Source of the DNA: Nitrospiria bacterium
GTDB lineage: Bacteria; Nitrospirota; Nitrospiria; DASWJH01
Length of the DNA stretch: 64,000 nt
Reading direction: 5' to 3'
Assembly: GCA_036397255.1 (NCBI GenBank)
Contig: DASWJH010000107.1
Span: forward strand, 1-64,000
Below, piece after piece: positions 1 to 64,000 of the stretch. Position numbers and translations under genes: made by a program. How positions within the stretch are numbered: position 1 is the first letter of the stretch; the number at the start of each line of letters is the position of its first letter. Under the pieces are notes generated by a model that saw only the letters and a list, made by a program, of their open reading frames with translations, was not told the origin of the DNA and did not search any database.

Positions 1-100
1 TCCCCGATAGAGGCATTCGAGGACAGGTTTCGCGGGAATGACGGGAAGGGCCTGGATTTCCGCTTTCCCCTGCCTGCAAGTGCCCGCCGGACAGGCGGGT

Positions 101-137
101 AATGACAAAATTTACCCACTCACTTCCACGATGAGCC
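101..137. repeat. 37-base dispersed repeat, first copy
   Basis: Partner of 42186-42222, with two mismatches. It follows the end of a palindromic-repeat unit at 52-106. Confidence 0.75.
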
Positions 138-295
138 AAAAGATTTTTGACCCTTCCTTTAATTCTTATCCTTGAAAACCCCTCCCCCGATTTACCCTCC
201 CCCATATCTAGTGGTGTTTCCCTTAAATAGCCCCTCAAGTTGTATTTTTCCCTTTACATCTATTTTTTTCTATGTTATAGAAAACACGGTTTTCC

Positions 296-325
296 TTGAC
301 CTTTTTTGAAGCGATTTGATTTATT
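296..325 (+). promoter_or_regulatory. possible sigma70 promoter for smc
   Basis: TTGACC at 296-301 and TTTATT at 320-325 are separated by 18 bases. The -35 matches the consensus at five of six positions, the -10 at four of six. A GGGAGG ribosome binding site at 387-392 stands four bases before the smc ATG. Confidence 0.4.
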
Positions 326-396
326 TAGGATTTTTCTCAATAAACCCTCAGCTTTTCCATAAAGGACCTTAAAATAAACTAAACCAGGGAGGATCA

Positions 397-3300
397 ATGC
401 GCCTAAAAAAATTGGAGCTTCACGGGTTTAAATCTTTCTGCGACCGCACCCCGATCACCTTCCAGCCCGGGGTAACTGCCGTGGTGGGTCCAAACGGGTG
501 CGGAAAGAGCAACATCTCGGATGCCATCCTTTGGGTATTGGGGGAGCAAAGTCCCAAAACCCTCAGAGGAGACAAAATGGAAGATGTGATTTTTAACGGC
601 TCCAGCAACCGGAAACCCCTGGGCATTGCAGAAGTCACACTGACCATTGGAGATATCAATAAAGAGCTTGATTCAGGTTTTGGGGAGTATCGGGAGGTCA
701 CCGTTTCCCGCCGGCTATTCCGAAGCGGTGAGAGTGAGTATTTAATCAATAAAATTCCCTGCCGGTTGAAAGATGTCCGAGATCTATTGATTGACAGCGG
801 GGCAGGTCATAAGGGTCATACCATTATCGAGCAGGGAAAGGTGGATCAAATTCTTCAGGCCAATCCCCTTCAGCGCCGGGAAATCATTGAAGAAACCGCG
901 GGAATCACTAAGTATAAAATCCGAAAGGCGGAAGCCCTCCGAAAACTGGACGCGACTGAACAAAACCTCCTCAGGGTGAGAGATATTATTTCAGAGGTCA
1001 AAAGGCAAATTAATTCCTTAGATCGCCAGGCCAAAAAAGCGGCTCAATATCAAACCTTACAGGAGGAGTTAAAAGGTCTGGAGGTTTCCTTGGCCCAGAG
1101 AGAGTACCACTACCAAGGATTAACTTTAAAGGAAACCACTCAGGACCACGAAACGGTTCACCTGGAGGAGGAAAATTTAACCGTTAAACTTCAAAGTTTA
1201 GAGGCCTCCGTAGAATCTCAAAAGGTTTCCCAAACAGACCAGGCGGAAAAATTGAAAGGCCTCCAGCAAACGTTAAATGAAAGCAATGGAAAAATTCAAA
1301 AAGCCGAAGGAAGGGTTGATTTGGCACAAGCCCAAATGAACCGTTGGAATGAACAAGAAGCCGAAACTCAAATCGAAATAGACACCATGCGGGGCCAAAC
1401 CTCTACCCTATTGGAGGAGGAACAGGCCTTATCCCGAGAAACAGAACAGCTCCAGCGGGAATTAGAAAGGGAAATGGAAAATCTTCGCTCGGCTGAAGAT
1501 ACGGTCCATCAGCGGGAGGGTGAACTTCAAAGGGTCCAGCAGGAATTGGAAAATGAACGGGCCGCTCATTTAGAAGGAATCACAGAAGCAACTCAAACCA
1601 AAAATCAGATTGCTCAGGACGAATCTAGAAAACGGGAATTAAACCGGCTCCAGGAGAAACTCTCCCGTGAGAAAGGGGAATTAAAACAGCAAATAATAGG
1701 CCTTCATTCTAAGATTGAGGAAAACCAATCCACCCGCCTTACCCTGGATGAAAAAAAAGAAAATATTCACCAGGAGGGGGCAGTTGTAAAAAAAGACCTC
1801 CAGGGGCTCCAAACTGACTTGAAAGAATTAAACCAAAGACTTCATGAAAAAAAGGAAGCCCTCACTTTAAAAAGAAGCCGGCTTCATTCTCTTCAGGAGC
1901 TGCATCGCTCCCTCACCGGTTACCAGGATGGTACACGAGCACTGATAAAGCAATCGGAAGAAAATTCAAAACCCATTTCCGTTCTTGCGGAAACCATTGA
2001 AGTCACCCCCTCTTTTGAACGCGCCATTGAAGCGGTTTTTGGGGAAAAGCTCCAGGGAATCCAAACCGAAGGTCCAAAGGACATTCAAACCGCGGTCACC
2101 TATCTCAAGGCGGCCTCTGCCGGCCGGGCCACTTTTATCATTCCCCGGCCTGACCCCTCTTCCCGAATTCCCCTGAACCTTCTACAAGATCCAGGAATTT
2201 TGGGAATGGCCATTGATCATGTCAAAACCAATGAAATCCTAAAACCTTTTGTGGATGCCATTTTACAGAACGTCATCATTGTGGATTGCCTCCAAACAGG
2301 ACTAAAACTTCATTTTGAAGACGGAATTCAGGCAACTTTTGTTTCCCGGGATGGGGATCTTGTGGATTCCCTCGGGACCGTTACGGGTGGAAGCCCTTCC
2401 CAAACCAGTGCGGGTCTTCTCCAGCAAAAAAGGGAAATGAAGGATCTAGACAACGCCATTTTTCTCCTGAAAAAAGAGATCGAGTCCCTTGATGTATCCC
2501 AAGAGGAGGTCACCCAAAAAGCAGAGTCTTTATTGGGGCAACAGGGGTCTTTGGAACAAACTCAAAGAAATGTTGAATTAGAACTCCTCACACACGACAA
2601 AGACCTTGGATCATTGCGGCAAGAATTGGAGCGTATCACAAGGCAATGCGATATTTTAACGGCAGAGGAGGGGGCGAACCTCCAAGATCAGCAAACCATT
2701 ACTTCATCCCTTGCAGAGTTGGAACAACAACTCACCCACAATTTACAACAGCAAACCAATCGTGAAGAGGGCATCAAAGCCGTTCAGAATAACCTGGCTC
2801 AATTTCAGATTGCTCTCGGACAAGCTTCGGAAGAGCTCACTGTTAACAAAGTAAAAACCGGCACGTTGAAGGAACGATATGAGCATGCGGGGAAAAATTA
2901 CAAACGGATCCAGAACACTCGGGAACAACACCGACTTCAACTGGAACAAAAAGAAATTACACTCACGGACCTTTCAGAAAAAAAACGACTAACCAACGAG
3001 GAACAAAACCACCTTGAAGAGCAGATTGGAGTTTTTGCCAAAGAACGGGAACAAATACAAACCCGACTACAAACTGAAGAGCAGGTTTTAACTTCTATTC
3101 GAGAAAATCTGGAGTCATCCGAGGCTCAATTACGGGAGCTGCGCCATCGTTTAAATGAAATTTCAGACCGGAAACAGGAAATTGAATTAAAATTAACGGA
3201 ACTACGTTTAAAAAGGGAACACCTGAGGGGCTCCATACTTCATGAATATTCCATCGACCTGGAAACCCTGCCCTTACCAGAGGAAATCGAAAACCCAGTG

Positions 3301-3996
3301 GATGAAACCCAAACCGCAAGAGTTCAGGAACTAAAAAATAAATTAACCCAAATGGGCCCGGTAAACCTGATGGCCATTCAGGAATATAAAGACCTCGAGG
3401 AACGCTTTCAATTCCTGACACAGCAGGAGGCAGACTTAACCCAGGCCATGGACACCCTTCGCCAGGTGATTCAAAAAATCAACCGAACCACATCCCAGCT
3501 TTTTAATGAAACCTTTACAAAGGTTAATGAAAAATTTGGTTTTGTATTTTCTTCCTTTTTTGAGGGAGGGAAAGCAGAACTGGTCCTGGTGGAATTGGAA
3601 AACTCATCTGAATCCGGGGTAGAAATTCACGCACAACCCCCCGGAAAACGCCTTCGAAACCTCACCCTCTTATCCGGGGGTGAAAAAGCCTTAACCGCCA
3701 TTGCATTACTTTTTGCTACCTTCCTGATCCATCCCAGCCCCTTCTGCCTTCTGGATGAAATCGACGCCCCGTTGGACGAGGAAAATATTCGCCGGTTCAC
3801 TAAGGTCCTTCTTCAAATGATTAACCATTCCCAGTTCATTGTCATCACCCACAATAAACGGACCATGGAAATTGCTCATGCCTTATACGGGATTACTATG
3901 GAAGAACCAGGGGTCTCAAGACTGATTTCAGTAAAACTTCAGGAAGGCAGTGCTCCTCAGGGAGAGGTGTTGGAAGAAACACCGGTAAACGCTTAA
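397..3996 (+). CDS. smc: chromosome segregation protein SMC
   Basis: Structural maintenance of chromosomes ATPase, the core of bacterial condensin, which compacts and helps segregate the nucleoid. At 1199 residues it has the normal family length. The N-terminal ATPase half shows the Walker A motif GPNGCGKSN near residue 32. Two long Glu/Gln/Lys-rich coiled coils follow, broken by a hinge at about residues 510-640. The C-terminal half has the ABC signature LSGGEKALTA near residue 1093 and Walker B CLLDEIDAPLD near residue 1116. The ATG follows a strong GGGAGG site. No scpA or scpB lies beside it. The convergent thiL stop is only 11 bases downstream with no obvious terminator between. Confidence 0.97.
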   Translation: MRLKKLELHGFKSFCDRTPITFQPGVTAVVGPNGCGKSNISDAILWVLGEQSPKTLRGDKMEDVIFNGSSNRKPLGIAEVTLTIGDINKELDSGFGEYREVTVSRRLFRSGESEYLINKIPCRLKDVRDLLIDSGAGHKGHTIIEQGKVDQILQANPLQRREIIEETAGITKYKIRKAEALRKLDATEQNLLRVRDIISEVKRQINSLDRQAKKAAQYQTLQEELKGLEVSLAQREYHYQGLTLKETTQDHETVHLEEENLTVKLQSLEASVESQKVSQTDQAEKLKGLQQTLNESNGKIQKAEGRVDLAQAQMNRWNEQEAETQIEIDTMRGQTSTLLEEEQALSRETEQLQRELEREMENLRSAEDTVHQREGELQRVQQELENERAAHLEGITEATQTKNQIAQDESRKRELNRLQEKLSREKGELKQQIIGLHSKIEENQSTRLTLDEKKENIHQEGAVVKKDLQGLQTDLKELNQRLHEKKEALTLKRSRLHSLQELHRSLTGYQDGTRALIKQSEENSKPISVLAETIEVTPSFERAIEAVFGEKLQGIQTEGPKDIQTAVTYLKAASAGRATFIIPRPDPSSRIPLNLLQDPGILGMAIDHVKTNEILKPFVDAILQNVIIVDCLQTGLKLHFEDGIQATFVSRDGDLVDSLGTVTGGSPSQTSAGLLQQKREMKDLDNAIFLLKKEIESLDVSQEEVTQKAESLLGQQGSLEQTQRNVELELLTHDKDLGSLRQELERITRQCDILTAEEGANLQDQQTITSSLAELEQQLTHNLQQQTNREEGIKAVQNNLAQFQIALGQASEELTVNKVKTGTLKERYEHAGKNYKRIQNTREQHRLQLEQKEITLTDLSEKKRLTNEEQNHLEEQIGVFAKEREQIQTRLQTEEQVLTSIRENLESSEAQLRELRHRLNEISDRKQEIELKLTELRLKREHLRGSILHEYSIDLETLPLPEEIENPVDETQTARVQELKNKLTQMGPVNLMAIQEYKDLEERFQFLTQQEADLTQAMDTLRQVIQKINRTTSQLFNETFTKVNEKFGFVFSSFFEGGKAELVLVELENSSESGVEIHAQPPGKRLRNLTLLSGGEKALTAIALLFATFLIHPSPFCLLDEIDAPLDEENIRRFTKVLLQMINHSQFIVITHNKRTMEIAHALYGITMEEPGVSRLISVKLQEGSAPQGEVLEETPVNA

Positions 3997-4007
3997 TTTG
4001 ATTCCCT

Positions 4008-5039
4008 TTAAATTTTCACCCTTTGAAAGTGTTCAAAGCCCCTTTCTTTCAAAAGTGTTAAACCTTTCCGGGTTTGAATCCACATCCCCTTCTTCGAAAT
4101 GATTTCCCCAATTTCGGTTATCTTGACCCCTTTTTTTTGACAGAGACTTTTCATCCGGGAAACCTTAGATTTTGGAACCGAAAAAAGGAGTTCATAATCC
4201 TCCCCACCCGTTAAGGCAAAGGAGATCGGGGAACGTTTGATTTTGGAACAATAGGTTTGCAGGGCTTTAGAAATGGGAAGCGACTCAACTTCAATGAATG
4301 CACCCACTCCGCTCTCTTCACAAATATGTCCCAAATCGGTCGCCAACCCATCGGAAAGATCAATCATGGCACTGGGTAAACAGTTTAAAGCCAACTCTCT
4401 TCCTTCTTCTATCCTTGGGAACGGAATTAAATGTCTCTGAATCAGTTTCAATTCAGGTTGGAGATGTTTGGCATTCTTTGTGTAACGTTTACGGGTTAAA
4501 ATTTCAAGACCTGCAGCAGAATCCCCCAGGTTTCCGGTCACGAAAATACGGTCATTGGGTTTGGCACCGGAACGGGAAACAAGAACCCTGGGTTCCACCT
4601 CCCCCACCATCGAAATATTTAAAAAAAGGCCTTTTTTTGAGGCAGAGGTATCTCCCCCAATTAAGACCACCCCCGTTTTTTTTGCTAAGGATTTCATCCC
4701 TTGATAAAGAGCCCGAAATTCACTGATTTTAATTTCAGATGGAAAGGCTACGGAAACCAGAAAAAACCTTGGAATTCCCCCCATGGAGGCAATATCGCTC
4801 AGGTTGGATGCAAGGGTTTTGTATCCAATTTGATCCAAGGAGGCGTATCGACGGTCAAAATGAATCCCCTCAATACAGAGATCAGTTGTCATTAAAGAGA
4901 GGAATCCCTTTTTTGGGAAATAAGCAGCGGTATCTTCACCGATCCCGCGGACAATGCTGTGGGATCTATTTGGAAGGTTTTTCCTGATCCAGTCAATTAA
5001 CCCAAGCTCTCCAACCTGGCTTAATTTTTTTGGAGACAT
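4008..5039 (-). CDS. thiL: thiamine-monophosphate kinase ThiL
   Basis: ATP-dependent phosphorylation of thiamine monophosphate to thiamine diphosphate, the last step of cofactor biosynthesis, in the cytoplasm. The protein has 343 residues, normal for the AIRS/ThiL fold. Visible family motifs are GIGEDTAAYF near residue 32, DLCIEGIHFD near 53, GGDTSASKKG near 108, TGNLGDSAAG near 168 and DLSDGLATD in the middle third. It lies 67 bases downstream of lon on the same strand, so it may be co-transcribed with it. No TPP riboswitch is visible upstream. It is convergent with smc. Confidence 0.95.
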   Translation of the reverse strand: MSPKKLSQVGELGLIDWIRKNLPNRSHSIVRGIGEDTAAYFPKKGFLSLMTTDLCIEGIHFDRRYASLDQIGYKTLASNLSDIASMGGIPRFFLVSVAFPSEIKISEFRALYQGMKSLAKKTGVVLIGGDTSASKKGLFLNISMVGEVEPRVLVSRSGAKPNDRIFVTGNLGDSAAGLEILTRKRYTKNAKHLQPELKLIQRHLIPFPRIEEGRELALNCLPSAMIDLSDGLATDLGHICEESGVGAFIEVESLPISKALQTYCSKIKRSPISFALTGGEDYELLFSVPKSKVSRMKSLCQKKGVKITEIGEIISKKGMWIQTRKGLTLLKERGFEHFQRVKI

Positions 5040-5106
5040 TTTATTTTTGGGTCCACTAGAGTCAGTTTTATCGCCTTGTTCTACCCAAAGGGGTTCACGG
5101 TGAGAA

Positions 5107-7551
5107 TTAGGGGCTCTTTGCCGTAACCGTAGGGGTATAGGATTTTTCCCGCTGCCTGATGGGTTTTTCGGGAACCGTTTCCCCTTTGGATTTAGGGGTT
5201 ACCGGGCGGTCCAAGGCTTCGGCAAGAACAGTTTCCATGGAATCTGCAAAAACAAACCGTAGTTCCCTTCGGACATTTTTCGGAACATCTTCTAAATCTT
5301 TTTTGTTCTGGCTGGGTAAAATAACGGTTTTTAGCCCTGCGCGCTTTGCGGCTAAAATCTTTTCTTTTAACCCACCCACTGGTAAAACCCTCCCCCTCAA
5401 AGTGACTTCCCCTGTCATCGCAACTTCCCTTTTCACGGGAATCCCGGTAAAAATTGAAGCCAGGGTGGTGGCCATGGTAATACCAGCGGACGGACCGTCC
5501 TTCGGAATAGCACCAGCGGGAACATGAACATGGACATCGTTTTTCGAAAATAAATCTTGATGGATACCCAAATCTTTACTGATCGAGCGGATATAACTCA
5601 AAGCGGCCTGGGCAGATTCCTTCATGACATCACCCAAATGACCCGTTAGTGTCAAGGAACCCTTTCCCTTCATGATCGTAGCTTCGATATAGATAATATC
5701 CCCACCCGATTCAGTCCAGGCCAGTCCTGTACCAACGCCGACTTCATTATGATCTTGTTCCATCTCAGGCAGGTATTTTGGAACACCCAGGTATTTGTGG
5801 AGGTTCTTCGGTGTAATGACAAAGGTTTTATCTTTACCCTCGGCTACTTTACGAGCCACTTTCCTCAATACATTTGCAATTTCCCGCTCAAGGTTTCTAA
5901 CCCCTGCTTCTCGAGTATATTGAAAAATTATTTTTCGAAGGGTCAAATCTGAGAGGTGGGCGTGTTTTTCTGAAATTCCATGGGCTTCCAATTGACGGGG
6001 GATCAGATAATTGCGGGCAATGCCCAGTTTTTCCTCTTCGGTATACCCAGATAGTTCTATGACCTCCATCCGGTCCCGAAGGGCGGAGGGAATTGGATCC
6101 ATCAAATTGGCCGTCGTGATAAACATCACATTGGAAAGATCAAACGGAACCCCCAAATAGTGATCACTAAAAGCATTATTTTGCTCTGGGTCCAAAACTT
6201 CTAAAAGGGCCGCAGCGGGATCCCCTCGAAAGTCCGCCCCGATTTTATCCACTTCATCCATCATAAAAATGGGATTGTTTGAGCCCGCTTGTTTTATTCC
6301 CTGAATAATTCGCCCAGGTAACGCGCCGACATAGGTTCTCCGGTGTCCACGGATTTCTGCTTCATCACGAATACCACCCAGAGATACCCGCACAAATTCT
6401 CTTCCCAGGGCCCTGGCGATGGAGCGTCCCAATGAGGTTTTTCCAACCCCAGGGGGCCCCACAAAACACAAAATGGGCCCTTTCATTTTTTCTTTGAGTT
6501 TTCGGACCCCCAGGTACTCCAGAATTCTCTCTTTGACCTTCTCCAAATCATAATGGTCCTGATTGAGGACTTTGGATGCAGCCTTGATGTCTAGATTATC
6601 TTTGGTTTTTTTACTCCATGGAAGCTCCCCCAACCATTCCAAATAGGTTCGCACGGTAGAGGCTTCTGCGGAATCAGGATGCATTTTCTCTAAGCGCTTC
6701 AACTGTTTTTCTGCTTCTTTGAGGACTTTTTCGGGCATTTTGGCATCTTTGATCCGCTTTTTAAACTCCATCACCTCTTCCGCCCGTTCATCGCCGTCCC
6801 CCAATTCCTTTTGGATGGCTTTCATCTGCTCCCGAAGGAAATATTCCCTTTGAAGACGATCCATCTCTCCTTTGGCTTCCGCCTGAATTTTCTGCTGCAT
6901 GACCAAAACTTCCATTTCTTTGATCAGGATCTCATTGACCTTTTTTAATCTCGCAATGGGGTCAAATATTTCAAGAACCTCTTGAGCCACCTCGGCTTTT
7001 AATCCCAAATTGGAAATCACCATATCCGAAAGTCGGCCTGGGTCCTCCACGTTCTCAATAACCACCATGACATCGGGAAGGAGTAACTTTCCCAGGCTAA
7101 TCATTTTTTCAAGTTGTTCTTTCACATTTCGCATTAAAGCTTCAATTTCTACCAATTCACCGGTAAATTTTGGCTCCACCAACCGCTCGACCCGAACCTC
7201 AAAAAAAGGCTTTTTTTGGACAAATTCAATTATTTTTGCTTTGGTCATACCCTGGACCAGGATTTTAATTCGGCCATCAGGGAGCTTTAACATCCTCATA
7301 ATCATGCCAATTGTTCCCACCGAATAAATATCCTTCGGCTCAGGACTCTCCACTTCCAGGGATTTTTGGGCCACCAACAAGATCATACGATTTCCCGCCA
7401 AGGCTGTCTCAATGGCCTGCACGGACATTTCACGGCCTACAAATAAAGGAAGAACCATATGGGGGAAAACAACAATATCGCGGACGGGTAATAAAGGCAC
7501 CCGTTCCGGGATATCGATTGATTGAACCTCTGGCTCACCTGATATTGCCAT
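5107..7551 (-). CDS. lon: ATP-dependent protease Lon
   Basis: Cytoplasmic AAA+ serine protease that degrades misfolded and regulatory proteins. Domain order is normal: N-terminal substrate-binding LON domain (about residues 15-210), helical region, AAA+ module with Walker [10 protein letters not shown], and a C-terminal protease domain with the Ser of [11 protein letters not shown] near residue 687 and the Lys of [13 protein letters not shown] about 43 residues later. A short Lys/Pro-rich tail ends the protein. I chose the ATG at 7551 over the GTG at 7554 because a GGAGG site lies four bases before it. Expression probably starts from the promoter at 7629-7657. Confidence 0.97.
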
Positions 7552-7628
7552 CACGCCTCCTTTAAGTCTAAGTAGAAAACCATTAAACCATTGAATAGTC
7601 CAGTAAGTCTGGAAAAAGATTAGGGGTC

Positions 7629-7657
7629 ATTATATTCTATCGGCAAGGCACTCTTAA
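7629..7657 (-). promoter_or_regulatory. possible sigma70 promoter for lon
   Basis: On the minus strand TTAAGA (7657-7652) and a perfect TATAAT (7634-7629) are 17 bases apart, about 78 bases before the lon ATG. The -10 and spacer are ideal; the -35 matches four of six. No HrcA/CIRCE heat-shock repeat is visible. Confidence 0.5.
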
Positions 7658-7712
7658 AACTAGATTACTTCGGCTCTAAATCACAACCTTTTAAAAGGAA
7701 AAAATATCATTG

Positions 7713-7738
7713 GGAGGGGAATTATGACCATCCCCCCC
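7713..7738 (-). terminator. weak hairpin after galU
   Basis: GGGAGGGGA and TCCCCCCC can pair around a ten-base loop just past the galU stop. On the minus strand a TTTTTT run follows after about eight bases. The mismatch and spacing make it a weak terminator candidate. Confidence 0.3.
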
Positions 7739-7747
7739 GAGCCAGAA

Positions 7748-8623
7748 TCAAAATTTCAACCTCTTTAAATAATTACGGAACTCCTTCCCCAACTCCTTGT
7801 TTTTCAAGCCAAATTCAACTGTCGCCTTTAAAAATCCAAGTTTATCTCCAGCGTCATACCGTTTTCCCTGAACCATATAGGCATATACCGGTCCCTGCTC
7901 AACCAGGTTTCTAATCCCATCGGTTAATTGAATTTCCCGGTTTCGCCCCGGCTTTGTCTTTTCAAGGCTTTCAAATATTTCTGGAATCAGAATATACCGG
8001 CCGATCACAGCTAAATCCGAAGGGGCTTGATCAATCGAAGGTTTTTCAACCAGATCTTCTACCAAATATACCCCCTCTTCTATTTCTTTCCCCTTAATAA
8101 CCCCATAATGTGAGACCTCTTCTCGTTCGACGCGCTGGATAGCAATGACAGGGGATTTCACTTCATTGAACAAGTCAACCATCTGTTTTAAAGCAGGTTT
8201 GGGAGAATCAATGATATCGTCTCCTAACAAAACAGCAAAGGGTTCATCCCCTACCAGATTTTTTGCACATAATATGGCATGACCCAAACCAAGCGGGTGC
8301 CGTTGCCTCACATAACAAAAATCAGCAAGCTCGGATATTTTTCTTAACTCCTTTAAAAGGGAATGTTTTCCACCTTCTTTTAAATTTTCCTCCAACTCGA
8401 AAGAAATATCAAAATGGTCCTCGATGGCACGTTTTCCTCTCCCCGTAATTATGATAATTTCCTGAACACCTGAATTTACGGCCTCCTCCACGACATATTG
8501 CACCAAAGGTTTATCTACCAATGGTAGCATTTCCTTGGGAGAAGCCTTGGTTGCGGGGAGGAACCGTGTTCCCAACCCCGCGACGGGGAAAACAGCTTTA
8601 CGAACTCTGGCTTGCTCACTCAT
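7748..8623 (-). CDS. galU: UTP-glucose-1-phosphate uridylyltransferase
   Basis: Makes UDP-glucose from UTP and glucose-1-phosphate, feeding envelope polysaccharide and lipopolysaccharide synthesis. The 291-residue length fits bacterial GalU. The N-terminus shows the nucleotidyltransferase signature VAGLGTRFLPATKASPKEM at about residues 14-32. Further on are LLGDDII, which gives the metal-binding Asp, VEDLVEKPS and GRYIL, all typical of the family. It is a single gene: coaE and lon are over 190 bases away on either side. Function is confident; the pathway it feeds is not shown by the neighbours. Confidence 0.95.
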   Translation of the reverse strand: MSEQARVRKAVFPVAGLGTRFLPATKASPKEMLPLVDKPLVQYVVEEAVNSGVQEIIIITGRGKRAIEDHFDISFELEENLKEGGKHSLLKELRKISELADFCYVRQRHPLGLGHAILCAKNLVGDEPFAVLLGDDIIDSPKPALKQMVDLFNEVKSPVIAIQRVEREEVSHYGVIKGKEIEEGVYLVEDLVEKPSIDQAPSDLAVIGRYILIPEIFESLEKTKPGRNREIQLTDGIRNLVEQGPVYAYMVQGKRYDAGDKLGFLKATVEFGLKNKELGKEFRNYLKRLKF

Positions 8624-9050
8624 CCTAATAACACCCTTTTGAAGGTCCCCATCGGCTAAAAAAGAGATACTTAAAAAATATATTCTCTTTCAGTGATTCT
8701 CGAAATCCGTTTCTCCCCATGCCCAAGACTTCACCCCTCATTATTAAAGCCATCAGCTATTTACGAAAACCCACACCTTGTAAAAACCAAACCTCCTTGT
8801 GACAGTTGTTTTGGCCACGTTTGATCCCAGATTAATAAAAACAGGTCAAATCTGGGAGTCGCAAGGTGTCTTGAAGATTGGACAGTTCCGGGGGTTGGAC
8901 AATTAAAGGTAAGTACATTTTACAAGCGAACCCAATAAAAAGTCAAGGCAATGAGCGTTTCTCCTCCCCCCTAATCCCACCTCCTATTCCCAATGTCAGG
9001 CTTTTCTTATATTAAAAAAATAAAAGATCGAGAAAAAGACAAAAAATGAA
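8624..9050. other. gene-free stretch between galU and coaE
   Basis: No plausible gene in 427 bases. It holds an inverted repeat CCCAGATT (8827-8834) and AATCTGGG (8850-8857). Overlapping this is GGTCAAATCT at 8845-8854, the reverse complement of a ten-mer that appears twice near 62806-62831. The direct repeat TTGGACA occurs twice around 8880-8900. The galU promoter should lie in the part near 8640-8700, but I see no clear consensus boxes. Confidence 0.55.
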
Positions 9051-9653
9051 TTACGCCAACCCAGACAATTCCAAAAAAATTTCTTCGACCCTTTCTCTGA
9101 TCTGATCAATGGGTTCCCCACCATCAATTATATAATCTGCATATTGTCTTTTTTCCTTTAGGGGAATTTGGGAATCCACCCGCTTTTTAGCCTCATCCCG
9201 GGTCAGATTGTCCCGTTCCACCAATCGCTTGAGTTGTAGTGCCCGATTGACATAAACCAAAATAACCTTATCCATTAGTTCAAAACTTCGGGTTTCAATA
9301 AGCAAAGGAACATCAAAGATAATAACCGCTTGGGGATCACGATCAACGATCGCTTTTCTTTGCCTTTCTTCTTCTGCAAAAACCCGAGGGTGAACAATGG
9401 CATTGAGCTCCTCTCGTTTTTCCGGATCATCAAAGACAATTCTTCCCAGTTTTTTTCGGTCAATAGACTTATCAGGCAGGAGAATCTCTTTTCCAAAGGC
9501 CTCTACAATTTTCCCCCATGGAGGGCTAGAGGGAGAAATCACTTCATGGGCAATTCGATCCGCATCGATAATATAAGCCCCTCTATCCCGGAAAAGGCCC
9601 GAAACCACACTCTTTCCACTAGCAATCCCACCTGTCAGGCCAGCCAAAATCAT
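9051..9653 (-). CDS. coaE: dephospho-CoA kinase
   Basis: Phosphorylates the ribose 3'-hydroxyl of dephospho-CoA, the last step of coenzyme A synthesis. At 200 residues it has the usual length. The P-loop GLTGGIASGKS sits at about residues 5-15, the DADRIAHEV motif near 31, and HPRVFAEE and FDVPLLIE, which line the substrate site, further on. The C-terminal DYIIDGG is also characteristic. It stands alone between galU and bamD, both on the same strand, with gaps of 427 and 157 bases. Confidence 0.95.
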   Translation of the reverse strand: MILAGLTGGIASGKSVVSGLFRDRGAYIIDADRIAHEVISPSSPPWGKIVEAFGKEILLPDKSIDRKKLGRIVFDDPEKREELNAIVHPRVFAEEERQRKAIVDRDPQAVIIFDVPLLIETRSFELMDKVILVYVNRALQLKRLVERDNLTRDEAKKRVDSQIPLKEKRQYADYIIDGGEPIDQIRERVEEIFLELSGLA

Positions 9654-9810
9654 TTACTAAACCGCTTCCCTTTCCCTTTGGGAAGATTTTTATGGGAATT
9701 ACTTTAAAATCTCTCCAAAGGAAAAAGCCCTCTTAAATGAAAGATCGGAGAAAAGACACCCAAAAATTCCATAGGTCCCTCTTTATTTTTTTCTCCTTTC
9801 CGAGAGATAT

Positions 9811-10557
9811 CTAATCCTCAAATTCCGTTTCCACGTAATGCTCGGCCAAATCTTCCTGGGTATTAAGGGATTTTAAATATTTTACGGCTTTTTCATGATA
9901 GGGGCTTTTGGGGTATTCCGTAATGAGTTCTTGGAAAGTCAAAGTGGCTTTTTCGGGAATCCCGCTTAATTGATAGGACCGACCTAAATAATAAAGAGCA
10001 CCAGTGATGGTTGGGGTATCTTTAAAATCCTTGAGAATTCCTTGAAAGCGGGAAACGGCAGCCGGGTATGAATTTTTTTTATAATAAAAACGGCCAACAT
10101 AAAATTGATAGGCGGCTAACCGTTCACGGCAAAAATTGATTTTTTCCTTGGCAAGGGTGGTGTATGGAGAATCCGGATATTTTGCCAGAAGGTTTTGAAA
10201 AGCATGGAGAGCCTTTTGCAACGGCTCCTGGTCTTGATCAATGGACCGAATTTGGTGAAAATAACTCATTCCTAATTTAAAATGAGCATATCCCGCAAAA
10301 CGATGGAGGGGGTGGAGATCTAGAAACCGCTGATATTCCCCTGAGGCTTCAATATAACTTTTGTCCCTGTAGTAGGCTTCGGACCGCTTAAGCAGTGTTA
10401 GGGGATCATAACTTTTTTCTAAAGATCCTTCGGTGGCCTCAAGGATCTTTTCATCAATTTCAAGATTAGGGAGATAGGGCTCTTCTGCTTTAGATGAAAA
10501 CCAACTGCACCCCCCCAAAAACAGAATACAAAAAACGGAAATTGCTTTATTTTTCAA
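9811..10557 (-). CDS. bamD: outer membrane assembly lipoprotein BamD
   Basis: Lipoprotein component of the BAM machine that inserts beta-barrel proteins into the outer membrane. The 248-residue protein starts with a signal peptide and a lipobox LGGC, giving a lipidated Cys17. TPR-like helical repeats follow (for example RSEAYYRDKSYIEASGEYQRF and the segments around FKLGMSYF and YYLGRSYQL), matching the YfiO/ComL family. The start is TTG at 10557, with a GGAGG site a few bases upstream. Presence of this gene supports a diderm cell. It is divergent from the PP2C gene across a 305-base gap. Confidence 0.9.
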   Translation of the reverse strand: MKNKAISVFCILFLGGCSWFSSKAEEPYLPNLEIDEKILEATEGSLEKSYDPLTLLKRSEAYYRDKSYIEASGEYQRFLDLHPLHRFAGYAHFKLGMSYFHQIRSIDQDQEPLQKALHAFQNLLAKYPDSPYTTLAKEKINFCRERLAAYQFYVGRFYYKKNSYPAAVSRFQGILKDFKDTPTITGALYYLGRSYQLSGIPEKATLTFQELITEYPKSPYHEKAVKYLKSLNTQEDLAEHYVETEFED

Positions 10558-10862
10558 TGGGCCTCCAAGGTCATGCCCTTTTCCAAAAAAATTTTCGCTA
10601 AGCTATCAAAGATGAGGGTTAATAGCAAGATTTAAAAAATTATACCTACTCGAGTTCCAAAAAGGATTCTGCAGGGTTTTCCTTTCCATCCCTATTCTTA
10701 CCAATTTTGTCCAAATCCCTTTTTCTAACAGCTGTAGTATACCATGAAATCGGGCACCCCCCTCAACTCCAAGAAACATTCTGAATTTTATTCAAATGGA
10801 GCAATTCAAATTTCCTTGACTCAAATATAACGATCAGATAGAATCCCGGCGGTGGGGAGGAA
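10558..10862. other. divergent promoter region, bamD / PP2C
   Basis: No gene in these 305 bases. It carries the PP2C promoter (10816-10844) and must hold the bamD start signals: on the minus strand a TATAAT lies at about 10640-10645, without a good -35 box. Nothing else is recognised. Confidence 0.6.
10816..10844 (+). promoter_or_regulatory. sigma70-type promoter for the PP2C-UPF0182 pair
   Basis: TTGACT (10816-10821) and TAGAAT (10839-10844) are separated by exactly 17 bases, and the start codon follows 18 bases after the -10. Each box has five of six consensus bases. The ribosome binding site GGGGAGG lies just before the ATG at 10863. Confidence 0.65.
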
Positions 10863-11594
10863 ATGAAAATACGAATCGTAGGCGGAACCGATCAGGGAAA
10901 ACATCGAAAGTCCAATGAAGATGCGTATGGAATCTTTGAAGACCTAAACCTTGCCGTGGTCGCTGATGGCATGGGGGGGCACGCCGCAGGAGAGGTGGCC
11001 AGCCGCCTCGCGGTTGAATCGGTCTATCAGACCATCCTTCAAAATCCTCCGGGGGAACCCACCCAACTTTTAAATCAAGCCATTCTAAACGCCAATGCCC
11101 GTATTTTAGAGACCGCAAAGAAAGATCCTGCATTAACAGGAATGGGCACCACCATTGTGGTCCTTTTAATTTCTGGAGAGACTGCCCATATCGGCTATGC
11201 AGGGGACAGTCGGGTTTATTTATTCAGAAAATCAACCCTCAAACAACTCACTGAAGATCACTCCCTGGTTGGAGACTATATTCGAAAAGGCCTTCTGACC
11301 CCTGAAGAAGCACAAAAAAACCCTTTAAAGCATGTCATTACCCGGGCTTTGGGAACCAGTGAACCTTTAAAGGTCGATCAGGTATCTCTTCCCCTGGAAG
11401 AAGATGATATTTTCCTTCTTTGCTCTGATGGTTTAAGTAATATGGTGAACGATGAAGATCTCCAGGGGGAGATTTCTTCCGGGGACCAAAACCTTGAAAC
11501 CTCCTGCTCTGGGTTGATCCAATTGGCAAATAAAAATGGGGGAGCAGATAATATTACGCTGGTGCTCCTCCAATGTCAGAAGAACTCATCCTAA
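10863..11594 (+). CDS. PP2C-family Ser/Thr protein phosphatase
   Basis: Metal-dependent (PPM) phosphatase of the bacterial Stp/PrpC type, which removes phosphate from Ser/Thr residues of proteins. The 243 residues form a single catalytic domain with all main motifs: KSNEDAYG near residue 19, VADGMGGHAAGE near 36, GMGTT near 95, AGDSRVYLF near 114, LTEDHS, ITRALG, LLCSDGLSN and GGADNITLV at the end. The metal-binding Asp residues are present, so it should be active. Its stop overlaps the UPF0182 gene by 22 bases, so the two are probably co-translated. No partner Ser/Thr kinase is visible in the window. Confidence 0.93.
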   Translation: MKIRIVGGTDQGKHRKSNEDAYGIFEDLNLAVVADGMGGHAAGEVASRLAVESVYQTILQNPPGEPTQLLNQAILNANARILETAKKDPALTGMGTTIVVLLISGETAHIGYAGDSRVYLFRKSTLKQLTEDHSLVGDYIRKGLLTPEEAQKNPLKHVITRALGTSEPLKVDQVSLPLEEDDIFLLCSDGLSNMVNDEDLQGEISSGDQNLETSCSGLIQLANKNGGADNITLVLLQCQKNSS

Positions 11595-14308
11595 AAAAAC
11601 CAATGATTCCCTTTCCCCGCAAACTCATTGTATTCCTTATTCTCTTCCTCCTAATTCTAATTTCTGGAGGAGACCTCCTTCGCCTGTACGTTGATTGGCT
11701 CTGGTTTCAGGAAATTCAATATGAAGAAGTTTTTAAAACCACGCTTTTTACAAAAATTCAAGTGGGATTATTTTTTGGCATCGGTTTCTTTCTGATTCTA
11801 TTCCCAAACCTTTACTGGGCAATTAATCGTCGCCAAAACCAACTTTGGGTTTTCTTAGAGACCCAATTTTCGGTTCCTCTGGCCCCCATTTTACGCCCTC
11901 ATTTGAACAAAATCGTTTTTTCTGTTTCGGTTTTAATTTCACTTCTCATTGGAATCAGAGAGTCCACCCAATGGAAAAGTTTTTTACTCGCAACCCATTC
12001 TGTTCCCTTTGGCCTTACTGATTCTTTATTTCAAAACGACTTTGGGTATTACGTATTTCAATTTCCCTTTTTGGTCCATATTCAAAGCTGGATTCTATCC
12101 AATCTCTTCCTGGTTACCATTTTGACGGCGATTATTCTCACATTAAACCAAGGAATCCAAATTCTTCCACAAGGGGTTTCCCTTCTTCGAGATGCCCGTG
12201 TTCACCTTTTTACACTTGGGACTTTGATTCTTTTTTTAAAAGGTTGGGGTTACCATTTAGAGACCTATCAGCTTCTCTTTTCCCAACGGGGAGTGGTATT
12301 TGGAGCGGTCTATGCCGATGTCAATGCGCTCCTTCCGGTTCTAAAGGTTTTGGTTTGGGTTTCTCTTTTGGCCGGCGCTATTCTCCTTACCAGTGCCTTT
12401 CGAGAAGGGTGGCTCCTTCCCTTAGGGGCCATTGGATCGGTCCTGATTATTTCCATCGCGGGTGCCTCTATTTTTCCAGACCTTCTCCACCGGTTAAGAG
12501 TTGCCCCCAATGAAATTGTCAAGGAAACTCCTTATATTAACCAAAATATCAGCCAAACGCGTTTTGCTTACGGCCTGAATAAAATTGAGGAAAAAGAATT
12601 CCCTGCCGAAGAAAATCTAACAAAAAACTCTTTGATCCGAAATGATCTCACCATAAAAAATATTCGACTTTGGGACCATGGTCCTCTCTTGGATACCTAC
12701 CGACAACTCCAACAAATCCGCCCCTACTATGACTTTGTGGATGTGGATAATGACCGTTACATGATCAACGGGGAATACCGCCAGGTAATGCTCTCTCCCA
12801 GGGAATTATCCTATCGCAATCTCCCGGGTGGAGAAAACTGGATTAACGAACACCTGACCTACACCCATGGCTTTGGGGCCACCATGGGTCCCGTGAACCG
12901 CATATCTCCTGAAGGGCTTCCGGAATTCATCATTAAAGATATTCCCCCTTCCTCTGACTCGAATATCATGATTAAACGACCGCAGATCTACTATGGGGAA
13001 ATTACAAATGATTATGTTTTTGTAAAAACCAAGGCATTGGAGTTTGATTACCCCATTGGAGACAAAAACCAATATTCTAACTACGTGGGAGAGGGAGGTG
13101 TTCCGATTTCATCCCTCCTCAGAAAACTTCTTTTTTCTATTAAATTTAAAACCATTAAAATTCTTCTCTCCAATGATATTACCTCTGAAAGCAAAATCAT
13201 GTTTTACCGAACCATTCGGGAAAGAGTAAACATGATTGCCCCTTTTTTCATTTATGATCAAGACCCCTATTTGGTGATCTCTGATGAAGGAAACCTTTAT
13301 TGGATCATGGACGGTTATACAACAACCGCTCAAATTCCTTATTCTCAACCCGCCCTCCGGAACGGGGAAAATTACATTCGAAATTCAGTCAAAGTGGTGA
13401 TCGATGCTTATCAGGGGACGACCTCTTTTTATATCAGTGATCCTGAAGACCCGATTGTCAATAGTTTCTCAAAAATCTTTCCAGTATTATTCAAACCCAT
13501 GGAAGAAATGCCACCGGATTTAAAATCACACATCCGCTATCCTCAAGACATGTTTAAACTTCAGGCCAATATGTTTGCCACTTACCATATGCAGGACCCA
13601 CAAATATTCTATAACAAGGAAGATCTTTGGTTTATTCCCAAAAAAGGGGAAAAGGATATTGATTCCTACTACACCATCATGAAACTTCCCAAAGAAGACA
13701 AAGAAGAGTTTATTTTAATGATTCCGTATACCCCAGCCCGGCGAGACAATATGTCCGCTTGGCTGGCAGCACGCTCGGATGGGCCCCATTATGGAAAGTT
13801 GATTGTGTATCTATTTCCAAAACAAAAACTTATTTTCGGTCCCCGCCAAATTGAAGCCCGAATTGACCAGGACTCTTATATTTCCCAACAATTAACCCTC
13901 TGGAGCCAAAGAGGCTCCCAGGTTATTCGGGGAAGCTTACTGGTCATTCCCATTGAGGAATCCCTTCTTTATATTCAACCCCTCTATCTAGCAGCAGAAG
14001 CGGGACAGCTCCCGGAATTAAGGCGTGTTATTGTTGGTTATGGCAACCAGCTTACCATGGAGAAAAACCTTGAAGCCTCCTTAAGCAATATTTTCGGGGG
14101 TGAAACTACCGAAAGAATCGGTTCAGGCCCTTCGGATCAACCTCAGACCTCACCTGAAACGGATTCAACGATCAAGGAGTTAATCCAACTGGCGGTAGAC
14201 CATTTTCAAAAGGCCCAAACTTTCCAAAAAGAAGGAAATTGGGCGGAATATGGAGAAGAACTCAATCGCTTAGAAAATGTTCTAAGAGAACTAACCCACC
14301 ACAAATAA
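11573..14308 (+). CDS. UPF0182 family membrane protein
   Basis: Large integral membrane protein of a widespread family (UPF0182, PF03699) whose function I do not know. The N-terminal third has about seven hydrophobic segments (around residues 15-35, 60-80, 108-125, 165-185, 210-225, 255-275 and 285-305). A long soluble, probably extracytoplasmic, part follows, with family-like stretches such as IRLWDHGPLLDTY, YYDFVDVDNDRY and YPQDMFKLQ. The 911-residue length fits the family. It overlaps the PP2C gene by 22 bases. The first ATG has no clear ribosome site, so an ATG at 11603 is an alternative start. Confidence 0.88.
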   Translation: MSEELILKKPMIPFPRKLIVFLILFLLILISGGDLLRLYVDWLWFQEIQYEEVFKTTLFTKIQVGLFFGIGFFLILFPNLYWAINRRQNQLWVFLETQFSVPLAPILRPHLNKIVFSVSVLISLLIGIRESTQWKSFLLATHSVPFGLTDSLFQNDFGYYVFQFPFLVHIQSWILSNLFLVTILTAIILTLNQGIQILPQGVSLLRDARVHLFTLGTLILFLKGWGYHLETYQLLFSQRGVVFGAVYADVNALLPVLKVLVWVSLLAGAILLTSAFREGWLLPLGAIGSVLIISIAGASIFPDLLHRLRVAPNEIVKETPYINQNISQTRFAYGLNKIEEKEFPAEENLTKNSLIRNDLTIKNIRLWDHGPLLDTYRQLQQIRPYYDFVDVDNDRYMINGEYRQVMLSPRELSYRNLPGGENWINEHLTYTHGFGATMGPVNRISPEGLPEFIIKDIPPSSDSNIMIKRPQIYYGEITNDYVFVKTKALEFDYPIGDKNQYSNYVGEGGVPISSLLRKLLFSIKFKTIKILLSNDITSESKIMFYRTIRERVNMIAPFFIYDQDPYLVISDEGNLYWIMDGYTTTAQIPYSQPALRNGENYIRNSVKVVIDAYQGTTSFYISDPEDPIVNSFSKIFPVLFKPMEEMPPDLKSHIRYPQDMFKLQANMFATYHMQDPQIFYNKEDLWFIPKKGEKDIDSYYTIMKLPKEDKEEFILMIPYTPARRDNMSAWLAARSDGPHYGKLIVYLFPKQKLIFGPRQIEARIDQDSYISQQLTLWSQRGSQVIRGSLLVIPIEESLLYIQPLYLAAEAGQLPELRRVIVGYGNQLTMEKNLEASLSNIFGGETTERIGSGPSDQPQTSPETDSTIKELIQLAVDHFQKAQTFQKEGNWAEYGEELNRLENVLRELTHHK

Positions 14309-14647
14309 TTTAGCTTTTTCCGCATTTCCTCCACACCCCTAATATTGACAAATCTTTGTTTTTATTATAAACTTTCCTCTTGAAAACACTCCCAGGGGAA
14401 AAAACCTGAAGGAAAATTAAAACCCTTTTTATTTTCCAAAAGGAGATGAGTGACCTTTTACCCAACCTTTTCTTTTAAAAGGACCAAATTAGAAAAAGTT
14501 TTAAATATTGTCCTGATGACCCATGGAAATCCCACGGCTTTTTTAATTTAGTAGATCACATTTCAGTTTAGTTTAATTAAAAAATTTTTTTTTAAAAAAA
14601 AAGTTAAATTTTAGAAAAATTAGGTTTTTATTCTAATAAGGGGGGAA
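14309..14647. other. AT-rich leader before the signalling operon
   Basis: No gene. The last 80 bases are extremely AT-rich with A and T runs (14578-14640), ending in a GGGGGG ribosome site at 14640-14645 just before the start. No clear -35/-10 pair or sigma54 -24/-12 box could be fixed. AT tracts like this often act as UP elements or bend DNA, which is inference here. Confidence 0.5.
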
Positions 14648-16462
14648 ATGGAAAACCAAAAAGAACCCATTTCGATAATAAAAGAAAGGAGAGAAACCCC
14701 ACGTTTATTAGTGGGGCCTAACCAAAAAACATTCATTGAAATCGACGTTCCCTTCCCAAAGAATACAAAGCTCGTAAAAGAGGTCCTGGATTTAAGTTTT
14801 TCAGGTTTATCATTTCGAATGGCCCACCAGGAAGGCTTTTTTCTGCCCGGGACTCCACTTCAAAAAATTACAATAAATTATGGAAAAGAAAAAATAAAAA
14901 CAAACGCAGAAGTTGCTCATATTACCAACAGTCATCTCCCCACTTCTACCGAATACAAGGTAGGAATTAATTTTTTAGACCGAAATAAAAAAGGGAGAAC
15001 AATTTTAGGGAAAAATGTAATTGATACCACATTCCGGCCCTTAAGGTTTTCAAAAGAAGATTTCCCTGGAATTATCTTTGAAGTCGAATTCAAATTAAAA
15101 AACCGCCAATACAAAAAAGGGATTGTTAGCAATTTTTCAAGGTACGGTTTAAGTTTTCAATTTAAAAAAGAAGATTTTAAATTTAAAAAAGGGTTCATAT
15201 TTGAAAACATTATTCTTCTTGTCCAAAAAGAAGAAGTTTTTTCAGGGAAAGCAAAAATCATTCACCTTGAGGAAAATAAAATCGCGAGCATTTTAAGTGT
15301 AATGCTTTTGGATAAACCCTTGGATGTTGGCCTTATTTTTTCAATAAAAAAAATGAATGAATTAAAAGTAAAAAATATAGAAGAAATTAATTTTTTAAGA
15401 AATTTTGAAAAAATTGATCACAATTTTAAAGCAAATGTCGCAGATCTGAGGTACTTTTTGGAGGGTATCAAAAAAACATTAGACCAAAATGAAATTTTTT
15501 TTAAGGAAGAAAACGAAAGCACCCAGAAAATGGCAGAAAAATCCTTTTTAAATATTGTTGGGAGTCAAGCATTTGAAAAAATGGATGAAATTTTGGTTAA
15601 CCTTAATAAAAACACTAAAGAGTTTGATGAACAGGAACATGAATGCCATAAAGAATATTTTCAAAAACAGTTACACCATCTCTTTCTTCTCTCCCCTTTT
15701 GTTAAACGAGCATATATCAAACCTTTGGGTTACCCTGGCGATTATCAAATGATGGATATGGTTTACCGGGATGGAGATGAAGGCAACAGCCTATTTGCAA
15801 AATTAATCAACCGATATTCTTCCAAGCATATAGCGGCTGCTCAAGCAAGCCAAAACAGAATTCCATATTTGGTTTCAAAAATTGAAAGAACTGCGAAAAG
15901 AATCTTAAAATCTAAAAAAGCAGGGGTTGCCCGTATAGCAAGTATAGCCTGTGGTCCTGTTAATGAAATTTCCGAATTTCTGGCAAAAAGTTCAATAAGC
16001 CAAAAATGTGAATTCTCTTTAATCGATGTGGAGCCTGAGGCGCTTTATTTTTCTCATGAAAAGATTTTTGATTTCAAAACTTTTTTTGGAAATTGTGCAA
16101 AATTTAACCTGATAAATAAATCCGTAAAAAAACTGATACAAGAATCGAGAAAAACTTCCCCTCTACCTAACCAAGACCTCATTTACAGCGCCGGACTTTT
16201 CGAATATTTATCTGACCATACGGCTACCAAACTTATTGAGGTTCTTTTTAATTTTATTGCACCTAAAGGCTCATTAATTATAGGAAATTTTGGGGTTTCA
16301 AATGAATTTAAATGTTACATGGAATATGTTTCAGAATGGTATCTCTTTCACCGCACACAGGAACAACTCCTCTCCTTCTCCAAAGGGATTTCTTCCGCTA
16401 GGAAAGTTTATTGTGAATCTGAAAAAACCGGAATAAACCATTTTTTAATCTTGGAAAAATGA
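14648..16462 (+). CDS. PilZ domains fused to a PhcB-like SAM methyltransferase
   Basis: A 604-residue fusion. The N-terminus is a PilZ c-di-GMP-binding domain with the canonical pair RETPR (residues 15-19) and DLSFSG (48-53). A second, incomplete PilZ-like domain follows with NFSRYG at 162-167 but no clear RxxxR. The C-terminal half (about 270-604) resembles a class I SAM-dependent methyltransferase: KPLGYPGDYQMMDM near residue 358, the SAM-site ASIACGPVNE near 431 and acidic LIDVEPEAL near 458. The KPLGY-GDY signature recalls proteins annotated as 3-hydroxypalmitic acid methyl ester synthases (Ralstonia PhcB). Its stop overlaps the next start (ATGA). The methyl acceptor is unknown. Codon use is AT-richer than the neighbours. 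Confidence 0.75.
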   Translation: MENQKEPISIIKERRETPRLLVGPNQKTFIEIDVPFPKNTKLVKEVLDLSFSGLSFRMAHQEGFFLPGTPLQKITINYGKEKIKTNAEVAHITNSHLPTSTEYKVGINFLDRNKKGRTILGKNVIDTTFRPLRFSKEDFPGIIFEVEFKLKNRQYKKGIVSNFSRYGLSFQFKKEDFKFKKGFIFENIILLVQKEEVFSGKAKIIHLEENKIASILSVMLLDKPLDVGLIFSIKKMNELKVKNIEEINFLRNFEKIDHNFKANVADLRYFLEGIKKTLDQNEIFFKEENESTQKMAEKSFLNIVGSQAFEKMDEILVNLNKNTKEFDEQEHECHKEYFQKQLHHLFLLSPFVKRAYIKPLGYPGDYQMMDMVYRDGDEGNSLFAKLINRYSSKHIAAAQASQNRIPYLVSKIERTAKRILKSKKAGVARIASIACGPVNEISEFLAKSSISQKCEFSLIDVEPEALYFSHEKIFDFKTFFGNCAKFNLINKSVKKLIQESRKTSPLPNQDLIYSAGLFEYLSDHTATKLIEVLFNFIAPKGSLIIGNFGVSNEFKCYMEYVSEWYLFHRTQEQLLSFSKGISSARKVYCESEKTGINHFLILEK

Positions 16463-19248
16463 ATATTCCTGAAGGAATCCAAAAGGAATACCAATCATTT
16501 ATTCGTGACCTTAGCTTGGAACGTTTAAGGCTTGGGTGTATTTTATCCTTTACTCTGGTCCCTCTTTCCTCGGTTTTAGATTATTTAACCAACCCAGAAT
16601 TCTTTACTAAATTCCTTTATATTCGGATAATTTGTAGTTTTATAGCTCTCTTGATATTTCTAACAACGTTTTGGAATACCTCAAAGAAATATTCAACTAT
16701 TCTGGGAATAATACTAACCAGTGTTGTGGGAATATCCATTGCTCTAATGATCCGTTATCTTGGACACGAAACCCCTTACTACGCTGGCTTAAATTTAATT
16801 ATTCTAGCAATTGGTTTAATTTTTCCTTGGGGGCTCTTGGAAACTGCAATTGCCTGTACTTTAATCTATAGTTATTACATTGTTCCAATTCTTTTATTCG
16901 ATGTCATTAACAATTTCGCTATTTTTGCAAACAATAATGTTTTTATTCTTGAAACCATTGTAATTGCACTTGCCAGCAGTTACTTTAGTTCTACCCTACG
17001 GTTAAGGGAATTTAAATCCCGGTTTGAATTAAAAATGATTAATTTGAGATTAGAAGAAACAAAATCAAATTTAGAACAGGCCTATTCCAAACTGAAAGAA
17101 CTAGATGAAGTGAAATCCAAGTTCTTCTCCAATGTTTCCCATGAATTAAGGACTCCTCTTACCTTAATATTGGCTCCTCTCGAATCCATTCTAAAGGGAG
17201 AACTCGGGGAAATCAATTTCCAACAGAACAAACAAATCCAAATCATGTACAATAACGCTTTGAGGCTCCTTAAACTCATTAATAACCTGTTGGATCTTGC
17301 AAAAATTGACGCAGGGAAAATGGAGCTTTATTACAACCAAGGAAACATTGTGGAATTTATAAAAGGTATTGTGGCATCGGTTTCCCCAATGGCGGAAAAA
17401 AAGAAAATTCATCTAACTTTCTTAGAGGGAAATTCAGTTCCAGCTTTTTATTTTGATCGGGATAAGATCGAAAAAGTCATCTTGAATCTATTGTTTAACG
17501 CATTAAAGTTTACTGAATCAGGGGGAAACGTAACCGTTCGATGTGAACCCAACCGTAATAATAAGGAAGAAGTGGTAATCGATATTCAAGACACGGGCAT
17601 CGGAATTGCCGAAGAAGACATGCACAAACTTTTTTCCCGTTTCTCCCAAATCGATTCCTCTTCCACACGCCGTTTCGAGGGAACCGGCGTAGGGCTGGCC
17701 CTGGCCAAGGAAATTGTGGAACTCCATCAAGGTCGAATATGGCCCACCAGTGAATTGGGAAACGGAACCACAATGACCTTTACCCTCCCCTTAAAGCTTG
17801 ATCTTACGGGAGAGGGGGGAGTCGTTCACGAGGATCGGCGAAAAATCCAAAAACCGGTACTCCCAGAAAACCGGGATCAGGATTGGACCAAACATATTCA
17901 TACAGCCGCAGAATATAGTGGGGCAGGCCTTCTTATTGAAGAAAATACCCCGGATCCCCTGTCCCATAAAAAGCCGAATTCTGATCAGTTAACGATTCTC
18001 CTTGTGGAAGATAATCCAGATATGATCAACTTTATCGGTTTTCACCTCCACGAGGAATTCAACCTCCTAAAGGCGACCAATGGAGAAGAAGGCCTATCTT
18101 TGGGGTTCCAGCATGTCCCGGATCTCATCATTTCCGATGTGATGATGCCCAAAAAAAATGGTTATGAATTGTGCAAAGAAATCAAAGGGAATATCAGGAC
18201 AAAACATATCCCAATTATTTTACTAACAGCCAAGGCGGATCTTTCAATGAAAATTGAAGGACTGGAACATGGAGCAGATGATTACTTAACCAAACCCTTT
18301 AATGCACAAGAACTCAAGGCCAAGGTGAAATCTCTTTTAAATCAACGGAGGTTGGAAAAAGAGATTCAGTTAAGAAGCGAGGAATTGGAAGCGACCTTAC
18401 ATGCATTGACCGAAACACAGAGTCAGTTGGTCCATTCGGAAAAAATGGCGGCTTTAGGATTACTGGTTGCTGGAATTGCCCATGAAGTCAATAATCCCGT
18501 GAGTTTCGCAAAAGGAAGCCTTAATAACCTGAAAAGATCGCTGGATGACATAAACGAACATCTCAATACAGGTAAAGAAGAACCGGTTTCTGAGGAAACC
18601 CTTGGGGATATTAAAAACTCCATGGGAATTATCAAAAGTGGTCTGGAGAGAACAGAAGCCATAATCAAGGACCTAAAAAACTTTTTGCAAAAAGACCAAA
18701 TTCACTTTAAAATAAACGATCTCCATGCTGGCCTGGACTCCACTTTGAACCTTTTAAAACATGAACTTGGACAAGGGATCCAAGTGGAAAAACAGTATGG
18801 AGATATTGGAATGGTTGAAACCATCCCCAGTCAGCTCAATCAAGTTTTCATGAACTTGCTCCAAAATGCCATACACGCCATTCAGAAAAAAGGAGAGAAA
18901 AAAGGAGAGATTTCAATTAAAACGGAAAAAACCGACCAGGAAATTTTAATTTGCATCCGGGATTCGGGTACAGGAATGAAAAAGGAGGTTCTCTCCCACA
19001 TCTTTGAACCCTTTTTCACAACTAAGGAGGTCGGCGTGGGCACAGGTTTAGGACTTTCTGTCAGTCACCGGATCATATTAAATCACAATGGAACCCTAGA
19101 GGTCCAAAGCGAAGAGGGAAAGGGAAGTGAGTTTAAAATCTTGCTGCCGATAAAACAAAATGTAAAGGAAGACTCCCCCTCTCTTACGTCCGCCTCTATT
19201 CAGTTGAATCCTTCCCCAGGAAATGAGATCCATGGCCGCGGAAATTAA
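16459..19248 (+). CDS. membrane hybrid histidine kinase (HK-REC-HK)
   Basis: Sensor kinase of 929 residues. About six membrane segments occupy residues 25-190 without a large periplasmic loop, a layout seen in sensors of hydrophobic signals. A short coiled coil leads to HisKA with His228 in SHELRTPLT, then HATPase boxes DTGIGIAEED (near 378) and GTGVGLALAK (near 408). A receiver domain follows (about 510-625, phospho-acceptor Asp560 in SDVMMPKKNG, TKPF Lys). A second kinase core closes it, with His675 in GIAHEVNNP and GTGLGLSVSHR near 865. Both cores look intact. It starts inside the stop of the methyltransferase gene and overlaps the next gene, so the three are co-translated. By position it matches PhcS. 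Confidence 0.92.
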   Translation: MNIPEGIQKEYQSFIRDLSLERLRLGCILSFTLVPLSSVLDYLTNPEFFTKFLYIRIICSFIALLIFLTTFWNTSKKYSTILGIILTSVVGISIALMIRYLGHETPYYAGLNLIILAIGLIFPWGLLETAIACTLIYSYYIVPILLFDVINNFAIFANNNVFILETIVIALASSYFSSTLRLREFKSRFELKMINLRLEETKSNLEQAYSKLKELDEVKSKFFSNVSHELRTPLTLILAPLESILKGELGEINFQQNKQIQIMYNNALRLLKLINNLLDLAKIDAGKMELYYNQGNIVEFIKGIVASVSPMAEKKKIHLTFLEGNSVPAFYFDRDKIEKVILNLLFNALKFTESGGNVTVRCEPNRNNKEEVVIDIQDTGIGIAEEDMHKLFSRFSQIDSSSTRRFEGTGVGLALAKEIVELHQGRIWPTSELGNGTTMTFTLPLKLDLTGEGGVVHEDRRKIQKPVLPENRDQDWTKHIHTAAEYSGAGLLIEENTPDPLSHKKPNSDQLTILLVEDNPDMINFIGFHLHEEFNLLKATNGEEGLSLGFQHVPDLIISDVMMPKKNGYELCKEIKGNIRTKHIPIILLTAKADLSMKIEGLEHGADDYLTKPFNAQELKAKVKSLLNQRRLEKEIQLRSEELEATLHALTETQSQLVHSEKMAALGLLVAGIAHEVNNPVSFAKGSLNNLKRSLDDINEHLNTGKEEPVSEETLGDIKNSMGIIKSGLERTEAIIKDLKNFLQKDQIHFKINDLHAGLDSTLNLLKHELGQGIQVEKQYGDIGMVETIPSQLNQVFMNLLQNAIHAIQKKGEKKGEISIKTEKTDQEILICIRDSGTGMKKEVLSHIFEPFFTTKEVGVGTGLGLSVSHRIILNHNGTLEVQSEEGKGSEFKILLPIKQNVKEDSPSLTSASIQLNPSPGNEIHGRGN

Positions 19249-20410
19249 TTATAAAGAATACCAAATTCTTTTTGTGGATGATGAAGAATTTGCACAAATT
19301 ACCTTTAAAGGGCAATTTAAAAAGGAATTTAACATTAGCACAACCGGGAATGGGGAAAAAGCCTTAGATTTAATTGAAAAAGAGGAAGTTGCATTGGTTG
19401 TAACCGATCAACGGATGCCGGGAATGAGCGGTGTTGAACTCCTAAAGCACATAAAAGAAAGAAAACCTGATATCGTTCGAATCCTTCTCACTGCTTACTC
19501 AGATATGGACACCGTAATTGAAGCAATCAACTCAGGAAACATTTATCGCTATTTAACCAAACCTTATGAAGAGGAAGAGGTAAGGGCGGCTCTGAAACAG
19601 GGGTTAGAAAAATTTCACCTTGTAAAAGAGCGAAATAGATTATATGCTGAAAAACTGGAGACTATGAAGAAAATGGCCCGGACCAATCGTCTCACTGCCA
19701 TTGGAACCTTTGCAGCAGGAATGGCCCATGAAATACGAAACCCCTTGACCTCTATTAATACATTTATTACCATTGCTCCGGAAAGAAAAGATGATCGAGA
19801 ATTCCTTGAAAATTTTAGTAAAATTGCCCTTGAGGATGTCAACAGGATTTCACGTTTGGTTCAGGAAATTTTGGATTATGCCCGTTCATCTGAACCTAAA
19901 TTTTCTGAAGAAGACTTAAACGAAATCATTCATTCTTCTTTATTTTTCATTGGGATGGAAACAGAAAAAATGGATATCCGAATCCAGGAAGATCTTTCTT
20001 TAGAGGTACCTAGGATAATTTTGGACCGCCAACAAATGAAACAGGTTCTTTTAAACCTATTCATTAATGCAATGGATGCGATGGGCAAAGAGGGGGGAAC
20101 GATCCAAGTAAAAACCCACACCACTCAAAAAAACGGGTCCGATTGGGTCCAAATCGAAGTAAAGGATACCGGGCCTGGGATCCCTGAAGACTCATTAGAA
20201 CATATTTTTGATCCTTTTTATACAACCAAGCATGACAGTAAAGACAGAGAGGGGACTGGATTAGGGTTGGCCATTGTCCATCAAATCATTCAAGAACACG
20301 GTGGTTCTATTGAAGTTAAAAGCGAAATGGGAAAAGGAACTTCCTTTATCATAAACCTTCCGGTCAATCCTCTCCTTCATCGAAAAGCAAAACCACCAAT
20401 GCAGTTATAG
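19232..20410 (+). CDS. response regulator with C-terminal histidine kinase
   Basis: Receiver domain followed directly by a kinase core, with no membrane segment: a cytoplasmic relay protein. The receiver keeps the acidic pair (VDDEE), phospho-acceptor Asp in VVTDQRMPGMSG and the TKPY Lys. The kinase part has His in GMAHEIRNPLTS, about 107 residues after that Asp, N-box NLFINAMDAMG, DTGPGIPED and GTGLGLAIVHQ. I prefer the ATG at 19232, ten bases after AGGA, to the one at 19223. It overlaps the preceding kinase gene by 17 bases. REC-kinase architecture and position recall Ralstonia PhcR, an unusual regulator with a C-terminal kinase domain. Confidence 0.9.
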   Translation: MAAEINYKEYQILFVDDEEFAQITFKGQFKKEFNISTTGNGEKALDLIEKEEVALVVTDQRMPGMSGVELLKHIKERKPDIVRILLTAYSDMDTVIEAINSGNIYRYLTKPYEEEEVRAALKQGLEKFHLVKERNRLYAEKLETMKKMARTNRLTAIGTFAAGMAHEIRNPLTSINTFITIAPERKDDREFLENFSKIALEDVNRISRLVQEILDYARSSEPKFSEEDLNEIIHSSLFFIGMETEKMDIRIQEDLSLEVPRIILDRQQMKQVLLNLFINAMDAMGKEGGTIQVKTHTTQKNGSDWVQIEVKDTGPGIPEDSLEHIFDPFYTTKHDSKDREGTGLGLAIVHQIIQEHGGSIEVKSEMGKGTSFIINLPVNPLLHRKAKPPMQL

Positions 20411-20447
20411 TATTTTTTTTTTAGAACTAGAAGGAGTCTTGATTCCT

Positions 20448-21929
20448 GTGTCTGCACTTCAGGAGAGCTTACAGGTTTTTAAAACTGCCCCCCTTTCCCA
20501 ACCCCTTAACCTTTTGTTCGTTTACCCTGACCCAGAATTCTCTTTCCTAACCCGTAAAATTCTATCTGCCGATGGGGCAGTTTTTGAGGCAGGGACTGCC
20601 CGCGAGGCCCAAACTTTAATTCAAGCACACACCTTTCAAATTGCGGTCATATGTAAACTTGGGGACCAGCCCCCTTCTCACGATTCCTTAGATTTAATCA
20701 TCCATTTAATCGATCAACACCCCGATATTTTCATATACTTTTTTTCCGACCTACCGTTGGAGGGACCCTTCAAGGAATATCAACAGGGGGGCATTATAAA
20801 TCAAATTTCAACCTCTATGGATCAAATAAAACTAATTCAAGATCTTGCCAAAAGGATCGGAATAAAAGATTGGAAACAGAAACTGTTTTCATTTACGGAA
20901 CCTCTTCCCCCTTATGGAAAACACATTTTTCCATCTGAAATTTCAGAAAACTTTTTTCAAAACTCTCTCCCCAATGAGGTTGAAGAAATTTCTTTTCAAA
21001 ACATTGCGGATGAACCCCTTTTCCCAACTTTTTTAAAACAGGAAAAGAGGGAAATGATACCCCCTATCGAAATCCCAAAATTTTCTAACCATAAATTGCA
21101 ATTCCAGGATAATTTCACTACCTCTGAAAAACAACTCTTTTTCAAATTTTCGGACCCGACCCGTTTAATCAATTTCTTCACCCTGGAAATAGCCCACAAA
21201 ATCAAAAACCCTCTGGTTGCCATCAAAACCTTTACCGAGCTTTTGAAAGATAACTTTAATGATCAAGGTTTTAGAGAAGAATTTTATCCAATCGTCAAAA
21301 ATGAAATCGGAAAAATTGATCAAACCGTGGAATCTCTAATCGAATTTTCTGAACACCTAGACACGTTAACACCCCATTCCAATTTACTTCAAATTTTGGA
21401 GAACCAGGTTAAGGCCGTTAACCAAGAGGGGCAGGGAAAAATGAAGATATCCCCTCCATTACAGACGCTTTCCCCGTTTTTGATTGATGAATCAAAAGCC
21501 TCTTATACCTTTAAACTTCTATTCAATGCCATTAAGGAAAACCTGGGGGGGCTCCACGATATTGAAATCCAGACGGAACCATTACTTTCTGAATCCCCTC
21601 CTGGAGGATTAGTGATTACAATACTTTTCCCCCCAAAAAATTCCGTATCTGGGCCATTAAAGGGGTTAGACCTGATTTTGGCCCAATGGTTTATCGAAAG
21701 CCTAAACGGTCAAATCAAAGAAGATACCATCGGCACCCGTTCTGTTTTTAAGGTTATTTTCTATCCCTCTCTGAAGGAAACCACGGAAAGGTTTTTTTCA
21801 CACTCCCAGGAACCCATGTGTGATCGCCGTCAACACTCATTCCCATTAGCGTTTAAAGATCGCAGAAATTCCGAAAGGCGCATTAAATGGCTTCCCATTT
21901 CTTTCGGAGATCGGCGAGGGTCTCCCTAA
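20448..21929 (+). CDS. degenerate receiver-kinase protein
   Basis: About 494 residues. The first 125 resemble a receiver fold (NLLFVYPDPEFSF, then IAVICKLGD where LxxxD is expected), but no phospho-acceptor Asp is evident. After a linker comes a dimerisation helix with a kept H-box, AHKIKNPLVAIKTF, His at residue 250. The following ATPase-like part has LLFNAIKENLGG but lacks the DxGxG and GxGLGL loops, so ATP binding is doubtful. The C-terminus ends with repeated DRR motifs. GTG at 20448 is preferred to TTG at 20439 because AAGGAG at 20431-20436 is too near the latter. It follows the REC-kinase gene after about 37 bases and may serve as a phosphotransfer or scaffold protein. Confidence 0.7.
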   Translation: MSALQESLQVFKTAPLSQPLNLLFVYPDPEFSFLTRKILSADGAVFEAGTAREAQTLIQAHTFQIAVICKLGDQPPSHDSLDLIIHLIDQHPDIFIYFFSDLPLEGPFKEYQQGGIINQISTSMDQIKLIQDLAKRIGIKDWKQKLFSFTEPLPPYGKHIFPSEISENFFQNSLPNEVEEISFQNIADEPLFPTFLKQEKREMIPPIEIPKFSNHKLQFQDNFTTSEKQLFFKFSDPTRLINFFTLEIAHKIKNPLVAIKTFTELLKDNFNDQGFREEFYPIVKNEIGKIDQTVESLIEFSEHLDTLTPHSNLLQILENQVKAVNQEGQGKMKISPPLQTLSPFLIDESKASYTFKLLFNAIKENLGGLHDIEIQTEPLLSESPPGGLVITILFPPKNSVSGPLKGLDLILAQWFIESLNGQIKEDTIGTRSVFKVIFYPSLKETTERFFSHSQEPMCDRRQHSFPLAFKDRRNSERRIKWLPISFGDRRGSP

Positions 21930-21949
21930 ACCCCTTTGGAGAATAAACC

Positions 21950-23359
21950 ATGCATAGGCTCCTAGTTGTTGATGACGAATATAGTGTACGAGAATCAATA
22001 AAACTTATTTTAAAAAATGAATATCAAATTCTTTTTGCCTCTGAGGGGGAAGAAGCAGTTCAGTGTTTTGAAAAGGAACATCCCCACCTTATTATTCTGG
22101 ATATCCTTATGCCAAAGATGGATGGGATTCAGGTTCTTAAGAAGATTCGTGAGATTGACCCTATTCTTCCCGTTATTATGCTTACAGCAACCAAAACAGT
22201 AAAAACAGCCGTTGAGGCCATGAAGCTGGGGGCAACCGACTACATTACAAAACCCTTCGATGTGGAAGAAATTTCGATTCTAATCAAAAGGGCTTTAGAA
22301 AAGCAGGACCTTGAGCGGGAAGTAAAAACCCTTCGGTGGGAAGTCAAAAAGAAATTTGGATTCGGAAATATTTTGGTGGGAAAAAGCCCCCCCATGAAAG
22401 AAGTGTGTTCAAAAATTGAACAAATTGCTGATACCAGGACAACCGTTCTCATTACCGGGGAAAGTGGAACGGGAAAAGAACTGATTGCCAAAGCACTCCA
22501 TTATAATAGCTCCCGAAGGCACAAACCTTTCATCGCAATAAACTGTGCGGCCATCCCTGAAACCCTGATCGAAAGTGAGCTATTTGGCCATGAGCGAGGG
22601 GCCTTTACCGACGCAAGGGTTCGAAGGTTGGGTCATTTTGAAATGGCCAATTCGGGAACTCTTTTCCTAGATGAAATTGCGGATTTAAGCCCGGCCACAC
22701 AGGCCAAGCTATTAAGGGTAATTCAAGAAAAAGAATTTCTCCGTTTGGGAGGAACCCAAACAGTTAAAGTCGATGTTCGTTTAATTGCCGCAACCAACAA
22801 AAACCTGGAAAATGCGGTCAAAGAAAAATTATTTAGGGAAGACCTTTATTACCGGGTAAACGTTGTTTCGCTATTTCTTCCCCCTTTACGGAAAAGGAAA
22901 GAAGATCTCCCCCCTCTTATTCAACACTTTCTAAATAAGAAAGCGGAAGAAGAAAATAAAAAACCCAAACGTTTTTCGGACTCGGCAATGGACCTCCTTT
23001 TGAAGCATCCATGGCCTGGAAATGTTCGTGAATTGGAAAATATTATTGAACAAGTGGTCACCTTGACCCCAGAAGAGCTCATTACCCCTGAAAATCTCCC
23101 GGATAAACTGAATCGACAAATCCGGACGAATTCCCTCCGCGAAGAAACACTTTCTGGCAACATTTCTTTTGAGAATGCGCTTCTAGAATTTGAGAAAGAT
23201 ATTCTCCTCAGTGCACTAAGGAAAACAAACTTTGTTCAAACCCACGCAGCAAACCTGTTGGGAATTAGCAGGAGAATATTAAAATACAAAATGGATACTC
23301 TGGGTATAACTCCCCCCGACAGCCAGAACCCTGAGTCAAACCTCAGCGATCTCAATTAA
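21950..23359 (+). CDS. NtrC-type sigma54-dependent response regulator
   Basis: Activator of 469 residues: receiver (Asp51 in ILDILMPKMDG), AAA+ central domain (Walker A GESGTGKELIAKALH, Walker B GTLFLDEIADLS) and a C-terminal Fis-type helix-turn-helix (HAANLLGISRRILKYKMDTLG). The family uses ATP hydrolysis to open sigma54 promoters from upstream enhancer sites. The sigma54-contact loop is GAFTDA at residues 217-222 in place of the usual GAFTGA. Only 20 bases separate it from the degenerate kinase gene, so they probably form one operon and a regulatory pair. Targets are unknown; an NtrC-box-like palindrome at 40893 is one candidate. Confidence 0.93.
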   Translation: MHRLLVVDDEYSVRESIKLILKNEYQILFASEGEEAVQCFEKEHPHLIILDILMPKMDGIQVLKKIREIDPILPVIMLTATKTVKTAVEAMKLGATDYITKPFDVEEISILIKRALEKQDLEREVKTLRWEVKKKFGFGNILVGKSPPMKEVCSKIEQIADTRTTVLITGESGTGKELIAKALHYNSSRRHKPFIAINCAAIPETLIESELFGHERGAFTDARVRRLGHFEMANSGTLFLDEIADLSPATQAKLLRVIQEKEFLRLGGTQTVKVDVRLIAATNKNLENAVKEKLFREDLYYRVNVVSLFLPPLRKRKEDLPPLIQHFLNKKAEEENKKPKRFSDSAMDLLLKHPWPGNVRELENIIEQVVTLTPEELITPENLPDKLNRQIRTNSLREETLSGNISFENALLEFEKDILLSALRKTNFVQTHAANLLGISRRILKYKMDTLGITPPDSQNPESNLSDLN

Positions 23360-23895
23360 TGGGTTAAAGCCCCTTCCTTTGCTTTCTTTTATACTTTTCC
23401 TCGTTCCCTTCCTTCCTTTTTCTTTTTAGAAATTAAATTTCCCCAATAAATATTTAGCCTTTTTAAACTTTTTCATGGAAGATATTGGTTATTTTGAGTT
23501 TTTATAATGTTCAAAAGGGAACGTATTAAAAACCACTCTTTTTTCAATAGATTCTGAATATATTTCTAACTCCCTCAAATGTATGGATCAAAATTGTACT
23601 TTGGTAAATTTTTTCCTAGTTCACCATTTTGAACGAAACCGATTTTTCCTAAGCGGTTAGGCACTTTAGAGGACCCTTTTTAAATTTTCCCTTTTATTTT
23701 TAATGGAATAAGATTTGCACTCTTTCCCCCCTAACCATTAGGAAAAACTTCTTGTTGGCGGTTTGGAATAAACCATTCAACCATTAAGTCATTCAATTTA
23801 AATCAAGGATAGGGCGTTTCAAAATACTTTATGGAAACCTCTGACCCAGACCAAATTGTTTTTCAACCCTCATATTCAAGTAAGAAAGGTTAAAC
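23360..23895. other. gene-free stretch between regulator genes
   Basis: No plausible gene in 536 bases. The first 100 are pyrimidine-rich (repeated CCTTCCTT and TTTTCTTT), the rest AT-rich. I see no hairpin with a T-run, no sigma54 box with GG-N10-GC, and no repeat shared with other intergenic regions. The promoter of the HD-GYP gene should lie here. Confidence 0.5.
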
Positions 23896-25029
23896 ATGCA
23901 AACAAAACCTAATATTCTAATTGTGGATGATGAAGCGGGTCCAAGAGAATCCTTAAAAATGATTTTAAAACCTTTTTATGGTATATATACCGCGGAAACG
24001 GGAGGAAAAGCTCTTCAAATCGTAGAAAAGGAAGAGATCGATTTAGTCACTTTGGATTTAAAGATGCCTGACCTTCATGGAACCGAGGTCCTCCGAGAAA
24101 TTAAAAAATTGAGCGGAGATGTAGAGGTAGTCATTATTACAGGATTTGGAAGCTTAAAAAGTGCGGTGGAAGGGATCCGTTTTGGAGCCTCTGATTATCT
24201 TTTAAAACCTTTTAACGTTTCTGAAATCGTCTCCATCATTAATAGAACATTAGAGAAAAAGAGACTTTATGATCAACTTAAAGGTTTCCTACAAGACCTT
24301 GGAAATTTGGTAGGTTTGGAAACAAATCTTAACGAAGTAAGAAATAACTTATCCGAGAAATACTCATTTCTGGAAGAGGTGAAAAGAATTCTTGATAAAA
24401 ATAAACCCGATTTGAAGGAAGAGGCAACCATTGGAAATCTGGAGTTTGCAAAAACATTGGCTGAATTGTTTGAAAGCAAAGACCTTTATTCCAAAGGCCA
24501 TTCCACCCGGGTTTCCCATTATGCCTTGCTCGTCGCACAAGAATTGAACCTTTCCCAAAAACAAAAGGAAATTCTACAAATGGGAGCCTATATCCACGAT
24601 ATTGGAAAAATTGGAATCGATAACAAAATCATATTGAAAGAAGAGAAATTTACAGAAGAAGAAAGGGAAGTGACCCGGAAACACCCTATCATCGGGGTAG
24701 ATTTAGTTTCCCCGATCGGAATCCCCCCTGAGGTCCTAGAGGTCATTCGTCATCACCACGAACGATTTGATGGTCTGGGATACCCCGATGGTCTTAAACA
24801 ACAAAAAATACCTCTTTTAGCGCGGATTCTTACCGTTGCCGATGCTTTTGACTCCATGGTCAATGATCAACCGTACAGAACGGGAATGCCTATAGGAGCT
24901 ATTCAATTAGAATTGGAAACCTGTAGCGGAACGCAATTTGATCCCGATATCGTTCAGACTTTTCTGAGCATAATCCGGGAGGAAAAAGACAAGCTTCTCC
25001 CCTTGAACCTAAACGAATCAACCTCTTAA
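23896..25029 (+). CDS. HD-GYP response regulator (c-di-GMP phosphodiesterase)
   Basis: Receiver plus HD-GYP, 377 residues, the RpfG arrangement. The receiver has Asp54 in TLDLKMPD and the KPF Lys. A linker helix leads to the HD-GYP domain (about 195-360) with HSTRVSHYA, the metal-binding HDIGKIG (His234-Asp235), and HHHERFDGLGYP near residue 287. The catalytic and GYP residues are all present, so it should hydrolyse cyclic di-GMP when phosphorylated. It lies 536 bases after the NtrC-type gene and is probably a separate unit. Together with the PilZ protein at 14648 it puts c-di-GMP turnover and sensing in the same region. Confidence 0.93.
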   Translation: MQTKPNILIVDDEAGPRESLKMILKPFYGIYTAETGGKALQIVEKEEIDLVTLDLKMPDLHGTEVLREIKKLSGDVEVVIITGFGSLKSAVEGIRFGASDYLLKPFNVSEIVSIINRTLEKKRLYDQLKGFLQDLGNLVGLETNLNEVRNNLSEKYSFLEEVKRILDKNKPDLKEEATIGNLEFAKTLAELFESKDLYSKGHSTRVSHYALLVAQELNLSQKQKEILQMGAYIHDIGKIGIDNKIILKEEKFTEEEREVTRKHPIIGVDLVSPIGIPPEVLEVIRHHHERFDGLGYPDGLKQQKIPLLARILTVADAFDSMVNDQPYRTGMPIGAIQLELETCSGTQFDPDIVQTFLSIIREEKDKLLPLNLNESTS

Positions 25030-25065
25030 ACTTTAAATAAACCCATCTTTCCCGTGGGGGCTATG

Positions 25066-26757
25066 CTAGCCCAAGGACCCGGGGTGCGTACTTCCCAACA
25101 TCTCTTTTGCATGTTGCAACGTGGTGGGTGTTATTTTCTTCCCCCCTAACATCCTCGCAATTTCTTTTACACGCTGGTCTTTACTCAAACGTCTCGTATG
25201 AGTAAGGGTCCTGTTTTGGTGCTGACCTTTAAAAATAACATAATGGGCATCCGCTTGACTGGCAATTTGAGGAAGATGAGTTATACAAAGCACCTGAAAA
25301 TTTTGGGACAATTTTCTTAACTTCTCCCCAACAACCTCCGCGACTGCACCTCCCAACCCTGCATCCACTTCATCAAAAATCAAAGTTCGGGTAAATTCCT
25401 TTTTACCCCGGGGAAGCCTCAAAGCCAACATCAACCGGGAAAGCTCTCCTCCTGAGGCAACTTGGGACAACGGTTTTAAATCCTCTCCGGCGTTACTGGA
25501 AATAAGAAACTCAACCTGATCCATACCCGAAGGGTCTAAAAAAGAGTGTTTTTCCTGGGGCAGTGGCCGAATCGAAACCTTAAAGCGACATTTTTCCATT
25601 CGAAGAGAATCCAGTTCTTTTTCCATATGCTTCTCAAGCAATTGCGCTTTTTTAGCCCTTGCACGAGACAACGATTTAGCGGCCTTTACTGAATTTTCCA
25701 GATGATGATCAAAGGACTCCTGAAGAGAAGAAATTTCCTTATCAATATTTTCAAAGGACGAGAGCTCTTCCTGCGTTTTTTCCTTCTTCTTCAAAATATC
25801 TTCGATACTTCCTTCAAATTTTCGCTTCAATCCTTGCAACTGAAATAGTCTCTCTTCAATATGATCTAGCCGGTGAGGTTCAAACTCTATCTCCTCCTTA
25901 TAATTCCGGAGTTGCTGGGATACTTCTTCTAAATGAGCGAGGGCGGTCTCAGCGCATTCCTTGACCTCCTTAAATTTGCAGTCAATTTGTTGAATATGGT
26001 CGATATGGCTCAGGGCTTTTCGGGTTTGATGGATAGCGGATTCATCAGACGCCAAAAAACCATAGGCTTCATTGGCCCATTGGGAAAGCTGCTGGGAGTG
26101 TTTTAAGATCTCTCGCTCTCTAAGGAGAGACTCCTCTTCATCAACCCCAGGATTGGTTTCTTCTATTTTTCGAATCATCTCAACCATTTCCTCTTTTTGC
26201 TTGGAAAGATGTTCCGCTTTGTTCTTTAAATCATGCAAACTGCCGTCTGCTTTCTTGAATCGGGTATAAGCTTCTTCAAAATCTTTTTTTTCGGATATCA
26301 GTCCATCAAATGTATCCAAATAACTCAGATGGTTTTTAACTTGTAATAAAGACTGATGATCATGTTGGCCGTGAAGGTCTACCAAAAATTCTCCAATTTT
26401 TTGAAGGGTACTCAGCGTCACCATTTGATCATTGATAAAAACACGCCCTTTCCCCGACCGGGGCAAAACCCGTCTCACCAAAAGTTGGTTATCTTCGCAA
26501 GGAATCTCAAATTGCTCCAAAAAGGTATGTAATGGATGTTCCTCATCAATTTCAAATACCGCCTCAATTCGGCATTCCTCACACCCCGTTCGAATAAGCT
26601 GTTGATAAGCTTTTGACCCGAGAAGAACCTCAAGGGCATCCACCAAGATAGATTTCCCCGCTCCGGTTTCGCCGGTCAAAACGGTTAACCCATCGGATAA
26701 AGACAACTGCGCTCTATCAATAATGGCAAAATCCTGAACCATTAACTCCCGAAGCAT
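25066..26757 (-). CDS. recN: DNA repair protein RecN
   Basis: SMC-like ATPase acting early in double-strand break repair. The 563 residues have Walker A TGETGAGKSILVDAL near residue 28, coiled coils on both sides of the middle, the signature SQVASGGELSRLMLAL and Walker B TLIFDEVDAGLGG, then ITHLPQIAS, all classic for RecN. It converges with the HD-GYP gene; the hairpin GGGCTA-TGC-TAGCCC at 25058-25072 spans its last codons but has no T-run. The upstream gap to trxA is 77 bases. Confidence 0.96.
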   Translation of the reverse strand: MLRELMVQDFAIIDRAQLSLSDGLTVLTGETGAGKSILVDALEVLLGSKAYQQLIRTGCEECRIEAVFEIDEEHPLHTFLEQFEIPCEDNQLLVRRVLPRSGKGRVFINDQMVTLSTLQKIGEFLVDLHGQHDHQSLLQVKNHLSYLDTFDGLISEKKDFEEAYTRFKKADGSLHDLKNKAEHLSKQKEEMVEMIRKIEETNPGVDEEESLLREREILKHSQQLSQWANEAYGFLASDESAIHQTRKALSHIDHIQQIDCKFKEVKECAETALAHLEEVSQQLRNYKEEIEFEPHRLDHIEERLFQLQGLKRKFEGSIEDILKKKEKTQEELSSFENIDKEISSLQESFDHHLENSVKAAKSLSRARAKKAQLLEKHMEKELDSLRMEKCRFKVSIRPLPQEKHSFLDPSGMDQVEFLISSNAGEDLKPLSQVASGGELSRLMLALRLPRGKKEFTRTLIFDEVDAGLGGAVAEVVGEKLRKLSQNFQVLCITHLPQIASQADAHYVIFKGQHQNRTLTHTRRLSKDQRVKEIARMLGGKKITPTTLQHAKEMLGSTHPGSLG

Positions 26758-26834
26758 TAAATCACCTTTGGGGATTTCTACCGAAAGGAATAAAGTTTAG
26801 AGGAAATAGAATGGGGCCTTTCAGCAACACCCCC

Positions 26835-27164
26835 TTATTGGGCCAATAGACCTTCAATTTTATCTTTTATTTGTTTTTTGGAAGCGGCCCCTACAATTTT
26901 GTCAACGGGCTGCCCCCCGGAAAAAAACATCAGGGTTGGAATCCCCATTATTTGATAACGGCCTGCAATTTCCGGATTTTCATCCGTATTGAGCTTACAA
27001 ACCCGGACCTTGCCCTCATATTCTGAGGCAAGCTCTTCAACCACTGGAGCAATCATCTGGCATGGGCCGCACCACACTGCCCAAAAATCCACCATCACCA
27101 ATTCTTGGGGTTGTAACACTTCCGGCTCCCATATTTTTCCATTCACACTGATCGGTTTTCCCAT
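26835..27164 (-). CDS. trxA: thioredoxin
   Basis: Small cytoplasmic disulfide reductase that keeps protein thiols reduced. The 109 residues form one thioredoxin fold with the redox motif WCGPC (in VDFWAVWCGPCQMIAP) near residue 31, the buried Asp replaced in context as VDFW, and the cis-Pro loop GIPTLMFF near residue 75. There is no signal peptide. A GGAGGAA ribosome site stands before the ATG. It is on the same strand as recN, 77 bases upstream of it, and divergent from queF. Confidence 0.95.
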   Translation of the reverse strand: MGKPISVNGKIWEPEVLQPQELVMVDFWAVWCGPCQMIAPVVEELASEYEGKVRVCKLNTDENPEIAGRYQIMGIPTLMFFSGGQPVDKIVGAASKKQIKDKIEGLLAQ

Positions 27165-27464
27165 TCTTTCCTCCTCACCATTTACGAAAGATTAGCATTT
27201 AGTATGAAAAATTTTATAACAGTTGAAAAGGGGTGTCAACGGTCCATTTTCCCGAAAAAACAAAGGATTTTGCCGATTCTCTTCTTAAAACAACCTTTCT
27301 AAGGGGAAAAATAGCCACTCTATTCGATGATCCAGAAAAAGAAATCCTCCTTTTACACCCCTTCGTCCTACCTAACCTCGAACCCCTACCCAATCGAATC
27401 CCAAGACCTTGCTTTCAGAAAATCATTAAGTTATGATCCAACAGAAAATTAAAATTTAAACCCC

Positions 27465-27839
27465 ATGCTTACCCGTCCCCAAAAAAACCTGGAAACCTTT
27501 CCGAACCCCCAACCGGAAAGGGATTATGAAATCCACATGGATTGTCCTGAATTTACCTGTCTTTGTCCCAAAACCGGGCAACCCGATTTTGCCACCATCA
27601 AAATCCGGTACATTCCCAATAAACGCTGCGTTGAATTGAAATCTTTAAAAATCTATCTTTGGTCCTATCGAAATGAAGGAACCTTCCACGAAGCGGTCAC
27701 CAACCGGATTCTCAATGACCTGGTGAAAGCCACACAGCCCAGGTGGATGGAAGTCTCCGGTGATTTCTATATCCGGGGAGGAATTCACACAACGGTCATC
27801 GCCACTCATCAAGCCAAAGGGTTTAAGCCAAAAAGTTAA
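27465..27839 (+). CDS. queF: NADPH-dependent preQ0 reductase QueF
   Basis: Reduces 7-cyano-7-deazaguanine to preQ1 in queuosine tRNA modification. The 124-residue protein is the short, unimodular QueF type. The nucleophilic Cys lies in EFTCLCPKTGQPDFA at about residues 30-44, followed by the QueF motif ELKSLKIYLWSYRNEG and the FHE segment, and the GGIHTTV end. No other queuosine gene or preQ1 riboswitch is in the window. Its stop overlaps the convergent pstB stop by four bases. Confidence 0.95.
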   Translation: MLTRPQKNLETFPNPQPERDYEIHMDCPEFTCLCPKTGQPDFATIKIRYIPNKRCVELKSLKIYLWSYRNEGTFHEAVTNRILNDLVKATQPRWMEVSGDFYIRGGIHTTVIATHQAKGFKPKS

Positions 27840-28654
27840 GGAACCTCTTTTCCTATAATCCCTCTTTGATCGACAATCATCCCTAAAAGGTTAATTTCGG
27901 TAAACCTCCTCCAATGGGGAATCCCAACTTTTTTTTCTTTATTTGTTTCCTTGATCAATTCCCTGGTTGAACCCGCCTCACGAATTTTTCCATTATCGAT
28001 CACAATGAAATCATCCCCCGTCCGCTCCACCTGTTCCAATTTATGGGTGACCAAAACAACGGTCATTTTATCCTTTAGGCCTTTTACCAGTTTTTCGATT
28101 GCTTCGGCTGAATGAATGTCGAGGGATGCCGTCGGCTCATCCAGAAGCAAAACCGAAGGGTCCATGGTCAACGCCCGCCCGATGGCCAGCCGCTGCTGCT
28201 GACCTTGGGAGAGGGTTCCGGCGGGTTTGTGGAGGCGATCCTTCACATGGTCCCATAAGGAAACCTCCCGTAAGGTTTCTTCTGCGGTTTCCAATAATTC
28301 TCTTTTTCCTTTTCGCTCCAGGCGCTTGATTCCGAATAAAAGGTTTTCAAGAATGGAAGTTGGAAACATACATGGTTTTTGAAAAACCATCCCCACCCTC
28401 CTTCGAACCTGACTGACCTCCATTCCGTTTTTATAAATTTCATGATCTTCAAACAAAACCGATCCCGAAAGACGAAAGGATGGAATCAGATCATTCATTC
28501 GGTTTAAAGTTCGAAGAAAACTGCTTTTTCCTGCACCGGAGGGGCCAATCACACACAAAACCCTTTTTTCATAAATGGACAGATTTACCCCTTCCAATAC
28601 AGGGGTTTTCCCATAAAACAGTGAAAGATTTTTTAATTGAAAAACCGCCTTCAT
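27836..28654 (-). CDS. pstB: phosphate ABC transporter ATPase PstB
   Basis: Energises high-affinity phosphate import with PstSCA at the inner membrane. It shows Walker A GPSGAGKSSFLRTLNR, Q-loop VFQKPCMFP, signature LSQGQQQRLAIGRAL (Gln in place of the usual first Gly) and Walker B VLLLDEPTASLD, followed by VTHKLEQ. I start it at the ATG 28654, whose ATGA overlaps the pstA stop, rather than 15 bases earlier. The C-terminus is somewhat longer than in E. coli PstB. It is the last gene of arsR-pstSCAB; phoU does not follow. Confidence 0.9.
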   Translation of the reverse strand: MKAVFQLKNLSLFYGKTPVLEGVNLSIYEKRVLCVIGPSGAGKSSFLRTLNRMNDLIPSFRLSGSVLFEDHEIYKNGMEVSQVRRRVGMVFQKPCMFPTSILENLLFGIKRLERKGKRELLETAEETLREVSLWDHVKDRLHKPAGTLSQGQQQRLAIGRALTMDPSVLLLDEPTASLDIHSAEAIEKLVKGLKDKMTVVLVTHKLEQVERTGDDFIVIDNGKIREAGSTRELIKETNKEKKVGIPHWRRFTEINLLGMIVDQRGIIGKEVP

Positions 28655-29478
28655 CTCTCCCCTTCCCAAGTAAGTTTAAACCGGACCGCCAAAGAACTCA
28701 GATTAAAAAGAAGAACCAACGCGGTACCCCAGGCATGGGTAAGAGACACAGACCCGACCCCTTCTTGGGAAAGCACAAAAAGATGGGTTTGCAGTGTAGA
28801 AACCGGTTCAATAAAGGATTGAGGAAGGGTCACCCCTGAAAAAGCCGTGGCGGTAAACAAAATGGCAGCGGTCTCCCCCGCAGCCCGGCCCAACCCCAGT
28901 AACAACCCCGTCACCCAACCATGGAAACTTTGGGGAATGACCACTTTTCGAATGACCTGGGCTTTCGTCATCCCCAAAGCCAAAGCCGCCTCACGGTAGA
29001 TCAATGGAATGGTCTGAATTCCCTCTTTAATACTGATCACCAGAGTCGGTAAGATCATCACCCCCAAAATGACACATCCGGAAGCCCATGAAATTCCCCA
29101 TCTCAAATATAAACCGAAAATTAAAAAACCCACCAAACCGAATAAGATGGTTGGAACCCCATTTAAGGAGAAGATCAATATATTGGCCGCTTTTTGAAAA
29201 GGGGGCTTTAAATATTCCGTCTCGTAAATCACTGCACCCAAGGCCACGGGAAGGCTGATCAAACCCGCCCCGAAAATCAGTAAAAGGGTTCCAAGGATTT
29301 GATAGGTAATTCCCCCTTCCTGACCAATGGATCTTGAGGGCTGCGTCAAAAATTCCCAGTGAATGGCCGAACCCCCTTTTATTACAATTACGCTGAGAAT
29401 TAGAAATAAAAAGGAAATAGAAAAAAAAGCTGAAACACAACATACCAAAGAAAAGAAAAATGTTTTGAAACGCCTCAT
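28651..29478 (-). CDS. pstA: phosphate ABC transporter permease PstA
   Basis: One of the two membrane subunits of the phosphate importer. The 275 residues contain about six membrane segments and the MetI-like permease fold. PstA-type motifs are visible: NILIFSLNGVPTILFGL, the EAALALGMTKAQ segment that docks on the ATPase, and GLGRAAGETAAILFTA. Both ends overlap neighbours by four bases (ATGA with pstC at 29475-29478, and with pstB at 28651-28654), so the subunits are translationally coupled. Confidence 0.93.
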   Translation of the reverse strand: MRRFKTFFFSLVCCVSAFFSISFLFLILSVIVIKGGSAIHWEFLTQPSRSIGQEGGITYQILGTLLLIFGAGLISLPVALGAVIYETEYLKPPFQKAANILIFSLNGVPTILFGLVGFLIFGLYLRWGISWASGCVILGVMILPTLVISIKEGIQTIPLIYREAALALGMTKAQVIRKVVIPQSFHGWVTGLLLGLGRAAGETAAILFTATAFSGVTLPQSFIEPVSTLQTHLFVLSQEGVGSVSLTHAWGTALVLLFNLSSLAVRFKLTWEGER

Positions 29479-30363
29479 CCTTTATTCCCCTGAATGATCC
29501 GGTGAGCCGTGGTTGCAAAGGCCAAATTCCCAAAAAAGGTAAAAACCGCAACTAAAATAAATAATATCAACCCCAACCCGATCAGCGCATTCCAATGCAT
29601 CCCCATTCCCACCGCTTCCGCGGCTTCCCTTCCCAATTTAGAGGTAATGGTTTGGGCAGGAGAAAAAATATTATAAAAGAGTTTTGGAATCCGGTCGATG
29701 CTCCCGATGACCAGCATCACCGCAATGGTCTCTCCCATGGCGCGGCTGATTCCCAGTAACACCCCCCCCGATTCCCTTCCATGCATTGGGGATCACCACC
29801 TGTACTATGGTCTCTGTGCGGTTAAGCCCCAAAGCGAACGCCTGCTCCCGAAAGGGCCGGGGAACGCTTCTTAAAGCATCATCGGAAAGTGTCATGATGG
29901 TTGGCAATATCATAATCCCCAAAATAAACCCCGCGGCAAAAAGGGTATTTCCATTTTGAAGATGAAACAGATTTTTCACTCCGGAGGTCACAAAGACGAT
30001 CCCAAGCAAGCCGTAAACAACGCCGGGAATCCCCGCCAACAGCTCCATAATCGACTTAATACCCAGCCGGTATTTCATGGGCAGAAATTCAGACGTAAAG
30101 ACCGCCGTTCCCAATCCCAGGGGAAGGGCCAAACACAAAGCAATCCCCGTCACGACCAACGTTCCATAAATGAGAGGAAGGGCACCATAGACTTCCCCCG
30201 CATGCCATTGATTGCCCAAAAGAAAGCCAAACCCCTCATTGGTAAAAATTGGAAGGCTCTCCCACAACAGAAAAAAAAACAGAAACGCCACCAACCCCAT
30301 GGAAATAAAAAAAGATCCCCATAAACCCAGCTTCGGAAGGAAACCTCTAATGAAGAGAAACAT
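29475..30363 (-). pseudogene. pstC: phosphate permease PstC, frameshifted in this sequence
   Basis: The partner permease of PstA, with about six membrane segments. The first part, from ATG 30363, reads normally through ELLAGIPGVVYGLLGI and the EQAFALGLNRTETI docking segment to VIPNAWKGIGG, then goes out of frame at a run of eight G (minus strand, plus-strand C at 29762-29769). Dropping one G restores GGVLLGISRAMGETIAV and the rest of the protein to the stop at 29475. So one base appears to be inserted. It may be a sequencing error, a real mutation or slippage. Start 30363 overlaps the end of pstS by 17 bases. Confidence 0.85.
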
Positions 30364-31201
30364 ACCCGCTTTCCTCAATAATTTTCTGCCCTGCCTCGCC
30401 CAAAAGGAAATCAATGAAACCTTTAACCTTCCCTCTGGGTTCCCCGTTTGTTAAAAAAATCAGATCCCGTGATATGGGGTATACCCCGTTTCTAATATTC
30501 TCCTTTGTGGGATAAACCGTTTTCCCGTTGTTTTTTAAACCGATATCCTTCACATCCTGATTCGCCCAAGCCGCGGAAAGCATCCCGATGGCAGAATCGC
30601 TCAATGTGATTTTGGTCAGCTCCTCGTTATTGGACCCCGAAACAATATCAGCCCCCTTGGCCACCCCTGTGGGGTCATTAAAGAAATATTCCATGAAGAC
30701 ATGACGTGTCCCCCGGTGCACCTCTTTATCGATACAGAGGATTTCCCGATCCGGACCTCCAAGTTCTTTCCAATTATTAATTTCACCGGACAATTCCGTC
30801 ACACCGGCATCATAAATTTCAGAAGAGACCACCACGGCTACCGCATCTTTTGCAATAACATTTGAAATAAACTTCACGGTCGGGAAACGAACCCGTTCTT
30901 CCTCCGACAGGGTACGGGAAACCATCCCTATATCAATTAAACCGTTTCCCAGGGACCGAACGCCTACCCCTGAACCCCCGGGGCTAACCGTAATTTTTAC
31001 CCCCGATTGACTTTCCCTGAATTTCTCCGCGGCCTTTGTTGCAATAGGAAGCACCGTAGATGATCCCGCCATACGAATAAGATGTTCAGTGTTGGCTTGA
31101 TTGGAACAACCGGAGACGAGGAATAAAAAGAGGCCCCAACCCAAACCAATAGGGAAAGAAATTTTGACCCCCAAAATCTTAAATAATCCCCGGTTCCCCA
31201 T
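30347..31201 (-). CDS. pstS: phosphate-binding lipoprotein PstS
   Basis: Periplasmic phosphate receptor of the Pst importer. The 284 residues begin with a lipoprotein signal whose lipobox LVSGC gives Cys32. The mature part has the PstS phosphate-binding stretches MAGSSTVLPI, SPGGSGVGVRSL, IDIGMVSRTL, and HRGTRHVFMEYF. It precedes pstC with a 17-base overlap. Upstream, the arsR-type gene ends only 66 bases away, suggesting one operon. A phosphate-type ligand is well supported; whether it prefers phosphate over other oxyanions cannot be told. Confidence 0.92.
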   Translation of the reverse strand: MGNRGLFKILGVKISFPIGLGWGLFLFLVSGCSNQANTEHLIRMAGSSTVLPIATKAAEKFRESQSGVKITVSPGGSGVGVRSLGNGLIDIGMVSRTLSEEERVRFPTVKFISNVIAKDAVAVVVSSEIYDAGVTELSGEINNWKELGGPDREILCIDKEVHRGTRHVFMEYFFNDPTGVAKGADIVSGSNNEELTKITLSDSAIGMLSAAWANQDVKDIGLKNNGKTVYPTKENIRNGVYPISRDLIFLTNGEPRGKVKGFIDFLLGEAGQKIIEESGYVSLH

Positions 31202-31267
31202 TCTTTTTAAAAACTATGCTCATATGTTGATACATCCATAGATTTACCCAAAAAAAACCCAAACAAA

Positions 31268-31579
31268 CTAACCAGGAAAAGAGATTTTACAGCACCCCAG
31301 ATTGATGGCCTGCTCTTTTCGTTTCAAAATGGATTCCCGGACAACGGGGTGCAGTTTATAATAGACCCTTTGCCCCTCACGTCTGGACATAAGAAGAGAT
31401 GCATTTTTGAGGATTCCCAGATGATGGGCCACTTGGGGCTGTGGTAATTTCAATTCATTGGCTATTTCGGTTCCGCACTTCTCTCCTTCAAAAAGACTCT
31501 TAATCATCATTAAACGGGTACCATCAGACATGGCCTTTAACATTTGAGCGCATTCATGTGTAGACAAAAAGGGATACAT
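31268..31579 (-). CDS. ArsR/SmtB-family transcriptional regulator
   Basis: Winged-helix repressor of 103 residues. Family features are ALSEGTR-like AMSDGTRLMMI, EIANELKLPQPQVAHHLGILKNASL (recognition helix in the second half) and REGQRVYYKL in the wing. Metal- or oxyanion-sensing members use Cys pairs: here there is a Cys in GEKCGTE and a CC pair near the C-terminus (NLGCCKI), plus one in HECAQM. It is the first gene before pstS, so it may control the phosphate operon or sense arsenate/arsenite that enters through Pst. The inducer is not known. Confidence 0.88.
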   Translation of the reverse strand: MYPFLSTHECAQMLKAMSDGTRLMMIKSLFEGEKCGTEIANELKLPQPQVAHHLGILKNASLLMSRREGQRVYYKLHPVVRESILKRKEQAINLGCCKISFPG

Positions 31580-31622
31580 GGTTTAAAAAGGAGGAATAAG
31601 GTTTTGGGTTTGAAAACGTTCA

Positions 31623-31653
31623 ATTATTAATAGGACTCCTATCTAAATGTCAA
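31623..31653 (-). promoter_or_regulatory. promoter of the arsR-pst operon
   Basis: A perfect -35 TTGACA lies at 31653-31648 on the minus strand. The -10 is either TTAATA at 17 bases or AATAAT (five of six) at 19 bases. Related TTCAAN(0-1)TAT half-sites flank it (TTCAATTATT near 31619 and its inverted partner CAATTATATTTGAA near 31675), which could be an ArsR operator. The latter is inference. Confidence 0.5.
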
Positions 31654-31820
31654 GACCTTTAGAATTAAACAGACCAATTATATTTGAATGGAATAAAAAA
31701 GGCTGTAATCTAAATTACAATTCCCCCTTCTCTAAATCCTTACCCTTGGAAAGGAAACGGGGGATAAAAGACACAGTAAATGAAACGTCCTCTCTGGATG
31801 GGGGAGGACACACAAATATT

Positions 31821-31883
31821 TATTCCCCCTAAACGGGGAAGGGAATATAAATGTTTATTCCTCCCCCCTTGATGGGGGGAGGA
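31821..31883. repeat. double-hairpin repeat element
   Basis: Two palindromes stand side by side. TATTCCC (31821-31827) pairs with GGGAATA (31841-31847). TCCTCCCCCC (31859-31868) pairs perfectly with GGGGGGAGGA (31874-31883) around a five-base loop. The word GATGGGGGAGGA also occurs at 31798 in slightly shorter form. This looks like a dispersed intergenic repeat, not a terminator, since no T-run follows. Confidence 0.6.
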
Positions 31884-31982
31884 TAGGTGGGGGGTGAACA
31901 TTTTGGGGGCTCGGTTCTTAAATCAAGAAACTGCTCTTAGGTTTCAATTTGCATAAATTTTTAAAATAAAAGGAATGAAAAG

Positions 31983-32966
31983 TTGATTTTTATAACAGGT
32001 GCCTCCGGATTTATCGGCCAGGCACTGACCCAAAAATTAATTCGGGAGGGACAAACCGTCCGCATCCTGCTTCGGGACCCCCGAAAAACCCTTCCCCCTG
32101 AATTCCAAAAAGCGGAGATTGTCATCGGAGATCTCTCGAATGCGGAAACTTTGGCCGATGCTATGAAGGGTTGCACCCAAGTCTACCATTTGGCGGCCTT
32201 GGCCAGGGCTTGGGCTCCTAAACCCCAGGATTTTGACCGGGCCAACATCAAGGGAACCGAAAATATATTGAAGTCAGCCCAAAAAGCGGAGGTAAAACGG
32301 TTGGTTTACACATCAACGGTTATGACACTGGGACCAACGGATGATTTCATCGCGGACGAATCTTCCCATTTCTCCAACCGGGTCATTTCCCATTATCAAA
32401 GAACCAAAATAGAAGCAGAAAAAAGAATCACCCATTTCCTGGACAAAGGGCCAAACATCATCATCGCTTCCCCAGGCCTGGTCTATGGCCCTGGAAGGGA
32501 AATCCGCTCAAACTCGTTTAACCGGGTGTTACTGGATTATCTAACAGGAAAACCGGTTTTTATTCCCGGTAAGGGCTCCCAATCATTGAATGTCGTTTAC
32601 ATTGACGATGTGGTAGACGGTTTGATCCGGGTAGCGGAACAAGGTCAAAATGGAAACCGCTATATTCTCGGTGGGGAAAATATAAAGTTGAACGATCTTG
32701 AAGGGCTCATTCAGGAAGTCACCGGATTAAAACACAAAGTTCGCTATGTCCCTTTTTGGACAGCCAGGACAGCGGGATTGATCGAACATTTCCGGGCGCG
32801 CTTGACGGGAAACACCCCCAGACTCACCTGGAAAGCCATCGAGGCCTACAAGCACTCCTGGGTCTACTCCTCCGAAAAGGCCATCAATGAAGTTGGCTAC
32901 CGCCCACGTTCTCTCAAAGAAGGAATTGCACAAACCTGCGAATGGATCAAGACATTGGAAATGTAA
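31983..32966 (+). CDS. NAD-dependent epimerase/reductase (extended SDR)
   Basis: Extended short-chain dehydrogenase of 327 residues, resembling dihydroflavonol-4-reductase-like and HpnA-type enzymes. The Rossmann motif ITGASGFIGQAL is at residues 4-15, VIGDLSN near 50, VYHLAALA near 69, and the catalytic YQRTK (Tyr-X3-Lys) near residue 139. GLVYGPGRE and VYIDDVVDG are typical of the family. Start is TTG at 31983, nine bases after AAAAGGA; an ATG just upstream is out of frame and stops after three codons. The substrate is not known. Hopanoid genes that would support HpnA are not present here. Confidence 0.85.
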   Translation: MIFITGASGFIGQALTQKLIREGQTVRILLRDPRKTLPPEFQKAEIVIGDLSNAETLADAMKGCTQVYHLAALARAWAPKPQDFDRANIKGTENILKSAQKAEVKRLVYTSTVMTLGPTDDFIADESSHFSNRVISHYQRTKIEAEKRITHFLDKGPNIIIASPGLVYGPGREIRSNSFNRVLLDYLTGKPVFIPGKGSQSLNVVYIDDVVDGLIRVAEQGQNGNRYILGGENIKLNDLEGLIQEVTGLKHKVRYVPFWTARTAGLIEHFRARLTGNTPRLTWKAIEAYKHSWVYSSEKAINEVGYRPRSLKEGIAQTCEWIKTLEM

Positions 32967-33025
32967 GATAATATATATTTTACGGAGGGCCGTCTTTCCC
33001 TCATCGGGGTAAAATCAAGACCCGT

Positions 33026-33055
33026 GGATTCCCGATAAAACCTTTCGGGAATGAC
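33026..33055. repeat. GGATTCCCG/CGGGAATGAC palindromic repeat
   Basis: Copy of a short intergenic palindrome: GGATTCCCGA arm, ten-base loop, TCGGGAATGAC arm. Eight related copies follow between 33.1 and 42.2 kb. Confidence 0.7.
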
Positions 33056-33121
33056 ATCAAGGAGATTTTAGAGGGGTTGTTAACCTCCACCCTCTATCCT
33101 CAAACCTCTACCAGCCTAGGT

Positions 33122-33149
33122 CGTCATTCCCGCGGAAGCGGGAATCTAG
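33122..33149. repeat. palindromic repeat, inverted copy
   Basis: CGTCATTCCCGC...GCGGGAATCTAG, the opposite orientation of the unit at 33026. Short GAA-type loop. Confidence 0.7.
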
Positions 33150-33223
33150 GGTCTAATGAATTCCCAATAAATTATTTTGGGGAGTCCCATAAACAACAAG
33201 CGATTTGCCCTTTTTCACACCTC

Positions 33224-33550
33224 TTATTTTTCAAAAAAAAAAACCGATAAAAGAATTAAAAACACACCGGTTACAAAGGCTAATCCCCAAATATAAAATA
33301 TATATATGCTCAGTTTTATCATTCCTTTCGAAAACGGGAAAGCTTCTAAAACCGACCTGTAATCCTGAAGGCCCATTTTTTGTAATGGCTTATAATCCTG
33401 TCTGCCATTTTTAAAAAACATTGCTTTAATTATTAAGAAAGAAATACTGATCAAAAGAGAGATAACCCCCACTACAAACAAACCGGCTAACACATATAAA
33501 ATGATTACACCATTCTGTTGTACTGATTCATAAGAAGAAATAGTATCCAT
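33224..33550 (-). CDS. small hypothetical membrane protein
   Basis: I do not recognise a family. The 108-residue protein has a first long hydrophobic segment at about residues 15-45 and a second at about 82-105, with a basic, polar loop between (KNGRQDYKPLQKMGLQDY), so loop-inside topology is likely. DY-containing words GRQDYKPL and GLQDYRSV may be a short internal repeat. It lies in a repeat-rich region, converges with the epimerase gene and is followed on the same strand, 90 bases upstream, by the APH-like gene. Its reality rests on length and coherent membrane pattern. Confidence 0.55.
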   Translation of the reverse strand: MDTISSYESVQQNGVIILYVLAGLFVVGVISLLISISFLIIKAMFFKNGRQDYKPLQKMGLQDYRSVLEAFPFSKGMIKLSIYIFYIWGLAFVTGVFLILLSVFFFEK

Positions 33551-33642
33551 CTCTCAATCCTTAAAACGGCACCCTGCTCTGTCCCAAGCAAAATTGTTAA
33601 AAAGAAATTAATCTCATTCGAAATTCTATGAACCCGACTTAT

Positions 33643-34623
33643 TTATTCAAAAACCCCTTTCCCCTTTGCCAAATTCCGGAGCCTTTTTTCATAAATCCCC
33701 ACCTCTTTCCAATTGGGTTCCGGCAAAAACTCCAGCCAAAACCGGAACAGGCGAAGGGAATGTAGAACCCTGTGAATTTTTAGTTCTCCTTTTGGGAATT
33801 CAGACCGCTGATAACTCGATAAAAAGGGAGCCAAATCTTGAGGGTATAAAAAGAAGGCTTCCTCCAAATGGAGAAAATCCCCAACCGGATCTCCCCACCA
33901 GGCCCATTCCAGATCAAATATTCCTGAAAGTTTTGGAGTGTCTTTTTTATCTAAATTAATTTTAAGGTTATCATAGTGAAAATCTCCATGAAGAAAAACC
34001 GGGTCAATCGCTTCAGGTTGGATGGCTAACCATTCCTGAACCCAATGGGTTAATTGGTCCTTCCAACGGGGAGCATACCCCACCTTTTTCTCCACCCCTT
34101 CCAGCTCCTTGTAAAATTCCTGTTCTAAAAATTTCCGCCATGATTCTGCTTTTGGATACACCTTTCGATCAAAATGACGAAATCCAAAACCAGGAACTTT
34201 GATTTGATGAAACCGTTTTAAAGTCTCCCCAATTTGTTTCAAAAGGGAATCCCTGGCTTTTTGCGGTAGGGATTCTATGTTTTCACCGACTCCCACCCCT
34301 GGCAGATATTCCATCAAAGCGTAATCCATTGGAATGATCTCCTTTGAACAATCTGAAAGGAAAACTTTAGATATTGTTAAATTAGGGGCAGATTCCTGTA
34401 GAAAGCGATAGATTTCGGATTCACGTTGAATCTTATCAAAAGACTGAACCTCGCCATCAATGCGCAAAACCCATTTCTTTTGATTATCCAAAACGATCAG
34501 AAAACTTTTATTCACCTGACCTCCCAATGGACCGGAGATCTCTACAGGTGAACCAGAAACCCCCAATCGGTCACATACCTTTTTGGCCAGGTTTAAATTG
34601 AATTTAAAAGGTTGTGAATTCAT
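33643..34623 (-). CDS. aminoglycoside phosphotransferase-like kinase
   Basis: Small-molecule kinase of the APH/choline-kinase fold, about 326 residues. The N-lobe has GPLGGQVNKSFLI and the ATP-binding Lys in WVLRIDGE. The catalytic loop is FLHGDFHYDNLK near residue 218 and the metal-binding Asp lies in GIFDLEWAWWGDP near 240. These are the Brenner and DxD-like motifs of the family. Substrates of such proteins range from antibiotics to sugars and choline, and nothing here indicates which. ATG 34623 is preferred to the adjoining TTG. Confidence 0.85.
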   Translation of the reverse strand: MNSQPFKFNLNLAKKVCDRLGVSGSPVEISGPLGGQVNKSFLIVLDNQKKWVLRIDGEVQSFDKIQRESEIYRFLQESAPNLTISKVFLSDCSKEIIPMDYALMEYLPGVGVGENIESLPQKARDSLLKQIGETLKRFHQIKVPGFGFRHFDRKVYPKAESWRKFLEQEFYKELEGVEKKVGYAPRWKDQLTHWVQEWLAIQPEAIDPVFLHGDFHYDNLKINLDKKDTPKLSGIFDLEWAWWGDPVGDFLHLEEAFFLYPQDLAPFLSSYQRSEFPKGELKIHRVLHSLRLFRFWLEFLPEPNWKEVGIYEKRLRNLAKGKGVFE

Positions 34624-34644
34624 CAAAAAAGTAAGATAAATATT

Positions 34645-34698
34645 CTGGATTCCCGATCCCCGTTTAAAGAATACGGGGACAGTTTTTTCGGGAATGAC
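34645..34698. repeat. long palindromic repeat copy
   Basis: CTGGATTCCCGA and TCGGGAATGAC arms enclose a nested hairpin, ATCCCCGT...ACGGGGAC, so this 54-base copy folds as a stem with an inner stem. Confidence 0.7.
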
Positions 34699-34789
34699 TG
34701 CTTGAGGTGGCCTTAAGATAAATTAAATCATTTCGGGGTTTTTTTGGCAAATTTTAAGGAAGAAAGGAGGGAGGGAGGGATCAAAATAC

Positions 34790-34816
34790 CTGGATTCCCG
34801 CTTGCGCGGGAATGAC
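34790..34816. repeat. palindromic repeat copy
   Basis: CTGGATTCCCGC, TT loop, GCGCGGGAATGAC. A near-perfect short copy of the family. Confidence 0.75.
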
Positions 34817-34883
34817 GACACACTCCGGTAAAGGTTTGAGGATAGAGGTTTGTGGAAAACAAAAGCAAGAAACCCTTTTTGTT

Positions 34884-34915
34884 GTCATTCCCGAAATTTT
34901 TTATCTGGATTCTAG
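34884..34915. repeat. palindromic repeat, inverted degenerate copy
   Basis: GTCATTCCCGA start and CTGGATTCTAG end; the inner GGGA arm is lost, so pairing is poor. Confidence 0.55.
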
Positions 34916-34931
34916 CAAGTATAAATAAACA

Positions 34932-34958
34932 CTGGATTCCCGTTTTCTCGGGAATGAC
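34932..34958. repeat. palindromic repeat copy
   Basis: CTGGATTCCCG, TTTTC loop, TCGGGAATGAC, just upstream of the EVE gene stop. Confidence 0.7.
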
Positions 34959-34982
34959 ATGCCAGAAAGGATTCTTTTTTGA

Positions 34983-35453
34983 TCAAAACAATTTCATAAT
35001 AGCGTGCCATTCTGGGGATGTCACCGGTTGAATGGACAGCCGGGACCCTTTTTGGACCACCATCATCTTTTTTAAAGCAGGTATTTCCCTGAGCCTCTTG
35101 AGGGTGATCACTTCCCCACACTTGCGCACAAATTTGACATCCACCCTAAACCAGGTCGGTTTTCTGGGATCACTCTTAGGATCAAAATAAGTAGATTTAG
35201 GATCAAAGGCAGTTAGATCGGGATAGCCTTCTTTGACCACCACCGCCTCTCCTGCTATACCCACAGGATCTTCGTTGCTGTGGTAAAAGAGGACCCCATC
35301 CCCTACTTTCAAATGATCCCGCAGAAAATTCCGGGCCTGATAATTCCGGACACCTTCCCAATAGGTGGTTCTGTTTTTGGATGATTTCAAATCATCAATG
35401 GAAAAAACGCTGGGTTCCGATTTCATCAGCCAAAAGGATTTTGATTTTGCCAT
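34983..35453 (-). CDS. EVE domain protein
   Basis: Single EVE/PUA-like domain of 156 residues, of the thymocyte-nuclear-protein-1 type. Family motifs are FWLMKSEPSVFSIDDL at the start, YWEGVRNYQARNFLRD near residue 31, KVGDGVLFYHSN near 49 and GIAGEAVVVKEGYPD near 66. EVE domains bind modified bases in DNA or RNA and are common in restriction and stress contexts, but the stand-alone bacterial type has no settled role. Palindromic repeats flank both ends. Start ATG at 35453. Confidence 0.92.
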   Translation of the reverse strand: MAKSKSFWLMKSEPSVFSIDDLKSSKNRTTYWEGVRNYQARNFLRDHLKVGDGVLFYHSNEDPVGIAGEAVVVKEGYPDLTAFDPKSTYFDPKSDPRKPTWFRVDVKFVRKCGEVITLKRLREIPALKKMMVVQKGSRLSIQPVTSPEWHAIMKLF

Positions 35454-35494
35454 GGTTTAATTTTGCTCTCCCTTGAAATGAATAGGAATAGACC

Positions 35495-35526
35495 GTCATT
35501 CCCGAAATGTTTTATCGGGAATCTAG
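35495..35526. repeat. palindromic repeat, inverted copy
   Basis: GTCATTCCCGA...TCGGGAATCTAG. It is paired with the direct copy eight bases away, giving a two-unit element upstream of the EVE gene. Confidence 0.7.
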
Positions 35527-35533
35527 TAATTTT

Positions 35534-35560
35534 CTGGATTCCCACTTCCGCGGGAATGAC
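35534..35560. repeat. palindromic repeat copy
   Basis: CTGGATTCCCAC...GCGGGAATGAC, direct orientation, one arm mismatch. Partner of the unit at 35495. Confidence 0.7.
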
Positions 35561-35593
35561 AAAAACAAAGAAAGCGGGGGAGCATCTCCTCTT

Positions 35594-36502
35594 TTACCCG
35601 GTCAACTGGTCTAATGCATCAAAATATTTCTGGCTGGTTTTTTCGATAATCTCTTTGGGCAAATCGGGGGGAGGAGGATTACGGTCCCATGAAATGGAAT
35701 CCAGATAATCCCGCACAAACTGTTTATCGAAACTGGGCTGAGCCCCGCCGGGGGAGTACAGGTTTTTAGGCCAAAAACGGGATGAATCCGGTGTAAGCAC
35801 CTCATCAATGATTAATAGTCGTTGGGTTGCGGAATCTATTCCAAATTCAAATTTGGTATCGGCAATAATAATTCCTCGGCTCTCGGAATAAGCAGAAGCC
35901 TTTTTATAAACCTGAAGGCTCTTCTCCTTCACTTCCTCCGCCACGGCAGGGTCAACCAAACCCTTCATTTTTTCATAGGAAATATTAATGTCATGGCCTT
36001 CCGTTGTTTTGGTGGAAGGGGTAAAGATGGTTTCCGGAAGCCGGTCCGACTCTTTTAATCCATGAGGCAGGGACTCCCCGCAGACGGTTCCCTGTTTTTT
36101 GTATTCTTTCCAGCCGGACCCGGATAAATACCCTCGGACGATGCATTCCACCGGCAATGGCTTTGCCTTTTTGACCAGCATACTCCGGCCGGAAAGAATA
36201 TCTTTATAAGGCTGGCAGGCTTTTGGAAATTGGGATACGTCGGTAGAAATTAAATGATGATGAACGATTTTCTCTTTATTCCAAATTAAATCAAACCAAA
36301 ACACGGACATTTGTGTTAAGACAAAACCTTTTCCCGGAATGCCCTGCGGAAGCACCACATCAAAAGCTGAAATTCGGTCCGTCGCCACCAAGAGCAAATG
36401 CTCTCCCAAATCATATATATCACGGACTTTACCGGCCTTTTTCGCTCCCAGGGAATGACACTCCGTTTTTAATACCACCGGTCCATCGAATCTTTGACTC
36501 AT
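35594..36502 (-). CDS. purC: SAICAR synthase PurC
   Basis: Joins aspartate to CAIR in purine biosynthesis (ATP-dependent). The 302 residues match the longer PurC form found in yeast and many bacteria. Motifs include [10 protein letters not shown] near residue 24, [14 protein letters not shown] near 39, [17 protein letters not shown], and DTKFEFG followed by [12 protein letters not shown]. The start overlaps the sua5 stop by four bases (ATGA at 36499-36502). No other purine gene is near. Confidence 0.96.
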
Positions 36503-37518
36503 TTTGAACCCTCCGCTGCACGTTCAAGTCGATCCATGATGGCCACACCCAAACCTTTTTTAGCCACTTGTTCCACCAAAAGAACCTCAACCCCTTTTGC
36601 TTCGGCATCGCGAAAAGCGGAAAACAGATTCTGTGCATAAAGCGCATCATCCCCTTCACACTGCCGATAAAAAAGAAAACCCTCTTTTGGAACATCAAAT
36701 TTTTTCCTGGATAAAACACCCAGTTTTTTTCCGGATCTCTTCCACCGTTCACATTCTTTCGTATATTCTTTTTCAGGAATTAAAATAATCCTCACATTCG
36801 GAACATAATGGCTGTGCTTGCTCCCGGGGGATTTTACCAAACTATCCTCCGATGACGTTTCATAGGGTAAAACCTTTCCAATCACCGCCTCAAGGTTTTC
36901 AAGGGTAATTTGCCCTGGGCGTAAAATTCTCGGCACCCCTTTGGTGATATCCAAAACAGTGGATTCCAAACCCACGGGGCAAGGGCCTCCATCCAATACC
37001 ATTTTCACCTCATTCCCCAATTCGTTTCGGACATGATTCGCTTGGGTGGGGCTTGGCCTCCCGGACCGGTTGGCACTGGGGGCGGCAACGGGTTCTCCCA
37101 ACTCTTGTAAAAGGTGCAAGGCAAGGGGATGATTAGGCATCCGAACCGCCAACGTGAATAACCCCGCAGACACCTGCGGGGGAACCTTTGATGCCCTGGG
37201 AAGGATCAATGTCAGCGGCCCCGGCCAAAACGCTTTAATAAGCTTCTCAGCAACGGGTGGGACCTTTTTTACAACCAGGGTGAATTGCTTTAAATCGGCT
37301 ACATGGACAATCAGGGGATTATCCGAAGGGCGCCCCTTTACATTGAAGATTTTCGAAATGGCCTTTGAATCAAACACCCTTGCCCCCAACCCATAGACCG
37401 TTTCAGTAGGGAAGGCAACCAGGCCTCCCTTTCGCAAAATATCCACCGCCATTTGGATAGAAGAATCTTTTAAAGATAGAAATGGACTGATTTTTTGGTT
37501 GAAAGGAGCTGTTTTCAC
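36499..37518 (-). CDS. threonylcarbamoyl-AMP synthase (Sua5/YrdC)
   Basis: Makes threonylcarbamoyl-AMP from threonine, bicarbonate and ATP for the universal t6A tRNA modification. The 339 residues are the two-domain Sua5 type: YrdC domain to about residue 205 ([51 protein letters not shown]) then a C-terminal SUA5 domain ([12 protein letters not shown] onward). It begins with GTG inside the stop of the PGPGW gene and ends inside the purC start, so three genes are coupled. Confidence 0.94.
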
Positions 37519-37817
37519 GCCGAGGGTCCCTTCTCCTGGTTTGTAGGAAAAGGGGTCTCTGCCTCTGGCTTTGCCCCTGTTTTCTTCCCTCTTGCTTTAT
37601 TGGCCATTTGAGTGGCTTTTTCTTTAAATTGTTTGAGCAGCCGTCGGGCCCATAAAAATTCTGTTGCCAAAATACCTAAGCCCACAGGGATCACAAGAAT
37701 AGCGGGTCCGGGAGTAAAAAACATGACCACTCCAATTAATAATACCGTGAAGCCTACCACTGCAACCACCAAGCGCCTGGCCTGCCTAAGGGTCCCAACC
37801 AGAAACCGACGAACCAT
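37515..37817 (-). CDS. PGPGW-family membrane protein
   Basis: Small membrane protein of 100 residues with the hallmark TPGPAILVIPVGLGILATEF, seen in the PGPGW putative transmembrane family. One long hydrophobic stretch (about 17-52) can make two membrane passes. An amphipathic, Lys-rich tail follows. Its function is not known to me. It is first in the PGPGW-sua5-purC operon, with a four-base overlap to sua5. Confidence 0.85.
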   Translation of the reverse strand: MVRRFLVGTLRQARRLVVAVVGFTVLLIGVVMFFTPGPAILVIPVGLGILATEFLWARRLLKQFKEKATQMANKARGKKTGAKPEAETPFPTNQEKGPSA

Positions 37818-37950
37818 TTTACCTCCCGCCCTTTAGGAAATTAAAAGGAACCTGGGAATAAGTCGGATCATCTTAACCTCTGTCATTTATATGGTCAAGA
37901 GGATTAAAGTCTTGGCTCAATTTCACCAATAGTAAAAATATCCTCACAAA

Positions 37951-37973
37951 CAAAAAAGGCCAACGTTTTGGCC
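37951..37973 (-). terminator. rho-independent terminator of icd
   Basis: On the minus strand GGCCAA, AACG loop, TTGGCC, then TTTTTTTG: a six-base-pair GC-rich stem followed by a T-run, about 85 bases past the icd stop. Confidence 0.75.
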
Positions 37974-38056
37974 CTTTATAGGATACCGTGTTGGCCTTCT
38001 TTAATAGACTTGTGAAAATTCCTCAAAAAGCTACATTCCAACCGCCGGTGTACCTT

Positions 38057-40297
<2,241 letters not shown>

Positions 40298-40349
40298 TCA
40301 CTGAATGGCAGTCAAAAAACGACTAGATTAATGATTTTTTTCTCAAAAC

Positions 40350-40391
40350 AAAAAAGCCAACACGCCCTAACGAAAAAGAGTTCATGTTGGC
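40350..40391 (-). promoter_or_regulatory. terminator-like hairpin in the icd leader
   Basis: On the minus strand GCCAACA (40391-40385) and TGTTGGC (40362-40356) can pair around a 22-base loop, followed by TTTTTTG. It ends about 60 bases before the icd ATG with no upstream gene to terminate, so it could be an attenuator. The same GCCAACACG word occurs after icd near 37992. Confidence 0.4.
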
Positions 40392-40892
40392 CAGAAATGG
40401 AGATTGCCCTCGGCTACAACCCCCCCAAAAAAATGTGTGGTCTATTTCCGCCTCGAAGGGTTCAGGGACAAAATAATGCAGATCTAACTATTCGTTTTTA
40501 TTGGTATTATAAAAAAATAGGGCTAACCCTAACCGCTATATTTTTGGATCCCTTATGGATGGAAATATTAAACGATACCGAAGGGTTGCAAGTCAAGAAA
40601 ATTTATAAAGGCCTCTTTAGTCTAAATTTACTTCTGAAAATCACAATTTAATAGAAATATTTTAATGCCTTAACTTGGTCCCACATAAGCTAATTCCAGG
40701 GAAAATTTTTCCCATTAAAGTCAATTTTTTTATTAAATAAAGAAACAATTTTTGGAAGAATTTTTCATTATTTAAAACCCAAAATTTTTTCTCGTATTTT
40801 TTTACCTTTAAATAACAAAATTTCAAATAAAAACAAATGGATACATAAGCTGAGTTTTAGAGATGGAATTGAAATATATATAGGTATCAAAG

Positions 40893-40911
40893 TTGCACTA
40901 TTTTGGTGCAA
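40893..40911 (+). promoter_or_regulatory. NtrC-box-like palindrome
   Basis: TTGCAC-TATTTTG-GTGCAA: perfect six-base arms with a seven-base centre. GCACTAN4GGTGC spacing and sequence match, as I recall, the enhancer sites of E. coli glnA. It ends 20 bases before the PEP-CTERM start codon, close to the ribosome site, which is an unusual place for an enhancer. Confidence 0.45.
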
Positions 40912-40931
40912 ATTCTAAAGGAGGTTTCACT

Positions 40932-41675
40932 TTGTTCATTCGTTTCTTGCTTTCAACCCTGTCCGTGGGAATAATTTTAGCTTTTGCACCAAATGCTAAA
41001 GCGATCCCCGTTTATTTCGGTACACCTGTGGAATCTCTTGGGTCTTCCACCCAAGCCGTCCCCACCTGTCCGAGTTTGGAGGGAGCCTCCTGTTACAACT
41101 CCCAAACGGGAGAAATAAAGTTTTTCATACCCTTAAGCAGCACCTACAGCGGGGTTTATGGTGTCACTTCGGTTCCAGGGGGGACTGCGGGAACGGTTTC
41201 CGATATAGGATCAGGCCTTCAAAATTCTTTGACCATGTATTTAAGATTTGAACCGATTAATCTTTCCTCAACCAATGCATCCCTTGAATTCGTCTTCACC
41301 GATTTGGATTTATCTGGTGTAAATGATCCGTTCGGGTTTACGGAAACCATCCAGTTTTTTGATAGCCAAGGAAATTCTTTTACTTCACCCATCAACCTTT
41401 TCAACCAGCAACCAGGTTCCGGTGAACTGCCTTATTCTATATCGGGGGATTCTTACTCACAAACCATTTTATTTTCAAATATTTCACCTATTGTGAGTGG
41501 GAATTTAGTTCCAGATCCCTTCTTTGTAAAATTAAGCTTGGGAAGCCAGTTTTATACCAACGGCCGAAACACACCCGAATTCCTAACCGCTCGCTTGGCG
41601 AGTGTCCCTGAACCTGCAACACTTCTTTTAATGGGTTCCGGCCTTCTGGCCTTTGGTCTTCTCCGAAAAAAATAA
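40932..41675 (+). CDS. PEP-CTERM sorting domain protein
   Basis: Secreted protein of about 247 residues. A signal peptide (FLLSTLSVGIILAFAPNAKA) opens it, an uncharacterised beta-rich, Ser/Gly/Thr-rich body follows, and it ends in the PEP-CTERM signal: VPEPATLLLMG, a short hydrophobic helix, and basic RKK. Exosortase is expected to cut this signal and release or anchor the protein, usually with exopolysaccharide. No exosortase gene is in the window. I moved the start to the TTG at 40932, seven bases after GGAGG; the upstream TTG at 40893 lies before that site and would spoil the signal peptide. Confidence 0.88.
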   Translation: MFIRFLLSTLSVGIILAFAPNAKAIPVYFGTPVESLGSSTQAVPTCPSLEGASCYNSQTGEIKFFIPLSSTYSGVYGVTSVPGGTAGTVSDIGSGLQNSLTMYLRFEPINLSSTNASLEFVFTDLDLSGVNDPFGFTETIQFFDSQGNSFTSPINLFNQQPGSGELPYSISGDSYSQTILFSNISPIVSGNLVPDPFFVKLSLGSQFYTNGRNTPEFLTARLASVPEPATLLLMGSGLLAFGLLRKK

Positions 41676-41926
41676 AAAGAAAAAAATGATTTCCCATCCC
41701 TCGGTCCGAACAAACAAAATGTCACGCACGTAACGTTAATATTGGGGCATTCTTTATGGACCTTTTTTGGCAAACGCCCCTTTCTCAATCCCACACTAAG
41801 TTCATTTATCTCCCTTTGAAATACCTTATCTTCTCCCCAACTCCTCCATTTCTTTTCCCAATCCTCGACTTTTTTTTCGAAAATGCAGGATTTATAAAAC
41901 AGGGTTGATTTAACAATCATTGATCA

Positions 41927-42120
41927 GGGTCGGACCAAGCTAACACATTGATTTAAAAGTTTAAACTTTCCAAATATACCCCTTCTCAAACCTTAACCCC
42001 CCTTTTTCACCCTCAAAAAGATTATTATAAGGGCCAATGGTTTCCCGAAGCTCAAATCCCCCATCCCCTTTTATCACTTTTCTTCCCGCCCCTGTTTTAT
42101 TCCTTAACTTGGTCCGACCC
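41927..42120. mobile_element. possible MITE with 17-bp terminal inverted repeats
   Basis: Left end GGGTCGGACCAAGCTAA (41927-41943); right end TTAACTTGGTCCGACCC (42104-42120). The ends are inverted repeats with one mismatch, 194 bp overall, with no gene inside. A truncated right-end word CCTTAACTTGGTCC also lies at 40668. Target-site duplications are not evident. The ends resemble those seen around REP-associated transposases, but none is present here. Confidence 0.45.
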
Positions 42121-42164
42121 CGGGGGCGGGACGAGCGAGACGCGCGTTATAGGGCGTTCCGCTC

Positions 42165-42191
42165 CTGGATTCCCGTTTTCGCGGGAATGAC
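42165..42191. repeat. palindromic repeat copy
   Basis: CTGGATTCCCG, TTTTC, GCGGGAATGAC, same family as the copies at 33-35.6 kb. It overlaps the start of the 37-base repeat. Confidence 0.75.
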
Positions 42192-42222
42192 GAAATTTAC
42201 CCACCCACTTCCACGATGAGCC
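42186..42222. repeat. 37-base dispersed repeat, second copy
   Basis: Matches bases 101-137 at all but two positions (AATGAC-AAATTTACCCAC-CACTTCCACGATGAGCC, split here for length). At both sites it directly follows a palindromic repeat, so it may be part of a larger element. Confidence 0.75.
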
Positions 42223-42234
42223 TTAAAAACTAAA

Positions 42235-43524
42235 TTATCCGGATTTTCCCTCATTTGGAACCACAATTTTGACAATTTTATTTTTCCCCACATTTAATAG
42301 GAATGGGACCTGGGTAATATCAATCTCAAGCCCCTCATCATTTACCGTGGTTCCATTCATTCTTACTGCCCCTTGTTTAATTAACCGACGGGCGGCGCCA
42401 TTGCTTTTGGCAAAGGATGCTATGACAATTAACCTGCAAATCCAAAGTTTTCCACCTTTCCACTCATTTAAGGGAACCTCAACCTGATCCCCCTTCCAAT
42501 CCCCAATGGAAATATCACCAATAACTCCCGCGGTGCCAACGGCCTTACCGCTTAACATTTTTGCGCTTTCCTCATAGGCCTGTTTTGCTTTTTTTGCCTG
42601 ATCCATCCCATGAAAACGGGTAACAATTTCTTCTCCTAAATTCATCTTTAAATCACGGGGAGACACTTCCCCTGAATTCAAACTTTTTCCATACTTTTTT
42701 ATTTCTTCAATGGACCGATCACTCAACAATTCGAAATATTTCAGCATAATCGTATCGGGAATTTGCATGATCTTTACAAACATTTCATGAGGCGAATCTT
42801 CCAGGGCGATATAATTCCCCGATGTCTTACTCATCTTCTTCACCCCATCGGTTCCTTCTAATAAGGGGAGTGTAATCACCACTTGGGGATCCTGTCCCAC
42901 CGAACGCTGGAGGTCTCGGCCTACGAGTAAGTTGAATTTTTGATCCGTGCCGCCCAGTTCCACATCCGCCCGCAAGGCAACCGAATCATACCCTTGAACC
43001 AAGGGATAGAGAAACTCATGGATGCTGATGGGTTTCTGCTCATGGTACCTTTTTCTAAAATCATCCCGTTCTAACATCCGGGCCACATTATATTGTGCAC
43101 AGAGCCGTATGAGATCCTCCGCCTTCATTTTCTCCATCCACTCACTGTTAAAAACCACTTTTGTTTTTTTCCGGTCCAGGATTTTAAACACCTGCTGTTC
43201 GTAAGTTTTAGCATTCTCCAAAACCTCATCCCGGCTTAATGATTTTCTTGTCTCCGAAACCCCTGTGGGATCTCCAATCATCCCCGTAAAATCCCCGATT
43301 AAAAAATAAACTTCATGTCCCAAATACTGAAATTGCTTTAATTTTTGAATCAACACAGTATGCCCTAAATGCAGATCCGGTGCGGTGGGATCAAAACCGG
43401 CTTTAATACGGAGGGGGGTATGGTTTTGGTGGGATTTTGCCAATTTTTCCCGAAGCTCATTTTCTTGAATAACCTCCAATGTTCCCCGCGCGATGAGGTC
43501 CATCTCCTTATCCAGTTTCTGCAT
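42235..43524 (-). CDS. tyrS: tyrosyl-tRNA synthetase
   Basis: Class I aminoacyl-tRNA synthetase for tyrosine. The 429 residues show the HIGH-type motif HLGH at residues 52-55 within [15 protein letters not shown], the KMSKS-type motif KMSKTSGN near residue 232, and a C-terminal S4 RNA-binding domain ([17 protein letters not shown]). This is the TyrZ-like bacterial branch. A gcvH terminator sits upstream, so tyrS has its own promoter. The protein is complete. Confidence 0.96.
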
Positions 43525-43590
43525 TTAATCCTCGACTTTATCTGCCCTTAATTACCAAAAATTTAAATTACCATTTGTTCAAAAGAAAAA

Positions 43591-43617
43591 ACCCAGTCCA
43601 AAGGACTGGGTTTTTTT
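43591..43617 (-). terminator. rho-independent terminator of gcvH
   Basis: ACCCAGTCC (43591-43599), AAA loop, GGACTGGGT (43603-43611): nine perfect base pairs with T-runs on both sides, so it can work in either direction. It lies between the gcvH stop and the tyrS start. Confidence 0.88.
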
Positions 43618-43642
43618 CTCCTTAGGGAAAAACACCCATTGA

Positions 43643-44059
43643 TTATCTTTCCTCACCCAAATCTTCCTCTTCTTCATCGGATTCCGTTTCTAAAAACTTC
43701 CCATACTCCTTTTGATTCATTAAATTTTCCAACTCCGAGGGATCAGACATTTCAATGACGGCAATCCACCCTTTTCCATAGGGATCTTCATTAATCATTT
43801 CAGGGTTTTCGTTTAACTCATCATTTACTTCTACCACCCGCCCACTGACCGGTGACAACACCGGGGCAGTGGTTTTGGTAGATTCAACCTCTGAAATTTC
43901 ATCTTCGGTACTGACTTCCGCATTTAACTCTGGCATTTCCACATAAACGATGTCTCCCAATTGATCCTGGGCATAATCCGAAATGCCAATTACCGCTCTT
44001 TTTCCTTCACTCCGGACCCATTCATGGTCTTCGGTAAATCTTAAATCATCAAGGTTCAT
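43643..44059 (-). CDS. gcvH: glycine cleavage system H protein
   Basis: Lipoyl carrier of the glycine cleavage system. From ATG 44059 it has 138 residues, with the lipoyl-Lys in EVESTKTTAPVLSPVSG near residue 62 and the typical HEWVRSEG start and EMPELNAEV segment. An acidic tail (ESDEEEEDLGEE) is added at the C-terminus. I chose 44059 because GGAGG lies five bases before it; a TTG 12 bases earlier is less likely. No gcvT, gcvP or lipoate ligase gene is near, so it may instead donate lipoate to other enzymes. Confidence 0.94.
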   Translation of the reverse strand: MNLDDLRFTEDHEWVRSEGKRAVIGISDYAQDQLGDIVYVEMPELNAEVSTEDEISEVESTKTTAPVLSPVSGRVVEVNDELNENPEMINEDPYGKGWIAVIEMSDPSELENLMNQKEYGKFLETESDEEEEDLGEER

Positions 44060-44202
44060 AAAATCCTCCAACTTCTTGAAATCTGGGAAATATTAAAACA
44101 GTTGTTTTCTGCTGTCAAGAAAATTACGCTGGAATGAAGAAATAAGGGGTTCAATGAAAGAATCGGGACCTAACTTCGCTGAAAGGGGGGTAAAAAACCT
44201 GT

Positions 44203-44859
44203 TTATTTTCCCCCTTCCATTTCCTTTTTGATCCGCTCAACCTGTCCACGAAGGTCCTCAATTTCATGTGCCATATATTCTAATTGTTCCATTACAGGGT
44301 CAGGCAAATCGGTATGATTCAACTGTACCGATGGACGGCTGGAAGCAGGTCCACGGATAATCCGGCCAGGAATGCCCACCACCGTTGAATCCGAGGGAAC
44401 GGACCGCAGAACCACGGAATTTGCTCCAATTTTGACATTGTCCCCAACGGTAATTCCACCCAGGACCTTTGCCCCGGCTCCCACGACAACGCGATTTCCA
44501 AGAGAAGGATGGCGTTTCCCTTTTTCCTTACCCGTTCCTCCCAGGGTTACCCCCTGGAAAAGGGTCACATCCTCTCCAATTTCACTGGTTTCCCCAATCA
44601 CCACCCCCATTCCATGATCGATAAAAAACCCTGGTCCTATTTTTGCCCCAGGGTGAATTTCAATTCCCGTAAAAAGACGAACCACCTGAGACAAAAGCCT
44701 GGGGAGAAAGGGGATTTTGTAAAGCCAAAGTTTGTGAGTAAGTCGGTGCCAAAGGATGGCGTGAAATCCGGAATAATTGATTAAGACTTCAAGGAGATTG
44801 TTGGCGGCTGGGTCACGGTCAAAAACAGCTTGTAGGTCTCGTCGAATGGTTGGAAACAT
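44203..44859 (-). CDS. cysE: serine O-acetyltransferase
   Basis: Acetylates serine with acetyl-CoA, the first step of cysteine synthesis. The 218 residues consist of an N-terminal helical part and a left-handed beta-helix of hexapeptide repeats: [40 protein letters not shown] and [15 protein letters not shown]. The catalytic His lies in IDHGMG near residue 84. A short coiled coil forms the C-terminus. No cysK is near. Start ATG at 44859. Confidence 0.94.
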
Positions 44860-44968
44860 GATTCCCTGCTCTATACCATTTTAAAAGAGACGCTTGGCAT
44901 GGCCCCGGAGGGGAATTTTTTCAAAATAAATATTACTTGGGTGTCACGATTTCTTTTCCCCGGATATG

Positions 44969-45454
44969 TCATATTTTTCGAACCTTACTCAGGGAACAGA
45001 TGGCCTGGGCAGCAATGCCTTCTTTTCTTCCAATAAAGCCAAGACCTTCCTGCGTGGTGGCTTTGATGTTCACGGATGTCTCAGAAACGTCCAAGGCCTT
45101 TGCTATTCGGGAACGTATTTCAGTTTTATAAGGCCCCATTTTAGGCTCTTCCGCCAGAATGATGACATCCAAGTTTTGTACCTCGTAACCCTTCTCCCGA
45201 ACCATTTTAAAAACCCGGTCCAGCAAGACCATGCTGGATATGCCTTTAAAAGCCGGGTCAGAGTCTGGAAAATGGGTTCCCAAATCTCCCGAACCCAGGG
45301 CACCCAGCAAGGCATCACAAAGGGCATGAACCAGAACATCCGCATCGGAATGGCCAGCCAAACCTTGGGGGTAGGGAATTACCGTTCCTCCGATGATTAA
45401 CGGCCGATTGGGGGAAAAAGGGTGAACATCATATCCGATACCCACCCGATTCAT
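44969..45454 (-). CDS. ispF: 2-C-methyl-D-erythritol 2,4-cyclodiphosphate synthase
   Basis: Closes the cyclic diphosphate in the MEP isoprenoid pathway. The 161 residues show GIGYDVHPF (metal-binding Asp/His) at residues 5-13, GHSDADVLVHALCDALLGA near 34, DLGTHFPDSDP and the zinc-site residues expected. It overlaps ispD by four bases (ATGA), the usual order ispD-ispF. Confidence 0.97.
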   Translation of the reverse strand: MNRVGIGYDVHPFSPNRPLIIGGTVIPYPQGLAGHSDADVLVHALCDALLGALGSGDLGTHFPDSDPAFKGISSMVLLDRVFKMVREKGYEVQNLDVIILAEEPKMGPYKTEIRSRIAKALDVSETSVNIKATTQEGLGFIGRKEGIAAQAICSLSKVRKI

Positions 45455-46161
45455 AATTCCACCGAAATTTGTCCCTCTCTCTGTTTTAAATAAAACTCAG
45501 CCAGGGCCAAATCCTCCGGAGTGGTAATTTTAATATTTTCCACCTCCCCTTCCACAATTTGGATGGAAATTCCAAGGCGTTCAACCAGAGAAGCCTCATC
45601 GGTCCCTTCGTAACCCTCGGCCAAAGCTTCCCGGTGAGCCTTCTCCAAAATTGGTCTTTGAAAAACCTGGGGAGTCTGAGCCCGCCAAAGTATTTCCCGG
45701 TTTACTGTTGCCTCCACACAACCATCTTCTCCAACCTGTTTGACCGTTTCATGGATCGGAAGGGCAGCCAAAGCCCCCCCATGAACCTGGGCCTTTTCGA
45801 TACAGCTTCGGATCACCCCTTGTGAAACAAAAGGACGAACCCCATCATGGACCAGAATTATATCCGAACACGGGTCCGAATGGATCAATCCCTGATAAAC
45901 CGATTCCTGGCGGGTTTCCCCGCCTGGAACAAGGCACCGGACTTTTTGAAAGCCCGAACCTTTGATAATCTCCTCTTCGCATTGCTCCAAAGACTCTTTT
46001 GAAACCACCAGCACTACTTCGCTTACGGACTCAGCTCCCTCGAATTGAAGGAGGGTATGCGCTAATATGGAACGGCCCCTCAATTCAATGAAAGGCTTTT
46101 GAATGGGAGACCTCATTCGTTTTCCCACCCCTGCGGCAACGATGATAGCAGTGGTTTTCAC
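45451..46161 (-). CDS. ispD: 2-C-methyl-D-erythritol 4-phosphate cytidylyltransferase
   Basis: Forms CDP-methylerythritol from MEP and CTP. The 236 residues begin with IIVAAGVGKRM, the cytidylyltransferase signature, then KPFIELRGRSILAHTL, VHDGVRPF near residue 104, and TPQVFQRP and TDEASLVE in the C-terminal part. Only six bases separate it from the PIN/TRAM gene, and it overlaps ispF, so PIN/TRAM-ispD-ispF form an operon. Confidence 0.96.
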   Translation of the reverse strand: MKTTAIIVAAGVGKRMRSPIQKPFIELRGRSILAHTLLQFEGAESVSEVVLVVSKESLEQCEEEIIKGSGFQKVRCLVPGGETRQESVYQGLIHSDPCSDIILVHDGVRPFVSQGVIRSCIEKAQVHGGALAALPIHETVKQVGEDGCVEATVNREILWRAQTPQVFQRPILEKAHREALAEGYEGTDEASLVERLGISIQIVEGEVENIKITTPEDLALAEFYLKQREGQISVEL

Positions 46162-46167
46162 TTCTCT

Positions 46168-47196
46168 TTAACCTCGTGCCACCTTTAATTCCTCCTTCTC
46201 ACTTTCATCTTTTAATCGGGTGAAAATCATCCGACCCGCAGTGGTCTGTAAAACACTGGTCACCACCACATCCACATTTCGGCCAATATATCGGCGGGCA
46301 TCATCCACCACAATCATGGTGCCATCATCCAAGTAGGCAACCCCTTGACCGGCTTCTTTCCCTTCTTTCAACACAAAGACCCTCATGGTCTCCCCCGGAA
46401 GAACCACCGGTTTCAGCGCGTTGCAAAGGGAGTTAATATTTAAAACCCGCACCCCCTGAAGCTCCGCAACCTTGTTTAAATTCAAATCATTGGTTACAAT
46501 TTTCCCTAGTATCTCTTTTCCCAGCGCCACCAGTTTCGCATCCACTTCACGAATATGGGGAAAATCATTTTCGACTAGCTGAACATCAATTTCCGACATT
46601 TTTTGAATGCGGTGCAGTATATCCAAACCCCTCCTACCCCGAGCCCGTTTCATGGAATCAGAAGAATCAGCAATATGTTGAAGCTCCTGTAAAATAAAAT
46701 GGGGAATAATAAAGGTCCCATCCAAAAAACCGGTCTCGCACAAATCTGCAATTCTTCCATCAATAATCGTGCTGGTATCCAGAATTTTGTTATTGGTGGC
46801 TTGGGTCTCCTCCCCTCTCCCCGATGAAATAAAACCGAGGCCGGGAAGTTTTCCCCACCGGATGCCCAACACAATCCCCAAATAAGAAAACAAAGCCAAC
46901 GCAAACAACTGCCAAATGGCTAAAAATTTACCCCCATCAAAAAAAAGCGACTCCGTAATGAAGAGGATAACTCCCGCAGAAACCATTCCCGCTAATAGCC
47001 CAAGGAGCCCTCCCAGAACCACCTTGGTGGAAAGTTTCTGAAAACCAAATTCCAATGAAATCACAAAAAGTGCAATGAGTCCTCCGACCCCAGCTCCCAC
47101 CATAGAATGAACATCCGAAAACCCTTTCAAAAAAACATAAAAGCCAGCCAGGGCGCTGACCAGTAAAAAAACCAATCTTCCAATAACTGCAGCCAT
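46168..47196 (-). CDS. membrane-anchored PIN/TRAM domain protein
   Basis: The 342 residues have four N-terminal membrane segments (about 5-25, 32-50, 60-85, 93-115), then a PIN nuclease-like domain ([15 protein letters not shown], with Asp residues of the active site at both ends: DTS near 137 and TNDLNLNK near 237) and a C-terminal TRAM domain ([20 protein letters not shown]). This is the Bacillus YacL architecture. Predicted endoribonuclease, substrate unknown. It commonly precedes ispD, as here. Confidence 0.92.
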
Positions 47197-47312
47197 ATGA
47201 CACCCCCTTATAAATATGGTTAAAAATTAATTAAAACAATTAAACAACCTCCCCACACAGGGTTTATACATCAATAAAATTAACCCTCAATAAAAAAAAT
47301 AAACAAAATGAA

Positions 47313-48854
47313 TCATTCGGAAGAAACCGTCACAAAGAACGTCCTACCTTCACGAAATACCAGAAGAAGAATCGTTTTATCTTTTTTAAGACTGGAAACA
47401 ACTTTTTGATAATCCTTCATGGAACGAATTTTTTTACGATCTATTTCCTGAATAACATCTCCTCTTTGAAGTCCCGAGCGTTCCACCCGCGTATCCCCTG
47501 TTACATTTGAAACCACCACCCCCTGAATTTCTTTTGGAAGATCCAACTGACGAATAATATCCGCAGCCAGTTCTTGAACCTCCAACCCGTTGAGCACATT
47601 ATCCATTTCCTCCGGAACCACCTCTTCTCCCAAACGGGCTTCCGTGAGGTCTTTCGGAAGATCCCCTATTTTTACCTTAAATATTTTTTCCTTTTGATCC
47701 CGTAATACTTTTAACTCCACTTTTGTTCCAACGGTAGTTTGAGCCACCATATTGCGAAGTTGGCTTACGCTTTTTACAATTTTTTCTTGGTATTCCAGAA
47801 TAACATCCCCTCTTTCCAACCCCGCATCGTGGGCGGGGCTATCCGGGAACACATCGCTCACCAAGGCCCCTTTCAACTCCTCCACACCGAATTGCTTACC
47901 CAATTCCGGACTAATTTCTTGTATTGAAACCCCTAACCATCCGCGAACCACTTTTCCAGTTTTAATTAAACTGTTCATGACCGATTGCGCCATATTACTG
48001 GGAACCGCAAACCCAATCCCTTGATAACCTCCACTCCGTGTAAAAATAGCCGTATTGATTCCGATCACCTCTCCCCGGATATTGACCAATGCCCCCCCTG
48101 AATTTCCTGGATTGATTGCAGCATCCGTTTGGATAAAATCTTCATAATCGGCAATTCCCACGTTGGCTCTACCCACCGCACTGATAATACCCATGGTTAC
48201 CGTTTGGTTGAGTCCAAAGGGATTACCAATGGCCAAAACATATTCCCCCACTTGCAGAAAATCAGAATTTCCCCAAACCGCAGAGGGAAAATCATTCTTG
48301 CCTTCAATTTTAATAACGGCAACATCGCTTTTAGGATCACTTCCCACCAATTTCCCTTTATATTCCTGGCGGTTCGACAAAAACACCTTGATTTCGCTGG
48401 CTTGCTCGACCACATGATTATTGGTCACAATATAACCCTCCGGGTCAACAATCACGCCCGACCCCAAACTTTGCTCCTGGTGTTGCCGGGGCATTTGAAA
48501 CTGCCGAAAAAATTCATCACCGAAAAAACGCCGGAAAAAAGGATCATCGAAAAGTGGAGCCTGGCCACCTCCCCCGCCCCCTCCTGGACGCTTAATAACA
48601 CGGGTGCTTGAAATATTTACCACCGCGGGAGTAACCGTCTTTGAAATTTCCATGAACGAGAGTTCAGGCCCATTGGGCGGGAAAGAAGGAAGGGCGGAAC
48701 GGATCTGGTCCTCACTTTCGGCCTGCCCAAAGGGAAGCCAATCCAAATGCGTTGAGACCACAACGCCGATAACAATCCCCATAAGAATAAGAAGGCCGGA
48801 CAAAATAACACGATTTCTCCCCTGACTTTCTCGAAGAACCATTCTCTCCCCCAT
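47313..48854 (-). CDS. HtrA/DegP-type periplasmic serine protease
   Basis: Envelope quality-control protease of the Do family, 513 residues. An N-terminal membrane anchor (about 16-35) leads to a linker with a seven-Gly run at 91-97, then the trypsin-like domain with His147 (TNNHVVEQ), Asp177 (KSDVAVIKI) and Ser252 (NPGNSGGALVN). Two PDZ domains follow (about 300-390 and 410-505). The first ATG lacks a good ribosome site, so an ATG at 48842 behind GGGGGAG is an alternative. A strong promoter lies 48 bases upstream of the start. Confidence 0.94.
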   Translation of the reverse strand: MGERMVLRESQGRNRVILSGLLILMGIVIGVVVSTHLDWLPFGQAESEDQIRSALPSFPPNGPELSFMEISKTVTPAVVNISSTRVIKRPGGGGGGGQAPLFDDPFFRRFFGDEFFRQFQMPRQHQEQSLGSGVIVDPEGYIVTNNHVVEQASEIKVFLSNRQEYKGKLVGSDPKSDVAVIKIEGKNDFPSAVWGNSDFLQVGEYVLAIGNPFGLNQTVTMGIISAVGRANVGIADYEDFIQTDAAINPGNSGGALVNIRGEVIGINTAIFTRSGGYQGIGFAVPSNMAQSVMNSLIKTGKVVRGWLGVSIQEISPELGKQFGVEELKGALVSDVFPDSPAHDAGLERGDVILEYQEKIVKSVSQLRNMVAQTTVGTKVELKVLRDQKEKIFKVKIGDLPKDLTEARLGEEVVPEEMDNVLNGLEVQELAADIIRQLDLPKEIQGVVVSNVTGDTRVERSGLQRGDVIQEIDRKKIRSMKDYQKVVSSLKKDKTILLLVFREGRTFFVTVSSE

Positions 48855-48901
48855 ATGATGTTTTTTCTTAAGTTACTGGATTGCGTCTGAAGACTGAATT
48901 T

Positions 48902-48930
48902 ATTATACTATTGAAGTTTTCCAAATGCAA
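48902..48930 (-). promoter_or_regulatory. sigma70-type promoter of htrA
   Basis: On the minus strand TTGCAT (48930-48925), exactly 17 bases, then TATAAT (48907-48902). The -10 is perfect and the leader to the start is about 40 bases. This is the best promoter in the window. Confidence 0.75.
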
Positions 48931-49028
48931 CGCAAGTATAGGGTTTTCTTCTATAAATTCTAAAATGAGAGCCCCTTCCAATTACAAAATAAGGTCTATT
49001 GGGTAAACCTTTTTATAAAATTCCCAGG

Positions 49029-49047
49029 AAGGGTTTATTTAACCCTT
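49029..49047 (+). promoter_or_regulatory. hairpin in the bioA leader
   Basis: AAGGGTT (49029-49035), TATTT loop, AACCCTT (49041-49047): seven perfect base pairs ending about 28 bases before the bioA start. No match to the BirA or BioR operator consensus that I know. It may be an operator or an mRNA structure. Confidence 0.4.
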
Positions 49048-49075
49048 GGAATTGTCATATTTTTTTAAAGGAAAA

Positions 49076-50515
49076 ATGGCTAAAAAACGTTCAAGCAAAG
49101 AAAGAAAATCCCGTCCCGGTGAAATTTCTTTTCCTCAAAGGGAAATTACCCGGTTAATCAATCAAGACAAACGATATCTATGGCACCCCTTCACCCAAAT
49201 GCAGGAATGGACTAAAGAAACGCCCATCATCATAAAAGAAGCCAAAGGAGTCTATCTCAAGGACCTTCGAGGCCATTCCTATTTGGACGGCACATCATCC
49301 ATTTGGGTCAACCTACACGGCCATCAATGTCAGGAAATTGATGAAGCCATAAAAAGCCAACTGAAAAAGGTGGCTCATTCGACCCTTTTGGGTTTGTCCA
49401 ATATTCCGGCCATCCGGTTAGCAAAGGCTTTGGTCCGGATCGCTCCCAAAGGGTTAACCCGTGTTTTTTATTCAGACGATGGATCCACCGCTATGGAAAT
49501 TGCAATCAAAATGGCCTATCAATTCTGGCAACTTCAAAAACCGGCCCAGCCGGAAAAAAAGATTTTTGTTTCCTTCACCAATGCATATCATGGAGATACA
49601 GTGGGCTCGGTCAGCGTTGGGGGAATTGATTTATTCCACCAACGGTTTGCCTCCCTCCTTTTTAAAACACTTAAAATCCCGTCTCCTTATTGTTATCGCT
49701 GTCACCTCGATCTTAATTTTCCTTCCTGTCAGCTGGCGTGTGCGGATGAGATTGAAAAAACACTAAGGAGCCACCACCCAGAAATCGCCGCTGTGGTCAT
49801 CGAACCCAAAGTTCAAGCCGCGGCGGGATTGATCACAGCGCCACCGGGATTTCTCAAACGAATCCGGCAAATCTGCACCGATTTGAATATCCTTTTAATT
49901 GCCGATGAAGTAGCAACCGGATTTGGAAGAACGGGGACAATGTTCGCTTGCCAAGAGGACGGTGTGACCCCGGATATTTTGGCCCTCTCCAAAGGGATTA
50001 CCGGAGGGTATCTCCCTTTAGCCGCCACACTCACAACCGACCCCGTTTACAAAACCTTTTTAGGTTCGTATGAGGAGTTCAAAACGTTTTTTCACGGTCA
50101 CAGCTATACAGGAAATCCTCTCGGTTGTGCAGCGGCACTGGCTAACCTACAGATTTTTAAAAAAGGAAAGGTCCTGACCCGTCTGAAGGGAAAAGCCACC
50201 TTTTTAAGAAAAATTTTGGCCGCCTTAAAGGACCTCCCCCATGTGGGGGATATCCGACAGGCCGGTTTCATGGTGGGAATTGAGTTGGTCAGAAAAAAAA
50301 AGACAAAGAACCCATACCCCCTCACTGAAAAAATCGGAATAAGGGTGTGTGAGGAAGCAAAAAAAAGGGGAATGATTCTTCGGCCACTTGGAAATATTAT
50401 CGTCCTCGTTCCCCCATTCATCTCAACCCGCAAAGAACTGGCCCGTATGGTGGAGATCATCCGGGAGGCCATTACCCAAATAACCGATAAGAAAGTGGGT
50501 AACCAGAGAGAATAA
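49076..50515 (+). CDS. bioA: adenosylmethionine-8-amino-7-oxononanoate aminotransferase
   Basis: PLP enzyme making DAPA in biotin synthesis. The N-terminus is a basic extension (KKRSSKERKSRPGE) not found in all members, then YLWHPFTQMQEW, YLDGTSSIWVNLHGH, VFYSDDGSTAMEIA, DEVATGFGRTG and the PLP Lys in LALSKGITGGYLPL (about residue 305). About 479 residues from ATG 49076, which follows AAAGGA closely; TTG 49046 is the alternative. No bioB, bioD or bioF is adjacent. Class III aminotransferase assignment is firm; BioA is supported by the WHPFTQM motif. Confidence 0.92.
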   Translation: MAKKRSSKERKSRPGEISFPQREITRLINQDKRYLWHPFTQMQEWTKETPIIIKEAKGVYLKDLRGHSYLDGTSSIWVNLHGHQCQEIDEAIKSQLKKVAHSTLLGLSNIPAIRLAKALVRIAPKGLTRVFYSDDGSTAMEIAIKMAYQFWQLQKPAQPEKKIFVSFTNAYHGDTVGSVSVGGIDLFHQRFASLLFKTLKIPSPYCYRCHLDLNFPSCQLACADEIEKTLRSHHPEIAAVVIEPKVQAAAGLITAPPGFLKRIRQICTDLNILLIADEVATGFGRTGTMFACQEDGVTPDILALSKGITGGYLPLAATLTTDPVYKTFLGSYEEFKTFFHGHSYTGNPLGCAAALANLQIFKKGKVLTRLKGKATFLRKILAALKDLPHVGDIRQAGFMVGIELVRKKKTKNPYPLTEKIGIRVCEEAKKRGMILRPLGNIIVLVPPFISTRKELARMVEIIREAITQITDKKVGNQRE

Positions 50516-50561
50516 TGCCGATAAAACAATGTGGAAGAGTTAAATGGAGATCAGGTTTTTT

Positions 50562-51176
50562 TTATCGTTTGGGGGTATAATTTTTTAAAAATCCCTCAAG
50601 AACTTGCTGGGGATCAATCCCTAAAACCTCTGCGTATTGGAACAGATAAGATTTTAAATAAACCCAGTGAGGAAGGCCTGAATGGTGGTTGGATTCAATA
50701 AAATTGAGATAGGTAATGTTTATCCGGGTTTTCTGCGCAACCCACTCCAAGGAGATCCCTTGGGATTCCCGAAACCGCTTTAATAATTCACCTGTACAGG
50801 TTTCTCCAATATTATTCAGGAAGGTTTCCAATTCCCCATCAATGACCGGGGGCTCATTTCCGGAAGAAACATTGACCTTTAATGGAACGGGGTCGGTTTG
50901 AGGTTGACTTTCCTTTACTATTTCTTCTCGGGAAGTTGGAGAAAGGGTTGAGTCATAAGCCCCTCGCCCCCCTTCATCCAGCAGCGTTCGATAGGCTTCA
51001 TCCAAACGCCTTTGAATCTGGGTCAACTCAGAAGAATCGTATAGTGAGTAAATCGCCAGAGAGTCTTCTTGAAAAGCCTCCTTCATTACCCGGTAAGCCC
51101 GGCGGATTTCATCCCGCGTCGCATTGGCATGAATATCTAAAAGTTCATAATAATTTTGATCAAGAATTCTTTTCAT
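50562..51176 (-). CDS. J-like domain / helix-turn-helix protein
   Basis: The 204-residue protein begins with a J-domain-like part (YYELLDIHANATRDEIRRAY, residues 9-28) but the HPD tripeptide that activates DnaK is absent (QED in its place). A Pro/Ser-rich linker follows, then a C-terminal helix-turn-helix of the RodZ/HTH_25 type (LLKRFRESQGISLEWVAQ, residues about 133-150, TRINITYLNFIE). No membrane segment. It is transcribed with the MinD-like gene 62 bases upstream, a pairing I believe recurs in deltaproteobacteria and relatives, with function unsettled. Confidence 0.8.
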   Translation of the reverse strand: MKRILDQNYYELLDIHANATRDEIRRAYRVMKEAFQEDSLAIYSLYDSSELTQIQRRLDEAYRTLLDEGGRGAYDSTLSPTSREEIVKESQPQTDPVPLKVNVSSGNEPPVIDGELETFLNNIGETCTGELLKRFRESQGISLEWVAQKTRINITYLNFIESNHHSGLPHWVYLKSYLFQYAEVLGIDPQQVLEGFLKNYTPKR

Positions 51177-51238
51177 GTAAACAAATCCATGGGCGGATTG
51201 GCATCGGAACAGGACTTCAATCCTTGAAAGGTTTCGGT

Positions 51239-52210
51239 TTAACTTTTCCTGGAAATAATACTTTCAAAGGTTAATTGCTCTTGTTTGAGTAGATTAATAA
51301 CAATTTTCTCAAGACATCGGGCGGAGGTCGCATAGGGAAACTCCGTCATCAGAGGCCGTTTTCTTTTGGTGGCCTGCCAAACGCAATCATCATAATCAAT
51401 ATACCCCAAATATTCGACACCAATTCCAAAATATTTCGAACAGGAACTCCTCATGGAAAACCCAAGGGCCATATCATCAGGAGACCGTACCTGGTTCACC
51501 ACCATTTTGGGTTTGAAACTATACATTTCCTGCTGAAGTTTTCGGCCTACGGTCTCATCAATACAGGTTACCTGATCAATCAGATCATGGGGCGTTTTGA
51601 TTCCCCGTTCGTTTTTCTGATCCATGGCAATGGCAATAATTTCCTTGATGTTTTTATTTTTCACCACTTTTTTAAAACGCCGGTAAAAAGAGGCTTTGAT
51701 AAAACGGTAAACATTTTCGATAGAGGTAGGCTCCGGCAAAACGACCAAAATCCCATTATCGGAGATTAAAAAGAAATCCAAAATATTAAAGGAGGTTCCA
51801 GCCCCTAAATCCAAAAGGATATAATCAAAATCCAGCTCATGGATTTTCCGGATAAGTTTCATTTTTTGATTATAACGTGGGTTGGCAATTTCCAAAATAT
51901 CCTGAGCACCACTGATCAAGGTCAGATTAGGAATGCCAGTGGGAACCACCACATCCTTAATGTGAGCAACCTTCCCTTTTATAAAATCCGAAAGGGTAGC
52001 CTCCGGATAGGGTATTCCCAAGCAGGTGTGCAGGTTCGCACAGCCTAAATCCGCATCAATGAGAATAACCCGCTTTCCCATTTTAGCCAGGTAGATTCCC
52101 ACGTTTCCTGCAATAAAGCTTTTACCGGTCCCTCCTTTTCCTCCCCCTATGGCCCATATTTCACGGTTGGGTACCCCCCGAAACTCGTTTATTAACACCT
52201 CTTCTTTCAT
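51239..52210 (-). CDS. MinD/ParA-family P-loop ATPase
   Basis: Deviant Walker A ATPase of 323 residues (GGGKGGTGKSFIAGNVG near residue 22), with IDADLGCANLH near 52, LDLGAGTSFN near 134 and a later stretch SFKPKMVVNQVRSPDD. This family positions division planes, flagella, plasmids and other cargoes on membranes or DNA. The MinD/FlhG-like branch is likely, but no minC, minE or flagellar gene is adjacent and the membrane-targeting helix at the C-terminus is not obvious. It pairs with the J-like/HTH gene. Confidence 0.88.
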   Translation of the reverse strand: MKEEVLINEFRGVPNREIWAIGGGKGGTGKSFIAGNVGIYLAKMGKRVILIDADLGCANLHTCLGIPYPEATLSDFIKGKVAHIKDVVVPTGIPNLTLISGAQDILEIANPRYNQKMKLIRKIHELDFDYILLDLGAGTSFNILDFFLISDNGILVVLPEPTSIENVYRFIKASFYRRFKKVVKNKNIKEIIAIAMDQKNERGIKTPHDLIDQVTCIDETVGRKLQQEMYSFKPKMVVNQVRSPDDMALGFSMRSSCSKYFGIGVEYLGYIDYDDCVWQATKRKRPLMTEFPYATSARCLEKIVINLLKQEQLTFESIISRKS

Positions 52211-52387
52211 ACCTTACATTCTTATCGGAAATCACTATAATCTTCAAGTCCTTTTTCTTGGCTGAAGAATTCAACCTTTTAGGGTCAAAGATAGCAAACC
52301 TTACCCCATTTCAGGTAAGCAGGAACCTTAAAAAAACCATGGGGTACGATTTGGAAATGGATGGGTAAGGAAATAAGAGGGAAAAAT

Positions 52388-52987
52388 CTAAGAATTTTCG
52401 GAAGGAGAACAAAGCCGTTGAACGTATTTACCGATTAAATCGGTTTCAATATTAACGGGGGAACCGATTGATTTATCCCCCAAGGTTGTCATTTTCAAAG
52501 TATGGGGAATAATCATCACTTCAACCCCCTTGGGGCCAATCTGGTTGATGGTAAGACTTATTCCATCAACGGCAATGGATCCTTTTGAAATACAATACCG
52601 CAAAAGATTTTGGGGAATTTCAAAAAAAAGGATTTGGCTTTCTCCAGCTAATTCCCGTTTTCGAAGAAACCCCACCCCGTCAACATGTCCGGTCACCCAA
52701 TGACCATCCAAAGGATCCCCAAGCCGAAGGGATCCTTCTAAATTGACCCCCTCGCCTTCTTTGACTTGTCCCAAATGAGTGACCCGAAAAGTTTCAGGAG
52801 ACACATCCACACTAAACCCCTCATCTGTTTTATGGACCGCTGTTAAGCAGACCCCATCAACGGAAATACTGGACCCTATCTTCACGCCTTGAACGACCTC
52901 TTTTGAACGTATGGTCATTCGCGCACTTTTGCCGTCCCGCTGAAGGCTTGCCACGATTCCCACTTCTTCAATAATTCCTGTAAACAT
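52388..52987 (-). CDS. ribE: riboflavin synthase alpha chain
   Basis: Dismutates two 6,7-dimethyl-8-ribityllumazines to riboflavin. Two lumazine-binding halves are visible in 199 residues: MFTGIIEEVG and SISVDGVCLTAV in the first, GHVDGVGFL and GSIAVDGISLTI in the second. Length is normal. The MFS gene follows 45 bases upstream on the same strand, and ribD lies 1.8 kb upstream, so riboflavin genes are close but not contiguous. No FMN riboswitch is visible before ribE or ribD. Confidence 0.96.
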   Translation of the reverse strand: MFTGIIEEVGIVASLQRDGKSARMTIRSKEVVQGVKIGSSISVDGVCLTAVHKTDEGFSVDVSPETFRVTHLGQVKEGEGVNLEGSLRLGDPLDGHWVTGHVDGVGFLRKRELAGESQILFFEIPQNLLRYCISKGSIAVDGISLTINQIGPKGVEVMIIPHTLKMTTLGDKSIGSPVNIETDLIGKYVQRLCSPSENS

Positions 52988-53032
52988 AGTCCCCCAGACA
53001 GGGGAAATCTTAACAGAGGGATTCCCTACTTG

Positions 53033-54235
53033 TCAAAATCCCTTCACCTCAGCTTCTCTTCTAACCACCCCTGCAAAAAGCAGAACCCCTGCTAATAAAA
53101 CAAACAAAAAAACCTGAAAGGTCCATAGGTATCCCAACCATCCCACCAACAATCCAAAGAAAAGAGGGCCGCTGGCATGGCCAATATCCATAATGGAACC
53201 AAATATCCCCATGGCGGAACCCAGGGAGCGGACCTCACATAAGTCGGCCACAAAGGCAGAAGTGGAAGATGTGGCAATGGCCTCTCCCAAGCCAAATATT
53301 CCCGCTAACAGTAAAAGAGGAATAAACCCTTGATTCAAAGGGATCAACCCGATGGAAAGGGCACATAGAAATAAACCCCCAATGATCATTCCCCTCCGCC
53401 CATAGCGATCGGAAATTCTCCCCATAAAGGGCCGGACCAAAAGCATGGCAGTTCCTTGAATTCCAAAGAGGAGACCAATTTCTCCGTAGTTAAGTCCTAC
53501 ATCTCTGGAGTAAATCGGCAAAAAAGCCATCAGCGCTCCCGACGCGAGCATAACCATCCCTTCCATACTACTGGTCAGGAGGATTCGGATATCACTGACC
53601 AGTTCTTTCAGCCCTTTGATCCACTCAGGCCCGAGTTTTTTCCAACCATCCCGCCGGACTGAAAGGAATCGCTGTTTTGGAAATCGGATGGTAAAAAACA
53701 AGGCAAAGATAAAAACCCCTATTACTGAACACACACCAAATACAGTGGAAAAAGTCCCAATCGTCAATAGAAATCCACCCACCATTGGACCAGTCAATTT
53801 TCCTAAATGGTTCGCTGACGAATACCATCCGAGGCTTTCTCCACGGGTGCTTTTAAACATATCCGCGACAACCGTCATGGCCACTGGGGCAAACAAGGCA
53901 GTGGCAAATCCATGGAAAAACCGTAAGAGGATCAATTGCCAAACGTCACTTACCCAATAATAGAAAAAAGGGGCAAAGGAAAAGGCCAAAACACCCAGAA
54001 AAATTAAAAAGCGTCTTCCTAAAAAATCGGAAAACATTCCCCCTGGGAATTTAAATAAAACACCGGTTAGGGTAGAGGCCGCAACGATGAAGCCAATCCA
54101 CTCAGGGGAAGCCCCAAGATGATCGGCAAATAGGGGAAGGAGAGGGGTTCGAATCAGGTTGTAGCTAAAATAAGCAAGCGTACTTAAAACACAAAGAAGT
54201 AAAAAGGTCCTTCCATTAGGCGTGCGAATCTCCAA
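53033..54235 (-). CDS. MFS transporter
   Basis: Twelve-segment major facilitator of 400 residues. Motif A-like GGMFSDFLGRRFLI near residue 64 (loop 2-3), and a second copy GRISDRYGRRGMI near 270. The start is TTG at 54235, seven bases after GGTGG; no other start fits. It sits between ribE and a small secreted protein gene. Substrate is not evident: a drug or metabolite efflux role is possible, but riboflavin export is only a guess from position. Confidence 0.9.
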   Translation of the reverse strand: MEIRTPNGRTFLLLCVLSTLAYFSYNLIRTPLLPLFADHLGASPEWIGFIVAASTLTGVLFKFPGGMFSDFLGRRFLIFLGVLAFSFAPFFYYWVSDVWQLILLRFFHGFATALFAPVAMTVVADMFKSTRGESLGWYSSANHLGKLTGPMVGGFLLTIGTFSTVFGVCSVIGVFIFALFFTIRFPKQRFLSVRRDGWKKLGPEWIKGLKELVSDIRILLTSSMEGMVMLASGALMAFLPIYSRDVGLNYGEIGLLFGIQGTAMLLVRPFMGRISDRYGRRGMIIGGLFLCALSIGLIPLNQGFIPLLLLAGIFGLGEAIATSSTSAFVADLCEVRSLGSAMGIFGSIMDIGHASGPLFFGLLVGWLGYLWTFQVFLFVLLAGVLLFAGVVRREAEVKGF

Positions 54236-54282
54236 GAAACATCCACCGGGTAAAAAATAAAAGGGGGAAAATAAAATCCAAA

Positions 54283-54708
54283 TTAAAAGGAAATTTTAAG
54301 AAGGCTTAATTCTACGCCGCTTGTTTTCAACCCATGGGGAGAGGGTTTTCCCCCGGGGAAGGCCGATTGGCTCCTTCCGCCAATAGGGCGTATTTCAACC
54401 GTGGGAATATTCAATGAAAGTTCTCCTTCATTAATCTCGGCGAATGAATTCCGGGGAATTTGAACAATTCCGTAAATCGTTCCCAAAATGATTCCTGAGC
54501 CGGCCCCATAACCCAGTACCTCAAGGTGATCATCAGGATTATCCATAAGGAGCAGGATGCCCCCTCCAATCATAGTACCAATTAACCCTCCAAAAAAGCC
54601 GCTTTTTAAAACGTCAGCTAATTCTTCCGCCGTTTGGGCTTTTGAGGGAGAAGCAGTCATCAATAAGAAAAGGCCCGCCAAAATACCTACCCATATCTTT
54701 CGTTGCAT
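54283..54708 (-). CDS. hypothetical secreted glycine-rich protein
   Basis: The 141 residues have a signal peptide (about 1-24, cut after PSKA), then two Gly-rich hydrophobic stretches (GGLIGTMIGGGILLL and GYGAGSGIILGTIYG), like glycine-zipper membrane segments, and a polar C-terminal third. I do not recognise a family. It lies between ribD and the MFS gene on the same strand, 35 bases after ribD. Confidence 0.7.
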   Translation of the reverse strand: MQRKIWVGILAGLFLLMTASPSKAQTAEELADVLKSGFFGGLIGTMIGGGILLLMDNPDDHLEVLGYGAGSGIILGTIYGIVQIPRNSFAEINEGELSLNIPTVEIRPIGGRSQSAFPGGKPSPHGLKTSGVELSLLKISF

Positions 54709-54743
54709 TATTCCCCCTTGTGTTTAAAAAATCTGCCCTTCTG

Positions 54744-55859
54744 TCAATGAAGATACCCTTCCACCATCCAATCCTTTCCCATTGGGGTTACCTTCATTCT
54801 TTCCAAGGATAGTGCTTTTTTGAGGGACTCCGGTGAATTTCCTGCAATAGCACCTTTTGCTTGTGTCCCCCCGATAATTTTAGGGGCGAGGAAAAAAATG
54901 ACTTTATTTACAATTTTTGAGGCCAAAGCGGAAGCATTGATTTTTGGACCTCCCTCAATCAACAAAGAGGTCAGGCTCATCCCCCCCAACTTTTTTATTA
55001 ATGAGAGCATATCAATTCCCCCCTGATCCGATTTTTCCCTAAGGACCCTAACCCCACGTTCCTCAAGGGCCTTTTGTTTTGCTTTGGACCCTTTCCGCCC
55101 CGTAACAATAATGGTTTTGGAGGGATCGGCTTTCCGGATCATTTTTGCTTTCAAGGGAAAGCGCAAACGGGTATCGAGCACAATGCGAAAGGGTTCCCGG
55201 ATGGGTTGTTTGGGGAGACGAACCGTCAATAGAGGGTCATCGGAAAGAACCGTCCCAATTCCAACAAGGATACCATCGCATTGTTGACGTAATTGGTGAA
55301 CGAATTTCCGGGAAGACTCTCCCGTAATCCAACGGGATTCCCCTCTGGCGGTTGAAACTTTTCCATCCAAACTGGCGGCGACTTTTAATATGACAAAGGG
55401 CCGCCCGGTGGTTACAAATTTAATATAACTTTCATTATAGGACCGGGCCTTTTCAGATAAAACCCCAACTTCCACCTCAATTCCTTTTTTGCGAAGTGCT
55501 CTGATCCCTTTTCCGGAAACCCGGGGATTCGGGTCCTCCATGGCAATTACCACACGCCGGACCCCGCTCTCGACCACCTTAGGAACACAGGGTGGGGTTC
55601 TTTTCTTGAGGTGACAGCAGGGCTCCAATGTCACATACAAAATGCCATTCCGGGCCCTTGACCCAGCCTCTTCTAAGGCCACAATTTCCGCATGAGGCAT
55701 TCCTGCTCCACGATGGTAGCCCTTTCCAACCACTTTCCCCCCTCGAACCACCACCGCCCCTACCAGGGGATTAGGGCTGGTAAAACCCCTGGCCTTCATA
55801 GCCAGAGAATGTGCCATCCGCATAAACCGAAGGTCATTCATTGAATGGTTCACATTCAC
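54744..55859 (-). CDS. ribD: riboflavin biosynthesis deaminase-reductase RibD
   Basis: Bifunctional: deaminates the pyrimidine intermediate and reduces its ribosyl side chain. The deaminase domain has the zinc ligands HAEIVAL near residue 55 and PCCHLKKRTPPC near 80. The reductase domain (about 150-371) has ILKVAASLDGKVS and LLIEGGPKINASAL. The start is GTG at 55859, within the ppdK stop (GTGA overlap), or ATG at 55841. It is probably co-transcribed with ppdK. Confidence 0.95.
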   Translation of the reverse strand: MNVNHSMNDLRFMRMAHSLAMKARGFTSPNPLVGAVVVRGGKVVGKGYHRGAGMPHAEIVALEEAGSRARNGILYVTLEPCCHLKKRTPPCVPKVVESGVRRVVIAMEDPNPRVSGKGIRALRKKGIEVEVGVLSEKARSYNESYIKFVTTGRPFVILKVAASLDGKVSTARGESRWITGESSRKFVHQLRQQCDGILVGIGTVLSDDPLLTVRLPKQPIREPFRIVLDTRLRFPLKAKMIRKADPSKTIIVTGRKGSKAKQKALEERGVRVLREKSDQGGIDMLSLIKKLGGMSLTSLLIEGGPKINASALASKIVNKVIFFLAPKIIGGTQAKGAIAGNSPESLKKALSLERMKVTPMGKDWMVEGYLH

Positions 55860-58564
55860 CTAGAGCGAACTTTCTTTTTGCTGGCTTTCCGAGATTCCTC
55901 TCGGGAGGATTTGGTTTTTGATTTTTTAGGGGATTTTTTCCCTTTCAACGCCGCATGAGCGGCAGCCAGACGAGCAACCGGGATACGATAGGGAGAACAA
56001 CTCACATAATTCAAACCAATACGATGACAGAACTCAACGGATTTGGCTTCTCCTCCATGTTCCCCGCAAATCCCAAGTTTGATATCTGGCCGTTCAGATC
56101 GTCCGCGCCGGACCCCGATGATCATCAATTGCCCTACCCCTTCTTGATCAATGGTGACAAAGGGATCTTGGGGAAAAATACCCGCTTCCACATATTGGGG
56201 GAGAAACCTCCCCGCATCATCCCGACTTAAACCATGGGTAGTTTGGGTCAAATCATTGGTTCCGAAGGAAAAGAACTCTGCCCTTTTTGCAATTTCGTTG
56301 GCAACCAAAGCAGCCCGAGGGAGCTCGATCATGGTACCCACAAGATATTTCACTTTTACACCAAACCGCCCCATCACCTCTCTCGCAACCCGGTCACATA
56401 AATCCTTCATCAAATTAAACTCCTTAACATGGCCCACCAAAGGGATCATGACCTCGGGATAAACCTTCTGGCCCTCACCCATCAATTCACAGGCTGCTTC
56501 AAAAATAGCCTGAACCTGCATTTCATAGATTTCCGGATAGGTCACACCCAACCGCACGCCGCGATGGCCCAGCATGGGATTGAATTCATGAAGGCTATTG
56601 TTTTTATTGATCAGCTCCTTGACCGGGACCGACATCTCTTTCGAGAGCTCCTCCAGGTCTGCTTCCGTTCGGGGAAGAAATTCGTGTAAAGGGGGATCCA
56701 ATAATCGGATGGTAACGGGCAACCCAGCCATTTCCTTAAAAATTCCCTTAAAATCGGAGCGTTGAATAGGGAGAAGTTTCGCCAACGCTTTTTTACGGCC
56801 TTCCACTGTTTCCGACAGGATCATTTCCCGGAAAGATTGAATACGGTCTCCCTCAAAAAACATATGCTCGGTGCGGCAAAGCCCAATCCCTTCCGCACCA
56901 AAACCGCGGGCGACTTTGGAATCATGTGGAGTGTCCGCATTGGTTCTCACTTTAAGATGACGAAACGAATCAACCCATTTCATCAGTGTGGCATAATCTT
57001 TACTTTGCTCAGGGGTCACCAAGGGAACTTCCCCTAAAATCACCTCCCCGCTGGTTCCGTTGAGTGTCAATGAATCTCCCTCTCTGACCTCCGAGTGACC
57101 CACCTTAAACATCTTTTGTTCTTCATCCAACCGAATATCCCCACACCCGGTGATACAACATTTTCCCATCCCTCTGGCCACCACGGCCGCGTGGGAGGTC
57201 ATTCCTCCCCGTACGGTTAAAATTCCCTGGGCGGCATGCATTCCACCCACATCTTCAGGGGAAGTCTCCCCTCGGACCAATATAACTTTTTCTCCCAGCT
57301 CATTGGCTCGCTCGGCGTCCTCCGAATTAAACACCACACGGCCCACCGCAGCCCCTGGGGAAGCCGGAAGACCCCGGGTTAGAACCTTAACCTTGGCTTT
57401 CACATCCACCATGGGATGAAGTAAATGGTCTAGCTGTTCGGGTTGAATTCTCAGAATAGCGGTTTCTTTATCAATTAGTTTTTCCTTTACCATTTCAACC
57501 GCAATTCGAATGGCCGCAGAAGCGGTGCGTTTACCCGTTCGGGTCTGCAGCATATACAGCTTTCCCTCTTGGATCGTAAACTCAATATCCAACATGTCTT
57601 TATAGTGCCGTTCCAACTTTTTATAAATTTTAATAAGGTCGGAATAAGCAGAAGGAACTTTTTTGGCTAAAGCATCAATCGGAAGGGGGGTTCGAATTCC
57701 CGCCACCACATCCTCTCCCTGTGCATTGAAAAGGCATTCCCCGAAAAAGCGTTTTTCACCCGTTGAAGGATCTCTCGTAAAAGCCACTCCGGTTCCAGAG
57801 GTCTCCCCCATGTTACCGAACACCATAGATTGGACGTTGGCGGCGGTTCCCATATCATGGGGAATTTGGTAAATATTTCGGTATTTCACCGCGCGGTCTC
57901 CGTTCCAAGAGTCAAAAACCGCATTGATACTCATCCGAAGCTGCTCCATGGGGTCATCCGGAAAAGGCCTCCCTTTTTCTTCCTGGACCAGTGCTTTGTA
58001 CTGCTTTACCAAACCCTGAAGATCTTCCACTTCCAGGGCGGTATCTTCCTGAAGTGATTTTTCCTGTTTGACACCGTCTAGAATTTTTTCGAAACGCTCC
58101 CGCTTAATTCCCATCACCACATCACCAAACATCATAATAAATCGCCGATAAGCATCAAACGCAAACCGCCTATTTTGAGAACGTGTAGCCAATCCTTCAA
58201 CGCTGTTCTCATTCAAACCAATGTTTAAGACCGTATCCATCATTCCAGGCATCGATATTTTGGCCCCCGAACGAACGGAAACCAAAAGGGGATTTTTGGA
58301 ATCACCAAAACGGGCTCCCATCACTTTTTCAACCCGGGCCAGATTCCGCAAAATTCCCTCCCATAACCCCTTAGGGTAACGTTTTCCATTGGCATAAAAA
58401 GCGTTACAGGCTTGGGTGGAGATGGTAAACCCCGCAGGAACCCGAATTCCAAGATGGGTCATTTCCGCCAAACCCGCCCCTTTTCCACCCAGGACATCCT
58501 TCATGTGCCCTCGCCCTTCGGCCTTTCCTTCCCCAAAAAAGTAAACATACTTGGTTGCCTTCAT
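55856..58564 (-). CDS. ppdK: pyruvate, phosphate dikinase
   Basis: Interconverts pyruvate and phosphoenolpyruvate with ATP and phosphate, for gluconeogenesis or reverse glycolytic flux. About 902 residues from ATG 58564, which follows AGGAGGG; the reading frame is open seven codons further. N-terminal ATP-grasp part (GGKGAGLAEM near residue 24), phosphohistidine in GGMTSHAAVVARGMGKCC, then the TIM-barrel PEP domain (FGTNDLTQTTHGLSRDD, CGEHGG). A Lys/Ser-rich tail of about 30 residues is added at the C-terminus. It overlaps ribD by four bases. Confidence 0.96.
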   Translation of the reverse strand: MKATKYVYFFGEGKAEGRGHMKDVLGGKGAGLAEMTHLGIRVPAGFTISTQACNAFYANGKRYPKGLWEGILRNLARVEKVMGARFGDSKNPLLVSVRSGAKISMPGMMDTVLNIGLNENSVEGLATRSQNRRFAFDAYRRFIMMFGDVVMGIKRERFEKILDGVKQEKSLQEDTALEVEDLQGLVKQYKALVQEEKGRPFPDDPMEQLRMSINAVFDSWNGDRAVKYRNIYQIPHDMGTAANVQSMVFGNMGETSGTGVAFTRDPSTGEKRFFGECLFNAQGEDVVAGIRTPLPIDALAKKVPSAYSDLIKIYKKLERHYKDMLDIEFTIQEGKLYMLQTRTGKRTASAAIRIAVEMVKEKLIDKETAILRIQPEQLDHLLHPMVDVKAKVKVLTRGLPASPGAAVGRVVFNSEDAERANELGEKVILVRGETSPEDVGGMHAAQGILTVRGGMTSHAAVVARGMGKCCITGCGDIRLDEEQKMFKVGHSEVREGDSLTLNGTSGEVILGEVPLVTPEQSKDYATLMKWVDSFRHLKVRTNADTPHDSKVARGFGAEGIGLCRTEHMFFEGDRIQSFREMILSETVEGRKKALAKLLPIQRSDFKGIFKEMAGLPVTIRLLDPPLHEFLPRTEADLEELSKEMSVPVKELINKNNSLHEFNPMLGHRGVRLGVTYPEIYEMQVQAIFEAACELMGEGQKVYPEVMIPLVGHVKEFNLMKDLCDRVAREVMGRFGVKVKYLVGTMIELPRAALVANEIAKRAEFFSFGTNDLTQTTHGLSRDDAGRFLPQYVEAGIFPQDPFVTIDQEGVGQLMIIGVRRGRSERPDIKLGICGEHGGEAKSVEFCHRIGLNYVSCSPYRIPVARLAAAHAALKGKKSPKKSKTKSSREESRKASKKKVRSR

Positions 58565-58628
58565 AATCCCTCCTTGTGTTCCCAAAGCTTGGAAACCGGA
58601 ATGAATTCCATCCGGATTAAACCTCCGT

Positions 58629-59477
58629 CTAATTTAAAACCTGAACCAGACCGTTAACCTGTTGCGGGGTTAACACCTTCTGGGTCTGAGTAAGGTATGA
58701 AACCATGGTTGAAAAAAAAACAGATTTAAGTTTTTCATTCTCTAAAACCTGTTTTCTCAAGGCCTCAAAATTAATCACCGGTTCGGAAACCAAATCTTGA
58801 ACCTCAAACTGGCCCGACTCAAAAAGGGTGGACCGACTTACCATTTCCCAAAGGTATTGTTGATTTAAGGAAGACAGTTTCTGAACCTGCATGTCCAAAA
58901 GTTCTAACTCTTTTTTTTTCTTCAGAAAAAATTCCCCGTGCCTATCCATGACCTTCCTGGCCATCCCCTCATATTCTCCCCTTGGAAATTCCATCACCGG
59001 TAAAGGAACCCCCTTGATAAAAGCATAGGTCAAAATCTGTTCTTTGTTTAAAACGGCTTGCAGCTCTTCCAACCCCTGGAGCCAGGTTTTCGTTTCATTC
59101 TTGATTAGGTCCTCCACCAATTCCAGCTGGTTAATAAGCAATTGCTCCTCGAAAACAGGGTTAAGCAAAAGCCGGCCCAGAACATCCATCTCTAATTTTA
59201 AAAAGGCATCCTGCTGAATCAACGCTCTTCGAGTATTTCGCAGAATCCCCCGGATAGAAATCATCTGGTCATCCGTCAAAGAAAGATCCTGTCGAAACTG
59301 AAAATAATCCACTGCCCGTTCCGTCACCATAACCATAAAACGATGTCCGGGGGTTTTTAAAGCCATCCCCCCGGTTTCACCCCTAGCAGCACTGTCCTGA
59401 ATCAGAATTCCGAAAAACAGGAACAGGATTAAGGAATACTTCTTCCCAAAAATTGAAAGGTTTCTCCTTTCCCTCAT
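58629..59477 (-). CDS. hypothetical periplasmic protein, LTxxQ (CpxP/Spy-like)
   Basis: The 282 residues begin with a hydrophobic signal (about 12-32). The rest is helical and Leu/Gln/Glu-rich, with LTxxQ-type words: SLTDDQM near residue 68, LNKEQI near 145 and VLTPQQV near the C-terminus. Such repeats mark the CpxP/Spy envelope chaperone family, but this protein is about twice their length. The ATG overlaps the glyS stop (ATGA), so it is cotranslated with a tRNA synthetase gene. Function is not known. Confidence 0.65.
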   Translation of the reverse strand: MRERRNLSIFGKKYSLILFLFFGILIQDSAARGETGGMALKTPGHRFMVMVTERAVDYFQFRQDLSLTDDQMISIRGILRNTRRALIQQDAFLKLEMDVLGRLLLNPVFEEQLLINQLELVEDLIKNETKTWLQGLEELQAVLNKEQILTYAFIKGVPLPVMEFPRGEYEGMARKVMDRHGEFFLKKKKELELLDMQVQKLSSLNQQYLWEMVSRSTLFESGQFEVQDLVSEPVINFEALRKQVLENEKLKSVFFSTMVSYLTQTQKVLTPQQVNGLVQVLN

Positions 59478-61570
59478 TCCTGTTTTCCCTCACTTTGTTG
59501 GATCTTTGAAAAATTACCAAAAAGCCAAAACAGATCTCTTAATCCTTTCATCAGGGCCAGCCGGTTCTGCCGGATCTGTGGATCGGGATCCATCACCAGG
59601 ACCTTTTCGAAAAACGTATCAATAAAAGGTTTAAGAGAAACCAATTCTGCTAAGGCCTTTGAATATTTAAATTCGTCCATCAAGGGAAGAACGGTTTTTT
59701 CTGTTTTTTGAAACAACCCAAAAAGGTTTCTCTCCACCTCATCCTGAAAACGTTCGGCCTGAACCTCTCCCTCAAAGCCTTTGGGGAGGATATTCATCAC
59801 CCGCGTAAAAGCAACAATGAGTTCATTAAACCCGGTCTGCCTTGATAGCTGCACCAATGCGATCAAACGTTCGCGTGCATCAAAGGGATCATCACACCGA
59901 TCCAGGATGGCCGTCACCAAATCCGTTCGAAAACCTTCTTGGGTCAACAGGTAGGAAATCCTCTGTTTAAAAAAATCCAAAAGCGCTTCGCCTAGTTCCT
60001 GGGAAGGTCGCTTAATCTTCCCCTGATAAACCCGGATCCCTTCCGTAATAGCACCCACCAGGGAAAGCCGTTTTTGCTTCCCAATGAGGATTAACCCTAT
60101 TCCCAAAGCCTGGCGCCGGAGTCCATAGGGGTCTTGAGAACCAGATGGAGCACGATTGATGCCAAAAAATCCGGTAAGGGAATCCAATTTATCAGCGATG
60201 GCCAGGGCCGTTCCTGCTTCGGTTTGAGGTAAATGATCTCCTACAAACCCGGGAAGGTACTGCTCGGAAATCGCCTGATAGACCTCTGTCTCCTCCCCTT
60301 GAAAACGGGCATATTCTCCTCCCATGATCCCCTGTAGTTTGGGAAATTCACCTACCATCTCGGTCCTCAAATCCGCTTTGGACAAAAAAGCTGCACGACG
60401 AATTTGGTCAATAGAAAATCCATCCCATTGATTGGCCAAAAACTCTCCGAGAGCCTGCAACCGTTGGGTTTTCTCATAGAGGGTCCCCAACCCCTGATGA
60501 AAAGTCATTCCCTTCAATTCATCTACCCGTTTATCCAGCCCCTCTTTTCGATCCTTTTTGAAAAAAAACCTGGCATCCGCCAATCTGGCTCTCAGGACCC
60601 GCTCATTCCCCTTTCGTATCACATTCATCTTTGAGGCCTTCACATCACACACCGATATAAATTGGGGAAGAAGTTTTCCTTTTGGGTCTTCAATTGGGAA
60701 ATAGCCCTGATGCTCCCTCATGGCATTGATCAACACCTCCCTGGGAAGCTCCAAAAATTCACGGTGGAATCCCCCCTTGATGGCAACGGGAAATTCAACC
60801 ATATTGGTGGTTAACTCTAAAAGTTCTTGGTCCGGAATGACCTCGGCCCCTCCCCGGGTGAGTCGACCGATTTCTTTTTCAATTTTTACTTTCCGCTCTA
60901 TAGGATCCACAAGCACATGATATTTCCTTGCCTCTTGAAGGTATTGGGTAATTCCTTTAAATTTAAACTGAATTGATTTGGTTTTTCCTGGGGAAGGGAT
61001 TGCCATATGGCCCCTCGAAAAGGAACCGGCCCGAACCTTCCCAAGGGAAAAAGGAACCACCTGATCATTAAATAATGCCACAATCCACCGAATCGGTCTG
61101 GCAAAACGAACCTTCCCTCCATTCCAACGCATGCTTTTGGGGAAATGCAAAGAGGAAATTAATTCGGGGAAAATGGTTTTCAAAAGCGAAAAGGTTTTTT
61201 CCCCCTTTTCAAGTTTCTTAACGCAAATATATTCTCCCTTCTCCGTGGTTTTGAAAGAGAGATCCTCCACTTCCACTCCCTGGGATTTTGCAAAACCTTT
61301 TGCGGCTGGGGTAGGATGGCCCTGGGGGTCATAAGAAATCCTTCTGGCGGGACCCAATGTTTCCATTTCAACATCGGTTTGTTGAACCGAGACATCCTCA
61401 CACAAAAGAACCAACCGCCGAGGAGTTCCAAGGGTTTTGAGTCCTGAGAAGGCAATGCGATGGTTTTGAAACATTGTTTCGGCCAATTTTTCCAACTGCC
61501 CGAGGGCGGGCGGCAAAAAGACCGCAGGAATTTCTTCGGTTCCAATTTCTAGGAAGAGTTCTTTAGACAT
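59474..61570 (-). CDS. glyS: glycyl-tRNA synthetase beta subunit
   Basis: Tetrameric alpha2-beta2 GlyRS, the beta subunit that binds tRNA. The 698 residues have the family start [16 protein letters not shown] and DARFFFKKD around residue 340, and [19 protein letters not shown] (HD-like domain) near 455, and a C-terminal anticodon-binding region. It overlaps glyQ by eight bases and the hypothetical gene by four. No T-box leader is present. Confidence 0.96.
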
Positions 61571-62486
61571 GAATCTTCCAAACTTTCTCCCTTTTCTTTC
61601 CCGGTTGGGTTAAAGGATGTCCTTTTTCTTCCCGAAAATGAAGGTACGCTTCCGCACATTTTCGGGCAATGTTACGAACGCGTGTAATATAAGTTGTACG
61701 CTCTGCCACACTGATGGCCCCTCGGGCTTCAAGGAGATTGAAAAGGTGGGAACACTTCATGCATTGGTCATAGGCCGGGTAAACAAGTCCTTTTTCGACC
61801 AACCGTTTTGCCTCCTCCTCGCAGAGGGAAAATGCTTGCTTTAAACCCTCAATGTCCGCCTCTTCAAAGTTATAACGGGAAAACTGGATCTCCGTCTCGT
61901 GGTGAACATCCCCATAAAAAATTCCATCGGTCCAAACCAAATCAAAAACATTGTCCACATTTTGAAGGTACATGGCAATCCGCTCAAGCCCATAGGTAAT
62001 TTCAACGGAAACCGGATCCAATTCAATCCCCCCCACCTCTTGAAAATAGGTGAATTGGGTGATCTCCATTCCATCCAACCGCACTTCCCAGCCCAGGCCC
62101 CAGGCTCCCAGCGTGGGAGATTCCCAATCATCATGGACAAACCGGATATCATGCTCCCTATTGGAAATACCCACTTCTTTTAAGCTTTTCAGGTAGAGTT
62201 GTTGGATATCCTCCGGAGGGGGTTTAAGCAAAACCTGATATTGATAATAATGCTGAAGCCGGTTGGGATTTTCCCCATACCGGCCATCGGTGGGTCTTCG
62301 GCAGGGTTGAACAAAAGCGGCCTTCCAAAATTCCGGACCTAACGCTCGGAGAAAGGTGGCAGGGTGAAAGGTACCCGCCCCCATCTCAAGGTCATAGGGC
62401 TGCTGAAGTACACATCCTTGTTTTTCCCAAAAATGCTGGAAGGCTAAAATTAGCTGTTGAAAGGTTAAAGAAGAAATTTTTTTCAT
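61563..62486 (-). CDS. glyQ: glycyl-tRNA synthetase alpha subunit
   Basis: Catalytic alpha subunit of the bacterial heterotetrameric GlyRS (class II). The 307 residues show [19 protein letters not shown], motif [15 protein letters not shown] and the [19 protein letters not shown] stretch typical of the family. It is the first gene of glyQ-glyS-hypothetical-ppdK-ribD, which form a tightly overlapping series over about 8 kb. The promoter candidate at 62528 fits. Confidence 0.97.
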
Positions 62487-62527
62487 AGGGGTTCAAGACC
62501 TTTTTTCTAAATAGAATTAAGATGTTG

Positions 62528-62557
62528 AAGGTATCAAATGGAAGGGCAAAAAGTCAA
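62528..62557 (-). promoter_or_regulatory. possible sigma70 promoter of glyQ
   Basis: On the minus strand TTGACT (62557-62552) and TACCTT (62533-62528) are 18 bases apart, about 40 bases before the glyQ ATG. The -35 is strong, the -10 weak. Confidence 0.4.
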
Positions 62558-62805
62558 GGAATTTACACCTTTAACCCTTTGAGGTTTTAACTGAATTGGA
62601 CTGCCTCTTTTTAAGAAAAAAACTTAGGGAAGGAAACGGTTTGGTGGAATATTCCTGCGGTTTACACCTTGGGACTTTCCCCTACAACTAAATAAAAAAC
62701 CAAAGTTGAAGAATTGATGATTACGAAGGGAAAGCGGGATATTCGATTCGAAGTGGACGCGACATGAGCAGAGGCTACCATAATCCCCAAACATGACTCA
62801 AGACG

Positions 62806-62833
62806 AGATTTGACCCCTCTCAGATTTGACCCT
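62806..62833. repeat. AGATTTGACC tandem pair
   Basis: AGATTTGACCCCT at 62806-62818 and AGATTTGACCCT at 62822-62833, a 16-base period. The reverse complement GGTCAAATCT also occurs at 8845-8854. Such words often flank REP-associated transposase elements. Confidence 0.5.
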
Positions 62834-62870
62834 CTCCCTCTCTGCGCGGAGTAAGAATTGTAACGCTCCC

Positions 62871-62930
62871 CATAACCGGCTGGAAATGGGCGCAGCGGAA
62901 TTGCCAGTCCGAGTTGATGCAGTTGTTATG
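62871..62930 (-). other. integron attC-like recombination site
   Basis: On the minus strand this 60-base site begins CATAAC (62930-62925) and ends GTTATG (62876-62871), perfect outer complements. Inside, TAACAACTGCATCAACTCGG resembles the start of a 59-base element, and ACTGGCAAT/ATTTCCAG can pair imperfectly. It begins three bases after the AIPR stop codon, exactly where a cassette attC belongs. No integrase gene is in the window. Confidence 0.5.
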
Positions 62931-62933
62931 TTT

Positions 62934-64000
62934 TCAATCAGCTGACCACCTAGCCTCGAACTGGTCTCTCTCCATTTGTAACCCCTGTTTAATTTTATTG
63001 GCAATATCAGCGTTCATCATTGGTAACATATTCAAACTCTGACTAACCGCCGCTCGTATACCAGCTAAACAAGTTTTTGTTTTTATCCAGTTTTGAGGAC
63101 TAAAAACCCTATTGGATGGTTGTGGCTCATTTGCGGCAGATTCCAAAGCAAAGTTTAGCGATCTACCTGCCAAATCAACAATTTGGTCTAAAAGGTTAAA
63201 ATTTGCAGCCCTACTCATAGCTACGTTTGGATCTGGAACACTTTCCATTGGCATTGAATTCGATACACCAAAACAAACTGAAATTGCATAGAGGTGGTGA
63301 TAGGGCGCATAAGCTCGCATCGCGAGCAAACTTTCATTAAGTCCTAACGGATTGTTTTTATCCCATCTTTCCCAAACCTTTTTCATCCAAACATTTAATG
63401 CATTTGCTTTTTCAGAAGAGTAATCCTTTTTAAATAATTGGTCGAAGTACTTGTCAAAAATTCTTGTTTCACTATAGGCGATATTGGGTCTTTGTGAATG
63501 CCATGTAATCAGATATTTCCCTAAATTTAGTAGATCTAATACATAGTCCTTGTCTTTTGAGGCAGGAGGGACTTCCCCTCGTTTACTCACAAAATATCCG
63601 TTAGGATATTTCTGTTCATATGATTTCTTGATATTTAAAACCCGTTTATCATTACTTCTAAGATCTCTTGGTTTAACAGCGCTTTGTGAATTTGTATTAA
63701 TGCTTATTTTGTCACCACGTTCCCTCTGGGGTATTTCATAAAACCGAAATAGGATGTATGTTTCGCTTAATTGTTTTACTTTTTCGCTGCAATTCAAAAT
63801 TGTAGTTATAGATTGGCATCCATTGACAACGCTTAAACCGTGAAGCTTTAACTTATTATCCTTTGATGATAATTTATTGCAAATAGCGGTAATTCCATTA
63901 TGGTAGAAAAAAAAGTCCTTATGTTGGTCGGAATATATTGTACTTTTAATTCCCTTGTTTACTCTGTTGCTTAACCCCAAACTTTGCCTAACATTTTTTT
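62934..64000 (-). CDS. AIPR-family protein, C-terminal part (cut by window edge)
   Basis: Abortive-infection phage-resistance (AIPR) family. The frame stays open to the window edge, so the real start lies beyond base 64000; a TTG at 63980 is only an internal codon. The visible 355 residues include NVRQSLG, VNKGIKSTIY, FFFYHNGITAICNKL, GLSVVNGCQSITTIL and SINTNSQSAVKPRDLRSND, which match the AIPR core. Such proteins occur in phage-defence islands; their mechanism is unclear to me. Codon use and AT content differ from the glyQ side. The stop is followed by an attC-like site. Confidence 0.8.
   Translation of the reverse strand, partial: KNVRQSLGLSNRVNKGIKSTIYSDQHKDFFFYHNGITAICNKLSSKDNKLKLHGLSVVNGCQSITTILNCSEKVKQLSETYILFRFYEIPQRERGDKISINTNSQSAVKPRDLRSNDKRVLNIKKSYEQKYPNGYFVSKRGEVPPASKDKDYVLDLLNLGKYLITWHSQRPNIAYSETRIFDKYFDQLFKKDYSSEKANALNVWMKKVWERWDKNNPLGLNESLLAMRAYAPYHHLYAISVCFGVSNSMPMESVPDPNVAMSRAANFNLLDQIVDLAGRSLNFALESAANEPQPSNRVFSPQNWIKTKTCLAGIRAAVSQSLNMLPMMNADIANKIKQGLQMERDQFEARWSAD

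Follow-up and report, generated by a model that had tools for sequence, protein, structure and literature searches.

A distant Phc-type signalling operon in a Nitrospiria bacterium with an added, motif-intact PilZ domain on its putative signal synthase

Does a three-gene operon in a Nitrospiria bacterium encode a Phc-type system for fatty-ester communication, and could the PilZ domain at the start of its first gene place signal synthesis under c-di-GMP? The question is raised by a locus within a stretch of 64,000 nucleotides, the whole of which is called here the window. A sequence-only reading had described three overlapping genes, encoding a methyltransferase, a six-TM hybrid kinase and a receiver-kinase, and their positions, order and domains are as described. 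All three genes lie on the + strand, with overlaps of 4 bases between genes 1 and 2 and of 26 bases between genes 2 and 3. The comparisons below strongly support the view that they represent a distant form of the system by which Ralstonia and Cupriavidus communicate through fatty esters. The features are as follows.

14648..16462, + strand: gene 1 (604 aa), PilZ, PilZ-like barrel, helical region and PhcB-like class I methyltransferase
14684..14992, + strand: PilZ domain, residues 13-115 (Pfam PF07238, 27.0 bits against a cut-off of 22.5, E = 6e-6)
14690..14704, + strand: RxxxR motif, R15-ETP-R19 (RETPR), read from the sequence
14789..14806, + strand: DxSxxG motif, DLSFSG, residues 48-53, read from the sequence
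15038..15322, + strand: second, degenerate PilZ-like barrel, approximately residues 131-225 (NFSRYG), from profile and model
15377..15718, + strand: helical region, residues 244-357, also conserved in PhcB and in the solo relatives from this class
15719..16459, + strand: methyltransferase, with KPLGYPGDY (residues 358-366) and the predicted SAM-binding fold (426-603)
16459..19248, + strand: gene 2 (929 aa), PhcS-like hybrid kinase
16459..17103, + strand: PhcS/MASE8-type membrane sensor, residues 1-215 (hhalign and MASE8 Pfam)
17113..17796, + strand: first HisKA-HATPase core, residues 219-446, absent from PhcS
17995..18330, + strand: receiver domain, residues 513-624, absent from PhcS
18406..19173, + strand: second HisKA-HATPase core, closest to the PhcS kinase core
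19223..20410, + strand: gene 3 (395 aa), PhcR-like receiver (15-124) and kinase (161-382)

The KPLGYPGDY signature and the methyltransferase announced for gene 1 are both present, and the C-terminal half of the protein is clearly modelled as a class I methyltransferase fold. Pfam returned sub-threshold matches only for this half (Methyltransf_12, E = 0.22). The AlphaFold model of residues 250-604 is mostly at pLDDT 70-90, and Foldseek with the gene 1 model found class I methyltransferases in the PDB, the best of them being 3ocj (E = 9.5e-10). Starting from a match on a Paraburkholderia graminis plasmid (E = 4e-38), the reference search collected 80 named loci from Burkholderiales and relatives. 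In most Cupriavidus reference loci a methyltransferase (~463 aa), a kinase (443 aa), a receiver-kinase (377 aa) and a receiver protein (335 aa) follow each other in the order B-S-R-Q. The Phc references are the phcBSRQ operons of Cupriavidus and Nitrotoga, R. solanacearum's own sequences not being among them; phcBSRQ of C. necator JMP134, 56-75% identical to R. solanacearum, is the published counterpart of the Ralstonia operon (PMC2842291). Alignment of the window family (the window and two further genomes of the class, G026 and G036) with Burkholderiales PhcB by hhalign extends over residues 131-599, with a probability of 100, E = 4e-54 and 23% identity. Membership of a methyltransferase family unrelated to PhcB is thus not what was found.

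Residues 13-115 of gene 1 are assigned as a PilZ domain with both motifs intact. This N-terminal domain had been claimed from the letters alone, and the claim is borne out by the Pfam match above cut-off and by the presence of RETPR and DLSFSG. The second barrel had been missed in that reading. In profile comparison with the own-genome PilZ profile, the family alignment of the first barrel gave E = 2.3e-6, while the window barrel as a single sequence gave nothing useful (E = 0.014). The second barrel matched the PilZ profile at E = 0.0016, and its strands are modelled at pLDDT about 72-82. For residues 1-133 AlphaFold lacked aligned relatives (pLDDT 25-49), and its model gives no confident fold for 13-115; the PilZ assignment is therefore based on the Pfam match, the motifs and the profile comparisons. 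Searches of PDB sequences with the whole gene 1 protein, the PhcB profile and the PilZ piece returned nothing usable. Foldseek with both models listed methyltransferases only, which left no solved PilZ fold to set beside the barrels.

The N-terminus of PhcB alone aligns almost without gaps with the second barrel of gene 1 (hhalign, E = 2.7e-5), and in the AlphaFold model of a Nitrotoga PhcB six strands (20-95) precede the helices. From this alignment and the predicted strands, PhcB itself probably carries a degenerate PilZ-like N-terminal barrel, without PilZ motifs. Direct comparison of a PilZ profile with the PhcB N-terminus was null (E = 0.17, controls 0.18 and 0.5), and a Pfam search of PhcB N-termini found no PilZ; the link between PhcB and PilZ therefore runs by transitivity through the second barrel of the window, together with the predicted strands. 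Because the PhcB N-terminus corresponds to the second barrel, the unusual part of gene 1 is the extra, motif-intact PilZ in front.

The membrane domain of gene 2 has six TM segments and is MASE8 according to Pfam (26.9 against a cut-off of 26.2 bits). Its sensor aligns with that of PhcS nearly without gaps across 202 columns (hhalign, E = 2.5e-23, 28% identity), and its second kinase core is 31-35% identical to PhcS (blastp, E = 3e-39 to 1e-45). Relative to PhcS, the first kinase core and the receiver are insertions, as judged by these alignments. The histidine of the reference PhcS kinases is at position 231 or 230, which fits H230 of Ralstonia PhcS (PMC11960443). Gene 3 consists in Pfam of a receiver and HisKA-HATPase, without a DNA-binding domain; published descriptions of PhcR give a receiver followed by a C-terminal kinase (PMC2842291, PMC8578825). 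When references were queried against the genome of the window, the best match of PhcS was this operon, that of PhcR was gene 3 (E = 1.2e-31, runner-up 2e-11), and that of PhcQ was the gene 3 receiver (E = 1.8e-30, runner-up 3.6e-9). Profile alignments, own-genome best matches and gene order all agree with the likeness to phcBSR proposed at the outset.

No PhcQ-type fourth gene follows gene 3, the ORF at 20439 having only a HisKA match in Pfam. Directly behind the operon, a HisKA protein without a detectable ATPase domain (20439-21929, +) is followed by an NtrC-type sigma-54 activator (21950-23359, +). This pair (20439-23359) might be the output of the operon; no such pair lies behind gene 3 in G026 or G036. 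Located 3.5 kb downstream of the operon is a gene for a receiver and HD-GYP-type protein (23896-25029, +; PF13487, E = 1.3e-34). Its product is a candidate c-di-GMP phosphodiesterase, which may tie the locus to c-di-GMP turnover.

We lean slightly towards a reading in which a Phc-type synthase and the receptor for its signal form one module, with c-di-GMP as an additional input. Domain architecture, homology with PhcB, PhcS and PhcR, the conserved order of the three genes, the intact motifs of the PilZ in the window and the repeated coupling of this type of enzyme with this type of sensor are observed; signal chemistry, c-di-GMP binding, gating and downstream output we infer as follows. The gene 1 enzyme would use S-adenosylmethionine to esterify an acyl chain, most likely a 3-hydroxy fatty acid that is free or bound to a carrier, and its product would be a methyl ester. 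Binding of c-di-GMP to the N-terminal PilZ would alter the activity or the location of the enzyme, and the signal would therefore be made in one c-di-GMP state. Once outside the cell, the acyl ester would be recognised by the six-TM sensor of gene 2, which would set the HK-REC-HK phosphorelay, and phosphate would be passed from gene 2 to the receiver of gene 3.

The same three-gene order was sought in related genomes. In 270 genomes of the class, matches spanning both PilZ and methyltransferase were found, besides the window, only in G026 and G036, and both have the same three genes in the same order. With order and fusion repeated there, the layout is not a product of chance. In G026 the first barrel has kept its fold and lost RxxxR, which is the strongest argument against gating as a general property. 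G036 has also lost RxxxR in the equivalent barrel, and carries a further upstream PilZ (Pfam, E = 1.5e-17) with intact motifs. Directly upstream of this triple-barrel PilZ-methyltransferase, G036 has a second PhcS-type sensor kinase of 1013 aa (L047, 10067-13108).

Solo enzymes of about 400 aa, without PilZ, occur in the same class and have sensors of the same type as partners (E = 6e-55 for the sensor). In one of these loci (L049) the order is methyltransferase, sensor kinase and OmpR-type regulator, with gene lengths repeated in five more loci; as read from L049, the pairing of enzyme and sensor outlasts a change of output. In the tree, the fusions (window, G026 and G036) and the solo enzymes form one group beside PhcB, the node joining this clade to PhcB being moderately supported (85/73), and the PilZ fusions are not a separate clade within their group. 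Since close relatives in the same class do without PilZ, the module does not depend on gating.

Loss of RxxxR in G026 and in the equivalent barrel of G036 means that PilZ could be structural or serve protein contacts. The best placed alternative starts from here and accepts a Phc-type ester operon with a PilZ that does not gate, being a docking or stability module or a leftover of the barrel already in PhcB. It is in line with the motif-less PilZ-like barrel of PhcB, with G026 and with the entirely PilZ-free solo enzymes. We consider it rather unlikely, because both motifs are kept in the window copy, the added PilZ of G036 is motif-intact, and the PilZ domains on other enzymes described next have also kept their motifs.

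In four genomes (G004, G005, G010 and G025), the same TM-HK-REC-HK kinase follows a protein of 962-1046 aa which replaces the PhcB-like enzyme, and a REC-HK gene is visible in three of them. The protein consists of a PilZ, a second PilZ, a hydrolase-like region with invariant S, D and H, and a UbiE/BioC-type methyltransferase. In all four, the N-terminal PilZ retains both motifs. An acyl-CoA dehydrogenase gene precedes the gene of this protein. Dehydrogenases with their own N-terminal PilZ, 41% (G025) and 32% (G005) identical to the PilZ of the window, keep ERRxxxR. Three of the four members show a weak match of the hydrolase-like region to LuxD (PF02273; best E = 0.0074, under the cut-off), which makes "LuxD-like" a tentative name, and a PDB search with this piece gave chance antibody matches only. 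The proteins are located as follows.

L196, 8204-11164: PilZ-PilZ-hydrolase-like-methyltransferase protein
L197, 5911-9051: PilZ-PilZ-hydrolase-like-methyltransferase protein
L198, 5780-8695: PilZ-PilZ-hydrolase-like-methyltransferase protein
L059, 4968-7856: PilZ-PilZ-hydrolase-like-methyltransferase protein
L059, 7891-9393: PilZ-acyl-CoA dehydrogenase fusion, its PilZ being the closest found to that of the window
L197, 9815-11305: PilZ-acyl-CoA dehydrogenase fusion

Gating by c-di-GMP in the preferred reading draws its strongest indirect argument from the repeated appearance of PilZ on dissimilar acyl-processing enzymes, each next to the same receptor.

Many same-phylum relatives, on a separate branch of the tree, carry an N-terminal PilZ on a WPxGYQGDY-type methyltransferase. 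Among the papers searched, none connects PilZ with PhcB or with a signal synthase fused to it. The fusion is far less isolated than first supposed. Seven operons of such PilZ-methyltransferases (L178, L182, L183, L186, L189, L194 and L195) include two ketosynthase-sized genes, of which one has the KS histidine motif and the other lacks it, and each operon closes with a PhcS-type sensor kinase. In L183 and L178, family searches identified KS, ACP, FabG, FabZ and a CrtI/CrtD-like FAD enzyme. The L183 operon (8150-16548) comprises the PilZ-methyltransferase, FabG, two ketosynthases, ACP, a FAD desaturase and the PhcS-type kinase, and the other six loci are similarly composed; operons of this type are candidate dedicated acyl/polyketide signal clusters.

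Other members of the methyltransferase superfamily were observed in different settings. One has an N-terminal cyclic-nucleotide-binding domain (L057, 8377-9843), another second-messenger input on this enzyme class. One forms the C-terminus of a type I polyketide synthase on an Enterobacter ludwigii plasmid (L063, 2658-5795), and one, on a plasmid of Rhizobium sp. NZLR1 (L062, 4689-7903), lies beside a divergent gene annotated as a GGDEF-domain phosphodiesterase.

The same clusters give rise to an alternative without any diffusible signal, in which a membrane lipid or polyketide-like product is methylated and the kinase senses the state of membrane or lipid. The same-phylum relatives beside KS/KS', ACP, FabG, FabZ and the CrtI/CrtD-like FAD desaturase could yield a polyene pigment, and family members are also fused to type I PKS. 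The KS/KS'/ACP clusters nevertheless end in a PhcS-type sensor kinase as well, and the PhcB and PhcS homologues are an experimentally known signal and receptor pair (PMC8578825, PMC11960443), so we regard this alternative as unlikely. It is highly improbable that the operon is a two-component system joined by an accessory methyltransferase whose function is unrelated, with a convergent likeness to Phc: domains of the kinase and receiver types are widespread and Pfam by itself did not recognise the methyltransferase half, but the sensor is homologous to PhcS, the PhcB alignment is nearly full-length, and PhcS, PhcR and PhcQ have their best genome-wide matches in one operon, by margins of ~20 orders of magnitude for PhcR and PhcQ.

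Coupling of enzyme and sensor was also addressed across 296 same-phylum genomes. The sensor profile was found in 63 and the methyltransferase in 64, with both in 43 (Fisher p = 8e-21, a value which ignores kinship and carries no phylogenetic correction, the genomes being related by descent). Nearly half of the methyltransferase copies (31 of 69, in 30 genomes) are within 10 kb of a PhcS-type sensor; about 14 of these 30 genomes had contributed to the sensor profile, leaving only ~16 independent finds.

Extending the preferred reading, we tentatively propose, with confidence somewhat short of even, a class of c-di-GMP-gated acyl-signal systems. PilZ would have been joined repeatedly to the signal enzyme under one PhcS-type receptor, whether PhcB-like, a methyltransferase of the KS/KS'/ACP clusters, or the LuxD-like hydrolase-methyltransferase with its PilZ-acyl-CoA dehydrogenase, and the barrel of PhcB would be a remnant of that input. 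The repeated pairing of PilZ with other signal enzymes suggests an undescribed link of surface-lifestyle control with cell-cell signalling. If c-di-GMP controls synthesis of the signal on the synthase itself, a single protein, and not transcription, would join the change between motile and surface-attached living to signalling to neighbours. Phc-type signalling, known from beta-proteobacteria, would extend to another phylum, and the N-terminal domain of PhcB gains a concrete hypothesis. Because several operons have enzyme and receptor adjacent, signal chemistry could be matched to receptor by experiment.

Compared with phcBSRQ of the Ralstonia solanacearum complex and Cupriavidus, the operon shares the B-S-R gene order, the PhcB-like barrel, helical region and methyltransferase of gene 1, the PhcS-type six-TM sensor with its kinase core, and the PhcR-like receiver-kinase without a DNA-binding domain. 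It differs in the added N-terminal PilZ with intact motifs, in the HK-REC inserted into the PhcS-like kinase, in lacking a PhcQ gene, in its 23% identity to PhcB over the aligned part, and in belonging to another phylum, judged by kinship of the genomes searched. The PilZ-methyltransferase fusions of the same phylum (L178-L195) have in common with it the N-terminal PilZ, the methyltransferase superfamily and often a nearby PhcS-type sensor, whereas their enzyme is of the WPxGYQGDY type, on a separate branch and frequently in a KS/KS'/ACP/FabG/FabZ cluster. Operons L196, L197, L198 and L059 have the same TM-HK-REC-HK kinase, an adjoining REC-HK gene in three of four and a related PilZ, with hydrolase-methyltransferase and acyl-CoA dehydrogenase in place of the PhcB-like synthase. 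In MapZ-CheR1 of Pseudomonas aeruginosa a PilZ protein likewise acts on a methyltransferase (PMC12564702); there a separate adaptor meets a chemotaxis methyltransferase, whereas in the window PilZ is fused to the putative signal synthase itself.
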